Shown: positions 1 through 64,000 of the stretch, one piece after another | Layout of the letters: each line of letters opens with the position of its first letter | Numbering within the stretch: the first letter of the stretch is position 1 | Assembly (NCBI RefSeq): GCF_002310815.1 | Contig: NZ_CP011032.1 | Coordinates: 1,342,001 to 1,406,000 of the forward strand | Reading direction: 5' to 3' | DNA: 64,000 nucleotides | Source of the DNA: Pseudoalteromonas tunicata | GTDB taxonomy: Bacteria > Pseudomonadota > Gammaproteobacteria > Enterobacterales > Alteromonadaceae | Position numbers and translations under genes: made by a program | Notes under the pieces: generated by a model | What the model was told of the DNA's origin: nothing | Seen by the model: the letters and a program-made list of their open reading frames with translations, nothing else | Databases searched by the model: none

Positions 1-83
1 CCAAAATGCATTCTCACAATGTAATAAAAGCTAATTAGAAATTTTACCACGGCTACAACTAATTATTAAGCGACAAACGAAAA

Positions 84-710
84 TTAACAGTATAACTGAT
101 GCGTTTTAATGTAGTTTGCGACCGTTTTTGGCAGTAAAGCAGGGAAATTAGCTGCATTTTTTAGTGATAGCCGCAGCTCGGAGGAGGAAATATCAATTTG
201 AGGGCAGCTTAGGAAGTAACATAATCCCGCTTTTTGTTGAACTAGGTCATTTACCTCTTGGCACCGTGCTTGTTTTAAGTAGTCAGTTACTTCCGCTGCT
301 GGAGCACAAATTTGCCCAGGCCTTTGACAGACAATCAAATGACACAGTGCGGTCACTTCTTGCCATCGATGCCATAAATGCAGCTGATTTAATGAGTCCA
401 TACCGATTAAAAAAGCAATAGGCCTGTTAGGTTCTGTTTGTCTGATTTCTTGTAAGCTTAATAATGAATAAGAGGGGCCTACACGATTAAGTTCACGCTC
501 ATCTAGGGAAAACTTGGGGTAGGGCGCAATTGCAAGTTGCACCATATTTGCCCTGTCGCGGGCACTGATCCCCGGGCTTTTTTTGTGAGCAGGTTGCGCA
601 CATGGCATAAAGGCTAGGCTCGTTAAATTGAGCTGCTCGCAGCATTGTCGCGCAATATTAAGATGCCCTTGATGGATAGGATCAAACGTCCCGCCAAAGA
701 TCCCAATCAT
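84..710 (-). CDS. nadD: Nicotinate-nucleotide adenylyltransferase NadD
   Basis: Transfers AMP from ATP to nicotinate mononucleotide to make deamido-NAD in cytosolic NAD synthesis. The 208-residue product starts with the nucleotidyltransferase signature GGTFDPIHQGH (residues 6-16, with the HxGH motif at 13-16) and has the C-terminal ISSSELR motif near residue 175. Length fits the family (about 210). It is last in a minus-strand run leuS-lptE-holA-nadD and its start overlaps the holA stop by 4 nt, so translation is probably coupled. The same order occurs in E. coli. Confidence 0.96.
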   Translation of the reverse strand: MIGIFGGTFDPIHQGHLNIARQCCEQLNLTSLAFMPCAQPAHKKSPGISARDRANMVQLAIAPYPKFSLDERELNRVGPSYSLLSLQEIRQTEPNRPIAFLIGMDSLNQLHLWHRWQEVTALCHLIVCQRPGQICAPAAEVTDYLKQARCQEVNDLVQQKAGLCYFLSCPQIDISSSELRLSLKNAANFPALLPKTVANYIKTHQLYC

Positions 711-1747
711 GATGCACTACGAAATATCGGCAGCTCAAGGTTGAGCGTAAAACAAAATTGCAATGCAATGTGGGCTAAGCTTTGAAATGGGGCGACTAAA
801 GTGCCTTGTTTTAAATGGCGATCCCACTGCGCTAACTGTGAAATGATCACTTCAAGATGACTTAATGATAATCTTGATAGCGCTTGCTCTGTGATGGTTT
901 GCTTATTTTTCCAAACATTAAATTGTTTAAAAATGGTGGAGTAAGGCTCGCCTTGTTGCCTTTTTTGCTGCATGGCCAATAACTGCTGAGCCTCACGAGC
1001 AATTGCCCACGCAAGAGAATTAAGTTCAGAATTATCTTTTTGTAATCGCGCTAAAATGGCAACGATTTTATCGCTTTTGCCAATCAGCAGCGCATCAGTT
1101 AAATCAAAAATATCAAACTTAGCTTGGTTCAAAAGCACAGGTGCAAGTTCGTGCTTACCGATGAGTTTTGCACCATAAATAAGTGATAGCTTTTCTAACT
1201 CTTGGTAAGTTGCTAGCAAATTTCCTTGGGTCGATTCAAGTAAAAAGAGCTTGGCGTCATGGGCTAAATTAAGCTGAAGAGTCTGACAGTGCTGGTTTAG
1301 CCAAGTCAGGAGGTGATTGCCGCTAATTTCATAACAAGGTACAAATAAACCAATCGCTTCGAGTGCTTTAAACCATGCCGTTTTCTGCACATCAGTGCCA
1401 TTTTTAGCACCTTTGAGGATTAAAATACAATCGGGATTTGATGTTTCTGCCAGCCATTTTAATGTTTTTGAGCCACTAGTACCGGCTTTTTGCTCACCTA
1501 AATCAAGTTCAATGATTTTGCGATCACTAAATAACGATAAGCTATTAAAATGCTGTTCTAGCTCTTGCCAATCAAATTGATTATCAACACTTAGCCGGAT
1601 AAGTTCATCAAAGCCTTGTTTCTTAGCCGCCGTTTTTATTTGTTCACAACATTGTTGCACTTGAAAAGGTTCTTCACCCAAAACCAGATAAACAGGGGCT
1701 AATTGTTGGCTTAATTTGCTCGGTAGTTGATTACTATAACAACGCAT
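707..1747 (-). CDS. holA: DNA polymerase III delta subunit HolA
   Basis: Delta subunit of the clamp-loader complex, which opens the beta sliding clamp during replication. The 346-residue length matches E. coli HolA (343). The N-terminal LGEEPFQVQQC region is the typical family start, followed by a divergent AAA+-like fold without a working Walker A. Position between lptE and nadD is the conserved gammaproteobacterial order. It abuts lptE at its start and overlaps nadD by 4 nt. Confidence 0.95.
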   Translation of the reverse strand: MRCYSNQLPSKLSQQLAPVYLVLGEEPFQVQQCCEQIKTAAKKQGFDELIRLSVDNQFDWQELEQHFNSLSLFSDRKIIELDLGEQKAGTSGSKTLKWLAETSNPDCILILKGAKNGTDVQKTAWFKALEAIGLFVPCYEISGNHLLTWLNQHCQTLQLNLAHDAKLFLLESTQGNLLATYQELEKLSLIYGAKLIGKHELAPVLLNQAKFDIFDLTDALLIGKSDKIVAILARLQKDNSELNSLAWAIAREAQQLLAMQQKRQQGEPYSTIFKQFNVWKNKQTITEQALSRLSLSHLEVIISQLAQWDRHLKQGTLVAPFQSLAHIALQFCFTLNLELPIFRSAS

Positions 1748-2241
1748 TAGAGCTGGGCTAGCTCCCGGATAATACGACGACTAGCTTGTAAGCGCATTTC
1801 AGACAAAATAAGTTCAAGCTCTTTTGCTTTTGCCAGCGCACTATCTGGATCGTCTTGATAATTACGATATAACTCAAAATATTGAGTAATAGGATCTTGT
1901 CCTGGTCGAGTTACTTGGTAACTGACACTGTAAGTTAATTCGTATTCTGCGACTTGGCCGTTATTAAAGAGTGATAAAGTTCGGCGGTCGAGTTTATCTT
2001 TTAATAACAGTAATTGCGCACGATCTGCACGTACTTCACCTGAATAAACGACTTCGGCATGTTGCAGTTGTTTTTTCAATTGGCGGTATAAATCGGACTG
2101 AGGATCGGCAGCGTTTAAGGTCAGAGATTGAAGGTCAGGTGGCAAGTTTGACGCTTGTTTTAGCCTAAACCCACAAGCAGTTAACATTAAAACACATAGC
2201 GCAAGCGCTATGTGTTTTAAAAAAGAGGACGAAAACGCCAT
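1747..2241 (-). CDS. lptE: LPS-assembly lipoprotein LptE
   Basis: Outer-membrane lipoprotein that plugs the LptD barrel and helps insert lipopolysaccharide in the outer leaflet. From the ATG at 2241 the product is about 164 residues with a signal peptide and the lipobox LTAC (Cys 23) followed by GFRL, the usual LptE mature start. The open frame extends 13 codons further upstream to 2280, inside leuS, but 2241 puts the start one base after the leuS stop and just ahead of the hydrophobic signal, so I prefer it. Confidence 0.92.
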   Translation of the reverse strand: MAFSSSFLKHIALALCVLMLTACGFRLKQASNLPPDLQSLTLNAADPQSDLYRQLKKQLQHAEVVYSGEVRADRAQLLLLKDKLDRRTLSLFNNGQVAEYELTYSVSYQVTRPGQDPITQYFELYRNYQDDPDSALAKAKELELILSEMRLQASRRIIRELAQL

Positions 2242-2242
2242 C

Positions 2243-4831
<2,589 letters not shown>

Positions 4832-5281
4832 TTACAATTCCAAACTTCTTGCAAACTAATAAAAAATTGTCGATAGGATAACTTAATTTAAGGCGTCTCG
4901 CTAGCGAAGATTCAGCCGCTAGATGCTGGTTTTTATCGGTATGCTTGAGAATTTACTGATAAAAATCAGTTGCGTGTTTCGTTGCTATTCACTGAGGGTC
5001 TAATCATGGATATATGACGTTAAATGAGTCATTAATCAGTGCAGAATTAAGACATGTTGAGCGGTTCAATATTACTGTTTAGTTTTTAAATTGGTGATGT
5101 AGTGCTTGGTGTAAAGAATCAAAGACCTTTTAAAGATGAAGGTCATTTATTTCAAGTTTCGTTGTTTTCAAAATGATTAAACATAGCGAGTTTGGTAATT
5201 GGGTATTGCCTAAACTCGCTTTAAAACACATGAAGTTACAATATAGCCACCGATATGGGGTTATCCGAAATGGCAAATCAA
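4832..5281. other. Intergenic region upstream of leuS with an inverted repeat
   Basis: 450 bases without a convincing gene. It should hold the leuS promoter, which I could not pin down. Near its right end is an inverted repeat, AGCGAGTTT at 5185-5193 and AAACTCGCT at 5212-5220, with an 18-base loop. It lies downstream of the minus-strand gene ending at 5282 and may be a transcript-end hairpin, although no clear T-run follows it. Confidence 0.4.
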
Positions 5282-5926
5282 CTATGAGTTAAACATGGTT
5301 TTGAGTTCGTTAGCGAACGCGACAAATTTTTCTTTGATGGTACGCTTAATACTCACCTGAACCTCACCAAATAATACAAATCCTTCAATAATAATGGTTG
5401 GCGCTTGCCTGTCTGCAATTGAGGGGGCGTTGTTTTCAGATGAGCCAAAAATTGAAAATGTTTTACTCACAACATTAACATTCTCAGGTACGTAAATTTT
5501 ATCGCTACCAAAGATACATTTTACTTTTAGAGTAATAGTTTGCGTACTGAATACCGCATCTGTGAAGTCAATTTTGGCGCTACCAAATACATTTAAGATA
5601 TTTATTGTTTTTGGAACTTGCCACATCCCACTGCGTATTGTGCTAGCAAAAATAGTAACAATATTGTCTGATTCTTCACTTGAGGAGCTACTGTAGCGGG
5701 GATTAAATTTTTGCTCTTTTTGTTGGGTAAATTGCGAGTCTGTTTGGAGTTGTAAATCGGAAACTAAATCAGCTAATTCTTGATGTTGCTGACTTGCCAT
5801 TGCTTTATCGAGTCTGCGCTCAAAGGCCTCATTTGAAATGACACCATGACTATAGTTGTAGATTAACTGATCTATGGTTTCTTGGCGTAAGGTTTCAATG
5901 GGTCGATCTTCAAGTTTAACAGTCAT
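5282..5926 (-). CDS. DUF1707 / LiaF-C-like domain protein
   Basis: Cytoplasmic-looking protein of about 214 residues with no membrane segment. Residues 10-60 (RQETIDQLIYNYSHGVISNEAF onward) resemble the DUF1707 / SHOCT-like helical module in which a short domain is read as 'L...Y..G.I..EEF..RL'. The C-terminal half, with repeated FGS-type turns (VFGSAKIDF, IFGSDKIYV, IFGSSENN), resembles the beta-helical LiaF C-terminal domain of cell-envelope stress proteins. Role here is unknown. I chose the ATG at 5926, 8 nt after AGGA, over an ATG three codons upstream at 5935, which overlaps that ribosome site. Confidence 0.7.
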   Translation of the reverse strand: MTVKLEDRPIETLRQETIDQLIYNYSHGVISNEAFERRLDKAMASQQHQELADLVSDLQLQTDSQFTQQKEQKFNPRYSSSSSEESDNIVTIFASTIRSGMWQVPKTINILNVFGSAKIDFTDAVFSTQTITLKVKCIFGSDKIYVPENVNVVSKTFSIFGSSENNAPSIADRQAPTIIIEGFVLFGEVQVSIKRTIKEKFVAFANELKTMFNS

Positions 5927-6165
5927 AAGACACATCCTATTTGTTGATTAAGTTATGAGCAATATCGAAAAGCAAAAAGCACACCAAAAATTTTACCTTA
6001 CTTATCAGTTTGTTATGGAAGTAGTTATTTATTTTTTTGTGGATAAGGTAATTATTTAGTCAAAATTATCAATTTATCGCTTAGTTGACAACTTAAGCTT
6101 AATTAACAGGAAATTACACCAAAACTACCTATACTAAATACACAGGTTTAACGAAGGAAGTAATA

Positions 6166-6642
6166 ATGAATGACTCAAAAAATTATCAAAAATGGCTTGA
6201 TGAGTTGCATCTGTGGTTAAGCGATGTGAAAAAGCATGAAGTGAAACAATTGCTGGATTATTTGCAGCAAGGCGAGCACGAAATTCGCGCAATCACTGGT
6301 TATAGCGCTCAACAATTTAATACTTATAAAGAGTATTTTTTGCGTGATTTGGCGCATTGGCAAAGCCATCATCAACAATACAATCAGTTGGCTTGGCAGG
6401 AATTAAAAGAGTCGTTTTGGTATGAGCTAACACAGTTAGGCGACCGCTCTAAAGTGGAGTGGGCGGTTATACTTGATGATTTTGAACATAACGGAGTGTA
6501 TCAGCAAGGTGATTGGGTCGCACTTGGTGAACTAAGATGTAAACAATGTCAACATTTAACGCATTATTATCACCCAAATCAACTTGATGCATGTGCAGAA
6601 TGCGGGGGTATTTATTTCACCCGTCAAGCTTTAAGTCCATAA
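6166..6642 (+). CDS. ybeL: YbeL-like zinc-ribbon protein (DUF1451)
   Basis: 158-residue protein of the YbeL family, which in E. coli also sits beside leuS. The central stretch ESFWYELTQLGDRSKVEW followed by HNGVYQQGD is the family core. The C-terminus carries two CxxC knuckles (CKQC and CAEC) about 20 residues apart, forming a zinc ribbon. Function is unknown. A good ribosome site (GAAGGAAG) precedes the ATG. Confidence 0.87.
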   Translation: MNDSKNYQKWLDELHLWLSDVKKHEVKQLLDYLQQGEHEIRAITGYSAQQFNTYKEYFLRDLAHWQSHHQQYNQLAWQELKESFWYELTQLGDRSKVEWAVILDDFEHNGVYQQGDWVALGELRCKQCQHLTHYYHPNQLDACAECGGIYFTRQALSP

Positions 6643-6788
6643 ATCGAATTATTTTTTAATTTACTCAATTGTTAGTTTTATCTTCAGAGCGCCTTAGGTA
6701 AGCTTAAGCAATTTAGCAAGGATCGGCATTAAATTACGATTTAAGGTAATTTATCCATAGCTTGCAGTACACACTATAAGAATTGGCA

Positions 6789-9176
6789 ATGACACTAACA
6801 AAAACTCGACTACCAGCACAAAATCTTACACCCGCGATAGACATACAACAAATAGCAAGCTGTATGGCTGCGCCTTATCCAGATGATCTCAGTTTTATTG
6901 GGCAACAACGAGCACGTATTGCCATCGATTTTTCCTTGGGTATGGATTTACAAGGTTATAACCTATATGTGATGGGAGAAGCGGCTCTTGGCCGTTTTAC
7001 ATTGGTCAAAGATAAGTTAACTGCGCATAGCAAAACCCGAAAAACGCCGCTTGAATGGCTCTATGTTAATAATTTTGATGATCACCGAGAACCGATTGCT
7101 ATTTGTTTGGCATCAGGGGAAAGTAAAATCTTTTCCGATGATATCGACTCGCTGATTGATGAAATTATCGATACCTTTCCAGCTGCATTTGACAATCCTG
7201 GCTATCAGCGCAAGAAAAAGTCCATCGATACTGCTTTTAATACTAAGTACGATCACGCTATTGATAGTGTAGAAGAAAAAGCCCTTACCCAAGACGTGGT
7301 GCTTTTTGAAGATAATGGAGTCATTAGTTTTGCGCCTTTGGTTAAAGGCAAACAACTTGATGAAACCGAATTTGCTGCGCTCAGTGATGAGTTACGCCAA
7401 CATTTCTTTGCGCTTATTGCAGGCTTAGAAGACGATTTAAACGAAGCCTTAATTGAATTGCCTCGTTGGAAAAGAGAATCGTCAGAAAAATTAAGAGAGC
7501 TTAAACGCGCCACAGCAGAGCAAGCAATCAAGCCGCTTTTAAAAGAACTTGAGCATAAATATGCCACTCAAATTGGAATTTTAAAATACCTAAAAGAGCT
7601 GCGAAAAGAGCTTATTGATGCAGTACTTGAATGGCTGGCTGATGAATCAGAAGACAAAAATGAAGATCTCGATAAAAAGGCCATGCTGGCGGATTATTTT
7701 GCGCCTAATTTAATTGTCGGTTTTAAAGAAGGTGATCCAGCACCGGTTGTTTATGAGCCAAATCCAACATTTGGTAATGTATTTGGTAAAGTTGAGTATT
7801 CATCACAGCAAGGCTCGGTGGTAACCAGTTATCGCTCGATTCAAGCCGGTGCGCTGCATAAAGCTAATGGCGGCTATTTGATCATGGATGCTGAGAAAGT
7901 GATGGCCAACCCTCAAGTTTGGGATGGTTTAAAACTGTCGTTAAAAGCCCGTCATATTAAAAATGACTTACCTGCTCAAGAAAGCAGCTTGGGGGGCAGT
8001 TTTACTCTAAGACCACAGCTTATTCCATTAGATGTGAAAATTGTTTTACTAGGCTCACGTGATTTGTATTATTTAATGCAAGAATATGACGATGAATTTA
8101 ATGAGTTTTTTCGTGTGCTAGCCGATTTTGAGTATTTTATTCCTGACTCAGATAAATTCCGTTATCAGTTTATTACTCGTGTACAAGAGCATGTAAATAA
8201 AAATTTAAAAAGTGACTTAACTCAAGAAGCGATGGCAAAACTATTATATTTTAGCTATCGCCAAGCGGAGCACCAGTCAAAATTATCAGCACGTTTTGCT
8301 GATGTTTTAGAGCTGGTGAATGAAGCACATTATTACACTCGTCAAGATGAGTGTGACATGATTGAAGCGCACCATATTGATGAAGCGCTTGATGGTAAAC
8401 AATATCGTACCGGTCAAATTAGCGAAAATATGCTTGATGATATTAAAGAAGGTCACACTTTAATTGATACTCAAGGTCAAGCGGTAGGAAAAGTAAACGG
8501 TCTAACCGTGTTACATATTGGCGATACCAGTTTTGGCAGTCCAGCTAGGATCACCGCGACTGTTTATGCTGGTAGTGATGGTGTACTTGATATTGAACGT
8601 GAAGCCGAGCTTGGTAAAGCGATTCACTCTAAAGGTGTGATGCTACTGACGGGTTATTTGGGTAATAAGTATGCTCAAGAGTTTACATTATCACTCAGTG
8701 CTAATATTGCCATTGAGCAAAGTTACGGTTTTATTGATGGTGACAGTGCGTCGTTGGCTGAGTTGTGCGCCTTGATTTCAGCGATTACGTCTTTCCCAAT
8801 TAACCAAAGTTTAGCGCTGACAGGATCGATTAACCAGCATGGTGAAGTGCAAGCCATTGGTGGAGTGAATGAGAAAATCGAAGGCTTCTTTAAACTGTGC
8901 AAAATTCGTGGTTTAACGGGCAGCCAAGGGGTGATTATTCCTAAATCGAACCGAGTAAACTTGGTGCTTAATCCAGAAGTGTGCCAAGCGGTTGAGTTGG
9001 GTAAATTTCATATTTATGCGGTTGCTACTGTTGATGAAGCGCTTGAAATCCTGATGGATCGAAAAGCGGGTGAGTTATCAGAAAAAGGCATGTATGCTGA
9101 AGATACTGTCAACTATGCAGCTTTAGAGCGTTTAAGTTGTATTGCCGATATTGTTAATGGCAGTGATGATGAATAA
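6789..9176 (+). CDS. Lon-type (S16) ATP-dependent protease, YcbZ/LonB-like
   Basis: Predicted cytosolic AAA+ serine-lysine protease of the Lon superfamily, about 795 residues. The C-terminal S16 domain has the catalytic serine in GDSAS (Ser653 from this start) and lysine in NEKIEGF (Lys696), 43 residues apart as in Lon. The N-terminal P-loop is degenerate: GEAALGRFT stands where GxxGxGKT is expected, with Arg for Lys, as in other LonB/YcbZ-like proteins from memory. A coiled-coil insert follows around residues 190-300. The frame also permits TTG at 6783; I prefer the ATG at 6789. It converges on lnt and they share a terminator hairpin. Confidence 0.88.
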   Translation: MTLTKTRLPAQNLTPAIDIQQIASCMAAPYPDDLSFIGQQRARIAIDFSLGMDLQGYNLYVMGEAALGRFTLVKDKLTAHSKTRKTPLEWLYVNNFDDHREPIAICLASGESKIFSDDIDSLIDEIIDTFPAAFDNPGYQRKKKSIDTAFNTKYDHAIDSVEEKALTQDVVLFEDNGVISFAPLVKGKQLDETEFAALSDELRQHFFALIAGLEDDLNEALIELPRWKRESSEKLRELKRATAEQAIKPLLKELEHKYATQIGILKYLKELRKELIDAVLEWLADESEDKNEDLDKKAMLADYFAPNLIVGFKEGDPAPVVYEPNPTFGNVFGKVEYSSQQGSVVTSYRSIQAGALHKANGGYLIMDAEKVMANPQVWDGLKLSLKARHIKNDLPAQESSLGGSFTLRPQLIPLDVKIVLLGSRDLYYLMQEYDDEFNEFFRVLADFEYFIPDSDKFRYQFITRVQEHVNKNLKSDLTQEAMAKLLYFSYRQAEHQSKLSARFADVLELVNEAHYYTRQDECDMIEAHHIDEALDGKQYRTGQISENMLDDIKEGHTLIDTQGQAVGKVNGLTVLHIGDTSFGSPARITATVYAGSDGVLDIEREAELGKAIHSKGVMLLTGYLGNKYAQEFTLSLSANIAIEQSYGFIDGDSASLAELCALISAITSFPINQSLALTGSINQHGEVQAIGGVNEKIEGFFKLCKIRGLTGSQGVIIPKSNRVNLVLNPEVCQAVELGKFHIYAVATVDEALEILMDRKAGELSEKGMYAEDTVNYAALERLSCIADIVNGSDDE

Positions 9177-9201
9177 CGTTTACGATTAGTTTAGCCAGCA
9201 T

Positions 9202-9235
9202 AAACAAGTAGCCAATAGGCTACTTGTTTGTTTTT
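9202..9235. terminator. Bidirectional terminator between the Lon-like gene and lnt
   Basis: A perfect 12-bp stem (AAACAAGTAGCC at 9202-9213 and its complement at 9218-9229) with loop AATA is followed on the + strand by GTTTTTA. It lies where two convergent genes end and overlaps the last codons of lnt, so it probably ends + strand transcription and perhaps both. Confidence 0.8.
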
Positions 9236-10758
9236 ATGGGCTTAAAAAATTTAAAGGCATGACGGTTATTAAATAATGCGACTAAAAAGAGCACGATTAA
9301 TAACAGAACAATTGGGCCTTTGCCATATTGCGCATAAAGAGTATCGCCACTGATTTTTTTGATACTGGTTTTAAGTACTGTTGCTTCAAATTGATTGATA
9401 GTCTGTTGCTGGTGGTCAAGCGGATCATATACCCCAGTAATACCGTTATTGGTGACTCGAATTAAAGGCCTGCCAAGTTCCATCGCGCGCATACGTGCAA
9501 TTTGCATATGTTGATGTGGACCATGAGAATCACCAAACCACGCATCGTTACTCACGGTAAGTAAAATATCTGAATTGCTGTGGTAATTACTGCGAACAAA
9601 GTCAGCAAAAACAATCTCATAACAAATAGCCGGTAAGATATTGAGCCCATTGGCTTTGAGGTTGTGCTGTATCGCGTCGCCACGGCTAAATGATGACATC
9701 GGTAAATCAAATAACGGTGCAATAGGGCGCAGCAAGGATTCAAATGGTACAAACTCACCAATGGGTAATAAATTATGTTTGCGATAGCGGTTTGGATGCA
9801 AGAACTGATATTGGCCTAACACATCCTCAGGATTTTTTTTACCAAGTACAATCAAGGTATTATAAATAGTTTTAGTTGGGCGCTGATAATCAACTATGCC
9901 AGTAATAAGCGCTGTATTGTGAAAAGCGGCAGCACTATCGAGATTTTGCAAATACTCTTGTGCGAGCACCTCAATTTCTGGGATGGCCGCTTCAGGCCAA
10001 ACAACTAAATCCACATCCCAATTTGGACGAGTTAAATCTTGGTAAGCCAGCATTGTCTTAGCAAATTGCTCGGGTGCCCAGCGCAGCTCTTGTTTGATAT
10101 TTCCTTGCACTAACAGTACATGAACTTCATCACCTGTGTGTTTATTTTGTGGCAAAGTGGTCATAACTAGGGCGCAAATCATTAAACTACTGATGGTACT
10201 TGCAAGCCAAAGCCATTTTTTATTTGCCAGTTGCCAAAGACTATAACCAAGCAGTAGAACAATAACCGTTAAACCAAATTCGCCAACTACGGGCGCTAAA
10301 AAATTAAGTGGGCTATCGGTCAAGCTGTAACCGAAAGATAACCAAGGAAAACCAGTTAAAAAAGTGCCGCGCATCCATTCTGATGCCATAAAGAGTGGAA
10401 TAAACGCCAGTAGCCAAGTGTGGCCTTTAAAATGAGTCGAAAGTCCAGCCGCAAGGGCGCTATAAAGTGCGAGATAAGCAGCCAGAATCGCCATTAATAG
10501 CAATGAAACAACGAGAGGTAAGCCACCATATTCTGCAATTGAAACATGGACCCAGCTGATCCCGCAAGCAAACCAGCCGAAGCCAAATAAAAAGCCTCGT
10601 TTTGCAGCGACTTGCCAAGTGGTATTCGCTAAGCAATAAAAAAACAGTGCGATACACAATGGGCTTATAAACCAAAAACCAAATGGCGCGAAGCTAAACG
10701 TTAAAAGCATACCTGCAACGAGTGCAAGTATGCTTTTTTTAGAGATGCTAAGTGCCAT
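9220..10758 (-). CDS. lnt: Apolipoprotein N-acyltransferase Lnt
   Basis: Inner-membrane enzyme that adds the third acyl chain to the N-terminal cysteine of lipoproteins (such as LptE and LolB encoded in this window). 512 residues: six N-terminal transmembrane segments, then a periplasmic nitrilase-like domain with the Glu-Lys-Cys triad visible in VVWPEAAIPE, RKHNLLPIGEF and ICYEIVF, and a C-terminal membrane anchor. It directly abuts the corC stop, giving the usual corC-lnt pair. Confidence 0.96.
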   Translation of the reverse strand: MALSISKKSILALVAGMLLTFSFAPFGFWFISPLCIALFFYCLANTTWQVAAKRGFLFGFGWFACGISWVHVSIAEYGGLPLVVSLLLMAILAAYLALYSALAAGLSTHFKGHTWLLAFIPLFMASEWMRGTFLTGFPWLSFGYSLTDSPLNFLAPVVGEFGLTVIVLLLGYSLWQLANKKWLWLASTISSLMICALVMTTLPQNKHTGDEVHVLLVQGNIKQELRWAPEQFAKTMLAYQDLTRPNWDVDLVVWPEAAIPEIEVLAQEYLQNLDSAAAFHNTALITGIVDYQRPTKTIYNTLIVLGKKNPEDVLGQYQFLHPNRYRKHNLLPIGEFVPFESLLRPIAPLFDLPMSSFSRGDAIQHNLKANGLNILPAICYEIVFADFVRSNYHSNSDILLTVSNDAWFGDSHGPHQHMQIARMRAMELGRPLIRVTNNGITGVYDPLDHQQQTINQFEATVLKTSIKKISGDTLYAQYGKGPIVLLLIVLFLVALFNNRHAFKFFKPIKTNK

Positions 10759-11639
10759 TATGCAGCGGCTTCAGCTTCAGTTTGAGAGTTTTTAGGTACC
10801 GTCACTTGGAGCTGCTGTAATCGACGATTATCTGAGCTTGTGACTTTAAATTGAAACGAACCAACTTCAATTGTTTCACCACGGGTTGGCATATGACCAA
10901 ACGCATGTAAAACAATCCCACCAATGGTATCAGCTTCTTGAGTATCAAATTGAGTATGGAAAAACTCATTAAAATCTTCAAGAGGCGTCAAAGCTTGAAC
11001 AGCATAAACATGAGTTGCAACTTGACGAATATCCTGAGTCTCTTCTTCGTTATCATGCTCATCTTCGATTTCACCAACAATGATTTCGAGAATATCTTCA
11101 ATGGTAACCAAACCCGAAACACCACCATACTCATCAACAACGATAGCCATGTGGTAGCGCTGCTGACGAAACTCATTAAGTAACGTATCAACACGCTTAC
11201 TTTCTGGCACAACCATGGCTGGGCGTAAGAAAGTAGCTAAAGAGGGGATTTCATCGTGCGAGTTTAAAATTAGAGGCAATAAATCCTTAGCAAGTAATAT
11301 CCCTTCGACGTGGTCCTTGTCTTCGCAAACAACAGGAAAACGAGAATGAGTAGATTCAACCATGATAGGTAATAATTCACTCAAGGATTGCTCAATATCT
11401 AAGGTTATCATTTGAGAGCGAGGGATCATGATATCGCGCACTTTAAGTTGCGAGACACCTAATACACCTTTCATCATTTTTTTGGTTTCAGGATCAATGA
11501 CATCGCGTTCTTGGGCGTCCATGATCACTTCAACCAGTTCCTCTCTGTTTTGGGGTTCACCCTGAAACATTTGGGCGATGCGCCCTAACCATGTTTTGCC
11601 AGACGAACCCTGGCTACTCTGCGAGTTATCGTCGCTCAT
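10758..11639 (-). CDS. corC: CorC/YbeX family CBS-domain protein
   Basis: 293-residue cytosolic protein with two CBS domains (around residues 70-185) and a C-terminal CorC_HlyC domain (about 200-285). The [14 protein letters not shown] stretch is the family start of the first CBS domain. It was linked to magnesium/cobalt efflux and, in later work, to ribosome physiology together with YbeY and YbeZ. It shares its start region with the ybeY-ybeZ-miaB transcript and its stop touches the lnt start. Confidence 0.93.
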
Positions 11640-11782
11640 ACGCTACTTTTTAGCTCCATGTTGTTTTACTGCAACCTAGTAAACGCGCTTTAACGTCTTG
11701 TTATTACTAGGAGTGAATTAGAAGTGTTTGCCAATTGACGACAAACATCCTCAATATACTGTTATTTTTATCAGCTGAAAAG

Positions 11783-12241
11783 CTATTCCTCATCATCTCG
11801 ATACGGATCGCTAATTCCAAGCTTAGCTAGGATTTCCTTTTCATTACTTTCCATTTCTTCGGCATCTTCTGCTTCTATATGGTCAAAGCCTAATAAATGC
11901 AAGCAGCCATGTACCACCATATGCGCAAAATGATCATGAAATGATTTTTCTTGCTCAAGGGCTTCTTGATACACCACTTGAGGGCAAATAATTAAATCAC
12001 CCACTAATGGCAACTCAATTCCAGGCGGCGCTTCAAATGGAAACGACAAAACGTTGGTCGGTTTGTTTTTACCGCGATAATCATTATTCAATTGCTGACT
12101 TTCTGCTTCATCGGCAATTCGAATCGTGAGCTCACTTTCTTCTTTAAATAAATCCAAGGTGCTGTGTGCCCATAATTGGAATTGTTCAAAGCTAGGTAAA
12201 TCTTTAAACTCACTGGCAATTTGTAAATCAAGTTCAGTCAT
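11783..12241 (-). CDS. ybeY: rRNA maturation endonuclease YbeY
   Basis: Single-strand RNA endonuclease acting in 16S rRNA 3' processing and ribosome quality control. The zinc-site signature [11 protein letters not shown] is present near the C-terminus, with the usual upstream NVLSFPF segment. About 152 residues from the ATG at 12241. The frame runs back to 12310 inside ybeZ, but at 12241 the start overlaps the ybeZ stop by 8 nt, which fits the family's N-terminus (MTELDLQIA) and translational coupling. Confidence 0.95.
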
Positions 12242-13271
12242 GTTGCGCGGCTTCTCGTTGTGCTTGCTTTTCAGCTCTTTGTTTACGTTCTTGTTCTTCA
12301 AAGCTCTCATAAGCTTCTACTATACGAGCAACAATAGGGTGGCGGACCACATCTTTTGCTTGAAAAAAGTTAAAGCTAATATCATTAACGTTACTTAGCA
12401 CATCGATTGCGTGACGCAAACCCGAGCGTGCGCCTCTTGGTAAGTCAACTTGAGTGATGTCGCCAGTGATAACGGCTTTAGAATTAAAACCAATCCGGGT
12501 TAGAAACATTTTCATTTGCTCTACGGTGGTATTTTGGCTTTCATCTAAAATAATAAAGGCATCGTTTAGCGTTCGGCCACGCATATAGGCAAGCGGTGCG
12601 ACTTCAATGACGTTTTTTTCAATTAAGCGCTCTACCTTTTCAAACCCGAGCATTTCGAATAAGGCATCGTACAGCGGGCGTAAATATGGGTCGATTTTTT
12701 GGGTTAAATCACCCGGTAAAAATCCTAACTTTTCGCCTGCTTCAACCGCGGGGCGGGTGAGTAAAATACGGCGAATCTCTTGGCGCTCTAAGGCATCAAC
12801 TGCGGCGGCAACCGCTAAATAAGTTTTACCTGTACCAGCAGGGCCAATACCAAAACAAATATCATGATTAAGAATATTAGCCACATATTGCATTTGATTC
12901 GGATTACGCGGTTTTACCACGCCCCGACGGGTTTTAATCGTAACATCTTGGGCAAATTGAGGGTCTTCATCGTCCTGATCAAGATAGTGCGATTGCGCGA
13001 GGGTCAGATGAACTAAGTCGGCATCAATCTCTTGGCTTTTGCCATTCACTAGCTGCGTTTCGATATATAAGTTTTTTAGCACTTCAATGGCTGCATGAGC
13101 TGCGGCTAAATTCCCTGTGGCACGAAAACAGTTTTCTCGGTGACTGATTTCAACCCCAAGGCGGCGCTCAATCTGTTTTATATTGTCATCAAAAGGGCCA
13201 CAAAGGGCTGCAAGGCGTTTATTATCAGAGGGTTCGAGGTAGACTTCTTGGCTTTTGGTTTGGTTACTCAA
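12234..13271 (-). CDS. ybeZ: PhoH-like ATPase YbeZ
   Basis: Cytosolic P-loop ATPase of the PhoH family and partner of YbeY in RNA metabolism. Walker A is [11 protein letters not shown] and Walker [10 protein letters not shown]. An N-terminal KH-like segment ([16 protein letters not shown]) matches E. coli YbeZ. I place the start at a TTG at 13271 preceded by AAGGA at 7-nt spacing; the open frame continues to 13316, but those 15 residues lie within a hairpin and do not resemble the family. About 345 residues. Confidence 0.93.
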
Positions 13272-13290
13272 AATATGTTCCTTGTAAGGC

Positions 13291-13310
13291 ACGCCAGCTT
13301 GCGCTGGCGT
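13291..13310 (-). promoter_or_regulatory. GCAA-tetraloop hairpin between miaB and ybeZ
   Basis: A perfect 8-bp stem, ACGCCAGC with GCTGGCGT, closes a four-base loop that on the transcribed minus strand reads GCAA, a GNRA tetraloop. It sits 20 nt upstream of the TTG start of ybeZ and 10 nt after the miaB stop codon. No T-run follows, so it is unlikely to be a terminator; an mRNA-stability or translation-control element is more likely. Confidence 0.55.
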
Positions 13311-13320
13311 GAACAACTTA

Positions 13321-14751
13321 TTAAGGGGTAAACGTTGCTACTCCAAGCTCATTGGCTTGAGCAGGTTGGTTTTTACTCGTAATAGTTGCTGGCGCTGTAT
13401 CTTTACGTAAATTCATTTGTGCTTCAGTACGTACTAAATCACCACGTAATGAATTTGGCAATGCTTCAGTGATTTTTACATCAACAAATTGACCAATTAA
13501 CTTATGATCGCCAACAAAATTAACTACGCGGTTGTTTTCAGTACGGCCTCGAAGCTCCATTGGATTCTTTTTCGATGGGCCTTCAACTAAAATACGCTGT
13601 TCTGTGCCAAACATTTGACGGCTGATTTGCTGTGCAAATTGAGTGATACGATTTTGTAAAATATAAAGACGCTCTTTCTTTTCTTGCTCTGATACGTCAT
13701 CAGGTAAATCAGCAGCAGGCGTACCTGGACGCGCGCTGTAGATAAAGCTAAAGCTCATATCAAAACCGATGTCGTTAATGAGATTCATCGTTGCTTCAAA
13801 ATCTGCAGTTGTTTCACCTGGGAAACCAATAATGAAATCGGAAGACATGCTTAAATTAGGGCGTACTTTTTTCAATTTACGGATCGTTGACTTGTACTCA
13901 AGCGCCGTATGACCGCGTTTCATTAACGCTAAAATACGGTCTGACCCACTTTGCACTGGTAAATGTAAGTGATCGACTAGCTCTGGAATATCAGCATACG
14001 CTTCGATAATATCTGGAGTAAATTCAATTGGGTGCGAAGTTGTATAACGAATACGGTCAATACCATCAATCGTGGCAACATAACGTAGTAAATCAGAGAA
14101 ATAACAAATTTCACCATCGTGCATTTTGCCACGATACGCATTTACGTTTTGACCAAGCAGGTTTACTTCACGTACACCTTGTTCTGCCAATTGGGCTATT
14201 TCTAAAATAACATCGTCCAAAGGACGGCTTACTTCTTCACCACGGGTATAAGGTACTACACAGAAAGTACAGTATTTTGAACAGCCTTCCATGATAGAAA
14301 CAAATGCAGATGGACCTTCTGCTTTTGGCTCAGGTAGACGGTCAAACTTTTCGATTTCAGGAAATGAAATATCCACAACCGCACCTTGTTTTAACTGAAC
14401 TTGCTTAATCATTTCAGGTAAACGATGCAATGTTTGTGGACCAAATACGATATCAACAAAAGGCGCGCGTTGGCGAATTACTTCACCTTCTTGTGATGCA
14501 ACACAACCACCTACACCAATCACTAGGTCAGGGTTATCATCTTTTAATAATTTCCAGCGGCCAAGTTGGTGAAACACCTTCTCTTGTGCTTTTTCACGAA
14601 TAGAGCAGGTATTTAAAAGAATAACATCCGCATTTTCAGCTTCTTCTGTTAATTGATAGCCATTGGTGGCATCTAATAAATCAGCCATTTTCTGAGAGTC
14701 ATATTCATTCATTTGACAACCCCAGGTTTTAATATGCAGCTTTTTACTCAT
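13321..14751 (-). CDS. miaB: tRNA-2-methylthio-N6-dimethylallyladenosine synthase MiaB
   Basis: Radical-SAM methylthiotransferase that adds the 2-methylthio group to i6A37 of tRNAs. The 476-residue protein has the N-terminal UPF0004 domain with three cluster cysteines (CQMN, NTCSIR, GGCVA), the radical-SAM cluster CSKYCTFC near residue 157, and a C-terminal TRAM domain. It is the first gene of the minus-strand miaB-ybeZ-ybeY-corC-lnt run and is divergent from the ubiquinone hydroxylase gene, as in E. coli. Confidence 0.97.
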
Positions 14752-14963
14752 CTAACTATTGCCTCGTTTATAAACCGACCGCTTAAAGGACGCGTATTTT
14801 ATAACTAACCACCTCTATAGCCAAGTATAGATTTTAACTAATCTGTGGATTTAAACTCAATTGTGAATATTCGTGCTAAAAATCATTGAATTGTGTCGAT
14901 TACAACACCCTTCGTTTAATTTTTCAGATACACTATTTCGGGGTTTTACATAAGGTATGTTTG

Positions 14964-16127
14964 ATGAAAAATGACGTTATTATTGTAGGTGGTGGCATGG
15001 TTGGTGCGGCAATGGCACTGAAACTTGCTAAGCAAGGCTGTATGGTCACTGTTATTGAGCAACAACAAGTTGATTTTAACGCCGTGCTTGCCAGTGAAGA
15101 TCTCGATTTACGGGTATCCGCTATTAATCGTTTTTCTGAGCAATTATTTGCTGAACTTGGTATTTTGGATAACTTACTTACCAAGCGTCATGCCCCTTAT
15201 CGTCGTTTAGCAGCATTTGAACAAGTCAAACAAACATTATTATTTGATGCCAAAGACATCGATTATGATTACCTTGGTCATATCATTGAAAATAAATTGA
15301 TTCAAGCTGCACTTTGGCAGGCATTTGCTTCACATAATATTACCGTCAAAAGTGACCTAGGTAAGTTAAATCGCATTGAACAAGTCGAATCTCGTATTAC
15401 TTTACACTATGGCAAGTCGGAATTAACCGCTGATTTAGTCATTGCTGCCGATGGTGGCCAATCGATTACTCGTCAATTGGCGGGGATTGGTACTACAGGT
15501 TGGCAATATCAGCAAAGTTGCATGGGAATATTAATTAAGCTTGATGCACCGCAACAAGATATTACGTGGCAGCAGTTTCAAGCAACAGGGCCGGTTGCTT
15601 TTTTACCCTTGCAAGCGCCCTATGCTAATTTAATTTGGTATCACTCAGGCACGCAGTTAGCAAAATTGGCGGCGCTTAATCCTGGGCAGTTAAAACAAAA
15701 AGTGATTGAGCATTTCCCAACCTTACCAGGAGATTTTGAGGTGATTGAACAGGCTGTTTTTCCGCTCACGCGTCAGCATGCAAATCAATATGTGCAAGGG
15801 CGTTTAGTGTTAGTGGGTGATTCTGCCCATACTATTAATCCACTTGCGGGGCAGGGCGTTAATTTAGGCTTTAAAGATGTACAACAGTTAGCTACATGCT
15901 TGGCAAACAAACTAGATGTAGGTGATAAAGCGGCCTTGTTGCAATATCAGCGTTACCGGAAAACCGCTAATTTAGTAATGATGTCGGCAATGGATGCCTG
16001 CTACCTTGGTTTTTCTAATCAAATTCCACCGTTAAAATGGCTGCGTAATAAAGTGCTTGCAACTGCAGAGCGCTCAGGGCCATTAAAAAACTGGGTTTTA
16101 AAGTACGCGATAGGTGAAAAACTCTAA
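14964..16127 (+). CDS. ubiF: UbiF/UbiH-family FAD-dependent ubiquinone hydroxylase
   Basis: Flavoprotein monooxygenase of ubiquinone biosynthesis. The N-terminal dinucleotide fold is DVIIVGGGMVGAAMA and the second FAD motif is LVLVGDSAHTINPLAGQGVN. Divergence from miaB and adjacency to a Gln/Leu/Met tRNA cluster match E. coli ubiF, which hydroxylates the ring at C6. UbiH or UbiI paralogues cannot be fully excluded from sequence alone. The ATG at 14964 follows TAAGG; the frame is open to 14886, but those residues do not fit the family. 387 residues. Confidence 0.88.
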   Translation: MKNDVIIVGGGMVGAAMALKLAKQGCMVTVIEQQQVDFNAVLASEDLDLRVSAINRFSEQLFAELGILDNLLTKRHAPYRRLAAFEQVKQTLLFDAKDIDYDYLGHIIENKLIQAALWQAFASHNITVKSDLGKLNRIEQVESRITLHYGKSELTADLVIAADGGQSITRQLAGIGTTGWQYQQSCMGILIKLDAPQQDITWQQFQATGPVAFLPLQAPYANLIWYHSGTQLAKLAALNPGQLKQKVIEHFPTLPGDFEVIEQAVFPLTRQHANQYVQGRLVLVGDSAHTINPLAGQGVNLGFKDVQQLATCLANKLDVGDKAALLQYQRYRKTANLVMMSAMDACYLGFSNQIPPLKWLRNKVLATAERSGPLKNWVLKYAIGEKL

Positions 16128-16456
16128 GCGTAATTAACTACGCTAACATCGTTGACTGTCTGAAAAATAAATTGAGTGTGAGCATGTTTAAAGTGGGTTG
16201 GTTGTTTAAGCCGAGCTAACCTTATGCTTTGATAAAGCGGCACTCAATTGATAATTAAAAAATCCTTTTTGTTTAACTATTCTTCATATCGTCACGTAAA
16301 AAGAGTTAACTGATCACGAGATGCATTATTCCATATAACTAGGGCGTGTTCGCTTGAAGAGGGAAATAAACATTATGAGTTATGAGATTATTCGATAGAG
16401 GATGTAAAAATAAGAACTTTTAAAATTTATTAAGAAGAGTCGTTAAGAAGATGAAT
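16128..16456. other. Intergenic region between ubiF and the tRNA cluster
   Basis: 329 bases with no gene I can support. ATTGAGTG at 16171-16178 and CACTCAAT at 16241-16248 could close a long structure with smaller internal stems (GCTTT/AAAGC), followed by A-rich then CCTTTTT sequence. It is the junction of two convergent transcripts, so it may hold their ends, but no classic terminator is evident. Confidence 0.3.
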
Positions 16457-16531
16457 TGGCTGGGATACAAGGATTTGAACCTTGGAATGGCGAGATCAAA
16501 ACCCGCTGCCTTACCGCTTGGCGATATCCCA
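16457..16531 (-). tRNA. tRNA-Gln (TTG), copy 1
   Basis: 75 nt with encoded CCA. Read on the minus strand it begins TGGGATATCGCC, has anticodon loop with TTG and ends in the T-arm GGTTCGAATCC. It is the last gene of the ten-gene tRNA transcript. Confidence 0.95.
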
Positions 16532-16572
16532 ACAGCAATGTCATTTTAAATTGATTAGCAGTGTAACCAATT

Positions 16573-16657
<85 letters not shown>

Positions 16658-16696
16658 AAGTGGTCTTTTTTATCTTAATACTTAACAGTAAGAAGA

Positions 16697-16771
16697 TGGC
16701 TGGGATACAAGGATTTGAACCTTGGAATGGCGAGATCAAAACCCGCTGCCTTACCGCTTGGCGATATCCCA
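16697..16771 (-). tRNA. tRNA-Gln (TTG), copy 2
   Basis: 75 nt, CCA encoded, same sequence as copy 1. It is separated from the neighbouring Leu gene by a 39-nt spacer that recurs at 17074-17112. Confidence 0.95.
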
Positions 16772-16837
16772 ACAAAAAGATATTTCAAATTGCGTACTTG
16801 GATTTGAACCAAACAACAAACGTTGTACATTCTTAAT

Positions 16838-16922
<85 letters not shown>

Positions 16923-16988
16923 AGCCTGAATGTGTACTGTAACTTTAAGAGTCACCAACTTAGCAATTTTAATTCTAGCTAAAGAATA

Positions 16989-17073
<85 letters not shown>

Positions 17074-17112
17074 AAGTGGTCTTTTTTATCTTAATACTTA
17101 ACAGTAAGAAGA

Positions 17113-17187
17113 TGGCTGGGATACAAGGATTTGAACCTTGGAATGGCGAGATCAAAACCCGCTGCCTTACCGCTTGGCGATATCCCA
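17113..17187 (-). tRNA. tRNA-Gln (TTG), copy 3
   Basis: 75 nt, CCA encoded, anticodon TTG. Its downstream spacer is identical to the one beside Gln copy 2, evidence of segmental duplication. Confidence 0.95.
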
Positions 17188-17223
17188 ACAAAAGATTTTA
17201 GCAATTACGTTGCAAACGAAGAA

Positions 17224-17300
17224 TGGTGGCTAAGACGGGATTCGAACCTGTGACCCCATCATTATGAGTGATGTGCTCTAACCAACTGAGCTACTTAGCC
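17224..17300 (-). tRNA. tRNA-Met (CAT), copy 1
   Basis: 77 nt with CCA encoded. The minus strand begins GGCTAAGTAGCTC and carries anticodon CAT. It closely resembles E. coli metT, an elongator methionine tRNA, and has the paired first base typical of elongators rather than initiators. Confidence 0.93.
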
Positions 17301-17327
17301 ATCATGTTAACTTTAACTCAAAAGAGT

Positions 17328-17402
17328 TGGCTGGGATACAAGGATTTGAACCTTGGAATGGCGAGATCAAAACCCGCTGCCTTACCGCTTGGCGATATCC
17401 CA
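17328..17402 (-). tRNA. tRNA-Gln (TTG), copy 4
   Basis: 75 nt, CCA encoded, anticodon TTG, same body as the other three Gln copies. Confidence 0.95.
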
Positions 17403-17424
17403 ACAGCTAACTATTGTAAAGTTT

Positions 17425-17509
<85 letters not shown>

Positions 17510-17545
17510 AAAACTTTACTATCAAAAAGACCATTAAAAACAAGG

Positions 17546-17622
17546 TGGTGGCTAAGACGGGATTCGAACCTGTGACCCCATCATTATGAGTGATGTGCTC
17601 TAACCAACTGAGCTACTTAGCC
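17546..17622 (-). tRNA. tRNA-Met (CAT), copy 2
   Basis: 77 nt, CCA encoded, elongator type, identical in body to copy 1. It is the first gene after the promoter at 17661-17689. Confidence 0.93.
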
Positions 17623-17660
17623 ATTTACTTTGTGTTTAACATCTCGCTGATGCGGGGCGT

Positions 17661-17689
17661 ATTATGCGGATTACCCCCTTTTGCGTCAA
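17661..17689 (-). promoter_or_regulatory. Sigma-70 promoter of the tRNA cluster with GC-rich discriminator
   Basis: On the minus strand the -35 box is TTGACG (17684-17689), the spacer is exactly 17 bases, and the -10 box is CATAAT (17661-17666). It is followed by ACGCCCCGC, the GC-rich discriminator typical of stable-RNA promoters under stringent (ppGpp) control. It lies about 40 bases ahead of the first tRNA. Confidence 0.88.
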
Positions 17690-17954
17690 CACCTTTTTTG
17701 CAAAAAAATGCCTATCTGAGTTTGTTTGCGGTATTTTTAAACTAAGTGATTAAAAAAGCGCTTAAATTAGCTGTTTTTACGCAGATTAAGTTGTTTTTTA
17801 TGTTGGGTGTTCGAGCCGTGTTTTAGTCTTGTTGAGTAAAAGTAGCGAACAAGATTAGATTTTATGGCCTATAGAAGGGAGAAAATGAAAATAAATTTTA
17901 GTAAAACTCAATTTTTGACTCAGCTTTACGTAATGCACGTTTTATTTTTAGCAT
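17690..17954. other. Spacer between the tRNA promoter and the ychF terminator
   Basis: About 265 AT-rich bases with no supported gene. It may hold upstream-activating A/T tracts for the tRNA promoter (a run of A at 17701-17707 lies just upstream of the -35 box), which I infer only from composition. Confidence 0.3.
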
Positions 17955-17981
17955 AAAAAAACCCGCCTGAGCGGGTTTTTA
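17955..17981 (-). terminator. Rho-independent terminator of the rplY-pth-ychF transcript
   Basis: Stem ACCCGC/GCGGGT with a CTGA-type loop, flanked by A-run and T-run. On the minus strand it ends in seven T's and lies 12 bases after the ychF stop. Confidence 0.9.
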
Positions 17982-17992
17982 ATTATTTAACG

Positions 17993-19084
17993 TTACACGT
18001 TAAACAAGAAATTCATTACATCGCCATCTTTAACAATGTAGTCTTTACCTTCAGAACGCATTTTACCTGCTTCTTTAGCGCCACTTTCACCTTTACAAGT
18101 AATGTAGTCATTAAAGCCGATTGTTTGCGCGCGAATAAAACCACGTTCAAAATCAGTATGGATTTTACCAGCAGCTTGTGGCGCTGTTGCACCCACTGGA
18201 ATTGTCCAAGCGCGAACTTCTTTTACACCTGCTGTAAAGTAGGTTTGTAATTGTAGTAATTGATAGCCACCACGGATAACACGGTCAAGACCTGGCTCTT
18301 CTAAGCCAAGATCAGTCATGAATTCAATTTTATCTGCTTCGTCTAATTCTGACAGCTCAGATTCAATAGCGGCGCATACAGGCACAACAATCGCATTTTC
18401 AGCCGCAGCAATTTCTAATACTTTGTCTAAATACGGGTTGTTTTCAAAACCATCTTCACTCACGTTAGCAATGTACATAGTTGGCTTGATGGTTAAAAAG
18501 TTGATTGTTTTAATCGCAGCATGTTCTTCTTTGGTTAATTCTAAAGAACGCAAAGTCAGACCTTGATCAAGGTGTGCTTTTACTTTTTCGAGTACAACTA
18601 ATTCAAATTTAGAATCTTTATCGCCACCTTTTGCTTTTTTAGCAATGCGGAATACGGCTTTATCGGCTGCTTCCATATCGGCTAAAACTAATTCGGTATT
18701 GATAGTATCAATATCATCCGCAGGGTCGATAGTGCCCGCAACGTGAATAATATTTTCATCTTCAAAACAACGAACAACATGACCAATTGCATCGGTTTCA
18801 CGAATATTGGCTAAAAACTGGTTACCTAAGCCTTCACCTTTTGAAGCACCTTTCACTAAACCCGCGATATCAACAAACTCCATTGAAGTTGGAAGAATAC
18901 GTTGTGGATTAACAATTTCAGCCAATTGTTTTAAACGTGGATCGGGTACAGCTACCACACCCGTATTTGGCTCAATTGTACAAAATGGAAAGTTAGCTGC
19001 TTCGATGCCAGCATTAGTTAACGCGTTAAAAAGAGTTGATTTGCCCACATTTGGTAAGCCAACGATGCCACATTTAAAACCCAT
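17993..19084 (-). CDS. ychF: Ribosome-binding ATPase YchF
   Basis: Obg-family P-loop protein that prefers ATP, binds ribosomes and affects oxidative-stress responses. The 363 residues have G1 motif [15 protein letters not shown] at the N-terminus, the G3 [10 protein letters not shown], and a C-terminal TGS domain. It follows pth, the commonest bacterial neighbour, in the rplY-pth-ychF transcript and is ended by the terminator just downstream. Confidence 0.97.
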
Positions 19085-19134
19085 TTTAGGATACCTTTAT
19101 TTAATTGTTCATGTCTGCGAAGAGAATAACTCTA

Positions 19135-19719
19135 TTACGCTTTGAATGAATGTAATCTGTTTTGTGCTTTTAATACACCGTCTTTTGCTAGAATTTCCAT
19201 GCATCGCACAGCTTCATCTACCGCCGCATCCATTTGCTCTTGTTCAGCTTTTGATGCTTTACCAAGTACCCAGCCTGTCACCATTTCACGGTGTCCAGGA
19301 TGACCAATACCCACTCGTAAGCGCAAGAATTCTTTATTGTTAGCCATTTTCGCTATGATATCTTTGAGGCCATTATGACCACCATGACCACCACCGCGTT
19401 TAAATTTGGCAACACCAGTAGGTAAGTCCATCTCATCATGAGCAACAAGAATATTTTCTACAGGAATTTTAAAAAAATTGGCAAGGGCGCTAACTGATTT
19501 ACCACTTAAATTCATATAAGTTGTTGGGATCAGGAGTAAAAACTCTTGGTCTTGAATGAAGATTTTGCCGGTTAAACCGTGGTACTTAGGATCATGCTTT
19601 AAGATGCAGTTATAACGTGCAGCGAGTTCTTCGATGAACCAAGCACCTGCATTATGACGTGTTTTAGAGTATTCGGGGCCTGGATTAGCCAGGCCCACAA
19701 GCATTTGAATAGAATTCAA
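19135..19719 (-). CDS. pth: Peptidyl-tRNA hydrolase
   Basis: Cleaves peptidyl-tRNA that drops off ribosomes. 194 residues with the catalytic histidine in TRHNAGAW (about residue 22) and the Asn/Asp motifs TYMNLSG and HDEMDLP. It lies 17 bases after rplY in the same transcript. Confidence 0.97.
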
Positions 19720-19736
19720 GGTGCTAACACCTTAAA

Positions 19737-20339
19737 TTATTCAGCAGCTTCTTCTGCAGCAGCACCTTTAGGAGCATTAAGAGTCACAACCGCTTGGTCA
19801 TGATCTGCACCTTTTGCTAATTCTACAGAAACAACACCAGCAGGAAGAGCTACGTCAGATAGGTGTAAAGTAGCACCTACTTCGATAGTAGCAACATCTA
19901 CTTCGATGAATTCAGGAAGGTTAGCTGGTAAACAAGTAATTTCTACTTCAGTTACGTGATGCGCAACAGTTGCACCTAATTTAGTTGCTTTTTCTTCATT
20001 GATGAAGTGGAAAGGAACTTTAGTGTGGATCTTGTGAGAAGCATCAACACGTTGGAAATCTAAGTGAGTTACAACTGGTTTGAATGGGTGACGTTGCATA
20101 TCTTTAAGGATAACTTCAACTTTTTCACCGTTTAAGTTAAGCGTAAGGATGTGAGTGTAGAAACCTTCATCTTCTTGAGCTTTGATAACTTCTTTGTGCG
20201 CTAACACAAGTGATACTGCTTCTTTGTCTGCACCGTAAAGGATCGCTGGAACTTTACCTTCACGACGTAGGCGGCGGCTCGCACCAGTACCTAATTCAAC
20301 ACGAAGTTCGGCATCTAATGTATATGTATTGTTAGACAT
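19737..20339 (-). CDS. rplY: Ribosomal protein bL25, long (Ctc) form
   Basis: 200-residue 5S-rRNA-binding protein. The N-terminal L25 domain ([20 protein letters not shown]) is followed by the TL5/Ctc C-terminal beta domain and an acidic/alanine-rich tail (AAAEEAAE). E. coli has only the short form (94 residues), so this is the general-stress-type long form common in other marine genera. First gene of the rplY-pth-ychF transcript. Confidence 0.95.
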
Positions 20340-20450
20340 AATGTCTCCAATTAATTTAATAAAAAGTGGATACCCTTTGCGACCAAAGGTATCACCTAAA
20401 AAAGGCGCGTAATGTTACCACTGCCACAGGATAAAAGAAACGATAGATAC

Positions 20451-20482
20451 AAAAAAAGCGCTGCAATGCAGCGCTTTTTTTC
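20451..20482. terminator. Rho-independent terminator downstream of prs
   Basis: A near-perfect stem AGCGCTGC/GCAGCGCT with a three-base loop is flanked by seven A's on one side and seven T's on the other, so it could work in both directions. It ends the lolB-ispE-prs transcript and separates it from rplY. Confidence 0.9.
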
Positions 20483-20494
20483 ATCCGAAGCGGA

Positions 20495-21442
20495 TTAGTG
20501 CTCGAACATTGCAGAAATAGACTCTTCGTTACTGATCCGACGGATCGTTTCAGCAAGCATGTCTGCTAATGTTAAAACTTTTATTTTATCAATCGCTAAT
20601 AACTCAGCCGATAATGGCACAGAGTCTGTAACAATGACTTGGTCGATGACTGAGTTACGAATATTCTCAGCAGCATTACCAGATAAAATAGGGTGAGTTG
20701 CATAAGCAAATACACGTTTAGCACCGTGTTCTTTTAGTGCTTCAGCGGCTTTACATAAAGTACCACCAGTATCAATCATGTCATCAACGATAATACAATC
20801 GCGACCTTCAACATCACCAATAATGTGCATTACTTGAGAAACGTTGGCACGGGGACGACGTTTATCAATAATAGCAAGATCTGTATCGTTTAATAGTTTA
20901 GCGATTGCGCGAGCACGAACCACGCCACCGATATCCGGAGAAACGACCACAACATCTTCAAAGTTTCTTGCTTTCATGTCTTCAAGTAACACTGGGCTAC
21001 CAAAAACATTGTCCACAGGAACATCAAAGAAACCTTGAATTTGTTCAGCATGTAAATCAACTGTTAAAACACGGTCAACGCCAACACTCGAAAGGAAATC
21101 AGCAACTACTTTAGCTGTGATTGGTACCCTTGCAGAGCGAACACGACGGTCTTGACGAGAATAACCAAAATAAGGAATAACTGCTGTAATACGACCAGCT
21201 GAAGCACGACGAAGCGCATCAACCATTACGATCAGTTCCATTAAATTGTCATTAGTAGGTGCACACGTAGATTGGATGATGAATACATCCGAGCCACGTA
21301 CATTCTCATTAATTTGAACACTGATTTCGCCGTCGCTAAAACGACCAACGTCGGCGTTACCTAATTCAATATATAAACGCTTAGCAACTTTAAGAGCAAG
21401 TTCAGGTGTTGCATTACCAGCGAAGAGCTTCATGTCCGGCAC
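20495..21442 (-). CDS. prs: Ribose-phosphate pyrophosphokinase Prs
   Basis: Makes PRPP from ribose 5-phosphate and ATP for nucleotide, NAD, His and Trp synthesis. 315 residues, as in E. coli. The flexible-loop and PRPP-binding motifs are present: [12 protein letters not shown] and DDMIDTGGT. The conserved order ispE-prs-rplY-pth-ychF supports the call. Confidence 0.98.
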
Positions 21443-21505
21443 GGTAGGTTTCCTCAGGCACTGAATTTTTGAGTTAAAACGATGTTTAGTATAACACCTG
21501 TTTAA

Positions 21506-22360
21506 CTAGAGTAAGTTTAGTTTAGCGTTTAACTCCAAATGTGCTGGAGATATATTAACGCTTTGGGCAACAAATCCTTGCCAATGTGCTGGCAAGGCAT
21601 TAAGTGCTTTATTTGCGTCCGCTTCTTCGGCAAAAGAAGCAAAACAGCAAGCACCTGTGCCTGTCATTCTTGACGGCGCGTATTCTAACAACCACTGTAG
21701 GGTCTTTTCAACCTCGGGAGAAAGCTTTTTCACCAGAGATTCACAATCATTATACAATTTAGCCTCTTGCCAAGGGCCATTTATCTTGGGTGTTGAGCGT
21801 GGCAAATCTGGATGTGTAAAAATTGCTTGTGTACTAATGTGCACATTTGGGTGTACCACTAAGTACCAACTTGGTGCTAAGTTAACAGCTTCCAGTTGTT
21901 CACCAATCCCATGTGCGATAGCAGCAAAACCTTTAACAAATACAGGCACATCGGCACCAAGTTGTAGGCCAAGTTCAGCCAGTTTTTCATTCGAAAAATC
22001 GCAATGCCAAAGGTGATTGAGTGCTAAAAGCGTGGTCGCAGCATCAGATGAGCCGCCCCCAACACCACCGCCCATAGGTAACTTTTTAGTGAGTTTGATG
22101 GTGATACCTTGCGTGATATTGGCGTGATTTTGTAATAGCCGAGCTGCCTTAAAAATTAAATTATCTTGAGTTGTTAATTCTGGGTTTTCACACTCAATCA
22201 GGATTTGATTGTCAGTACGAAGGGTAAAATCGAGTTGGTCGCCATAGTTTAAAAAAACAAACAGGGTCTCCAATTCATGATAGCCATCGGGACGGCGGCC
22301 ATTAATGTGTAAAAAAAGGTTCAGTTTTGCCGGGGCAATAATCGATAAAGATGACATCAT
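21506..22360 (-). CDS. ispE: 4-diphosphocytidyl-2-C-methyl-D-erythritol kinase IspE
   Basis: GHMP kinase of the MEP isoprenoid pathway. The ATP loop is LPMGGGVGGGSSDAAT (about residues 90-105). From ATG at 22360 the product is 284 residues. The ATGATG at 22360 overlaps the lolB stop (ATGA), with no ribosome site of its own, so translation is probably coupled to lolB. The open frame extends to 22375 but inside lolB. Confidence 0.94.
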   Translation of the reverse strand: MMSSLSIIAPAKLNLFLHINGRRPDGYHELETLFVFLNYGDQLDFTLRTDNQILIECENPELTTQDNLIFKAARLLQNHANITQGITIKLTKKLPMGGGVGGGSSDAATTLLALNHLWHCDFSNEKLAELGLQLGADVPVFVKGFAAIAHGIGEQLEAVNLAPSWYLVVHPNVHISTQAIFTHPDLPRSTPKINGPWQEAKLYNDCESLVKKLSPEVEKTLQWLLEYAPSRMTGTGACCFASFAEEADANKALNALPAHWQGFVAQSVNISPAHLELNAKLNLL

Positions 22361-22944
22361 GAAGAAAACTGCCAATTGTTAATGTTAATTTTAACTTTAA
22401 TTTGTCCGTGGGTTAGAGTGAGTTTTTGTGCTAACCAAAAACCATCTTGCATAATGTAGTCTTGATAACTGATTTGCCACAGCTCACCTCGTTGATTCAA
22501 AATGGTTGCACTTTGAATGCGATCAAGTTCATCTAATACCATGCTTGGGCTGGTAAATGTCCCTTTTAGCCATGCATCCGATTGCGCCAGCGGCAGTTGC
22601 ATCCGTGTTAAGTTATATAACAATTCTTCTGCGCTGGTTGCGGTATAATTTTTATCGTCAAAAAACAGTTCTGCATAGTCTGGATATTGATTTAATTTTA
22701 AGATTTGACTGCCAATAAAACTGGTTAAACTTAGCATGCTATTGCTTGGTTCAGTTTGCCAATTGAAATTTGCCGACTGACGTTTTTCTGGGCTGATAAA
22801 AGCTAACTTACCTGCAATTTGCCAGTTGTTTTGTTCCTGTAATTTTGACTTCCAATGAACCGAAATTGGCTCAAGGGGTACTTTTGGGCTAACACAGCCG
22901 GTTAGAAATAAAAAAAAGATGATTAAAATCAAATGTAATCGCAT
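22357..22944 (-). CDS. lolB: Outer-membrane lipoprotein receptor LolB
   Basis: Accepts lipoproteins from LolA and inserts them in the outer membrane. 195 residues: short hydrophobic signal, lipobox LTGC followed by VSP, then the LolB domain starting WQIAGKLAF. It is first in lolB-ispE-prs and divergent from hemA, the conserved arrangement. Confidence 0.93.
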   Translation of the reverse strand: MRLHLILIIFFLFLTGCVSPKVPLEPISVHWKSKLQEQNNWQIAGKLAFISPEKRQSANFNWQTEPSNSMLSLTSFIGSQILKLNQYPDYAELFFDDKNYTATSAEELLYNLTRMQLPLAQSDAWLKGTFTSPSMVLDELDRIQSATILNQRGELWQISYQDYIMQDGFWLAQKLTLTHGQIKVKININNWQFSS

Positions 22945-23028
22945 CTATTTACGTTCCTTACTTTCCTTATTCGCTTGATTTTCGTAAAATTATTCGCTTT
23001 CATACTCGGTTAGGCGATTTTTTGCACT

Positions 23029-24285
23029 ATGACTATAGTTGCACTTGGTATAAATCATAAAACAGCGCCTGTGGAATTACGCGAAAAAGTCGCGTTTTCA
23101 GCAGAGCAACTTACTGTTGCATTACAACAATTACAGCAAGCCAATTTAGTTATGGAGTCTGTCATTGTGTCTACCTGTAATCGAACCGAAATCTATTGTA
23201 GCCTTGAGGGCACAGATACCCAAACACTATTGTCTTGGCTGGCACAATTTCATCAATTGCCAGTTGAGCAGTTGCAAGATCATACATATTGTTATGTGAA
23301 TGATCGGGCAATTTCGCATTTGATGCGAGTATCGTGTGGGCTCGATTCATTAGTATTAGGTGAGCCGCAGATCCTTGGGCAAATTAAACAAGCCTATAAC
23401 GATGCCAAACACTATAAATCTGTTGGTGTCATGCTTGAGCGTTTATTCCAAAAAACGTTTGCTGTGGCAAAACATGTTCGCACTGAAACAGAGATTGGCG
23501 CCAGTGCCGTTTCTGTTGCGTATGCTGCGGTCAGTTTAGCTAAACACATTTATGGTAAATTAGATAAAACGAACGTCTTGCTGATTGGTGCAGGTGAAAC
23601 TATTGAGCTTGTCGCGCGCCACTTGCATCAAAATGGTTGCGCTCGGATGACGGTTGCGAACCGGACGGTAGCAAGGGCTGAGAATTTAGCGAAAGAATTT
23701 TCTGCTCATGTCGTTTCTTTAGCGGAAGTCCCTGAGCAACTAATTAAAGCCGATATCGTGATCAGTTCAACAGCCAGTACCTTGCCAATTATTGGTAAAG
23801 GTGTTGTTGAACAAGCACTTAAAGCACGTCGTTATAAACCAATGTTATTTATTGATATTGCTGTTCCACGCGATATCGAAAGTCAGGTAGGTGAATTAAA
23901 TGATGCCTATCTCTATACAGTTGATGACTTACAAGCAATTGTCAGTGAAAATATGGCCTCGCGAGAAAAGGCCGCCGATGAAGCTGAAGACATCATAGTG
24001 CAAAGAGTCGACGAATTTTTACTGTGGTTAAAATCGTTAGACTCGGTTGATGTGATTAAACTTTATCGTGAAGACAGCGAACAAATTAAGCAAGAGCTGT
24101 TAAATCGTGCACAACAGCAATTACTCGCTGGCAAATCGCCAGACAAAGTATTACTCGAATTTGCCAATAAGTTTAGCAATCGCATGATGCATGCACCGAC
24201 CAAGGCCATTAAAGAAGCGGCTGAGGCGGGAGAATTAGCTGAGCTGGCACAATTGAGAAAAATTTTAGGTATTGAACCCCAATAG
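23029..24285 (+). CDS. hemA: Glutamyl-tRNA reductase HemA
   Basis: Reduces glutamyl-tRNA to glutamate-1-semialdehyde, the first step of C5 tetrapyrrole synthesis. 418 residues, with catalytic Cys in VSTCNRTEIY (about residue 50), the NADPH site VLLIGAGETIELVA and a C-terminal dimerisation helix. It begins the hemA-prfA-prmC run. Confidence 0.97.
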   Translation: MTIVALGINHKTAPVELREKVAFSAEQLTVALQQLQQANLVMESVIVSTCNRTEIYCSLEGTDTQTLLSWLAQFHQLPVEQLQDHTYCYVNDRAISHLMRVSCGLDSLVLGEPQILGQIKQAYNDAKHYKSVGVMLERLFQKTFAVAKHVRTETEIGASAVSVAYAAVSLAKHIYGKLDKTNVLLIGAGETIELVARHLHQNGCARMTVANRTVARAENLAKEFSAHVVSLAEVPEQLIKADIVISSTASTLPIIGKGVVEQALKARRYKPMLFIDIAVPRDIESQVGELNDAYLYTVDDLQAIVSENMASREKAADEAEDIIVQRVDEFLLWLKSLDSVDVIKLYREDSEQIKQELLNRAQQQLLAGKSPDKVLLEFANKFSNRMMHAPTKAIKEAAEAGELAELAQLRKILGIEPQ

Positions 24286-24293
24286 GCATATAA

Positions 24294-25379
24294 ATGAAAG
24301 AATCTGTTTATCGCAAGTTAGAAACGCTGGTTGAGCGTTATGAAGAAGTAGAAGCATTGCTTAGTGAAGCCAGTGTTATTTCAGATCAAGATCGCTTTCG
24401 TGCCTTATCAAAAGAATACGCAGAGCTTGAAGATGTGAGTAAAGTTTTTAATGCGTATCGCCAAGCAGAGCAAGACTTGGTTGCTGCAGAAGAGATGTTC
24501 AAAGATGAAGACCCTGATATGCGTGATATGGCGCAAGATGAGTTCAAAGCAGCTAAAGCACAGCTTGAAACATTGACTGATGAGTTACAAGTCTTAATGT
24601 TGCCAAAAGATCCAAAAGATAATAACAATGTATATCTTGAAGTACGTGCTGGCACAGGTGGTGATGAAGCGGCTATTTTTGCCGGTGATTTGTTCCGCAT
24701 GTATGCTCGTTTTGCTGAAACACAAAAGTGGAAAGTTGAAATTGTTAGTGCCAACGAAGGCGAACATGGTGGTTACAAAGAAGTCATTGCTAACATCAGT
24801 GGTACCGGCGTTTATGGTAAATTAAAGTTTGAGTCAGGCGTACATCGTGTACAACGTGTGCCAGAAACTGAATCACAAGGTCGTGTTCACACTTCTGCAT
24901 GTACAGTTGCAGTCATGCCTGAAATTCCAGAAGCCGAAGCAATCGAAATTAATGCAGCCGATATTAAAGTGGATACCTTTCGTGCATCCGGTGCCGGTGG
25001 TCAGCACGTTAATAAAACCGATTCTGCTATTCGTATTACCCACATTCCAACAGGGGTGGTGGTTGAGTGTCAGGATGAGCGTTCGCAGCATAAAAACCGT
25101 GCTAAAGCAATGTCAGTGCTTGCCTCACGTTTACAACAAGCTGAAGATGAAAAGCGCCATGCAGAAGAAGCGACTCAACGTCGTAATTTAGTCGGGAGTG
25201 GCGACCGTTCTGAGCGAATTCGTACTTACAATTATCCGCAAGGTCGTATTACCGATCATCGTATTAACTTAACCTTATACAAATTAAACGAAATTGTATC
25301 GGGTGATTTATTACCGATTATTAATCCGCTAGTGCAAGAGCATCAAGCTGATTTACTTGCAGCGATGAGCGACGATTAA
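24294..25379 (+). CDS. prfA: Peptide chain release factor 1
   Basis: Reads UAA and UAG stop codons. 361 residues with the peptidyl-release motif GGQ in [13 protein letters not shown] and, at the stop-codon tripeptide, PET (consensus PxT; E. coli has PAT) in RVPETESQG. It follows hemA by 8 bases and precedes prmC, which methylates the GGQ glutamine. Confidence 0.98.
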
Positions 25380-25381
25380 TC

Positions 25382-26227
25382 GTGCCTAGTCAAACATTAG
25401 AACAGGCGTTAGCATCTGCTGCTAACGCCTTTTTTGCTTGTAGTGATACAGCAAAATTAGATGCTCAAGTTCTGTTGCTTGATGTGATAGGGCAATCGCG
25501 CAGTTATTTATTTACTTGGCCCGACAAGGCGCTTACGGCGCAACAACAAACGCAATTTGAACAAGCGGTTGCACGGCGGTTAGCCGGCGAGCCGATTGCC
25601 CATATTATCGGCTATCGCGAATTTTGGAGTTTAAAACTTAAAGTCTCGCCAGCGACGCTCATTCCACGCCCTGATACCGAAACGTTAGTTGAGCATGCGC
25701 TTAGTTTAGCGTTGCCTGAACACGCCAAAGTATTGGATTTAGGCACTGGAACGGGGGCAATTGCATTAGCTTTAGCAAGCGAACAATTCAATTGGCAAGT
25801 TACAGGGTGTGACCGAATTGAAGATGCAGTTGTATTAGCACAAACAAATCAAGCTGCACTTGAGATAAAAAACTGTCGTTTTGTGCAAAGTAACTGGTTT
25901 AGTGCATTTTCAACTGAGCAGTTTGATCTGATTGTTTCAAATCCACCGTATATTGAACAAGACGATCCACATTTGTCGCAAGGCGATGTGCGCTTTGAAC
26001 CTCTTTCAGCGTTAGTTGCTCCCGATAATGGCTTAGCAGACATTCGTACTATAGTTAATCAAGCGCGAACGTTTTTAACCTCAGGGGGTTATTTATTGTT
26101 AGAGCATGGTTATCAACAAGCCGAACAAGTAAGTGCAATTTTCTTACAAATGGCATATAAAGATATTAGAACTATTAAAGATTTAGCTGGTAATGATCGC
26201 GTAACTTTAGCTCGGTGGTATGGTTAA
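25382..26227 (+). CDS. prmC: Release-factor glutamine N5-methyltransferase PrmC
   Basis: Methylates the glutamine of the GGQ motif in release factors. 281 residues; SAM loop VLDLGTGTGAIALAL and catalytic NPPY in VSNPPYIEQ. It starts with GTG two bases after the prfA stop, so it is probably translated by coupling. Confidence 0.96.
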   Translation: MPSQTLEQALASAANAFFACSDTAKLDAQVLLLDVIGQSRSYLFTWPDKALTAQQQTQFEQAVARRLAGEPIAHIIGYREFWSLKLKVSPATLIPRPDTETLVEHALSLALPEHAKVLDLGTGTGAIALALASEQFNWQVTGCDRIEDAVVLAQTNQAALEIKNCRFVQSNWFSAFSTEQFDLIVSNPPYIEQDDPHLSQGDVRFEPLSALVAPDNGLADIRTIVNQARTFLTSGGYLLLEHGYQQAEQVSAIFLQMAYKDIRTIKDLAGNDRVTLARWYG

Positions 26228-26276
26228 ATGTGTTAAAGCTGTTTGCGTGACCCCAAATATGAACTAAGGAGCGACT

Positions 26277-27821
26277 ATGGCGAATGATTTTTTATTTTCA
26301 GATGAGCCCGAGCAACCCGCAGAAAAGGTCAACCAAGGTTACTGGAAAGTAATTATTGTGGATGATGAACCCGAAGTTCATGCGGTCACCAAACTCGCCT
26401 TAAGTGACTTTGAGTTCCAAGATAAAAAACTAAAATTCATTAGCGCTTATTCTGGTAAAGAAGCACAAGAAATCATTGTTCAGCATCCTGATGCCGCGAT
26501 TGTTTTACTTGATGTCGTTATGGAAACCGATGATGCAGGGCTAAAAGTAGCTCAATTCATTCGAGAAGTTGCTCATAATCATCATGCCCGCATTATTCTT
26601 CGTACCGGTCAACCAGGCCAAGCCCCAGAAAGGCAAGTAATTGTTAATTATGATATTAACGATTACAAATCTAAAACTGAACTCACAGCGCAAAAACTCT
26701 TTACTGTTGTTATGTCAAGCCTGCGGTCGTATCGCGATATTTTATCCATAGAAAAATCTCGCTTAGGGCTTGAGCGCATTATTATTGCATCGCGTGATTT
26801 ATTCTCAGCCCATTCAATGGATAACTTTATTCATGGCGTAATGCAGCAACTGACTTCCATATTAGGCACGGTTGATGAAGCTTTATATGCAACATCGTTA
26901 GTGGCCAGTAATCCAGATGATGTTGAATCGAATCTAATTGTATTTGCCGGCCAAGGGGATTTTGAGAAAAGTGAAGGCAAACCGATTGATGAAGTACTCA
27001 GTATTGAGCAACTACAAGCGTGTAATTTAGCACTTAGTCAGCGTTCTATTGTGTATAAAGATAACTACCTTTTTGCTTATTGTTCAAGTCGTTGTAACCA
27101 TAACTCAATGCTTTATGTATCGGGGATCCCAAAACAACTTAACGCAACGCATAAGCATCTAATAGAAATTTTTGCGCAAAATGTGCAAGTTGCGTTCGAA
27201 AACGTGCAGCTGCAATCTGAAATTGAAGATACTCAACGAGAAATTGTCTACCGTTTAAGTGAAGCGGTTGAACAGCGCTCTGAAGAAACCGGCAATCATG
27301 TTAAGCGTGTTTCACTTATTAGTTATGAACTCGCATGTGATTATGGTTTAAGTGAAGCAGATGCCGAAATTTTAAAACATGCAGCGCCATTGCATGATAT
27401 TGGTAAAATTGGTATCGCAGATACTATTTTGCATAAACCCGATACTCTTGATGAAAACGAATGGAAAATCATGCAAACGCATGCCACAAAAGGACATGAA
27501 ATATTAAAAAATTCGCGTCGCTCAATTATTCAAGCAGGTGCGATTTTAGCACAAGATCATCATGAAAAATGGGATGGTTCAGGGTACCCTGAAGGCAAAA
27601 GTGGTGAGCAAATTCATGTTTATGGCCGTATTGTTGCGCTCGCTGATGTATATGATGCATTGCGTCATAAACGTTGTTACAAAGCCGCTTGGCCGATTGA
27701 AAAAGTGCTTGATGAACTCACGCTGCAAAAAGGTCGGCATTTTGAGCCTAAGCTAGTTGATATCTTCATTGAAAATATTGCGAAATACGAGCACATTTTA
27801 AAAATTTACCCAGATAAGTAA
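26277..27821 (+). CDS. Response regulator with DUF3369 and HD-GYP domains
   Basis: Predicted c-di-GMP phosphodiesterase regulated by phosphorylation. An N-terminal receiver domain (about residues 20-150, with DDEPE and LLDVVMETD) is followed by a DUF3369 region (about 165-315) and an HD-GYP domain (about 325-500) with HDIGKIGI and HHEKWDGSGYP. All metal and GYP residues that I can judge are present. No kinase gene is adjacent. A good ribosome site (AAGGAGCG) precedes the ATG. Confidence 0.9.
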   Translation: MANDFLFSDEPEQPAEKVNQGYWKVIIVDDEPEVHAVTKLALSDFEFQDKKLKFISAYSGKEAQEIIVQHPDAAIVLLDVVMETDDAGLKVAQFIREVAHNHHARIILRTGQPGQAPERQVIVNYDINDYKSKTELTAQKLFTVVMSSLRSYRDILSIEKSRLGLERIIIASRDLFSAHSMDNFIHGVMQQLTSILGTVDEALYATSLVASNPDDVESNLIVFAGQGDFEKSEGKPIDEVLSIEQLQACNLALSQRSIVYKDNYLFAYCSSRCNHNSMLYVSGIPKQLNATHKHLIEIFAQNVQVAFENVQLQSEIEDTQREIVYRLSEAVEQRSEETGNHVKRVSLISYELACDYGLSEADAEILKHAAPLHDIGKIGIADTILHKPDTLDENEWKIMQTHATKGHEILKNSRRSIIQAGAILAQDHHEKWDGSGYPEGKSGEQIHVYGRIVALADVYDALRHKRCYKAAWPIEKVLDELTLQKGRHFEPKLVDIFIENIAKYEHILKIYPDK

Positions 27822-28189
27822 CTTATTTATTATTCGTTTTGTATTTAACCGGCTTAGGCCGGTTTTTTTATATTTTGAATTCAAACTCTTGCACCATAAA
27901 AAATAAGTTCAAATCAAAGAGCCGAAGCTGTCAACGCATCATTTTAAGCTAAAGTGGCCAGAGGCAGATTTATTATCCTGTATTTAGGTGAGTGATGCAG
28001 AGGGTTAAAGCTTGCTACACTCGCACAATTTTATTGCTTGGTTATTCACCATTTTGCCACTTAGCCAGCACAAACTAATCAATCGAACGGGTATATGCGG
28101 TCATTCATGGCTTTTGTGGGTGAAAGTTTAGGGCAGAAAAGGTAAACTGTGCGCCATTTTGTAATTAATTTAGAGTAGTACAGGTATTG
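27822..28189. other. Intergenic region after the HD-GYP regulator
   Basis: About 368 bases holding the terminator at 27847-27870 and then no gene I can support. It should contain the promoter of sirB1, which I could not assign with confidence. Confidence 0.35.
27847..27870 (+). terminator. Rho-independent terminator after the HD-GYP regulator
   Basis: Stem AACCGGC/GCCGGTT with loop TTAG is followed by a T-run, about 26 bases after the stop codon. Confidence 0.88.
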
Positions 28190-28984
28190 ATGTCAGATAT
28201 CTGGTTTGATGATCAAGAGGTTGAGCATCTAACCCCAATTTACAGTTGCTTAAAAGCCCAAAAAGAATGGCAAGCTGATTTTGATATTCGGCCAAGCCTT
28301 GATGTGCTTGATACTTTGGTTGCTCAGGCCAAATTAGAGGCTGATAAGTTTGCCACGTTTGATGAGTCTCTCAATGCCATTATAGATTTATTTTATGGTG
28401 ACTGGGCCTTTAGCGGCACCAATCAATCGATTGCTGAAAGTAAACTCAATACAATTTCTTATGCCCTTGCTTATCGCACTGGCAGCAGCTTTGCGATGGC
28501 GATGATTTTAGATTATGTGCTCAATGAAAATGAAATATGCTCTGAAATCGTCGTCGAATATGGTGAACTTACAGTGCATGTGCGTTGCAGTGAAATGGAA
28601 GGGTATTTTATTGATCCGGTTTCTGGCCACCAAAGTTGGTATATCAAAACAGAAAATGGCTCAGAAGAAGATAACAGCGACCACTATCAGTTAATACCTG
28701 CCGAAGATTTAATTAAGCTGTTTATCGGCCATCAAAAATGGGCATTTATCAGCGAGAAGCGTTATATCGATGCGCTCAGATGTGTTGAGATGTTAATGGA
28801 GATGATTGGCGACGACCCGTATGAACGCCGCGACAGAGGTTATTTACTCAAGCAACTCGATTGTCATAACATTGCGCGCCATGATTTTGAGTTTTTTATT
28901 AATGAATGCCCGGATGATCCCGCAATTGAGCTTATCCAATATCAGTTAGATGAAATGGACTATCAACATCATACGTTCCATTAA
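28190..28984 (+). CDS. sirB1: SirB1-family protein
   Basis: 264-residue protein with an N-terminal transglutaminase-like fold and a TPR-like C-terminal part (residues about 185-250). It occupies the conserved place between prmC and kdsA; E. coli has sirB2-sirB1 there. No sirB2 is present here; an HD-GYP regulator stands between prmC and this gene. I start it at ATG 28190 after CAGG; a TTG three bases upstream is also in frame. Biochemical role is unknown. Confidence 0.83.
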   Translation: MSDIWFDDQEVEHLTPIYSCLKAQKEWQADFDIRPSLDVLDTLVAQAKLEADKFATFDESLNAIIDLFYGDWAFSGTNQSIAESKLNTISYALAYRTGSSFAMAMILDYVLNENEICSEIVVEYGELTVHVRCSEMEGYFIDPVSGHQSWYIKTENGSEEDNSDHYQLIPAEDLIKLFIGHQKWAFISEKRYIDALRCVEMLMEMIGDDPYERRDRGYLLKQLDCHNIARHDFEFFINECPDDPAIELIQYQLDEMDYQHHTFH

Positions 28985-29000
28985 ATTATAAGGAGAATAA

Positions 29001-31113
<2,113 letters not shown>

Positions 31114-31136
31114 TACATTTGACAGAGTATAAAAAC

Positions 31137-31163
31137 TAAAAGGAGGCTTTAGCCTCCTTTTTG
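31137..31163 (+). terminator. Rho-independent terminator of kdsA
   Basis: Perfect stem AGGAGGC/GCCTCCT with a four-base loop, followed by TTTTT. Flanking A's suggest it may also end the minus-strand small gene at 31188. Confidence 0.9.
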
Positions 31164-31187
31164 CTGTGTTTTATTTGCTTTACTTTA

Positions 31188-31436
31188 CTATTCGCTTTGT
31201 ACTGGCTCATCGAGCTTGCTGCGGGTTGTGGTTGGCAACACACGGGCAATCAAGATAGGCTGTGTTGGCAAGCTGATAACAGCATGCTCTTTTTGTAACT
31301 CTGTCAGTTGTACGGTAATGGTTGCTTTAATCTCTTGCTCGACTAATTTTTTCAGTTCGAAGTGCTGCTCATTGGCAACACCATTGGTACTAAAAATACT
31401 GCTTGCTAAAGTGAATGACAGTGCTAGCTTGTTCAT
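31188..31436 (-). CDS. Small secreted hypothetical protein
   Basis: 82 residues with a plausible Sec signal peptide (MNKLALSFTLASSIF...GVA, cleavage before NEQ). The mature part is short and helical with charged residues. I recognise no family. An AGGA ribosome site lies 7 bases before the ATG, and the gene shares the kdsA terminator region on the opposite strand, which favours a real gene. Confidence 0.65.
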   Translation of the reverse strand: MNKLALSFTLASSIFSTNGVANEQHFELKKLVEQEIKATITVQLTELQKEHAVISLPTQPILIARVLPTTTRSKLDEPVQSE

Positions 31437-31648
31437 ATCGTCCTCGATATTGGATAAAAATATTTATGCAGGTTGGGGGCATAAATATCTTAAAGATTTA
31501 AGTCAATTTAAATTCTATGGCAGCTAAGCGCTTGGTTGGAGCTGCTTCTTGCGCTGCGAGTAAATAATAAGCAAAAAAATTGTCTTTTAAAAACGATCAT
31601 TTATAATGCGTTCAGATAAAAAAAACTAATGAATAAATCAGGTGGAAT

Positions 31649-32560
31649 ATGTCCAGACGTTTACCGCCGCTTAATGCACTAAAGGCATTTGAAGCCGCCG
31701 CTCGTAATCTTAGCTTTACTAAAGCCGCCGAAGAACTATTTGTAACCCAAGCTGCGGTTAGTCACCAAATTAAAACCCTTGAAGATCATTTAGGATTAAA
31801 ACTGTTTTTACGTAAAAATCGCTCCTTGCTCCTGACTGAAGAAGGCCAAGCTTATTTTCTTGATATCAAAGAAATCTTTGGGCAATTGGTCGATGCAACT
31901 GAACGTTTGTTAGCTCGGGGCGCTAAAGGCTCCATTACCGTCAGTTTAACGCCAAGTTTTGCTATTCAGTGGCTAATCCCTCGGCTTAATTTATTTAATG
32001 AAGCCCACCCTGAAATTGATATTCGTATAAAAGCGCAAGAATTAGAAGAAAACTCACTCACCGATGATGTTGATGTCGCCATTTATTATGGCCGTGGCCA
32101 TTGGAATGGCGTGCAAACCCACAAGTTACATACAGAATACTTGGTGCCGCTTTGTAGCCCTATGTTACTGAACGGCCCAAAACCGCTGATGCATATTAAT
32201 GATTTAGAAAATCACACCTTGTTGCACGATATGACGCGTAAAAATTGGAAAACCTGGATGAAAACCGCCGGAGTGCGCAATATCAAGGTCAATACCGGAC
32301 CTATTTTTAGCCATTCATCGATGGTGCTGCAAGCGGCGATTCATGGTCAGGGTGTGGCACTTGGCAATAGCGTATTGGCAAGGCCAGAGCTGGATGCGGG
32401 TCGCTTGGTTATTCCTTTTAGTCATATTTTAGAAAGTAAAAATGCCTACTATTTAGTGTGCCGCGAATCACAAACTGAGCTGGGTAAAATTGTCTCATTT
32501 AAAGAGTGGATGCTCAGCATGGTAGAAGTAGAGCAAATTGAAGCAGGATTTACCGAATAA
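31649..32560 (+). CDS. gcvA: GcvA-like LysR-family regulator
   Basis: 303 residues. The N-terminal winged helix (LNALKAFEAAARNLSFTKAA) and effector domain match GcvA, which controls glycine cleavage in E. coli. The linked DUF423 gene (ygdD) and rlmM copy the E. coli gcvA-ygdD-rlmM cluster. I see no gcv operon nearby, so the regulon here is inferred. Confidence 0.85.
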   Translation: MSRRLPPLNALKAFEAAARNLSFTKAAEELFVTQAAVSHQIKTLEDHLGLKLFLRKNRSLLLTEEGQAYFLDIKEIFGQLVDATERLLARGAKGSITVSLTPSFAIQWLIPRLNLFNEAHPEIDIRIKAQELEENSLTDDVDVAIYYGRGHWNGVQTHKLHTEYLVPLCSPMLLNGPKPLMHINDLENHTLLHDMTRKNWKTWMKTAGVRNIKVNTGPIFSHSSMVLQAAIHGQGVALGNSVLARPELDAGRLVIPFSHILESKNAYYLVCRESQTELGKIVSFKEWMLSMVEVEQIEAGFTE

Positions 32561-33183
32561 TGGCGATTGAGTGGTTTAAAAGCGACGCCCCGGTAGCCCA
32601 ATTATTGTTTGCCCATGGGGCTGGGGCGGGCAAAGACTCTGAATTTATGCAGCAAATGGCACAACTGCTGATGGTGCAAGGCATAAATGTTGGTTTATTC
32701 AATTTTGAATACATGGATAAAGCTCTTTTACTCGGGCGCAACCAACCGCCACAACGCGCCGATAAATTAATTGCTTACTTCAAGCAAATTTATGCAAAGC
32801 TTGATAACAATTTACCGATTTTTATTGGCGGTAAATCGATGGGCGGGCGTATGGCGTCGTTATTAGCGTGCGAGCAAACGGTCAAAGGCGTGATTGCGTT
32901 TGGATATCCATTTCATCCACCTAAGAAAAAAGATACACTGCGCACCGCTCATTTTAGTGAGTTATTAGCGCCGCTTTTTATCGTGCAGGGTGAGCGCGAT
33001 ATTTTTGGCGAACGCGCATTTGTCAGCGAGTTGCCATTGCTTGGGCCGGTCACCATTGCCTGGATAGATGATGGCGATCATTCATTGGTGCCACGAAAAC
33101 GCTCTGGTTTTACTCAAGCGCAAAATTGGCAGCACAGTGCCAAGCTTGCGGCAGATTTTATGAAAAAGGTGACCCATGATTAA
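32560..33183 (+). CDS. Alpha/beta hydrolase of the KANL3/Tex30-like family
   Basis: 207 residues with the nucleophile elbow GGKSMGGRMAS (Ser about 97), an oxyanion region LLFAHGAGAGKDS near the N-terminus and a C-terminal DDGDHSL with the catalytic histidine. Substrate unknown. It overlaps the gcvA stop by one base and the next gene by 8, so the four genes are likely one transcript. Confidence 0.85.
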   Translation: MAIEWFKSDAPVAQLLFAHGAGAGKDSEFMQQMAQLLMVQGINVGLFNFEYMDKALLLGRNQPPQRADKLIAYFKQIYAKLDNNLPIFIGGKSMGGRMASLLACEQTVKGVIAFGYPFHPPKKKDTLRTAHFSELLAPLFIVQGERDIFGERAFVSELPLLGPVTIAWIDDGDHSLVPRKRSGFTQAQNWQHSAKLAADFMKKVTHD

Positions 33184-33544
33184 GTGGATGCTGGTTTTAG
33201 GCGCTGCATTTGCAGGCTTTGCTGTAATATTAGGGGCTTTTGCTGCCCATGGCTTAAAAGCCACCTTGTCGAGTGCTTCGTTGCAAGTATTTCAAACTGG
33301 GGTGCAATATCAAATGTATCACGGTTTAGCGCTTATTTTATTTGCGCTGGTGGCAAAACAAGGCGTTGCCTTAGTGGGCCCTGCAGCGTTGCTTGTGGCG
33401 GGCATAGTGCTTTTTAGTGGTAGTTTATATTTACTCAGTACTCTAGGGTGGAAATGGCTTGGGCCAATTACCCCGTTAGGTGGTGTGTGTTTTATTGGTG
33501 CATGGGTGTGGTTTGTTGTGCAAGTTAGTCGCACAGAATTTTAA
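33176..33544 (+). CDS. ygdD: DUF423 family membrane protein (YgdD)
   Basis: 122 residues with about four transmembrane segments and the family's N-terminal AFAVILGAFAAHGLK motif. Function unknown. Same position as ygdD between gcvA and rlmM in E. coli. Confidence 0.9.
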   Translation: MIKWMLVLGAAFAGFAVILGAFAAHGLKATLSSASLQVFQTGVQYQMYHGLALILFALVAKQGVALVGPAALLVAGIVLFSGSLYLLSTLGWKWLGPITPLGGVCFIGAWVWFVVQVSRTEF

Positions 33545-33558
33545 AAGGTTAAAAATTA

Positions 33559-34644
33559 ATGTCTTGTATTGTTATTTATTGTCGCCCAGGATTTGAAAGT
33601 GATGCGGCCGCCGAAATCACCCATCATGCTACTGAGTTAAATGTTGCAGGTTATGTAAAAACCAAACCAAATACTGGTTTTGTTGTGTTTCAATGTTTTA
33701 ATGCCGACGACAGCGCCACCTTAATTAAGCAAGTCGACTTTGCTCAGCTGGTATTTGCTCGGCAGTGGTTTTGTGGTGTGCTGGTGGAAGAGTTACCGCA
33801 AACCGACCGCGTCAGTGCAATAGCAAATGCTTTGATTGATATGCCGACAGGCTCAGATCTGCGGGTTGAAACCCCAGATACTAACGAAGGCAAAGAGTTA
33901 CTTAAATTTTGTAAAAAAATTACCGTGCCACTGCGTAATAAATTGGTCGCGCAGCGTAGTTTAGTAAAAGATGGCCCAAGTAAGCTGCCAAGTTTACACA
34001 TTTTGTTTTTAGATAACGCCACTGCCTATGTTGGTTATTCATGGAATAACAATAACTCTGACTTTTTTATGGGCATTCCACGTTTACGTTTTCCAAGTGC
34101 TGCGCCAAGTCGCTCAACGTTAAAACTAGATGAGGCTTTTATTGTTTTTGTGCCAGAAGCCGAAAAAGAAAAGCGCCTAAGCCCTGGGATGCGTGCGGTT
34201 GATTTAGGTGCCTGCCCTGGTGGATGGACTTATCAACTTGTCCGCCGTGGTATGTTTGTGCAAGCCATCGATAATGGCCCTATGGCCCAATCATTGATGG
34301 ATACCGGCCAAGTTAAACACTACACGGTAGATGGCTTCAAATTTCGCCCTGAAAAACGCAATATCGATTGGTTAGTGTGCGATATGGTTGAAAAACCAGA
34401 CAAAGTAACGCAACTGATGATTGATTGGGCCGTAAATGATTTTGTCAAAGAGCTGATTTTTAACCTTAAATTGCCAATGAAAAAGCGCTTTGACAGTGTG
34501 TATGAAAATTTAGCCTTAATTCACAGCGAAATGAATAAATACGGCATTGAATATGCGCTGCAAGCCAAGCACTTATATCATGACCGCGAAGAAGTGACGG
34601 TGCATTTACGCGTGATAAAAGTACCACAAAAGCTTTATAGCTAA
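33559..34644 (+). CDS. rlmM: 23S rRNA C2498 2'-O-methyltransferase RlmM
   Basis: 361 residues with an N-terminal THUMP-like region and a Rossmann methyltransferase domain with SAM loop AVDLGACPGGWTYQL. K-D-K-E-type catalytic residues are recognisable (DMVEKP, VYENLALI). It is last in the gcvA cluster. Confidence 0.95.
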   Translation: MSCIVIYCRPGFESDAAAEITHHATELNVAGYVKTKPNTGFVVFQCFNADDSATLIKQVDFAQLVFARQWFCGVLVEELPQTDRVSAIANALIDMPTGSDLRVETPDTNEGKELLKFCKKITVPLRNKLVAQRSLVKDGPSKLPSLHILFLDNATAYVGYSWNNNNSDFFMGIPRLRFPSAAPSRSTLKLDEAFIVFVPEAEKEKRLSPGMRAVDLGACPGGWTYQLVRRGMFVQAIDNGPMAQSLMDTGQVKHYTVDGFKFRPEKRNIDWLVCDMVEKPDKVTQLMIDWAVNDFVKELIFNLKLPMKKRFDSVYENLALIHSEMNKYGIEYALQAKHLYHDREEVTVHLRVIKVPQKLYS

Positions 34645-34683
34645 GAGCTTGTTACTCAGTAACGAACTGAGCCATAACGCATA

Positions 34684-34707
34684 AAAGCCGAGGAAACTCG
34701 GCTTTTT
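34684..34707 (+). terminator. Rho-independent terminator of rlmM
   Basis: Stem AGCCGAG/CTCGGCT with loop GAAA is followed by TTTTTG, about 40 bases after the stop codon. Confidence 0.9.
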
Positions 34708-34723
34708 GTTGATACTCTGTTTA

Positions 34724-34786
34724 AGCGCAAGCTTGCTTACGAAGGCGAGCAAAGCTTGGCCGCTTTTGTGGGTCTGCTTTAGCCAG
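34724..34786 (+). repeat. Structured repeat, partial copy a
   Basis: Diverged start of the repeat (GCAAGCTTGCTTACGAAGG...), with GCAAGC/GCTTGC hairpin core. It matches the beginning of the copies at 35033 and 35498 and then stops. Confidence 0.55.
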
Positions 34787-35032
34787 GCGCTTGTTGCATT
34801 GTGATTTTTCACCACAGAGTACACCGAAGCTTCGCTCACCGAGAAAAACTAAGTGAGTAAAGCCAACTAATTAATAGCTTTTTTTTCTCTGTGTTTCTCT
34901 TAACCTCAGTGGTTAACCTTCTTTTTCACCACCGAAAACTCAGTTGTTAAAATTGTTTCACCACCGCCGAGTATTAATAGCCCCGAGGCGCTGCGCTACA
35001 CCGATATTTTGATGTTTTTTTGAGATTTTACC

Positions 35033-35497
35033 GTAGGTGCAAGCCTGCTTGCGAAGGCGAGCGCAGTTGGGCCGCTGTTGTAGGTCGGGCTTTAGCTCGA
35101 CAGTTACTTAAAAGCTGTTTTCACATCAATAACTGTGTTTAGTTTTAAAAACCGCTTTTTAAATTAGCATTGTTGTCGCACTGGCGACAGCAGCCAAGGG
35201 AGGTTATCGCCGATCTCCCCTTGGAACCCCTCGGCACCCCAGATTTTCAAAAAATAGGCAAACTGATCTTCAAAAATACATTTGATGTGAATATAACCGC
35301 CATGAAGCGGCTCGCTACTCCATCCCTGTACGCTACCCAGTTCGGCCATCCAAGGCCTCTCGTTCAAAGCAATGCTTTTCACCTCTGCCTTAGCATGGCT
35401 TGCTCGACTTCCTGTCGCGCATTATTCATCAAATCTATTTTTTCAGGTTTGATTTAGGGGGGAATTTGTTGGCATCGGCGTGAGCTTTGATATTTTT
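35033..35497 (+). repeat. Structured direct repeat, copy b (465 bp)
   Basis: Begins GTAGGTGCAAGCCTGCTTGC. It contains several hairpins: GCAAGC/GCTTGC, GTCG...CGAC around TTTAG, TGTCGC/GCGACA, and CCAAGGGAG/CTCCCCTTGG. Most of it recurs in copy c at 35498. Copy b has about 65 extra bases around 35310-35390. Confidence 0.8.
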
Positions 35498-35896
35498 GTA
35501 GGTGCAAGCCTGCTTGCGAAGGCGAGCGCAGCTCGGCCGCTGTTGTAGGTCGGGCTTTAGCTCGACAGTTATTTAAAAGCCGTTTTCACATCAATAACTG
35601 TGTTTAGTTTTAAAAACCGCTTTTTAAATTGGCATTGTTGTTGTCGCACTGGCGACAGCAGCCAAGGGGAGGCTATCGCCGGTCTCCCCTTGGAACCCCT
35701 CGGCGCCTCAAATTTTAAAAAATAGGCAAACTGATCTTCAAAAATACATTTGATGTGAACATAACCGCCATGAAGCGCCATCCATGCCTTAGCATGGCTT
35801 GCTCGACTTACTGTAGCGCATTATTCATCAAATCTATTTTTTCAGGTTTGATTGAAGGGGGAATTTGTTGGCATCAGCGTGAGCTTTGAAATGGTT
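35498..35896 (+). repeat. Structured direct repeat, copy c (399 bp)
   Basis: Close copy of b. The central stem is perfect here: CCAAGGGGAG at 35662-35671 and CTCCCCTTGG at 35684-35693. It ends where a third GTAGGTGCAAGCC begins. Confidence 0.8.
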
Positions 35897-35943
35897 GTAG
35901 GTGCAAGCCTGCTTGCGAAGACGAGCGCAGCTTGCCCGCTTTT
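35897..35943 (+). repeat. Structured repeat, partial copy d
   Basis: The first 45 or so bases of the repeat again, then unrelated sequence. This leaves the repeat as the last feature before the cassette array. Confidence 0.65.
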
Positions 35944-36209
35944 ATCTGTTGATTGAACGAAAATAATACTGTTGATGAGTACAGGGTTTGATGAAGTGTC
36001 CAATAACATTATTAGTCACCGTTTTGTCGGATAATAACAGCGTAGTATCGATAGATATTATAATTGCTTGTTTACTATAGATAAAAAAGGTGTAAATATT
36101 GTGGATATGTTTTATCCGCCGTTTTGGGGGATTTTATCACCCCATTATGGGATCTAATAAGCTGCTAGGTTTTTAGATCTCGTAGCAAACTCCTTGGAAG
36201 GATTAAAAG

Positions 36210-37127
36210 TTGTTTAATTTAATAATCTCTTATGATCCAGAAAGTTGGGACAGAAGCCCTCACGAGCTGGATAGAAGTCGTGTTGCAATTGAATATACTG
36301 CTGATGAAATAAGCGAGAGATACAAATTCTTTGATGAAAAAGCAATTGAGGAGCTTAAAAGCTTCCCCACGCTTTTTGTCACTGAAAACGAATCAGTAGA
36401 ATCCAGGATAGGGTATGTAACAAATATTCGCTTACGACAGAATTCTGTAGTATTCGATTTTGAATTCGACCCTGCTCTTCCGAGCTTGCCCATTGGTACT
36501 ATTGAGGCTTTGCGGGTAGATATAGATGTTGGGAGTTGGGAGCTATCGAGGACGCATTGGGCTATTAAGGATGAACCACTGTTCGATATATTGCTGCGAA
36601 AAGGTTACATTACACAACAGCAATTTAATTCATCTAAATGGGGTGCCACCCAACAACCAACCGCAGAACCACCAGTTATCCCAACCCCGCCGGGTGTTTT
36701 CAATACTTCTCAGGTTTTTATAGTTCACGGCCACGATGATATTGCCAAACTAGAAATGTCATCATTCATTTCTAGCCTAGGGTTGCAGCCTATTATTCTC
36801 CATCAGCAAGCAAGCTCAGGACGAACCATTATAGAAAAAATCGAGCATTACTCTAATGTTGGTTTTGGCGTGGTGTTATACACACCCTGTGACATTGGTT
36901 CCAAGGCTGGAGAGTTGACAGGAAACTATCGCGCTCGTCAAAATGTTGTTTTTGAGCACGGGTTTTTAATAGGTAAGCTTAGCCGCTCAAGAGTTTCCGC
37001 TGTGGTAAAAGGAAACGTTGAAACACCAAATGATATTAGCGGCGTAGTTTACGTCACAATGGATCAAGAAGGGCAATGGAAGCAGCAGCTCTCGGTAGAG
37101 TTGAGAGGAGCAGGTTATCATGTATAA
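36210..37127 (+). CDS. TIR-like (Cap12/PycTIR family) nucleotide-hydrolase protein
   Basis: 305 residues. The C-terminal domain (about 166-305) matches the TIR-like family found in Cap12 and Pycsar effectors: VFIVHGHDD (173-177), GRTIIEK with the expected catalytic Glu209, and ARQNVVFEHGF. Known relatives degrade NAD when triggered by cyclic nucleotides. The N-terminal domain (1-145) is unrecognised and is joined by a proline-rich linker (TAEPPVIPTPPG). No cyclase or other sensor gene is adjacent, so the trigger is unknown. Translation starts at TTG with AAGGA 7 bases upstream. It is followed directly by an attC site, making it the first gene of the cassette array. Confidence 0.8.
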   Translation: MFNLIISYDPESWDRSPHELDRSRVAIEYTADEISERYKFFDEKAIEELKSFPTLFVTENESVESRIGYVTNIRLRQNSVVFDFEFDPALPSLPIGTIEALRVDIDVGSWELSRTHWAIKDEPLFDILLRKGYITQQQFNSSKWGATQQPTAEPPVIPTPPGVFNTSQVFIVHGHDDIAKLEMSSFISSLGLQPIILHQQASSGRTIIEKIEHYSNVGFGVVLYTPCDIGSKAGELTGNYRARQNVVFEHGFLIGKLSRSRVSAVVKGNVETPNDISGVVYVTMDQEGQWKQQLSVELRGAGYHV

Positions 37128-37128
37128 A

Positions 37129-37195
37129 CCTAACAAAAAGCTGCACGCGGATAAATTAATCGCTACGCTCCTAATTTACCGATGAGCTTGGCGTT
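37129..37195 (+). other. attC site A (split by a MITE)
   Basis: Begins CCTAAC immediately after the TIR-like gene. Inner inverted repeat TAAATTA/TAATTTA, ending GGCGTT. The rest of the R' box (GTTAGCC) lies after the MITE at 37343. Confidence 0.75.
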
Positions 37196-37342
37196 GAGGC
37201 TGTAGAATTACTCATTTGGTCAAGTTTTTAGGTGATTTAAGGGGTCTCAAATGCATTGCTTAGTACGAGATTGTCGCTTAGAAAGCGATACAGGAGGTCA
37301 AAAAAATGGCCAAATTTATAAAAATAGAAATTCTATAGCCTC
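37196..37342 (+). mobile_element. MITE copy 1 in the attC R' box
   Basis: 147 bp. The ends are an imperfect inverted repeat, GAGGCTGTAGAATTACT and its complement AGAAATTCTATAGCCTC. GTT is present on both sides (GGCGTT before, GTTAGCC after). The left end equals that of the IS at 44281. Inside is a stem CGCTT/AAGCG and AGGAGGT with ATG at 37306. Confidence 0.8.
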
Positions 37343-37362
37343 GTTAGCCAACAAGAGTTAAT

Positions 37363-37881
37363 ATGTCAGTCATAAGCATTTATCAAGAACCGAAAGACCT
37401 TTTTTTAAAACTAGCTAGAGAGGGAAGAAGGGCTTGGACTTCAGACTCCAAAGTAGATACCGCTGATCATCTTTTCAATTACTGCATAACAGCGCATTCC
37501 TTAAGAGATTGGTGTATTAAACACCTTTCTATTCCTGAAAAAGAATTTCATGAAGTTTGTAATACCTATGAACGACTAAAGTGGTGTAGAGACATAGCTA
37601 ATTCTTCCAAACACTTTGGTCTCATGGCGGACAAAAAAAGTACCGTATCGAAGGTAAGCGATATTAAAGATGAGTTGGTTACTATCACCCCTGATGGTCA
37701 ATCTAGCTCGACTACACACAGTCGAGACTCTTTTATCATCGAAAAATCCAATGGTGAAAGTGAGTTATTGATGATGTTTCTATTTTATTCATTTTCAAAC
37801 TGGGAAGAAATATTTGATAAGTATCAAATACCAAGGTACCCAGACTCTTTAAAGACTGAAATGTTTATAGAATTTACTTAA
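37363..37881 (+). CDS. Cassette hypothetical protein
   Basis: 172 residues, soluble and mainly helical. The stretch DHLFNYCITAHSLRDW and the later CRDIANSSKHF are distinctive; the latter looks a little like HEPN-type RxxxxxH helices, but spacing differs and I do not assign a family. It lies between attC A and attC B, so it is a single-gene cassette. Function unknown; other uncharacterised cassettes carry similar proteins from memory. Confidence 0.65.
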   Translation: MSVISIYQEPKDLFLKLAREGRRAWTSDSKVDTADHLFNYCITAHSLRDWCIKHLSIPEKEFHEVCNTYERLKWCRDIANSSKHFGLMADKKSTVSKVSDIKDELVTITPDGQSSSTTHSRDSFIIEKSNGESELLMMFLFYSFSNWEEIFDKYQIPRYPDSLKTEMFIEFT

Positions 37882-37887
37882 AAGTTG

Positions 37888-37988
37888 GCTAACAAACGCT
37901 TAAACCACAAAGGACGCAAAAAAGTAGGCTTGCGCTCCTTCGTCGCTAATTTTAGCCTGCTATTTTGCGCCGATTAATCGAGGCGTTA
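37888..37988 (+). other. attC site B (interrupted by a group II intron)
   Basis: About 100 bp. GCTAAC at 37888 is the left simple box. Inner arms CAAAAAAGTAGGCT and AGCCTGCTATTTTG are complementary, and the right end GGCGTTA is cut by the intron start GTGCG at 37989. The box would be restored as GGCGTTA-TGTG after splicing. Confidence 0.8.
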
Positions 37989-38508
37989 GTGCGTCAAGCG
38001 AAGCTTGATGCATCTTGCAGGGTGCAAGTCCCTGTCGGGTAAGGTTTAACTCACCACCCGTATCGAGTGTTGCGCCTATGGCGGAGCTGTTTTTTTTTCA
38101 GCGAACAAGATAGGTGAAGCGTACACAGAGAATTAAGTAGGCCACAGGGGATCCGTGTCCCTGAAGTGCTGAGATCGCTCCGATAAATACAGTCTGACTG
38201 ACGAGGTTTGTAACGCCACTGAAGTCCAAGCAAAGCAACCGTAATGAGTGAGGTTGTGGCGAGTCAGCGGAGTTATTAAGCCGTGGCATGTTTAAAGAGA
38301 TGCATCAGGAACTTGAGAGAGCCAAAGGTGTTCCGCAAGGACGCGGTAGGGAAGCTAAGTCAAAAGCAAGGCCAACGATGACCCTTTGGCAGTCAGACCA
38401 GTTCGTAGTAGTTTGAGACGGGAAAGCCGATCACATGGCGAAGGGGCTGGCAGTTATATCACGTGTTTAGCAGACACATAGGCCGGACAATGTAGGGCTG
38501 GACTCACT

Positions 38509-39812
38509 ATGATAACCGAACTAAACGCGATCACATTTAAATCACAGCGCCACCCCAAACACAGGTTTCAGAACTTATACGGATTACTAAGGGAAGATTT
38601 CCTGTATCAAAGTTGGGGTCAGCTCAATAAACAAGCAGCCGCTGGTATTGATGGCATCACCATGCCTGCTTATCAGCAGCAACTTGTTGGCAACATTACT
38701 CGACTGAGCGATGCCCTGAAGCATAAGCGCTTTCGAGCCAATGACATCAAACGTGTCTTTATTCCCAAAGCAAATGGCAAACAGAGACCGCTGGGCTTGC
38801 CCACGGTGGATGATAAATTGGTGCAACAAGGCGTGAGCCAGATATTGCAAAGTATCTGGGAAGCGGATTTTCTGCCCAATAGCTATGGCTACCGACCGAA
38901 TAAAAGCGCCCATCAAGCGGTGCACAGTTTAGCGTTGAATCTTCAGTTTAAAGGATACGGTTACATTGTGGAGGCTGACATTAAAGGCTTCTTCAACAAC
39001 CTTGATCACAACTGGCTGATGAAGATGCTCAAACAACGCATTGATGACAAAGCCATGCTGAGTTTAATCAGCCAATGGCTTAAAGCCCGCATAAAATCAC
39101 CTGAAGGGGTATTTGAATACCCGAAAAGCGGTACGCCGCAAGGGGGGATCATTAGCCCGGTACTGGCGAACATCTACCTGCATTACGCACTCGACTTATG
39201 GTTTGAAAAGAAAGTAAAACCCCGAATGCGTGGCCGCGCGATGCTCATCCGGTACGCCGATGATTTTGTGTGTGCGTTTCAGTACGCCAACGATGCTGAG
39301 CGATTTTACGAGGTGCTGCCAAAACGACTGAAGACTTTTATTTAAACATAAGCAATTTAGAAGTGGCAGAGGAGAAAACCTCACTGCTACGATTTAGTCG
39401 ATTTCACCCGAGTCGAAAACGGCAATTTGTGTTTCTTGGTTTTGCCTTTTACTGGGCAAAAGATGCACAGGGAAAACCTCGACTCAGGCGGCGAACAGGG
39501 GCGGAAAAGCACCGCGCCAGCATGAGCGAGTTTTACCAATACATCAAAGCCAAGCGGTCAAACAAGCTCAACACTTGGATGCCGCAACTGAAACGCAAAC
39601 TGATGGGATACCGAAATTACTTTGGCCTGCCAGACAACAGCTGCAGCCTTGATAGATTGTACAGTTATGTGTTGCACAGTTTATACAAATGGCTGAATAG
39701 GCGCAGTGGCAGACGCAGTTACAATTGGAGTAATTTCAAGAAGATGCTAATGTATTATGCAATTGAGCGACCAAGAGTGAGTAAGCGATTTATTCACGTA
39801 GATTGGTACTAG
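38509..39812 (+). pseudogene. Group II intron maturase, frameshifted
   Basis: Two in-line frames make one reverse transcriptase/maturase of about 430 residues. The first (38509-39345) has the RT domain with RPLGLPTVDDKLVQ, GTPQGGIISPVLANIYLHY and the active site YADD. The second (from about 39363 to 39812) starts at LEVAEEKTSLLRFSRF and holds the maturase (GIIM/X) domain ending SRRSYNW-type and VDWY. They are separated by a 14-nt-like insertion near 39337 (TTTAAACATAAG) that adds a stop and a frame change, so the protein is probably not made whole. Confidence 0.85.
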
Positions 39813-39849
39813 GAGCGTGTTGATTTACACGCGTGAATATATAACTGAA

Positions 39850-39882
39850 GAGCCGGATGCGGTAATTCCGCACGTCCGGATC
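39850..39882 (+). other. Group II intron domain V
   Basis: A 33-base hairpin starting GAGCCGGATGCGG and ending CCGCACGTCCGGATC. The AGC triad near the start and the two-base bulge (CG) are typical of the catalytic domain V. The apical loop (TAATT) differs from the usual GNRA. Confidence 0.75.
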
Positions 39883-39944
39883 TGTGTGGGGTCGGCCCAG
39901 TAATGGGTCGCTCTACCACGATTGTGTACAAGGACAATTGAGCA

Positions 39945-40154
39945 TTGGAAAACACTCCAGAATATCCTATTTGCATCGTTTATGAGGACGAAACAGAAAA
40001 TGTTGTGTTAGCTAACGCAATGGAGGTTATGACTCACCTCGAATGGTTTGACTCTGATGATCCTGAATCTTGTGCTCAAGTAACAGATGCAAAAAATAAA
40101 GCTGTTAGCCTTAAAGTTGAAGCTCTGGAAATTATAGAGCTAAAGTACACATAA
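39945..40154 (+). CDS. Small acidic cassette protein
   Basis: 69 residues, soluble and acidic, starting TTG with AAGGA upstream. No family recognised. It lies after the intron and ends at attC C, so it is the cassette whose upstream attC was interrupted. TTG start and lack of homologue evidence keep this tentative. Confidence 0.55.
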   Translation: MENTPEYPICIVYEDETENVVLANAMEVMTHLEWFDSDDPESCAQVTDAKNKAVSLKVEALEIIELKYT

Positions 40155-40253
40155 CAAGGCAAATTAAAAAGGGCGGACAAAAACCAGTTGGCTTTGTTCG
40201 TGCCTCACAAACTATAGCCAACTAATTTTTGCCGTTTATTTGCGGCGTTAAGT
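40149..40253 (+). other. attC site C
   Basis: 105 bp. ACATAAC at the left end and GTTAAGT at the right end fit RYYYAAC and GTTRRRY. Arms CAGTTGGCT and AGCCAACT pair. It overlaps the stop codon of the preceding gene. Confidence 0.85.
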
Positions 40254-40274
40254 TGCTGAAAGGAAATCGCAGCT

Positions 40275-40646
40275 ATGGGAAGAAGGTATCGTAGGAGGCG
40301 TAGCAATAGCATCGTGTCTGTAATTCCAGATATAGTGCATATCGCGTCGCGATTGCCGTGGTGGGGGGCACTGCTGACGGGAGTTATTTCTTACTTTCTC
40401 ATTGCTATTCTTCTTGGTGGTTACATCGAAGGGCATATTGCTAGTCAAGCCGGGAGTAAATTCTACGTCATTATCGAGGCTCGCTATGGCCGTTTGGTGC
40501 ACGTATGCAATTGGGTAGGTATAGCGTGTTTTGTTGTTGGGTTATTCTTCGCAATCCGTAACTACTTTGTTTTCAATCGTGCTACCAGCAACGAAAAAGG
40601 TATTGTTACTTTTATTTCTAAATTAATAGGCCGTAGCATTGATTAG
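40275..40646 (+). CDS. Cassette membrane protein with Arg-rich N-terminus
   Basis: 123 residues: basic start (MGRRYRRRRSN), then two transmembrane helices (about 33-53 and 82-102). The first resembles the membrane module LPWWGALLTGVISY seen at the N-terminus of some Mrr-type restriction proteins, but no nuclease domain follows; that likeness is from memory and weak. GAAAGGAAA ribosome site. Confidence 0.6.
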   Translation: MGRRYRRRRSNSIVSVIPDIVHIASRLPWWGALLTGVISYFLIAILLGGYIEGHIASQAGSKFYVIIEARYGRLVHVCNWVGIACFVVGLFFAIRNYFVFNRATSNEKGIVTFISKLIGRSID

Positions 40647-40651
40647 TCGCA

Positions 40652-40739
40652 ACTTAACAAGCGCATGTTGTTCGCCCCTGCGGGGCTGGGACCTCCGTTC
40701 CGCTGCGCTTCACTTCGGCCCCAAATGCGGGCGTTATAT
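40652..40739 (+). other. attC site D
   Basis: 88 bp, GC-rich type. ACTTAAC at the left, GGGCGTTATAT at the right. Internal GCCCCTGCGGGGC hairpin. Distinct from the longer attC sites B, C, G and H. Confidence 0.8.
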
Positions 40740-40754
40740 GCCAAGGAGGTTTCG

Positions 40755-40988
40755 GTGGAAGAGTTAGCCGAAGGAGCATTCAAAGCTATTCTTAGATTTA
40801 TCCGCTTCATCCTATTGGAAGCTATTTGCGAGTTTCTTATCTATTGGGTTGGTCGTATATTTCTAAATATTGTTACTTTAGGTAATTATCCTCGTGGCCG
40901 ACAGGTTGAAGATCATGAAGGTCGCATTATATGTACGGGATTTGCGGTAATTATCCTAACCATTGTCTTGATAAGTCTTTATGTCTAA
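40755..40988 (+). CDS. Small cassette membrane protein
   Basis: 77 residues from GTG at 40755, preceded by AGGAGG at 6 bases. Two transmembrane helices (about 17-38 and 57-76). The open frame reaches back to 40665, but that stretch is the upstream attC. Unknown function. Confidence 0.6.
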   Translation: MEELAEGAFKAILRFIRFILLEAICEFLIYWVGRIFLNIVTLGNYPRGRQVEDHEGRIICTGFAVIILTIVLISLYV

Positions 40989-40994
40989 ATTGGC

Positions 40995-41072
40995 ATATAA
41001 CAATCGCCATCAAAACGCCGCTTCGCGGCTCGACTCGCAACACGTTGCTCGCGCTTGTGGCGGGCGTTATAT
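40995..41072 (+). other. attC site E
   Basis: 78 bp. ATATAAC at the left and GGGCGTTATAT at the right. Internal stems CGCCGCTTCGCGGC and CAACACGTTG. Same GC-rich type as D and F. Confidence 0.85.
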
Positions 41073-41090
41073 GTTAAGGCATCATGTTCA

Positions 41091-41605
41091 GTGAAAACTT
41101 TGTTATTAGTCATTACATATATTTTTTTCGCAGGTAAGGCATTTGCTGAAGAACCAAACTGCTCTGAGAATGAAGCTTTTCATGGCTTGATGTTTGAGTT
41201 ATCAGTTAACATTCGCTACGTGACGATATGGTTTTCAGGTTTTGCGTTGGGAAAGATGCAAGTTTTTTGGTTTCGGAGCTATATCAGACAGCCTATGTGT
41301 CTGAATATGGGATAAGACCAGCGTTGAATTATCATTCCAAAGTCAGGCTCACCAGTGAGATAAAAAGCAAAATTGATGATTTGTATAAAAATGCTTTGCT
41401 TAATTCACGGCCTGATAATATTAGGGGGTTGGACGGCTCAACTTGGTGTTTTCGGCCAAAATCAGGCAATTCGTACACTGAGCTTTGCTACTGGTCTCCA
41501 ATTGAACATCCAGAAAGTAAAAGAGGCCTGAAAGATATATCAAATTTAGGTATTTATCTGTTTGATATATCTGGATTGCAAGAATACGGAGGAGTATTTC
41601 AGTAA
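41091..41605 (+). pseudogene. Frameshifted secreted cassette protein
   Basis: Starts GTG at 41091 with a clear signal peptide (MKTLLLVITYIFFAGKAFA), continues about 40 residues, and then the frame is interrupted near 41255. The downstream reading (GKDASFLVSELYQTAYVSEY to 41605) continues smoothly in another frame. Joined, they give a secreted protein of about 170 residues. Either a one-base indel in the gene or a sequencing error. No family recognised. Confidence 0.6.
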
Positions 41606-41618
41606 TGATGAACACTCC

Positions 41619-41695
41619 ATATAACAAGCGCCTTAAACAACGCGGCCTGCGGCCGCTGGACTCGCAACAAGTTGCTCGCCGTTTAGGCGTGCGTT
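41619..41695 (+). other. attC site F (split by MITE 2)
   Basis: 77 bp. ATATAAC, internal GCGGCCTGCGGCCGC and CAACAAGTTG stems, ending GTGCGTT. The R' box continues GTTAGC after the MITE. Confidence 0.8.
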
Positions 41696-41842
41696 GAGGC
41701 TGTAGAATTACTAATTTGGTCAAGTTTTTAGGTGATTTAAGGGGTCTCAAATGCATTGCTTAGTACGAGATAATCGCTTAGAAAGCGATACAGGAGGTCA
41801 AAAAAATGGCCAAATTTATAAAAATAGAAATTCTACAGTCTC
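41696..41842 (+). mobile_element. MITE copy 2 in the attC R' box
   Basis: 147 bp, close to copy 1, with right end AATTCTACAGTCTC. AGGAGGT and ATG are kept, and the frame continues to a TAG formed with the flanking GTTAG. A second frame starting ATG CAT TGC further upstream is open for 44 codons and overlaps the next gene's start. Confidence 0.82.
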
Positions 41843-41871
41843 GTTAGCTTTCTTATCAACATTGGAGTTTT

Positions 41872-42387
41872 ATGAAAGGTTATAGATGGACTTGTAACGC
41901 ATGTAGTGTTGGAAATGCTTCAAATGAAACTCATTGTTCAAAGTGTGGCTGTTCTGCAACAGCAGGTACAGAAGATATTGAAAAGCATAAAAACCCTGGG
42001 GGTTTTAAGAAAAGAAAAACAATCGAAGAATATAAAAAACAGCTATTACCTCTTTTATTTTCTCCATTTTTCTTAGTTATTTACATGCATAATGGTAAAT
42101 TCGAAATTGCTTTACTTTTATTTGTAGCCGTAGCTTTTATTATTACTAAAAATCTTAAGTTGTTGCTTTACATATCTACTGATAAAAAAGCCAAAACCAT
42201 GCTACTTACGTTTTCCTGCACATTATTACTGTTTATTTTAACTAGGATTTATCTAATTCCTGATAATAGTTCTTCTGTAGGTTGGGGCGTTTTGTTCTAC
42301 TTTATTTTTACTTTTGGCTTTATGTATTATTTCACTAAAGGTAAAAGGTTCAATAAGTTACTCGAACAGTATTACAAAAAAAGCTAA
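41872..42387 (+). CDS. RanBP2-type zinc-finger membrane protein, copy 1
   Basis: 171 residues. A single N-terminal W-x-C-x2-C-x10-C-x2-C finger (WTCNACSVGNA..., CSKC, residues 6-25) resembles RanBP2-type zinc ribbons. About four transmembrane segments follow (from about residue 58 to the end). Preceded by GGAG 7 bases before ATG. Identical in protein sequence to the gene at 42654. Function unknown. Confidence 0.7.
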   Translation: MKGYRWTCNACSVGNASNETHCSKCGCSATAGTEDIEKHKNPGGFKKRKTIEEYKKQLLPLLFSPFFLVIYMHNGKFEIALLLFVAVAFIITKNLKLLLYISTDKKAKTMLLTFSCTLLLFILTRIYLIPDNSSSVGWGVLFYFIFTFGFMYYFTKGKRFNKLLEQYYKKS

Positions 42388-42477
42388 CAAGAAATTAAAC
42401 AAGGACAAAAAACAGTTGGTTTTTGCTCCTGCGTCGCTTATTTTAACCAACTATTTTTTGCCTGTTAATTAGGCGTT
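42383..42477 (+). other. attC site G1
   Basis: 95 bp. GCTAAC overlaps the stop codon, inner arms AACAGTTGGTT and AACCAACTATT pair, ends AGGCGTT. Long type. Confidence 0.85.
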
Positions 42478-42624
42478 GAGGTTGTAGAATTACTTATTTG
42501 GTCAAATTTTTAGGTGATTTAAGGGGTCTCAAATGTATTGCTTAGTGTGAGATCATCGCTTAGAAAGCGATACAGGAGGTCAAAAAAATGGCCAAATTTA
42601 TAAAAATAGAAATTCTACAGTCTC
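42478..42624 (+). mobile_element. MITE copy 3 in the attC R' box
   Basis: 147 bp. A few base changes distinguish it from copies 1 and 2 (GAGGTTGTAG, AAATGTATTGC, GTGTGAGATC) and are shared with copy 4. The upstream small frame is stopped after five codons (TGA); the AGGAGGT-ATG segment is intact. Confidence 0.82.
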
Positions 42625-42653
42625 GTTAGCTTTCTTATCAACATTGGAGTTTT

Positions 42654-43169
42654 ATGAAAGGTTATAGATGGACTTGTAACGCATGTAGTGTTGGAAATGC
42701 TTCAAATGAAACTCATTGTTCAAAGTGTGGCTGTTCTGCAACAGCAGGTACAGAAGATATTGAAAAGCATAAAAACCCTGGGGGTTTTAAGAAAAGAAAA
42801 ACAATCGAAGAATATAAAAAACAGCTATTACCTCTTTTATTTTCTCCATTTTTCTTAGTTATTTACATGCATAATGGTAAATTCGAAATTGCTTTACTTT
42901 TATTTGTAGCCGTAGCTTTTATTATTACTAAAAATCTTAAGTTGTTGCTTTACATATCTACTGATAAAAAAGCCAAAACCATGCTACTTACGTTTTCCTG
43001 CACATTATTACTGTTTATTTTAACTAGGATTTATCTAATTCCTGATAATAGTTCTTCTGTAGGTTGGGGCGTTTTGTTCTACTTTATTTTTACTTTTGGC
43101 TTTATGTATTATTTCACTAAAGGTAAAAGGTTCAATAAGTTACTCGAACAGTATTACAAAAAAAGCTAA
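42654..43169 (+). CDS. RanBP2-type zinc-finger membrane protein, copy 2
   Basis: Identical protein to the gene at 41872, exactly 782 bp downstream. Together with its attC and MITE it forms a tandem duplicate; the copy has had no time to diverge. Same finger and transmembrane layout. Confidence 0.7.
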   Translation: MKGYRWTCNACSVGNASNETHCSKCGCSATAGTEDIEKHKNPGGFKKRKTIEEYKKQLLPLLFSPFFLVIYMHNGKFEIALLLFVAVAFIITKNLKLLLYISTDKKAKTMLLTFSCTLLLFILTRIYLIPDNSSSVGWGVLFYFIFTFGFMYYFTKGKRFNKLLEQYYKKS

Positions 43170-43259
43170 CAAGAAATTAAACAAGGACAAAAAACAGTTG
43201 GTTTTTGCTCCTGCGTCGCTTATTTTAACCAACTATTTTTTGCCTGTTAATTAGGCGTT
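43165..43259 (+). other. attC site G2
   Basis: Copy of site G1, 782 bp away, ending AGGCGTT directly before MITE 4. Confidence 0.85.
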
Positions 43260-43407
43260 GAGGTTGTAGAATTACTTATTTGGTCAAATTTTTAGGTGAT
43301 TTAAGGGGTCTCAAATGTATTGCTTAGTGTGAGATCATCGCTTAGAAAGCGATACAGGAGGCCATAAAAAATGGGCAAATTTATAAAAATAGAAATTCTA
43401 CAGTCTC
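43260..43407 (+). mobile_element. MITE copy 4 in the attC R' box
   Basis: 148 bp, one base longer near 43364. Its SD (AGGAGG, 43356-43361) and ATG at 43371 open a 26-codon leader frame, MGKFIKIEILQSR then cassette-encoded YVFLGINRTLRDL. This stops at TGA 43449-43451, overlapping the ATG of the next gene at 43448. Confidence 0.8.
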
Positions 43408-43447
43408 GTTATGTTTTTCTCGGGATTAATCGAACATTGAGGGATCT

Positions 43448-43831
43448 ATGAACAATCAAAAACTATTAAAAAAGTATGCAAATTCGTTTGTTTCTTCAAT
43501 AAAGCCGAACATAAAAAGTGGATACAATATTTCGGCAAATATTCATCCAACTAATGGACGTGGCGCAACGATTGAATTTGAGATTGTCGATTCGAAGAAA
43601 TCTAAAGTTTCAGTAGTTCCTGCTGTAGAAAGTGTAAATAGAACTTTAGCCACCATTGAGCAAAGATTAATTGGTGGAAATATAGAAGGAGTTACCTTTG
43701 CAGGAACTAACGTTTACATGGAAGGCAACAGAATAGTCATCATTAAAGGAGATGACGAACACAGCAGCTGGGATAACCGTGCCGCTCGAGCAGATGTTCA
43801 AAAAGTAATTTCTCCAAAAGGAGAAAATTAA
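43448..43831 (+). CDS. Cassette hypothetical protein, gene 1 of a pair
   Basis: 127 residues, soluble, mixed alpha/beta. No family recognised. Its ATG overlaps the stop of the MITE-borne leader frame (ATGA), and its own stop overlaps the next gene (TAATG), so the three frames are probably translated in a coupled chain. This is a two-gene cassette, less common than single-gene cassettes. Confidence 0.65.
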   Translation: MNNQKLLKKYANSFVSSIKPNIKSGYNISANIHPTNGRGATIEFEIVDSKKSKVSVVPAVESVNRTLATIEQRLIGGNIEGVTFAGTNVYMEGNRIVIIKGDDEHSSWDNRAARADVQKVISPKGEN

Positions 43832-44214
43832 TGAACGGAACCGTGCGACAAGACGAAGTGTTAGGTCACTTAGATCAAAGGCTCTTGATTCTAGAAAACA
43901 ATAAATGGGAGACATGGTTTGGAAAGCACCCAGGGATTGTACTAGGTGTTGTAATAGCGTCATTATCAACAGCCTTTTGGATGTACCATACGTGGCAAAT
44001 AGAGCGCCTAGAGAAGAATTTTAATACCCAAATTACAGAGTTAAAGTCACAAAATAAGGGGCGAATTGATTGGTTAAAAGAGCAACAAACGGAACGGTTG
44101 TCATCTCTAAAAGACAAATGTTCATTAGAAAAAAGCCAAATTAACAATCAATTGCTTCAATGTAATTCGGCAACTGAAAAACATAACAAGGCAATTAAAA
44201 AAGCGGACTCATAA
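43831..44214 (+). CDS. Cassette membrane/coiled-coil protein, gene 2 of a pair
   Basis: 127 residues: an N-terminal cytosolic piece, one transmembrane helix (about 34-52) and a long charged coiled coil (about 58-120). The TAATG overlap with the preceding gene suggests that the two products work together. The 3' end overlaps attC H. Function unknown; a membrane anchor for the soluble partner is one guess. Confidence 0.65.
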   Translation: MNGTVRQDEVLGHLDQRLLILENNKWETWFGKHPGIVLGVVIASLSTAFWMYHTWQIERLEKNFNTQITELKSQNKGRIDWLKEQQTERLSSLKDKCSLEKSQINNQLLQCNSATEKHNKAIKKADS

Positions 44215-44280
44215 CAGTTGGCTGAGTTTCGCTGCGCTACACATTATAGCCAACTATTATTTGCCGTTTATTGCGGCGTT
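44181..44280 (+). other. attC site H (split by the IS)
   Basis: 100 bp. ACATAAC at the left lies inside the last codons of the preceding gene. Arms AACAGTTGGCT and AGCCAACTATT. Ends GCGGCGTT, directly followed by the IS left end GAGGCTG. Confidence 0.85.
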
Positions 44281-46279
44281 GAGGCTGTAGAATTACTCAT
44301 TTAAGGAACGGATTCTATACTTCTTTATTTGCTCGATTTTTAACCTTGAACCCACCGGGTGACTGTGATCTAATAGATATTATTCACCCACGGTAACGTG
44401 TTATGGCTCTTTCGTTGGGTTAGGAGCCAAGCCTGACTTATCCTGCCAAAATAAATTCATTCCTATCAATTTTTCAGAGCAAATTCTGCCTGGCACTTTT
44501 GAGTATGCCCTTTGTTATATTGTCGAAAATAAACTCGATTTAACGGGTTTTGATGCATGGTACAACAACGATAAAACAGGTGCAGCGGCGTATTCACCTG
44601 CGGTGATGCTCAAAATTATTCTGCTGGGTTATGCACATGGTTTGATCAGTAGTCGTCGCATTGCTAAGGCGTGTGAAGACAATATTTTGTTCATGAGACT
44701 CTTTTGCAAGAAATAGCGGGTGACGTGCAGCCGCATTTCACCTCAATCGCGGCCTTTGTGGCTAAAATGCACGAGCAGATTGAACCATTATTTACGCAAG
44801 TTCTGATGATATGCGACGCAGAAGGCTTAATAGGCCGTAATATGTTTGCTATTGATGGCTGGCACTTTATTTTAACGAAAGAAGTCGAATGCAAGTAAAG
44901 ACAAATTTAGCGGGAATAAATTTGAACAGCGTAGCTGGCCTGAAAGGTGAGTATCAGGACGATACGAATAATGGAGCGGTACATTCGATGAGTTAGGCCG
45001 TAAAAAAGCAAAACTAGAACGCGCAAGTAAACGCATCATTGAACGCCATCAAGCCCAAGATGGCCTAAGTGAAGAGCTGGTCACACAAGACTTAAAGCAA
45101 AAAGAAAAGCTCGATAAAAGTGCAGGTAAAATAAGCGCGTTTTTAGCCACTCACGAAGAAAAAACAGGCAGTAAAGGTAAGCCGGTTAAAAGTAATATCA
45201 CCGACCCTGACAGCGCTAAAATGACCACCTCAAAAGGCACCATTCAAGGCTACAACGGTATTGCGATAAATGACGATAAGCACCAAATACGTTCTTTGGG
45301 TAAAGAGGGCAAGCACAAGCGTGGGGTTCGGTGGGCGAGCAACAAACCTTGCAGCCAGCCGTTAATCAATTAAAACAACAACTCGCTAAACTCAACGCAA
45401 ACCGAACGTCAAAGGAACAGGCCATCAAATTCACCGCAGACAGTGGCTTTAATAGCGAAGCGAACCTCGAATTTATGGCGAAAAGTGGCTTTGATACTTA
45501 CATAGCAGATAACCAATTTAGAAAACGCAACCCACTGTTTAAAGAGAGCGAAACCTACGAAACAGAGCAAGAAAAGCGCCGATTAAAACGCAGTAAAGGT
45601 AAGCCGCGGTTATTTCCCTCGGATGACTTCCACTATGATGAAGTAACCCAAACCTGCCGCTGCCCCGCAGGCAATGAGATGTGGCGAAGTGGTATCAATG
45701 TCAACAGCCATCATCAACAATACACCCGATTCTGCGGTTACTTAAAAGACTGTAAAATTTGCCCGCTGCAACAACAATGCATGCGAAAGCCACCGATAAA
45801 AACAGGGCGGCAAGTGCAGTTTAAGAATGATGAATCACGCAAAAAAGTCAGTTACATCGACAAAATGAAAGTAAAAATAGACAGCCCAATGGGACGACAA
45901 CATCTTTTTATTCAAGGAATGGCAAACGACTCGGCTGTATCAAACCTGCTTTCCTTTAAATAAAAGGCGGAATATCACCGTCAATAAAGGCATGAATAAA
46001 TTGACCTTGCGTGGTCAAACGAAAGTGAATGCCCAGTGGCAACTGTATTGCTTGGTTCATAATATAGAAAAGCTGCAAAACAGGATGCATTAAGCAGGGG
46101 AAACCCTTTTTACCTCAAAAACTCACCAAACCTGCTTAAACACCCCTCTAAAAACCCCAATAAATCTGAATATTAACTAATAATCTAAAAACGACTAAAC
46201 GATTGAATCAAAATAGGAACTCAGATATTGTTGGTGCATTAATCAAAATAAATTTTAAAACGAGTAATTCTATATGCTC
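44281..46279 (+). mobile_element. IS1182-like insertion sequence, degraded
   Basis: 1999 bp. Left end GAGGCTGTAGAATTACTCATTT and right end ACGAGTAATTCTATATGCTC are imperfect inverted repeats. GTT flanks both ends (GGCGTT before, GTTAAAT after). It encloses a DDE transposase gene with several frameshifts. The family name rests on protein recall. Confidence 0.75.
44456..46093 (+). pseudogene. IS1182-like transposase, multiply disrupted
   Basis: Fragments in order: FIPINFSEQILPGTFEYA (44456 on) with the DUF772-type N-terminal domain; a shift near 44705 and more sequence to AIDGW at about 44865, then scrambled sequence up to about 44970; KAKLERASKRIIERHQA (about 45010) with the central part; another lesion near 45290; a longer intact stretch 45331-45963 with the Cys-rich CRCPAGNE...CKICPLQQQC motif; a last shift near 45910 and the end LVHNIEKLQ...H at 46093. 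At least four lesions; no active product is expected. Without start codon in the first frame. Confidence 0.8.
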
Positions 46280-46306
46280 GTTAAATGGATTTGAGGAAAT
46301 TCGCAA

Positions 46307-46492
46307 ATGGATAAATTTGAATATCGTGTAGATAGTATTAGTGGCATCTTTAAGTCGCGTTTGACTAAGCTTTCCAATCTTCAGAGTCTCTGTGATTCAA
46401 ATGGTAAGGAAGGTTGGGAATTGGTTAATGTTACTTATGATTGGTTGTTAGTTTCCTATACCTTGTTTTTTAAACGTAAAACACACAACTAG
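46307..46492 (+). CDS. DUF4177-like small cassette protein
   Basis: 61 residues in the pattern 'YRVDSI...LQSLCDSNGKEGWELVNVTYDW...LFFKRK', typical of DUF4177 proteins. These are small soluble alpha/beta proteins of unknown function. Ribosome site GAGGAAA, ATG start, attC I follows. Confidence 0.7.
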   Translation: MDKFEYRVDSISGIFKSRLTKLSNLQSLCDSNGKEGWELVNVTYDWLLVSYTLFFKRKTHN

Positions 46493-46501
46493 AATGTATC
46501 T

Positions 46502-46578
46502 ATTTAACAAGCTAAGTCAACGGAAACCCTCTCACTGGCTGCGCCACAACGTTCGCATTTTCCGCTGCTTGGGGCGTT
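46502..46578 (+). other. attC site I (split by IS remnant 2)
   Basis: 77 bp. ATTTAAC left, GGGGCGTT right, inner arms CAACGGAAA and TTTTCCGCTG. Followed directly by the IS left end GAGGCTGTAAG. Confidence 0.8.
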
Positions 46579-46855
46579 GAGGCTGTAAGTTTACTCATTT
46601 CAGGAACGGATTCTACATTTCTTTCTTTGCTCGATTTTTAACCGTTCGCTGTGATCTAATAGATGTTATTCACCCACGGTAACGTGTTATGGCTCTTTCG
46701 TGGGGTAAGGAGTCAAGCCTGACTTATCCTGTCAAAATAAATTCATTCCTATCAATTTCGCTGAGCAAATATTGCCAGGTACATTTGAGTATGTGAAAAA
46801 AACCTGTCAACCACAAATCTCATTGATATTATTAACTTTACCGCATTAAAAACAT

Positions 46856-46885
46856 TAAACCTCACAAATGAGTGAGGCTTTTTAT
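46856..46885 (+). terminator. Terminator-like hairpin in IS remnant 2
   Basis: Stem CCTCAC/GTGAGG with loop AAATGA followed by CTTTTTATTT. It could end transcription on the + strand and, less well, on the minus strand after the small frame at 46957. Confidence 0.6.
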
Positions 46886-46956
46886 TTACAGCTGACCTGT
46901 ATTTTGTCGCGATAAATCATGGCGCTACAACTAGCGTCTTTATCTCAAAATGCGTT

Positions 46957-47106
46957 TTAATCGTTTGAACTATTCGCGGTTATAGCTGCACATTTTTCAA
47001 CCTTGTTGTAGCACTGCGCCTCGGTGAGATCGGTGGTGACATATCTTTTACTCACAACGCCATCAAAGCCCTCACTGATACCGCAATAAAACTCCCATAA
47101 ATTCAT
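46957..47106 (-). CDS. Possible small minus-strand protein in IS remnant 2
   Basis: A 49-codon frame beginning MNLWEFYCGISEGFDGVVSK and ending TANSSND. Composition looks protein-like (several Cys, aromatic and acidic residues). It lies within the replacement part of the IS remnant and reads against all neighbouring cassettes, and the hairpin at 46856 lies past its stop. I see no strong ribosome site. May be a fragment of a former gene. Confidence 0.3.
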   Translation of the reverse strand: MNLWEFYCGISEGFDGVVSKRYVTTDLTEAQCYNKVEKCAAITANSSND

Positions 47107-47246
47107 AATTTTAAATACTAAAGCAAAACTGACTAAACAATTGAATCAAAATAGGAACTCAGCTATGGTTTGTAGACTAAAAAAAATAAATTTAAAACGA
47201 GTAATTCCACAGGCTAGTTATACATTACTCAGAAAATGGAGTTCAA

Positions 47247-47693
47247 ATGAGTTCGACTAATAATTCAAATAGGGTTTTTCAAGATTTTCCAATAAACGTA
47301 AAGCTAATAATATCCTCACTTTGGGTGGCAGTAATGTTTTGCTATGTATATGGTGATTATATTGAAGTTTATGTTCCTGGAGTGATAGCTAATGCGATGG
47401 AAGTCACATCAGCGAAAGAAGGGATTCAATTAGAGTTCTTTGCCGTAGCTCTACTTATGTCTGTTCCAAGTGTAATGATATTTCTTACTTTAGTGTTAAA
47501 ACCGAGAATTAATCGCTGGTTAAATATAATCATACCTACTTTATACATAGTCCTTCTGATTGCGATAAACCTACAAACTACATGGGGTTTCTATTTATAC
47601 CTAACGGCTATTGAGATATTACTTTCAATTTATACTGTTTGGTATGCGTGGAATTGGCCTAAAACCGAACAATATTCAGTAGGTGTTATATAA
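47247..47693 (+). CDS. Four-helix membrane protein, DUF6326-like
   Basis: 148 residues with four transmembrane helices; the opening NVKLIISSLWVAVMFCYVYG and DYIEVYVPG pattern reminds me of DUF6326 proteins. Function unknown. GGAG lies 7 bases before the ATG, just after the IS remnant's right end. The stop overlaps a half attC. Confidence 0.65.
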   Translation: MSSTNNSNRVFQDFPINVKLIISSLWVAVMFCYVYGDYIEVYVPGVIANAMEVTSAKEGIQLEFFAVALLMSVPSVMIFLTLVLKPRINRWLNIIIPTLYIVLLIAINLQTTWGFYLYLTAIEILLSIYTVWYAWNWPKTEQYSVGVI

Positions 47694-47700
47694 CAAGTTC
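47688..47700 (+). other. Half attC site (left box only)
   Basis: ATATAACAAGTTC at the stop of the preceding gene is a proper left attC box, but no pairing right half follows; IS-derived sequence starts within about 60 bases. The right half was probably deleted. Confidence 0.5.
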
Positions 47701-47752
47701 ATCATGAAGAGGAAACTAGATACTCATCAATATCTCGGTTTAAATATCAAAG

Positions 47753-47831
47753 AAAAACGATTGAATAAAAATAAGATTTCAGTTGTCGCTAGCTAATTTA
47801 TAGAAATTGAAACGAGTAATTATACAAGCTT
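47753..47831 (+). mobile_element. IS1182-like right-end remnant 3
   Basis: AACGATTGAATAAAAATAAGATTTCAG... and AAACGAGTAATTATACAAGCT align with the right 110 bases of the IS at 44281. It is followed by GTTAG, the same flank as the others. Confidence 0.65.
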
Positions 47832-48051
47832 GTTAGTTATTTTTAACGTTCTAAAAATTAAATCGAATGTTGTTTTTAAAAAGTAATAATGTAGTGCTCA
47901 AGTTAAATTGGCTACTGCAAAATCTCTTTTTCAAAGCTGAGCTTAAATAGAAATAGGGCGTTTAATGGGGCAGTGTACTTCAATTAAAAAAGATATTTAT
48001 GGATGCCATATATTTCCATTGTGTATTTTTTAAACTCTACAGAAAGGTTCA

Positions 48052-48393
48052 ATGATGACAATTTTCAACATTGCGCTGTTAAGTAATCTTTTAATAAACA
48101 TATCTTTAGATATTATGGAGAATAGCTGGAATAGATCTCAATGTTTACTGATATCTTTTATTGTATCGCTCACATTTGTACTCGATGAGTCGAAATGGCT
48201 GCTTCCAAATACCGATAAGTTTTATGCATGGCTAAAAAGATTTGTAGTTTCATACTTAACGTGTGAAATAACTCTTCTAGTGAATTTTATTTATATTTTG
48301 CTTAACAAATATAGTGTTACTTCAATTTCATGGTATGCACCGAGCATGGTCATGCTTGGGATATTGATTTATAGATACCGTCGAAAAAATTAG
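48052..48393 (+). CDS. Cassette membrane protein
   Basis: 113 residues with about three to four transmembrane helices. The start is ATGATG; AAAGG is 4 bases before the first and 7 before the second ATG, so 48055 is equally possible. No family recognised and no attC visible downstream. Confidence 0.55.
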   Translation: MMTIFNIALLSNLLINISLDIMENSWNRSQCLLISFIVSLTFVLDESKWLLPNTDKFYAWLKRFVVSYLTCEITLLVNFIYILLNKYSVTSISWYAPSMVMLGILIYRYRRKN

Positions 48394-48713
48394 ACGAGTT
48401 TAAATTTGGAAATAAAAAAGATGGTATCGAATTGTCTCTATCCTGACATTAAGCTAAAAATTTACATAGAGTATTCACTAAGGTTTTTAAAATAGATTAG
48501 TTCATAATGTCAAGAAGTAGAAAAAAGAATTAACTAAGCAAGTGAAACCTTTTTAGCCTTAAAAAACTTAAAGCCACAAAGACAAACCACTAAAAATAAA
48601 TGATTAAGATTCAATTAATCTTAGTGTAAATAATTGAATGGAAATAGGAACTGGGATATTATTGTTGGATAAAAAAATAAATTTAAATATTGGTAAAAAG
48701 GTTTAATTTTTGA
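48394..48713. other. Intergenic region with IS remnant 4
   Basis: 320 bases. The first 130 hold nothing I recognise; the remainder is the diverged IS right end (next entry). A TAAGATT/AATCTTA hairpin lies at about 48606-48634. Confidence 0.4.
48532..48693 (+). mobile_element. IS1182-like right-end remnant 4
   Basis: AAGCAAGTGAAACC...TTTTTAGCC and later ATTGAATGGAAATAGGAACT and AATAAATTTAAATA follow the right end of the IS at 44281 in order, with more divergence than the other copies. The final inverted repeat is hardly recognisable. Confidence 0.5.
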
Positions 48714-49226
48714 ATGAATTATCTTAAAAAATTACAGATTGTACTTGTAGTGTTCTTTATATCTGGTTGTGCAGCAAATATTAAGGAGGTTATTCATACT
48801 CCTATTAATGTAGACCAGAATGTTCAAAATCATTCAGTTTACTTGGATGTTTCACCTGCAAAATCATTGTCAAAAAGTAAAGATTTGACTCGAAGTATCG
48901 GTGAACTTGAGAAGTTAATTTCTAAAAATTTCAGTGTAGTGAAAAATAAATCTAGTTCAAATTTAGTAGTGAATATATCAATTGAAAATTTTAGATTCGT
49001 ATCAGGCTTTGGCCGGTTTATGGCTGGTGCGATAGTTGGGAATGCCCAATTAATGCTAAAAATCAAAATAACTGAACTATCTTCAGGCAAAGTCATTGGA
49101 GAATCATTTTTTGATACTCAATCTGAATTTAGTGAAGGGGTTTTTGGTGCTACGACATCTAGACAGCTTGAAGCTATGGCTATGAAAATCACAGAATATA
49201 TAAATTCTACTAGCAAAAATACCTAG
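48714..49226 (+). CDS. DUF4410-like lipoprotein
   Basis: 170 residues. Signal peptide with lipobox ISGC (Cys about 19) followed by AANIKE. The mature part with FRFVSGFGRFMAGAIVGNAQL and ...KVIGESFFDTQS is like DUF4410 periplasmic lipoproteins. Asn at +4 and no Asp at +2 favour the outer membrane. Role unknown. It starts just after an IS right-end remnant with a weak AAAAGG site. Confidence 0.68.
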   Translation: MNYLKKLQIVLVVFFISGCAANIKEVIHTPINVDQNVQNHSVYLDVSPAKSLSKSKDLTRSIGELEKLISKNFSVVKNKSSSNLVVNISIENFRFVSGFGRFMAGAIVGNAQLMLKIKITELSSGKVIGESFFDTQSEFSEGVFGATTSRQLEAMAMKITEYINSTSKNT

Positions 49227-49446
49227 CAAATAATAAATAACTAGTCGCTTGATGCTTTTGATGTTAAAAGTAAAACTCACTATGATAACCATAACGGAAG
49301 CTTCTAAATTCTTTCGAAACAGCTTGAAAAATACAAAGCGCCATAAATATTTTCATTGATAAATCGATATTCATTTAATTAAAAATATTCTACTTCATAA
49401 TATTAAGATGTTTTTTATCATTGCTCTTACAGCTAAATACATACTC

Positions 49447-49590
49447 TTAGATTGTGTCGTGATACATCACGACATACACGTCGATTAAATCAAGATTGAG
49501 CCTTGGGTGTGAATGATAACGAGCCGTAATAAACTCAATCAATTCTTGGTGTCGCGCAGCGTCTCCGTGCGCTTGATGGTGAGTATGCAT
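49447..49590 (-). pseudogene. Possible gene fragment (minus strand)
   Basis: A 47-codon frame ending ...LNLDLIDVYVVMYHDTI with a preceding HGDAARHQELIEFI. Composition is protein-like and frame continues some way before the ATG, but a stop cuts it there. It looks like the C-terminal end of a longer gene that was lost. Family not recognised. The palindrome GTCGTGAT/ATCACGAC lies in the last codons. Confidence 0.3.
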
Positions 49591-49667
49591 TGGAAATGCC
49601 CTAGGTTTTACCTGCTTCATTCATCAAATCAACGGCTTAGAAATTTTTGAGCGTCATAAACTCGTTT

Positions 49668-49818
49668 TGTTAAACTCCCACTTAAATACCTTTAAAAATC
49701 ATGCTGAATCATTTTGTTAAGTTTCGATGGAAAAGCAACTAAACCATTGAATCAAAATAGGAACTCAGTTATCGTCGGTTAATTAAAAATAAATTTAAAT
49801 AGGCAATTTTAGAGGCCC
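49668..49818 (+). mobile_element. IS1182-like right-end remnant 5
   Basis: AACTAAACCATTGAATCAAAATAGG, AATAAATTTAAATAGG and GGCAATTTTAGAGGCC align with the right end of the IS at 44281; flank CGTTAG follows. Confidence 0.6.
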
Positions 49819-49979
49819 GTTAGTCTTTATTAACTTCAAGGATGTAATATGAATTTTTTAAAGTGTTTTTGTTTGTTTTTTTCTTACAGTTTTTACTAAC
49901 CAATTAAATTTATTTATGTATGGTGCTTAAGTTGGTACTCGTAAAAGTTTATTTTAGTCATAGTTAGAAGGTAATAATA

Positions 49980-50396
49980 ATGAAAGGTGCAGGTGGAAGT
50001 TCTGGTGGAATTGGGCATTTTTTTATTGGTTTATTAATGATGTGCAGTGGTTTTTATATGCTACTAAATGCAATTACTGTTACTGCAAATTTTGGCCTTG
50101 GGTCACGGTTATATAACCTGAGTGCATTTGGAACTAGCTTTGGGGTGACAAGTGGCACTGTCATGATCCCGTTTATTTTTGGTATAGGTCTTATTTTTTA
50201 TAACTCTAGAAATATTTTGGGGTGGTTACTCTCAATAGGCTCAATTACCGCATTAATATTTGGTGTAATATCATCCATTCGCTTTAGTTTACGCACAATG
50301 TCATCGTTTGATCTGATAGTTATTTTAGTTTTGGCTGTGGGTGGTTTAGGGTTGTTTTTACGTTCTTTAAAAAAATTAGATGCTAAATATAGCTAG
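49980..50396 (+). CDS. Glycine-rich membrane protein
   Basis: 138 residues: Gly-rich start (MKGAGGSSGGIG) and four transmembrane helices. From memory, similar proteins occur in marine gammaproteobacteria without a known function. Ribosome site GAAGGTAA. Whether it is the last cassette or the first chromosomal gene on this side is unclear, since no attC follows. Confidence 0.65.
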   Translation: MKGAGGSSGGIGHFFIGLLMMCSGFYMLLNAITVTANFGLGSRLYNLSAFGTSFGVTSGTVMIPFIFGIGLIFYNSRNILGWLLSIGSITALIFGVISSIRFSLRTMSSFDLIVILVLAVGGLGLFLRSLKKLDAKYS

Positions 50397-50434
50397 TCAA
50401 AGGCCTTTAATTTTCGCCAAACCACCGATGTTAT

Positions 50435-50520
50435 TTAGTTTTCCCCAGCATCTTTTAGTACGTGAGTAAGCTCTTGAATGAGGTATTGCCAACTGGGGAG
50501 GTCTTTCTTTTTGAGGCGTA
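50435..50520 (-). pseudogene. C-terminal remnant of a LysR-type regulator
   Basis: Reads WQYLIQELTHVLKDAGEN then stop on the minus strand. This matches the end of the LysR protein at 51879 (VWQYLSKELTQVLNQAS) over about 17 residues, with similar DNA. Nothing of the rest remains, so it marks a deletion at the right border of the accessory region. Confidence 0.6.
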
Positions 50521-50581
50521 ACTTGGTAAAGCGTGGTTGCTGTTATCTTTTTAATTTAAATAAGTTAATGGAACAAATAGC

Positions 50582-51064
50582 ATGAACAGCAAGCGGCTGA
50601 TTTTATTATTAGCAACTCACTTAAGTATTGCAGTTATGGGGTTTATGGCGGGGATCTACACCTTGCCTATTTTGATTGCGCAACCGGCACCACTAGAGTC
50701 AGATTTGTTGGCGGTTTCGAGTCGAGCAATAGTAAGCGCTAAATTTGAACGGCACTTGCAAGACAGTGATTTTCTTCATTTTGGTGAGGGCGAGGTGTTT
50801 ATTAGCCAGCACGCGATTGCGTTTGTCGGCACCTTAGCTCCGGGGCCAGATTATCAGCTTTATTTGTCACCTGAGTTTGTTGAAACAGAGCTCGATTTTA
50901 ATCGGTTAAAAGCGCAGATGGTGCAAGTAGGGGCTGTTAAAACCTTTAATAACTTTTTAGTGGCGCTCCCTGCGCACATCGACCCAACTCACTACAATAC
51001 GGTGATTGTATGGTGCGACAGTTTTAATCAATTTATTACCTCAGCCCAGTATCAACATCGCTAG
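50582..51064 (+). CDS. DM13-domain protein
   Basis: 160 residues: one N-terminal membrane anchor (about 6-30) and a DM13 domain, with HFGEGEVFIS, GTLAPGPDYQLYLSP and TVIVWCDSFNQFITSAQY. DM13 domains are suggested to be redox or metal-binding modules. Probably anchored in the inner membrane facing the periplasm. Function in this organism unknown. Confidence 0.82.
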   Translation: MNSKRLILLLATHLSIAVMGFMAGIYTLPILIAQPAPLESDLLAVSSRAIVSAKFERHLQDSDFLHFGEGEVFISQHAIAFVGTLAPGPDYQLYLSPEFVETELDFNRLKAQMVQVGAVKTFNNFLVALPAHIDPTHYNTVIVWCDSFNQFITSAQYQHR

Positions 51065-51166
51065 TATGTCTTCAAAAGTATCGGTGGTTACTTGGCTTTA
51101 ATTGATTTACAGAGCCGAATGAGTGATTGAAAAGAGAGTACTACAAGCAAATAAAACGGAAATGAA

Positions 51167-51664
51167 ATGGAAAAAGTACTGGTAAGCGCTTGTCTACTCG
51201 GGAAAAAAGTACGTTATGATGGTAAAGCGCTCAGCACATCAGAACGTATTCTTGAACAATGGGTCGCAGCAGGCAAAGTAATTTCAGTTTGCCCAGAGGT
51301 GGATGCAGGGATGACTATTCCAAGATCTCCAGCAGAAATACTAAACGGTGATGGCCTTGATGTATGGGAGGGAACCGCGCGGGTTATTGATATAAATGGA
51401 CTGGATGAAAGTGCATACTTCAAAGCTGGAGCACACATCGCTTTAGCCTTGTGTAAAAAATACCAGATCCGCGTTGCGGTATTAACCGAAAATAGCCCCT
51501 CTTGTGGGAGTTCGGCGATCTACGATGGTACTTTCACCAATACCAAGCTTGATGGTACAGGTGTCACGGTGGCATTACTGCAAAAGCACGGTATCGAGGT
51601 TTTTAATCAGCATGATCTTGATGCCGCTAACCATGCTTTGCTGCGGGATAGGCATTATCTATAG
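51167..51664 (+). CDS. DUF523 family protein
   Basis: 165 residues with the family signatures VSACLLGKKVRYDG near the start and LTENSPSCGSSAIYDGTF near residue 105. The conserved cysteines suggest metal or cluster binding; function unknown. Confidence 0.88.
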   Translation: MEKVLVSACLLGKKVRYDGKALSTSERILEQWVAAGKVISVCPEVDAGMTIPRSPAEILNGDGLDVWEGTARVIDINGLDESAYFKAGAHIALALCKKYQIRVAVLTENSPSCGSSAIYDGTFTNTKLDGTGVTVALLQKHGIEVFNQHDLDAANHALLRDRHYL

Positions 51665-51878
51665 TGTATTATTATAAAGTTTGAAGCGAGCAGGATTTAA
51701 TTAAATACCTTAATGAGCACTGTTTAACTCAACAAGTGCTGCTTAAAATGGCTAAAGTGACAGAGCAAAATTTACGCACATTTCAAGCATAAAATGTTAT
51801 GCATCAGTGCTCTTATAAGTTAAGTCTTGCTATAAACAGTGGGATTACACTTAACCCGTATTGAGGTGATTTAAGTCA

Positions 51879-52814
51879 TCAACTTGCTTGATTAAGAACC
51901 TGAGTAAGCTCTTTACTGAGGTATTGCCACACTTCGTTTACGGCTCGACTACGTGCCTCTTTTTCTAAACAAACCAAGTGAATAGGGGCTGCATCGGGGT
52001 GATGCCATGCTGTTAAGACTGTCGTTAGTTTTCCAGCCTGTAATTCGGGTTTGATTAAAATAGGGTCAATTCGAATGATGCCCATGCCCATACAGGCAAG
52101 TTCAACTAAGGTGCGGCCATCGTCAGATGCTGTTGCAGGCGTTATGTGGATGGTTTGAATTTCGCCACTTGGGCTGCAAAAATGCCAATGATCCATGGCT
52201 AGTTTTTGATGGCGAAAGATGATGCATTGATGTGCACTAAGGTCGCTTGGTTTATCAAGTTTAGCTGCATCTTGTAGGTAAGCGGGACTGGCAAAACAGG
52301 CCCAGGATTTAATGCCAATTTGACGAGCAACTAAAGATGAATCGGGTAATTGACCGACCCGCAGTGCAATGTCTATCCCCAGTTCAATTAGGTCAACTAC
52401 CCGATCATCAAGGTTAATGTCTATTACTATCTCAGGGAATAACCGTTTTAGGTCTGGTAACAAGGGTAATAAGTAACGTTGGCCGATAAGGGTTGAGCTA
52501 CTTATTTTTACTCGACCACTGGGCTTAGCTTGGGCTTGTTCGGTCAATTTAGCGGTATTGCTGAGTAGGTCAGTGAGTGAGTCGGTGATGATAAGTAACT
52601 CTTTGCCTGCATCGGTGAGGTTTAATTGCCGTGTACTGCGTTGCAATAATCTTAAGCCTAAATGCTGTTCAAGCTGGGCAATTTTTTTACTGACAGATGA
52701 GCGTGGTAATTGCAGCGCGTCTGCGGTGGCTTGAAAGCTGCCTAGCTGAGTAACACGACGAAATAGATATAAATTAGGCAGTTGAAGGTGCAAGGTTGTT
52801 GCGTCAATATTCAT
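51879..52814 (-). CDS. LysR-family transcriptional regulator
   Basis: About 311 residues with the N-terminal winged helix (LYLFRRVTQLGSFQATADAL) and a CrgA/PA0477-like effector domain. I start it at ATG 52814; an in-frame TTG at 52838 is less likely. It is divergent from the SDR gene, which it probably regulates, possibly via the GAAAC-AATGA-GTTTC palindrome at 52831-52845. Confidence 0.87.
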   Translation of the reverse strand: MNIDATTLHLQLPNLYLFRRVTQLGSFQATADALQLPRSSVSKKIAQLEQHLGLRLLQRSTRQLNLTDAGKELLIITDSLTDLLSNTAKLTEQAQAKPSGRVKISSSTLIGQRYLLPLLPDLKRLFPEIVIDINLDDRVVDLIELGIDIALRVGQLPDSSLVARQIGIKSWACFASPAYLQDAAKLDKPSDLSAHQCIIFRHQKLAMDHWHFCSPSGEIQTIHITPATASDDGRTLVELACMGMGIIRIDPILIKPELQAGKLTTVLTAWHHPDAAPIHLVCLEKEARSRAVNEVWQYLSKELTQVLNQAS

Positions 52815-52830
52815 AAATACGTTCTCATAG

Positions 52831-52845
52831 AGAAACAATGAGTTT
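52831..52845. promoter_or_regulatory. Candidate LysR operator
   Basis: Palindrome GAAAC-AATGA-GTTTC between the divergent LysR and SDR genes. Position and symmetry fit an autoregulatory site; no footprint data. Confidence 0.35.
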
Positions 52846-52923
52846 CTTGTTTGGTATCTTATTGGAAACTATTCTGCGGGGTATGCTGTGCTTCGTCAAC
52901 GTATTATCTAGAGGAAATCAGCA

Positions 52924-53670
52924 ATGCAAACTTCGTTACAAGGAAAAACAATTTTAATCACTGGCGCAACAGCAGGTATAGGTTTTGCAGCGGCGCAATC
53001 GTTGTTGTTACAAGGTGCTAAATTAGTGATCACAGGGCGAAACCAGACGCGCTTGAACCACGCGGTGAAGGCGCTTGGTGAGCAGGTGATACCAGTGTTG
53101 TGTGACAGTGCCAATGTTGAACAAATCCAGCAAATGGTCATTGAGCTTCAGCGCGATAACATTCAACTCGATGGCCTAATTTTAAATGCCGGCGTGTTTT
53201 ATCCAGCGCCATTTGAGCAAATGAGTTTAGAAAACTTTACCAGCACTATGGCGGTGAACTTTAATGGCCCAGCGCTAACGTTACAGGCATTACTGCCTTG
53301 TTTGAAAAATCCCAGCAGTGTGGTATTTGTATCGAGTGTTGCAGTATTAAAAGCGTTTGCAAGCGCTGGAGTTTATAGTGCCAGTAAAGCTGCGTTTGAA
53401 GGTTTAGCTCGAGTGCTTAATTCAGAATTAGCTCCACGTGGCATTCGGATTAACTCGATTCGCCCAGGTGTAACCGCCACCGAAATTCAGGCCAAAGCAG
53501 GGATGGACGATGCCGCAATCAGTGGTTTTTTTGAGTCACTCAGTAGCACGCCCGTTGGTCGAGTTTTAGTGCCTGATGACCTTATTCCTGCCATCAATTA
53601 TTTAATCTCTGACGCCAGCATTGGCTTACGTAATGCGTATATTGACATCGATGGTGGATTTGGACTTTAG
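52924..53670 (+). CDS. Short-chain dehydrogenase/reductase
   Basis: 248-residue classical SDR: cofactor loop TGATAGIGFA (about 12-21), NAG motif, catalytic Ser in VFVSSVAVL and YxxxK in YSASKAAFEG. Substrate unknown. Ribosome site AGAGGAAA. Divergent from and probably controlled by the LysR gene. Confidence 0.92.
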   Translation: MQTSLQGKTILITGATAGIGFAAAQSLLLQGAKLVITGRNQTRLNHAVKALGEQVIPVLCDSANVEQIQQMVIELQRDNIQLDGLILNAGVFYPAPFEQMSLENFTSTMAVNFNGPALTLQALLPCLKNPSSVVFVSSVAVLKAFASAGVYSASKAAFEGLARVLNSELAPRGIRINSIRPGVTATEIQAKAGMDDAAISGFFESLSSTPVGRVLVPDDLIPAINYLISDASIGLRNAYIDIDGGFGL

Positions 53671-53933
53671 TTGCGTCAATAGCGAATGTGAAGCTTAAGG
53701 CGCTTGGTTATAAAATTAAATTTATGAGCTTGTTGTTTTTTATTTGGTTGTTGAAAAATGCGGCTCATCTTATTTTTTACATTATAACTAAAAAATATTA
53801 TTTTTATTCAATATGTTGGTAAATCTCCTATCCAGAACTCAGATGAAATAAGATGGCTTAATAAAGTTTTGCTATTTAACTTAAGCTAAAAAGTGCAAAG
53901 AGACTGAGCAAAAGCGCATCACAAGGAATATAC

Positions 53934-54317
53934 ATGAATTTAAACCAAGTCACGTTACCTGTTAGAGATATGCAGCAAGCATGTGCTTTTTATCTAACTT
54001 TGGGTTTTACACAAATTGTGGATACTGCACATTATGCGCGTTTTGCCTGCCCCGAAGGAGATGCCACATTTTCACTGTCATTGACTACAGCAAGTTTTGA
54101 AAATGGCGCAACGATTTATTTTGAACATCAAGCATTAGATGAGTGGGTAGCAAGCCTTAAACTAAAAGGTATTGTATTTGAGCAAGAACCAACAGATCAG
54201 CGTTTTTTATGGCGTGAAGCGCTATTGTTTGACCCATCTGGTAACAAAATTAAACTCTATTGGGCGGGAGATAATCGGTTAAATCCCCCTTGGCGGGTTG
54301 AAAAACGCTTAACTTAG
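53934..54317 (+). CDS. VOC/glyoxalase-fold protein
   Basis: 127 residues, one VOC module: LNQVTLPVRDMQQACAFYLTLGF at the start and DPSGNKIKLYW at the end. His and Glu ligand positions are partly kept, so metal binding is possible. Substrate unknown. Confidence 0.87.
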   Translation: MNLNQVTLPVRDMQQACAFYLTLGFTQIVDTAHYARFACPEGDATFSLSLTTASFENGATIYFEHQALDEWVASLKLKGIVFEQEPTDQRFLWREALLFDPSGNKIKLYWAGDNRLNPPWRVEKRLT

Positions 54318-54332
54318 TTTATCTTTTTTCAA

Positions 54333-54387
54333 CATAATAACTTCGATACAAAGCGCCTCCATTGCACTTTGTATCGAATTTATTATG
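54333..54387. terminator. Long convergent hairpin
   Basis: Stem of 8 + 12 base pairs with a single mismatch: CATAATAA and TTCGATACAAAG pair with CTTTGTATCGAA and TTATTATG across a 13-base loop. It lies between convergent genes and may end both transcripts, though no T-run directly follows. Confidence 0.55.
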
Positions 54388-54402
54388 TGATGTCTCGTTT
54401 AA

Positions 54403-55398
54403 TTACACATCTTGCCAACGCGCTTTGATTTGAATAATTTCGGCAAGATTTTGTTCAAATAATTCGACCAATTTAGGTTCAAAATGCACACCACTTTGCT
54501 GGCGAATATAATCCATGGTTTGTTCGATTGGCCATGCTTCTTTATATGGCCGTTTACTGGTGAGGGCATCAAATACATCTGCTAATGCAACAATTCGCCC
54601 TTCAAGAGGAATAGCATCACCTTTTAAGCCGTTTGGATAGCCTGTGCCATCCCATTTTTCATGGTGGGTTAAAGCAACAGATTTAGCTAAACGCAGTAAT
54701 TCAGAATCAGCTTCACCGATAATTTCAGCCCCAATTTCTGCGTGAGTTTTCATAATGGTAAATTCATCATCAGTGAGTTTGCCCGGTTTTAACATGATAC
54801 TATCGGGAATGCCGATTTTACCAATGTCGTGCATAGGGGCTGCATGCAGTAAGTCATCTGCTTGTGCTTCGCTTAAGCCATAGGCGAGGGCAATGACTTT
54901 GGAATAATGACTCATCCTTAATACGTGGGTGCCGGTTTCGTTGTCTTTATATTCCGCAGCTCGGCCTAAGCGTTGAATAACCTGCAAGCGGGTTTTTCTC
55001 AGCTCATCAGCTTGAACTAACGATAAATGGGTTTTTATACGCGCTTTAACAACCGCAGTTGAAATCGGTTTTGTAATATAATCGACAGCGCCAACGGCAA
55101 AACCAGCGGCTTCATCATGCTCTTCGCTTAGGGCTGTGACAAATATCACTGGGATAGCTTGGGTTTCTGGGCGCTGCTTGAGTTGTTGGCAGACCTCAAA
55201 ACCTGTCATGTCAGGCATCATAATATCAAGTAAAATAAGGTCGGGCCGTTCTTGTAACGCTAACTTAAGGGCTTCTTCGCCATGTTTGGCAAAAATTAAC
55301 TGATAGTCAGGATGGAGTAATTGCTTCAATATCCGTAGGTTAACTGGCTCATCATCCACTAAAAGTAACGTTTGTTTTTGGTTTGATACTGTTTGCAT
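54403..55398 (-). CDS. HD-GYP response regulator
   Basis: 331 residues: receiver domain (about 10-125, phospho-Asp in LILLDIMMPDM) and HD-GYP domain (about 145-325) with HDIGKIGIPDSI and HHEKWDGTGYPNG, predicted to break c-di-GMP. Its start is 2 bases after the hybrid kinase stop, so the kinase probably drives it by phosphorelay. Confidence 0.93.
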   Translation of the reverse strand: MQTVSNQKQTLLLVDDEPVNLRILKQLLHPDYQLIFAKHGEEALKLALQERPDLILLDIMMPDMTGFEVCQQLKQRPETQAIPVIFVTALSEEHDEAAGFAVGAVDYITKPISTAVVKARIKTHLSLVQADELRKTRLQVIQRLGRAAEYKDNETGTHVLRMSHYSKVIALAYGLSEAQADDLLHAAPMHDIGKIGIPDSIMLKPGKLTDDEFTIMKTHAEIGAEIIGEADSELLRLAKSVALTHHEKWDGTGYPNGLKGDAIPLEGRIVALADVFDALTSKRPYKEAWPIEQTMDYIRQQSGVHFEPKLVELFEQNLAEIIQIKARWQDV

Positions 55399-55400
55399 CG

Positions 55401-58400
55401 TTATTCCTCGTTTTCTAATAGGGCTTGTTTAAGTGCCAGTAGTGCCTGATGGGCGATCTCAAAGTCAAAATCATCTAATGCTTTGACAATGGATTCAACT
55501 AAATTCGGGTGATGATTACTTGCCAGAGTTACTAAAGTATCGAGATTGCTTTGATCATAAGTATGATGGCAAACGGCACCGATGAGTATCTCTACCTGCA
55601 TTAACAATGTATGAGTCTCAACAGCGTTATTCTCAGAAGTGATACATGATTGTTGATTGTCGCTCTTGTTGGTATCTAATTGCGCCTTGATAGCAGGGAA
55701 ACTATTGGCAAGTGTATCGAGAAGTACTTGGAACGTATCGGGGTCATTTTGTTCAAGTTGCGCAAAAATTGTCATCCATTGGGTAAGCGCTAAATTACCA
55801 CAAATACCTTTTAAACCATGACTAAGCTGTTTAATACGTGTTAAATCTTGCTGATCAACCGCTAGTTGCAAGGCTTGGTATTTGCTAGGCCATTGAGTAC
55901 AAAACTTTGCAAGCTCGCTGAAATATACTGTTTCGCTGCCCCAAAGAGTGATCCCTTGAGTTGTATCTATCAATTTAGGTTTATGTTGTAAAGTTGCAGC
56001 TGAAATAGGTGACATGGTTAAATTGAGTACCCGAGCAATTTCGCTGTTTAATAGTGCTAAATCAATCGGTTTATTAGCGAAACCATCCATACCGGCTTGT
56101 TGAGTTGCGATTTTATCTTGCGCTAATACGCTGGCAGTAAGTGCAATTATTGGCATATAAGGTAGGTTTTCGTTTCGCTCTTGCTCGCGCCTTGCTTGCG
56201 TTGCACTTAAGCCATCCATTATAGGCATTTGCAAATCCATTAGTGTCACTGCAATGTCATTTTGCTTCATGCGTACTAAGGCTTGTTGACCATCGCGTGC
56301 CGTTAGTACCGTATGACCTGCGCGGGTTAATAAGACAGTTAATAAATCAATATTTTGTTGAATATCATCTACGACCAGTATCACCAGAGGTGGCAGTGTG
56401 GTGGCTTTTGGTTGCAATTGCACCTCAGGTTGTTGGCTGATTTGCATGGGGAGAGTAAAACGAAAGATGCTGCCTTTTCCAAGTTCACTTTCGACTTCAA
56501 TCTCTCCTCCCATTAATTCAACCAGTTGTTTACTGATGGTTGTGCCTAATCCTGTTCCGCCATATTTACGGCTCATAGAGGCATCTGCTTGAGAAAATGC
56601 ATCAAAAACATGCTCAAGTTGTTCTGCACTCATACCAATACCGGTATCAATGATTTCAAACGTAACCGATTGCTCAGCACTTGGATAAATTTTGACAGTT
56701 ACTTTACCTTGGGCAGTAAATTTAACGGCATTGCCAATTAGGTTGGTGAGAATTTGCCTCAAACGCTCGGGTGAACCTAGATAGTGGCTTGCCATTTTTG
56801 GGGAGATATCTGCCTCAAGTGCTAAATTTTGCTGTTTTGCTTGAAGCCATAAAGTAGAAACCACAGTGTCGATTTCATCGGTAAGAGAGAAAACGCGGTT
56901 TTCTAGCTCCAATTTACCTTTATCGAGTTTGGCACTGTCTAATACATCATTCAGTAAATGCAATAAAGACTTTGCTGAACGGCTAATCGTGCTGAGGTGT
57001 TTTAGTTGCTCTTTATCTAAAGCAGTATCGAGTAAAATATCACTAAAGCCTATGATGGCGTTCATTGGGGTACGAATTTCATGACTCATATTAGCTAAAA
57101 AGGCTGCTCGGGCAGCAGCGGCTTGTTCAGCGTGCTCTTTAGCCAAAAGTAAATCTTGCTCCATTTCTTTTCGCTCGGTTATATCCATAATAAAACCATC
57201 GAGCCATGTTTCACCTGAATTGTTATCTTGAATATAGTTGCCATGTTCAAAGAGCCAGCGGATCTGGCCATCACGACGAATAATGCGATATTCAAGCGCA
57301 AAAGTAGGGGGTTTAGCTTGGCTTTCAATAAAGGCGATATCATCAGGGTGGTATAAATCGGAGAAAAACCGCTGTGGATTAGGCAGTTCAAACTCAGATG
57401 GAGCGTAACCAGTGATAGTTTGGACAGCATTACTGATATACACCATTGGCCAGCCAGGTTCATTTTTACAGCGATAGGCAATTCCAGGAATATTACTAAT
57501 TAATGAGCGAAATTTAGATTCTTTCCTCTTAAGTGCTAATTCCATTGTATTGCGTTTAGTTAAATCAGAAATAAAGCCAACAAAAAAGTGTTCTTTCCCT
57601 TGCTTAACATGGCCAATACCTAAATGTACGGGCACAAGATGACCTTGCTTGTGTACAGCGGTTACTTCTCGGCCGATACCGATAATTTTAGCTTGGCGTG
57701 TATTTAAATAGCGGGTTAAAAAGTTATCATGTTCATCCGCGATGGCACTAGGCATAATTTTTTTGACATTTGAGCCAATTAATTCGCAAGCTTGCCAACC
57801 CAAAATAGTTTCTACCGCTTGATTAACGCTCACAACATTACCCTTCGCATCAATGGTAATAATGCCATCGATGGCGGTATTCATCATGGCATGAAGTCGG
57901 TCTTCGTTAGATTTGGCAAGTAATGAAATATCTTTGTATTTAAATAAAATATTGACGACTAATACAATTGATACCATCACTATTGTTGTTATCGTTACCC
58001 CCATAGCCAAATAAAATGAAATATTGGAGGACTGGGTCGTGAGTTCAAGCCCCGGAGGTAGAACAAAACGGGCTGCTGCCATACCGGTATAATGCATACC
58101 TGCAATAGCAAGCCCCATCACAATACTGGCAAGAGAATTACTTAAGCGAGTTGAAATTTTGGTTTGTGCAACGTGGTTTAACCCTGCTTTCACCCACAGC
58201 GCTAGTATTGCTAATACAACCGCTACTAGAATAGACAAAGCAAAGATCCAAGGGTCATAACGCAGCAACGGCGCCATCTGCATCGATGCCATACCAATAT
58301 AATGCATAGTGCCTATGCCAGCGCCAACTAAAATTCCACTTAAAAGAATTTGAGATACTTTAAAACTTGGTTTTGCTAATAAATTAAGTGCAACCCAAGA

Positions 58401-58721
58401 TGCGGCAATGCTGGGTAAGAGGGATAACGCTGTTAAGGTAAAGCTGTAAGTTACAGGGGTGCACAAATCGAAGGCTAACATACCAATAAAGTGCATCGAC
58501 CAGACGCCACCACCAAGCGCGACACTGCTGGTTAGCAACATCAGTTGTTGGCGAGTAGTAGAATGACTTTTTACTGCTTGAGTTACGACTTCAAAGGCCA
58601 TAAAAGCAGAAAAAATAGCAATTAGGACTGATATACTGACTAACAAGGGACTATATAAGCCTGTGATCAGTAAATTATCGTTTGATGAAACAAAAAAGGC
58701 CGTGAGCCAATCAGCAGTCAT
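55401..58721 (-). CDS. MHYT-PAS hybrid sensor histidine kinase with Hpt
   Basis: 1106 residues: an MHYT membrane domain with three signature copies (MHFIGM, MHYIGM, MHYTGM; residues about 15-260), two PAS domains (about 280-395 and 405-520), HisKA (phospho-His in NMSHEIRTPMNAI, about 555), HATPase with GTGLGTTISKQL, a receiver (LMDLQMPIMDG, about 820) and a C-terminal Hpt domain (LSHGLKGICGNL). MHYT domains are proposed to sense O2, CO or NO through copper. All relay steps are in one protein; the output is the HD-GYP regulator next to it. Confidence 0.94.
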   Translation of the reverse strand: MTADWLTAFFVSSNDNLLITGLYSPLLVSISVLIAIFSAFMAFEVVTQAVKSHSTTRQQLMLLTSSVALGGGVWSMHFIGMLAFDLCTPVTYSFTLTALSLLPSIAASWVALNLLAKPSFKVSQILLSGILVGAGIGTMHYIGMASMQMAPLLRYDPWIFALSILVAVVLAILALWVKAGLNHVAQTKISTRLSNSLASIVMGLAIAGMHYTGMAAARFVLPPGLELTTQSSNISFYLAMGVTITTIVMVSIVLVVNILFKYKDISLLAKSNEDRLHAMMNTAIDGIITIDAKGNVVSVNQAVETILGWQACELIGSNVKKIMPSAIADEHDNFLTRYLNTRQAKIIGIGREVTAVHKQGHLVPVHLGIGHVKQGKEHFFVGFISDLTKRNTMELALKRKESKFRSLISNIPGIAYRCKNEPGWPMVYISNAVQTITGYAPSEFELPNPQRFFSDLYHPDDIAFIESQAKPPTFALEYRIIRRDGQIRWLFEHGNYIQDNNSGETWLDGFIMDITERKEMEQDLLLAKEHAEQAAAARAAFLANMSHEIRTPMNAIIGFSDILLDTALDKEQLKHLSTISRSAKSLLHLLNDVLDSAKLDKGKLELENRVFSLTDEIDTVVSTLWLQAKQQNLALEADISPKMASHYLGSPERLRQILTNLIGNAVKFTAQGKVTVKIYPSAEQSVTFEIIDTGIGMSAEQLEHVFDAFSQADASMSRKYGGTGLGTTISKQLVELMGGEIEVESELGKGSIFRFTLPMQISQQPEVQLQPKATTLPPLVILVVDDIQQNIDLLTVLLTRAGHTVLTARDGQQALVRMKQNDIAVTLMDLQMPIMDGLSATQARREQERNENLPYMPIIALTASVLAQDKIATQQAGMDGFANKPIDLALLNSEIARVLNLTMSPISAATLQHKPKLIDTTQGITLWGSETVYFSELAKFCTQWPSKYQALQLAVDQQDLTRIKQLSHGLKGICGNLALTQWMTIFAQLEQNDPDTFQVLLDTLANSFPAIKAQLDTNKSDNQQSCITSENNAVETHTLLMQVEILIGAVCHHTYDQSNLDTLVTLASNHHPNLVESIVKALDDFDFEIAHQALLALKQALLENEE

Positions 58722-58876
58722 AAAGTAAAGCCTTTGATTATTTAAAAATAAGGAAATAGTGACTTGCTATCCGTATGCACGCTTTTATATGTAACTTTTG
58801 AAGGTTACGTGAACTAGAAGTAGGTTTCAATAGTGAGAAAGGTAAAGGATACTGATCTATTGGTGTTTAGGGATTT

Positions 58877-58906
58877 ACCATAGTTTTATGGCACTAAAAC
58901 TATGGT
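58877..58906 (-). terminator. Hairpin downstream of the PhzF-like gene
   Basis: ACCATAGTTTT pairs with AAAACTATGGT across an 8-base loop. It lies about 43 bases past the stop of the PhzF-like gene. No clear T-run, so termination is only likely. Confidence 0.45.
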
Positions 58907-58948
58907 AGTTAGGAAGGATATTATAACTAAAGTAGTGATGCTAATGGT

Positions 58949-59734
58949 TTACAGGGCTAAATGCACTTCACCTTTTAAATACAAGCTAGCGCGGCCGCTA
59001 ATTAAAACGCGCTCGCCTTTAAGTTCACAAATTAAATCACCGCTGCGTTTTGATACTTGGGTGGCGGTGAGTAAGGTTTTATCAAGCTTATGTGCCCAAT
59101 ACGGCGTAAGTACGGTATGCGCTGAGCCTGTCACTGGGTCTTCTTCAACCCCTACATTTGGGCCAAACCAGCGAGAAACAAAATCGACCTTGTCACCTTG
59201 TGCGGTGGCAATCACACCGCGAAGGGGGAGTTGTGCTAGCAGCGCAAAGTTAGGTTTAAGCTCTTTGATGGTGGTTTCATCTTTAAATAATAATAAGTAG
59301 TCATCTGCCGCTAAAATCTCGAGCGGTGTTTCACCAAAAGCAGTTAAAAGCGGGGCTTTTACTTCACATTCTTTGGCATGATGCACCGGAAAATCCAGTT
59401 CAAACAACCCATTTAGGTGGCGTACTTTGAGTAATCCTGAGCGAGTTTTAAAGATGATTTCATCATGTTCAAATTGATATTCGTTCACCAATACCCACGC
59501 AGTGGCAAGTGTGGCATGACCACATAAGTCAACTTCAGTGGCAGGGGTAAACCAGCGTAAATGAATGCCGTCGTCTTCTTCGACATAAAAAGCGGTTTCG
59601 GAGAGGTTATTTTCAGCAGCAATTTGTTGCAATACGTCATCGGCAAGCCAACTTTGTAATGGCATCACAGCAGCCGGATTGCCTTTAAATTGATGTTCTG
59701 AAAATGCATCAACCTGAAAAATAGGTAGTATCAT
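58949..59734 (-). CDS. PhzF-family isomerase-like protein
   Basis: 261 residues of the diaminopimelate-epimerase fold: QVDAFSEHQFKGNPAAVM at the start, conserved Glu in NNLSETAF, DLCGHATLA and DPVTGSAH. No other phenazine genes are near; this is the common stand-alone YddE-like type. Substrate unknown. Confidence 0.9.
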   Translation of the reverse strand: MILPIFQVDAFSEHQFKGNPAAVMPLQSWLADDVLQQIAAENNLSETAFYVEEDDGIHLRWFTPATEVDLCGHATLATAWVLVNEYQFEHDEIIFKTRSGLLKVRHLNGLFELDFPVHHAKECEVKAPLLTAFGETPLEILAADDYLLLFKDETTIKELKPNFALLAQLPLRGVIATAQGDKVDFVSRWFGPNVGVEEDPVTGSAHTVLTPYWAHKLDKTLLTATQVSKRSGDLICELKGERVLISGRASLYLKGEVHLAL

Positions 59735-59776
59735 GCGTACGCTCTCCTTGTTATTGTTCTGTTTGGTAGCGAGTTG

Positions 59777-60514
59777 CTACAAAGGTTGACTGCGGTAGTC
59801 ACCTCTAAATTGCTCGACCCATAAGCGAGTTGCGCCACAAACTGCAACAGGCATCACAATTAAGTTTACTATTGGTATCATAGTAAACAGCATCACCGCA
59901 AGGCCAAATCCATAAGATAGCCCTTGATTTTGTTTAAGTTTGTTGCGTGTTTCGGTAAATTTTATTTTATGGTTATCAAAGGGATAATCATTGTATTGCA
60001 CCGCAAACATCCAGCAGGTAAAGCCAACCCATAAAATTTGGCCAATCACAGGTAGGATCCACAGCAAAATAAAAAAGCCAATCGCTTTTGGTAAATAATA
60101 AAGTAATTTGCTGACTTCGCGTCCGAGCATCCGTGGCACATCTTTTATTAAATCGGTAAAACCATCGTCATTGATTTTTTGACCGGTAAGATGAAGCTCC
60201 ACTTTTTCAGCTAATAAGCCATTAAACGGGGCGGCAATAAAATTAGTGATGACCGAAAAAATAGTCGAGTAGCTAAATAAAATCACCAAAATAGCGATGG
60301 GCCAAATGAGCCATTCAAGCCAACTTAGCCAGCTTGGTAAAAAGCCATTAAAGTAATTAATCCCTTGGGTGAGCCAATCGACTACAAAAAATAACGAGCC
60401 CCCAAAAATAAGCAGGTTGATCAGTAACGGAATGATCACAAATCGCTTTAAACCTTTATTTGAGATAAGACTAAAACCCGATAAAAAATATTGAAAACCT
60501 TGAGAAATTTGCAT
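59777..60514 (-). CDS. cysZ: Sulfate transporter/EI24-family protein CysZ
   Basis: About 245 residues with four to six hydrophobic helices. The N-terminal GFQYFLSGFSLISNKGLKRFVIIPLLINLL is typical of CysZ, a sulfate channel feeding cysteine synthesis. I start it at ATG 60514; an in-frame ATG at 60556 adds 14 residues absent from the family. Divergent from smc; in E. coli cysZ is similarly next to zipA. Confidence 0.92.
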   Translation of the reverse strand: MQISQGFQYFLSGFSLISNKGLKRFVIIPLLINLLIFGGSLFFVVDWLTQGINYFNGFLPSWLSWLEWLIWPIAILVILFSYSTIFSVITNFIAAPFNGLLAEKVELHLTGQKINDDGFTDLIKDVPRMLGREVSKLLYYLPKAIGFFILLWILPVIGQILWVGFTCWMFAVQYNDYPFDNHKIKFTETRNKLKQNQGLSYGFGLAVMLFTMIPIVNLIVMPVAVCGATRLWVEQFRGDYRSQPL

Positions 60515-60683
60515 ATCTGTTACACCAAAATATTTTTTTTCATTATAAATACGCACTTTGGCCTTGGGAATAGCTTAAATTGCTCATTTGTAACACCATG
60601 TTGCCAACAATAAATGGCAAAAGTATTAAAATTTTGCGGCCAATCTGCTACAGTTTGCGCTGTCGAACTTAAAAAATAATAAG

Positions 60684-63600
60684 ATGCGTTTAAGCACAAT
60701 CAAGCTTGCTGGTTTTAAATCATTTGTAGAACCTACAAAAATCCCTTTTCCTGACCAAATGACCTGTGTGGTTGGGCCAAATGGCTGCGGCAAATCTAAT
60801 GTGATTGACGCGGTGCGTTGGGTACTTGGTGAAAGCTCAGCTAAAAATCTGCGTGGTGATGCCATGACAGATGTTATTTTTAACGGTTCAACCAATCGCA
60901 AACCCATTTCTCAAGCGTCAGTCGAATTACTGTTCGATAATACTCAAGGTTATTTAGCAGGGTCCTTGGTCGATCGTAACCAAGTTGCCATTAAACGCCT
61001 TGTCACGCGCGAAGGTGAATCATTTTATTATCTCAATGGCACTAAATGCCGTAAGCGCGATATTACCGATATATTTTTAGGCACCGGCCTTGGGCCTCGC
61101 AGTTATGCCATTATTGAACAAGGCATGATCTCACGTTTAATTGAAAGTAAACCGCAAGAGCTGCGGGTGTTTATCGAAGAAGCAGCAGGAGTCTCTAAAT
61201 ATAAAGAGCGCCGTCGTGAAACCGAAACTCGATTGCGCAGCACCAAAGAAAATCTTGAACGTTTACTCGATTTACGCCAAGAGCTGCAAACTCAACTTGA
61301 AAAACTGACCCATCAGGCTTCACAAGCCTTGGCTTATCGTGAGTTTAAAAGCCAAGAACGTAAACTAAAAAGCCAGTTGGCTGTGCTTCGTTGGCAACAA
61401 CACCAGCAAAAATCAGATCAAGCCCAACAACAAATTGAAGCCTTACAATCTGAAATTAGCTTTTATCAACAAGCACATACTGGTCATGACGATGTACTTG
61501 GCGCATTAAAAGCAACGTTAGCGCAGCTTAATGAACAAATTCAAAGTGCACAGCAGCAGGAGTTTCAATTAAGTAATCAACAGACTAAATTTGAACAGCA
61601 AAAAATTAGCCAGCAGCAAAAAAAACAAGCGCTTGAAAATTTAGTGGTACGTGATGAAGACAAGCTCAGCCAATTAAAGAACAAATTAACTGAACTTGCG
61701 CAGCACGCTGAACAACAAGGTAGTGAGTTTGAACGTGCAAGCGCTGCCATTTTGCAATCCGAAGCGCAGTTAGAGCAATTGCAGGCCATTGTTGATGAGC
61801 TACAAGCGCAAGATGAAGAGCTGCTTGCTGCATGGCAACAGGCGCAGCAGCGCAGCCACCAATTTGATAAACAATACGCCCAATATCACCATCAAATTAC
61901 ATCACAACAGTTACAACAAACGCAGATTTCAGCCCAACTGGCAGATAAAAACAGCGAGTTGACCAACCTTAAAAATCAAGATTTAACTGCGCAACTCGCA
62001 GATCTAAAACAACAGATCCAGCAATGTAAAACCTTACTTGCCAACGAAAAAGCACAGCAACAACAATGTGAGTTGAGGTTAAAACATCAAACCGAACAAT
62101 GGCAAGCTGCACAACAAAAGCAACAAGCGCTCAAAGAGCTGTTATTAAACGAACAAGCCCAGTTAGCTGCGTTAGGTGAGGTGTTAGCGCAAAATCAGGG
62201 CGATTTAACGGATAGTTTATTTCAGCAGCTGGTGGTCAGTGATGGCTTTGAAACCAGAGTAGAGCAAGCTTTATTGCATTTTAGTGATGCTCAAGTGAGC
62301 CAAGTAGCCAATTGGCAAACGCAAATCTCTTTAGTGTGGCCATCATCAGAGCCCGTTTTGGCTGGGTATCGAGCGAAAGCATTAAGTCATGTGATTAAAA
62401 GCGGTATTTACCCTGATTTACTCGATCGCATACTGTTACTTGACGATGAAACTCAAACACCGGATTTAACGGATCACTACTGGTTGGCCGCCATTACGCC
62501 TTCAGGCATGTTAGTGGGTCGCAATTGGTCTGTGAGTCCCTTTAAAGACGATGCTCAGTCGGTTTTAATTAAAATACGTAAAATAGAGCAACTGACGCAA
62601 AGTGTGGCACATAATAGCGAGTTATTAGCGCAATCAAGCTTGCTTGTAGATGAGCTGCAAAAAAAGGTGACAGATCACACCGAGCTGCTTGAGCAAGTCA
62701 AAGGGCGCATTCATCACTATGCACAACAAGATGCCAGCGCCCAAACTAAGCACGAAATGCTCACGGCACAACAACAAAATTGGCAATCGCAGTTTAATAG
62801 AATAACCCTGCAGTGTGCTGATTTGAGCGAGCAACTTGCGACCATAAACGAAGCGTTAATGGTGCTACAAGCACAATCTGATGAGCATGCATTGCAAAGT
62901 GATGAGTACAAACAAGACGCTATATTGGCAGAGCAAGTTTACCAAAATCATAAAATAACCATTAATCAGCAACAACTTGCATTGAGTAATGCGCGCAGTG
63001 TGCTGCACAAGCAGGCACTGACCCTTGAAAATTTAAAAAATGCTGAGCAGTTATTGCAGCAACAGCACGAGTCGATTTTGCAGCAACAGCAATCATTGAC
63101 CCAAGAGCTCAATCATGCCAAACAAGAGTTAGCCAATTTAAGTGAACCGCTTGAAATGTTGGTGATGTCAATCGAAGAGGTCTTGGCTGCTCAAATTGAG
63201 ATTTATGAGCAAAAAACGCAATTGCAGCAACAGCTTGTGACACAGCAGCAACTGTTGGCTGAAAAAGAGCAAAGTTTGCAACATTCGCAGAAACAGTTAC
63301 AGGCACTTGAAAAACAACTTAATGAACAAGAGCTGGCATTACAAGGAAGCCAACTGCGCGCCAATGCCGCACTTGAGCCATTGAGCGAGCTTAATGTTAA
63401 ACTTGTTGATGTATTAGCAGACTTACCAGCTCACAGTACCATCACCAAATGGCAGCAACTGCTTAATACTGTCATTGATAATATTACCGATTTAGGCGCA
63501 ATAAACTTAGCGGCGATTGAAGAGTTTGAACAAGCAAAACAACGAAAACAGTATTTAGATGAGCAATATCAAGATTTAGTCGATGCACTGAGCACGTTAG

Positions 63601-64000
63601 AAGGTGCAATCGGTAAAATAGATCGTGAAACAAAACAGCTATTTAAAGCGACATTTGAGCAAATTAACCGAGATTTAGGCGACTTGTTTCCTAAAGTGTT
63701 TGGCGGTGGTCAAGCGTATTTGGAACTGACCAGTGATGATATGCTCGAAAGTGGTGTAACCATTATGGCGCGCCCACCGGGCAAGAAAAACTCTACAATT
63801 CATTTGTTAAGTGGTGGAGAAAAAGCGCTGACCGCATTATCATTGGTATTCTCGATTTTTCGACTTAATCCGGCACCGTTTTGTATGCTCGATGAAGTTG
63901 ATGCACCGTTAGATGACGCCAACGTTGGGCGCTTTTGCCGCTTAGTGGAAGAAATGTCACAAACGGTGCAATTTATTTATATCAGCCATAATAAAGTGGC
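60684..64000 (+). CDS. smc: Chromosome segregation protein SMC (truncated by the window edge)
   Basis: ATPase that organises the chromosome. From ATG at 60684 the frame stays open for 1105 codons to the window edge. N-terminus: LAGFKSFVEPTKIPFP and Walker A GPNGCGKSN (about residues 33-41). Then a long, unusually glutamine-rich coiled coil (about 170-500 and 650-930), a hinge (about 520-630), and the C-terminal head with signature LLSGGEKALTALSLVF and Walker B CMLDEVDAPLDD. Only the final portion is missing. No strong ribosome site; probably starts at ATAAGATG. Confidence 0.96.
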   Translation, partial: MRLSTIKLAGFKSFVEPTKIPFPDQMTCVVGPNGCGKSNVIDAVRWVLGESSAKNLRGDAMTDVIFNGSTNRKPISQASVELLFDNTQGYLAGSLVDRNQVAIKRLVTREGESFYYLNGTKCRKRDITDIFLGTGLGPRSYAIIEQGMISRLIESKPQELRVFIEEAAGVSKYKERRRETETRLRSTKENLERLLDLRQELQTQLEKLTHQASQALAYREFKSQERKLKSQLAVLRWQQHQQKSDQAQQQIEALQSEISFYQQAHTGHDDVLGALKATLAQLNEQIQSAQQQEFQLSNQQTKFEQQKISQQQKKQALENLVVRDEDKLSQLKNKLTELAQHAEQQGSEFERASAAILQSEAQLEQLQAIVDELQAQDEELLAAWQQAQQRSHQFDKQYAQYHHQITSQQLQQTQISAQLADKNSELTNLKNQDLTAQLADLKQQIQQCKTLLANEKAQQQQCELRLKHQTEQWQAAQQKQQALKELLLNEQAQLAALGEVLAQNQGDLTDSLFQQLVVSDGFETRVEQALLHFSDAQVSQVANWQTQISLVWPSSEPVLAGYRAKALSHVIKSGIYPDLLDRILLLDDETQTPDLTDHYWLAAITPSGMLVGRNWSVSPFKDDAQSVLIKIRKIEQLTQSVAHNSELLAQSSLLVDELQKKVTDHTELLEQVKGRIHHYAQQDASAQTKHEMLTAQQQNWQSQFNRITLQCADLSEQLATINEALMVLQAQSDEHALQSDEYKQDAILAEQVYQNHKITINQQQLALSNARSVLHKQALTLENLKNAEQLLQQQHESILQQQQSLTQELNHAKQELANLSEPLEMLVMSIEEVLAAQIEIYEQKTQLQQQLVTQQQLLAEKEQSLQHSQKQLQALEKQLNEQELALQGSQLRANAALEPLSELNVKLVDVLADLPAHSTITKWQQLLNTVIDNITDLGAINLAAIEEFEQAKQRKQYLDEQYQDLVDALSTLEGAIGKIDRETKQLFKATFEQINRDLGDLFPKVFGGGQAYLELTSDDMLESGVTIMARPPGKKNSTIHLLSGGEKALTALSLVFSIFRLNPAPFCMLDEVDAPLDDANVGRFCRLVEEMSQTVQFIYISHNKV

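Follow-up and report, generated by a model that had tools for sequence, protein, structure and literature searches.

IS1182-like insertion sequences and MITEs that appear to insert mainly at integron attC sites

Elements in the cassette array

The window, that is the whole stretch of DNA analysed, comprises 64,000 nucleotides of Pseudoalteromonas tunicata (contig NZ_CP011032.1, positions 1,342,001 to 1,406,000). Six elements lie among its integron cassettes, all on the + strand: four MITEs, one insertion sequence (IS) and one deleted IS, with left ends at 37196, 41696, 42478, 43260, 44281 and 46579. All six left ends are located directly 3' of GCGTT and start with GAGG(C/T)TGTA, and each begins one base past a match to R1 (E 9e-22 to 0.026), an attC covariance model trained only on insertion-free attC sites of one attC type. 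The original prediction, that these ends follow the ...GCGTT of an attC, is thus confirmed for every one. GTT stands directly 3' of all six right ends (37342, 41842, 42624, 43407, 46279 and 47216), again as predicted, but not mostly as GTTAG, which is found three times, with GTTAT twice and GTTAA once.

The first element, a MITE-A of 147 bp (37196..37342) flanked on both sides by GTT, follows an attC at 37131..37195 whose last three bases are the target GTT (36.9 bits with R1, E 1.8e-6); an insertion-free attC at 40152..40249 (R1, 78.7 bits) provides a comparison site. The second, also a MITE-A of 147 bp (41696..41842), follows the attC at 41622..41695 (R1, 24.5 bits, E 0.0021). The third MITE-A (42478..42624), preceded by an attC at 42385..42477 (R1, 98.5 bits), is chimeric, its positions 1-102 being those of the MITE at 43260 and its sequence from position 78 on that of the MITE at 41696; the 635 bp 3' of it are identical to the 635 bp 3' of the MITE at 41696..41842. 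The fourth MITE-A (148 bp, 43260..43407) lies behind an attC at 43167..43259 (R1, 98.5 bits). The IS of about 2.0 kb (44281..46279) has a broken transposase frame and GTT on either side, and is preceded by an attC at 44184..44280 (R1, 84.8 bits). An internally deleted IS of 638 bp (46579..47216) retains both ends behind a weak model match (46505..46578; R1, 20.1 bits, E 0.026). Three right-end remnants had also been proposed: those at 47755..47831 and 49686..49818 are each followed by GTTAG, whereas in the degraded remnant at 48628..48693 the sub-terminal repeat is recognisable and the terminal bases are not.

Between 37100 and 46800, a promoter scan gave 16 promoter-like sites against 22.7 expected, and a terminator scan gave 17 terminator-like sites against 9.2 expected. 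Most MITE-A copies (22 of 25) carry AGGAGG and a nearby ATG with a short open frame that in many cases stops at the TAG of the target. Reading it as a leader peptide directed outward, into the following cassette gene, was considered and rejected, as the feature is absent in MITE-B and not retained at most of the listed IS right ends.

Element ends and transposase

Sequence comparison shows that MITEs and IS copies have their ends in common, left GAGGCTGTAGAA.. and right ..TTCTACAG(C/G/T)CTC. The short elements are mostly of 145-148 bp (44 of 48), carry no transposase, have GTT on either side and end as the IS does. An intact IS copy (C1:2257822-2259685) measures 1864 bp and most other full copies 1735-2038 bp, in agreement with the length of about 1.7-2.0 kb and the short terminal inverted repeats of the IS1182 family.

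An intact transposase is encoded elsewhere in the host genome (C1:2258014-2259513). The transposase of the group has the Pfam domains DUF772 and DDE_Tnp_1_6, both above their cut-offs, in keeping with the IS1182-like transposase originally proposed; with 258 bits, the match to the NCBIfam IS1182 model NF033551 falls short of the cut-off, which is 270. Pfam returned DDE-type domains only and no DEDD transposase of the IS110/IS1111 type. Residues D130, D293 and E456, which we take to be catalytic, are invariant in all 16 aligned transposases, including two outgroup IS1182 sequences. In a tree with long branches, built from 39 of 40 rows (L107, which has no long open frame, was left out), the attC group forms one clade of 33 rows with support of 100/100. 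We conclude that the elements are probably DDE insertion sequences of a deep, separate branch of the IS1182 family, together with MITEs that have the same ends, a judgement made jointly with that on their target below.

Could GAGGCTG.. be merely how some cassettes begin at their 5' side, a sequence that the integrase rather than a transposase has spread? The elements do begin at the cassette boundary, and GTTGAGG resembles the core GTTRRRY. The idea is nevertheless scarcely credible, given that the right flanks of MITE-A copies differ, tandem duplication aside, and that the cassette 3' of the MITE at 43260..43407 occurs without a MITE in another genome (G034, L148). The same end precedes many different cassettes, bounds full IS copies in which the transposase frame is open, and is found inside ordinary genes; it is a transposon end, as originally predicted.

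Position and nature of the target

In the host genome there are 25 complete MITEs, as well as 12 left ends of IS copies. A search that scored 150 of 4345 candidates, and whose counts refer to those matches and not to an attC census, placed 27 of these 37 left ends next to a model attC, and 27 of its 45 model attC matches carry an element. When genome, window and locus searches are pooled, 33 of 35 unstacked ends in the host adjoin a model match (E <= 0.03), the exceptions being L005 (E 0.18) and L012 (no model match). In relatives the figure is 45 of 54 unstacked ends (E <= 0.01). L126, which has another IS upstream, was left out of the evaluation. The same ends occur in the same position in Pseudoalteromonas, Shewanella, Colwellia, Psychromonas, Marinomonas and others. 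The left end faces the attC in nearly all cases, an element 60% identical (L167) and MITE-C having the reverse orientation. Stacked elements use the same GTT again, although GAGG now follows it.

A hairpin test with a threshold of -12 kcal/mol was positive at 65 of 105 insertion sites, compared with 6 of 105 control GCGTT sites. The test requires YAAC and scores 0 at 16 of the 105 sites, in several cases because another IS end replaces R''; as sites were missed in this way, the covariance model was built. Nor can the hairpin test alone decide single sites, since L223, counted as non-attC, scores -15.9.

Model attC matches upstream of elements are complete through GTT. Comparison of one occupied site with five empty orthologues shows that the 3-bp GTT is duplicated and that nothing is lost at this single site, L240 and L246 being uninformative or without GTT for this purpose. 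The predicted duplication of GTT therefore stands, with its length of 3-4 bp corrected to 3 bp. L087 was rejected as proof of an empty site: the gene read on one flank differs from that on the other, implying deletion or rearrangement after insertion.

Taken together, the sequences show this IS1182 branch and its MITEs in most cases at a single exact place, the GTT in the R' box of attC, a preference that is strong but not absolute. Copies at non-attC sites, set beforehand as what would speak against targeting, do exist (L087, L104, L236, L223 and L234), as a minority of those examined. Three genomes that each carry more than one copy have 12 between them, of which 7 are in attC, 2 in attI-like sites (L196 and L237) and 3 elsewhere. 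Might the arrays then merely tolerate insertions that selection purges from other places? Off-target copies occur in G353 and G641, where only L235 and L238 among the 7 near-identical, and hence young, copies listed are in attC. Other intergenic GCGTT sites are plentiful, however, the window containing 148 such pentamers on both strands, and yet all six elements lie at attC ends, with the exact base and orientation recurring; all three copies in G212 are in attC; and the off-target sites L087 and L104 match far beyond the pentamer. We thus regard an absence of true targeting as very unlikely.

What feature of attC is read? L087 and L104 are located within genes where the attC model gives no match, at sites that closely mimic the last ~17 bp of attC. 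Kept out of a target matrix whose bases are also those that attC itself conserves, they outscore all 1886 background GTT sites. The attI-like sites, which are also hit, rank in the top 0.3% (L196) and top 0.5% (L237); L236 ranks at 2.3%, L234 in the top 13% and L223 in the top 34%, and some off-target copies are therefore left unexplained by the matrix. The two close mimics lead us to infer that the 3' end of attC is recognised locally, and the target feature looks local.

Alternatively, the transposase could recognise a folded attC, as a cruciform or single-stranded hairpin, and insert at its 3' foot in the manner of IS1272, a distant relative that inserts at inverted repeats (PMC5678879, PMC4923244). 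An attC hairpin is present at most insertion sites, and group IIC-attC introns use the same insertion place. This seems rather unlikely to us: L104 and L087 are sequence mimics of the attC end within genes, attI-like sites are used, and GTT is duplicated without loss, unlike at IS1272 targets. At several sites R'' is replaced by another IS end, which may also count against folding.

We therefore favour, as probable, a transposon lineage that targets mainly the attC 3' end, read as local DNA (about GCC.CTTA....GGC|GTT), with the element joined across the three bases GTT. The intact transposase of the same genome (C1:2258014-2259513) would move the MITEs in trans. Insertion preserves the attC hairpin and, on the upstream side, a near-consensus core (GTTGAGG), with a GTTR core on the downstream side, and thus falls between cassettes. 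The repeated ends could then allow homologous recombination to duplicate cassettes, as we read the region 41696-43407. More tentatively, the lineage may possibly have become specialised on integrons through recognition of the core end common to attC and attI. Because a usable-looking core is left on each side, inserted MITEs would in that case become the front part of cassettes and could be carried in two ways, by the transposase and, within a cassette, by the integrase, while the repeats drive cassette duplication and loss.

Integrons are among the chief means that bacteria have of gathering and rearranging genes. Insertions of this branch would reshape cassette libraries while mostly sparing genes, and element repeats would be a source of cassette duplication without integrase. 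With 27 of 45 host model attC matches occupied in the search described above, array annotation should account for such elements. They also raise the question of how roughly 20 bp of DNA can be recognised by a transposase of the IS1182 kind.

Relation to known systems

The IS1111-attC group was reportedly the subject of work by Tetu and Holmes (2008) and Post and Hall (2009). Its members, such as ISKpn4 and ISPst6, are insertion sequences that target cassette attC sites (PMC11187229, PMC12444791), and the IS110/IS1111 family uses a DEDD transposase with a guide RNA (PMC11187229). The present elements share insertion into attC and work alike, but are not members, being DDE relatives of IS1182 that insert at the R' GTT and have MITEs; some of the attC sites concerned also have an IS110-family element, at their opposite end (R''). 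Group IIC-attC introns such as S.ma.I2 also insert at attC (PMC8876359, PMC9229058), and one such intron is present in the window, beside GTTA; these, however, are retroelements with a ribozyme and a reverse transcriptase. For Shewanella integrons, no IS interrupting attC is reported in the accessible part of PMC9229058.

Within the IS1182 family, IS1272/TnSha1 prefers hairpin regions; it makes no target duplication, the target hairpin is lost in part or entirely, and there is no primary sequence consensus (PMC5678879, PMC4923244). Its transposase is homologous (24.9% identity), whereas here GTT is duplicated, nothing is lost at the one site compared and the consensus is strong. ISPse1 of the same family has 16-bp inverted repeats and a 4-bp duplication (table in PMC3281130), a similarly short duplication compared with 3 bp here, and the accessible part of that paper makes no mention of attC targeting by it. 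Non-exhaustive searches of the open-access literature found no attC-targeting IS1182 element. Such targeting by IS1182 relatives is thus apparently unreported, though of a kind already known from IS1111-attC elements and group IIC-attC introns. A DNA transposon lineage favouring attC would be a third, unrelated answer to living between cassette genes.

Elements at attC sites of the window and the host genome

The window lies on contig 1 of the two-contig, 4.96 Mb host genome and contains, at 37131-49818, cassette genes and attC sites. Here there are four copies of the non-coding MITE-A (147-148 bp each), one IS1182-related insertion sequence (IS) of 2.0 kb with a broken transposase frame, and a second IS reduced by internal deletion to 638 bp. 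All six start immediately 3' of GCGTT and stop immediately 5' of GTT (6/6), just as the original prediction had placed them. Three right-end remnants had been assigned the same position; two (ending at 47831 and 49818) are indeed followed by GTTAG, but the end of the third, near 48693, is too degraded to be read. As an independent test of the target, a covariance model of attC, trained on 20 insertion-free sites cut at GTT, gives a window match ending exactly one base 5' of each element (6/6, E 9e-22 to 0.026).

The host genome as a whole holds 25 full MITE-A copies and one truncated copy. GTT precedes 24 of the 25 (L021 has GCGAT) and follows 24 (L013 has GTG), the same end faces attC in 25/25, and two are the second members of MITE-GTT-MITE stacks. 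The 46 IS matches are in many cases merely pieces, and a full open transposase frame is kept in one copy (C1:2258014-2259513). In the genome search the model match adjoins 18/25 MITE-A and 9/12 IS left ends. Among the ten ends without such a match, two belong to stacked copies, three (37196, 41696 and 46579) were matched in the window search, and the locus search placed a match next to L004, L034 and L035 (E <= 0.005) and, at E 0.18, next to L005; L012 lacks one in both the genome and the locus search. Pooling the E-values of genome, window and locus searches, which differ in size, 33/35 unstacked host ends adjoin a match at E <= 0.03. Conversely, an element is present at 27 of the 45 genome matches; one of the 18 element-free matches mirrors an occupied site on the antisense strand. 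The host carries several integrons, most with a broken integrase: one integrase gene is intact (C1:2266860) and three are split (C1:2394213-2395150, C1:2669660-2670605, C2:911911-912848).

Relatives of the transposase

A GTDB genome scan with the transposase yielded 78 loci from Pseudoalteromonas, Shewanella, Colwellia, Pseudocolwellia, Psychromonas, Psychrosphaera, Marinomonas, Motilimonas, Thalassotalea and Paraglaciecola, among other genera, and from MAGs; the closest named relatives are mostly Pseudoalteromonas. Within the host's order, 26/295 genomes, host included, have a match at 1e-30. Among 35 loci read from the transposase start, the element end lies, by eye, immediately 3' of GTT in 32 (exceptions L095, L099, L126), and the right end is followed by GTT in 47 of 51 checked (exceptions L074, L089, L095, L126). 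The model match adjoins 45/54 unstacked ends of relatives at E <= 0.01 (L080 and L146 included). The nine remaining ends are L085, L087, L088, L104, L123, L133, L144, the second end of L145 and the first end of L076, of which L088 looks attC-like by eye and L087 and L104 lie within genes. In a separate hairpin test, -12 kcal/mol is reached at 65/105 insertion sites versus 6/105 control GCGTT sites.

More distant transposases, L185 (46% identical to the host's) and L188 (43%), together with the L185 relatives L199-L202, L204, L206, L209, L210 and L212 (40-74% identical to L185), have GAGGCTGTAGAA-like ends after GTT, with an attC-like hairpin upstream in most; L203 has no such hairpin at its insertion site, L223 lies inside a gene-like stretch, and L213, L216, L220 and L221 yielded no left end. 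With L185 as query, 24/369 genomes of the class match, host included. In Catenovulum, an element that is 60% identical over 73% of the query (L167) occupies the same GTT in reversed orientation. A tree of 39 transposases unites the 33 attC-group rows in a single clade (support 100/100), separated from L221 and five plasmid outgroups by a branch length of 3.19; the program flags long branches in this tree. By eye no attC flanks the outgroup transposases, one of which (L231) has GACC on either side.

Target duplication and the sequence probably recognised

In Pseudoalteromonas flavipulchra the left and right flanks of one IS (L104 and L113, on different contigs) match a single uninterrupted stretch in five orthologues (L241-L245). 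These read GCGTTAGG, with a single GTT, whereas the occupied site reads GCGTT-IS-GTTAGG; GTT has thus been duplicated and nothing lost. Of the 3-4 bp duplication originally claimed, this comparison of one occupied site with five orthologues bears out 3 bp, but not 4. The left flank, L104, is a 701-codon open frame, presumably a gene of phage-tail type; a sixth relative (L246, 71%) lacks that GTT. As for sites in attC, genome G034 has the cassette that follows the third window MITE but not the MITE itself, and the junction differs by 2 bp.

Copies outside attC, which the original prediction would have counted against it if lying at random sites, do exist. Genome G212 has 3/3 copies in attC, G353 two in attC, two at attI-like sites and one within a gene, and G641 two in attC and two elsewhere; the attC share is therefore 7/12, and targeting is not absolute. 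Compared base by base, copies of equal length show 0-5 differences (L171, L204 and L239, which differ in length, were left out). Among near-identical copies in G353 and G641, attC holds 2/7, so young insertions in these two genomes are less strictly targeted than the whole collection suggests.

What is recognised may be judged from a target matrix built on 97 distinct flanks (consensus GCC.CTTA....GGCGTT), with GTT sites from the part of the window outside the integron (n=1886) as background. Among copies outside both attC and the matrix, L104 (21.8) and L087 (15.8) exceed all 1886 background sites, the attI-like L196 and L237 fall in the top 0.3% and 0.5%, and L236 (in a repeat-rich gene), L234 and L223 in the top 2.3%, 13% and 34%. 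An integrase-like frame beside L196 scores 188 bits against TIGR02249 for a 182-residue piece, the whole-protein cut-off being 265. Stacked elements re-use the same GTT even with GAGG as its new downstream neighbour, and this locates the information needed on the upstream side. Our reading of these sequences is that the 3' end of attC would be recognised as local DNA, to which its fold may contribute; L223 and L234 show that the rule does not cover all insertions.

Proposed array remodelling, neighbouring elements and known systems

Most short complete elements (44/48) are 145-148 bp long. Among the loci examined, MITE-A (n=26, two from genome G092) and MITE-B (n=19) have a short core in common, and MITE-C (L068) aligns in reverse; two further types of 176-177 bp have the same ends. 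Any match at all occurs in 5/108 genomes of the genus, and full-length MITE-A in just the host and G092; its amplification in the host is thus probably recent. In MITE-A, though not in MITE-B, AGGAGG and an ATG accompany a short frame that reads outward (MAKFIKIEIL.., e.g. window 37290-37345) and often stops at the TAG of the target. The MITE at 42478 is identical to that at 43260 over positions 1-102 and to that at 41696 from position 78 onward, and the 635 bp 3' of it are identical to the 635 bp 3' of the 41696 copy. Unequal crossing-over between two MITEs would produce both the chimeric copy and the repeat, and would duplicate a cassette without integrase.

Other features accompany the array. 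The gene 5' of the first attC (36228-37127) encodes a CAP12/Pycsar-type TIR effector domain and is likely an anti-phage gene in cassette position. Further upstream, at 35024-35943, lie repeats of ~150-160 bp with tandem-like spacing (families D6 and D7). Outside the host, IS copies L068, L073, L079, L082 and L083 show by eye, close to the left end on its inner side, a hairpin with a T run that could halt transcription entering from upstream cassettes. An IS110-family end replaces R'' of attC at L002, L009, L013, L019, L026, L031 and L108 (assigned from L031 3784-4737, Pfam DEDD_Tnp_IS110), and a second kind of end does so at L024, L068, L078, L172 and L203, so that certain attC sites carry an element at either end. 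A group II intron (37989 to ~39919; Rfam group-II-D1D4-6 at 38025-38282; reverse transcriptase frame in two pieces) is inserted 3' of GCGTTA of an attC, a position like that of group IIC-attC introns. At L005 the 5' end of this intron comes after a MITE and GTTA, placing two kinds of attC elements at one site.

That attC is a niche for mobile elements is established for IS1111-attC elements and group IIC-attC introns (PMC11187229, PMC8876359, PMC9229058). We found no attC-targeting IS1182 element among the open-literature papers listed by our searches, and ISfinder may still have an entry. Known IS1182 relatives with hairpin targets remove bases of the target and leave it unduplicated (PMC5678879, PMC4923244), whereas at the one site compared, in P. 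flavipulchra, GTT is duplicated and nothing lost.
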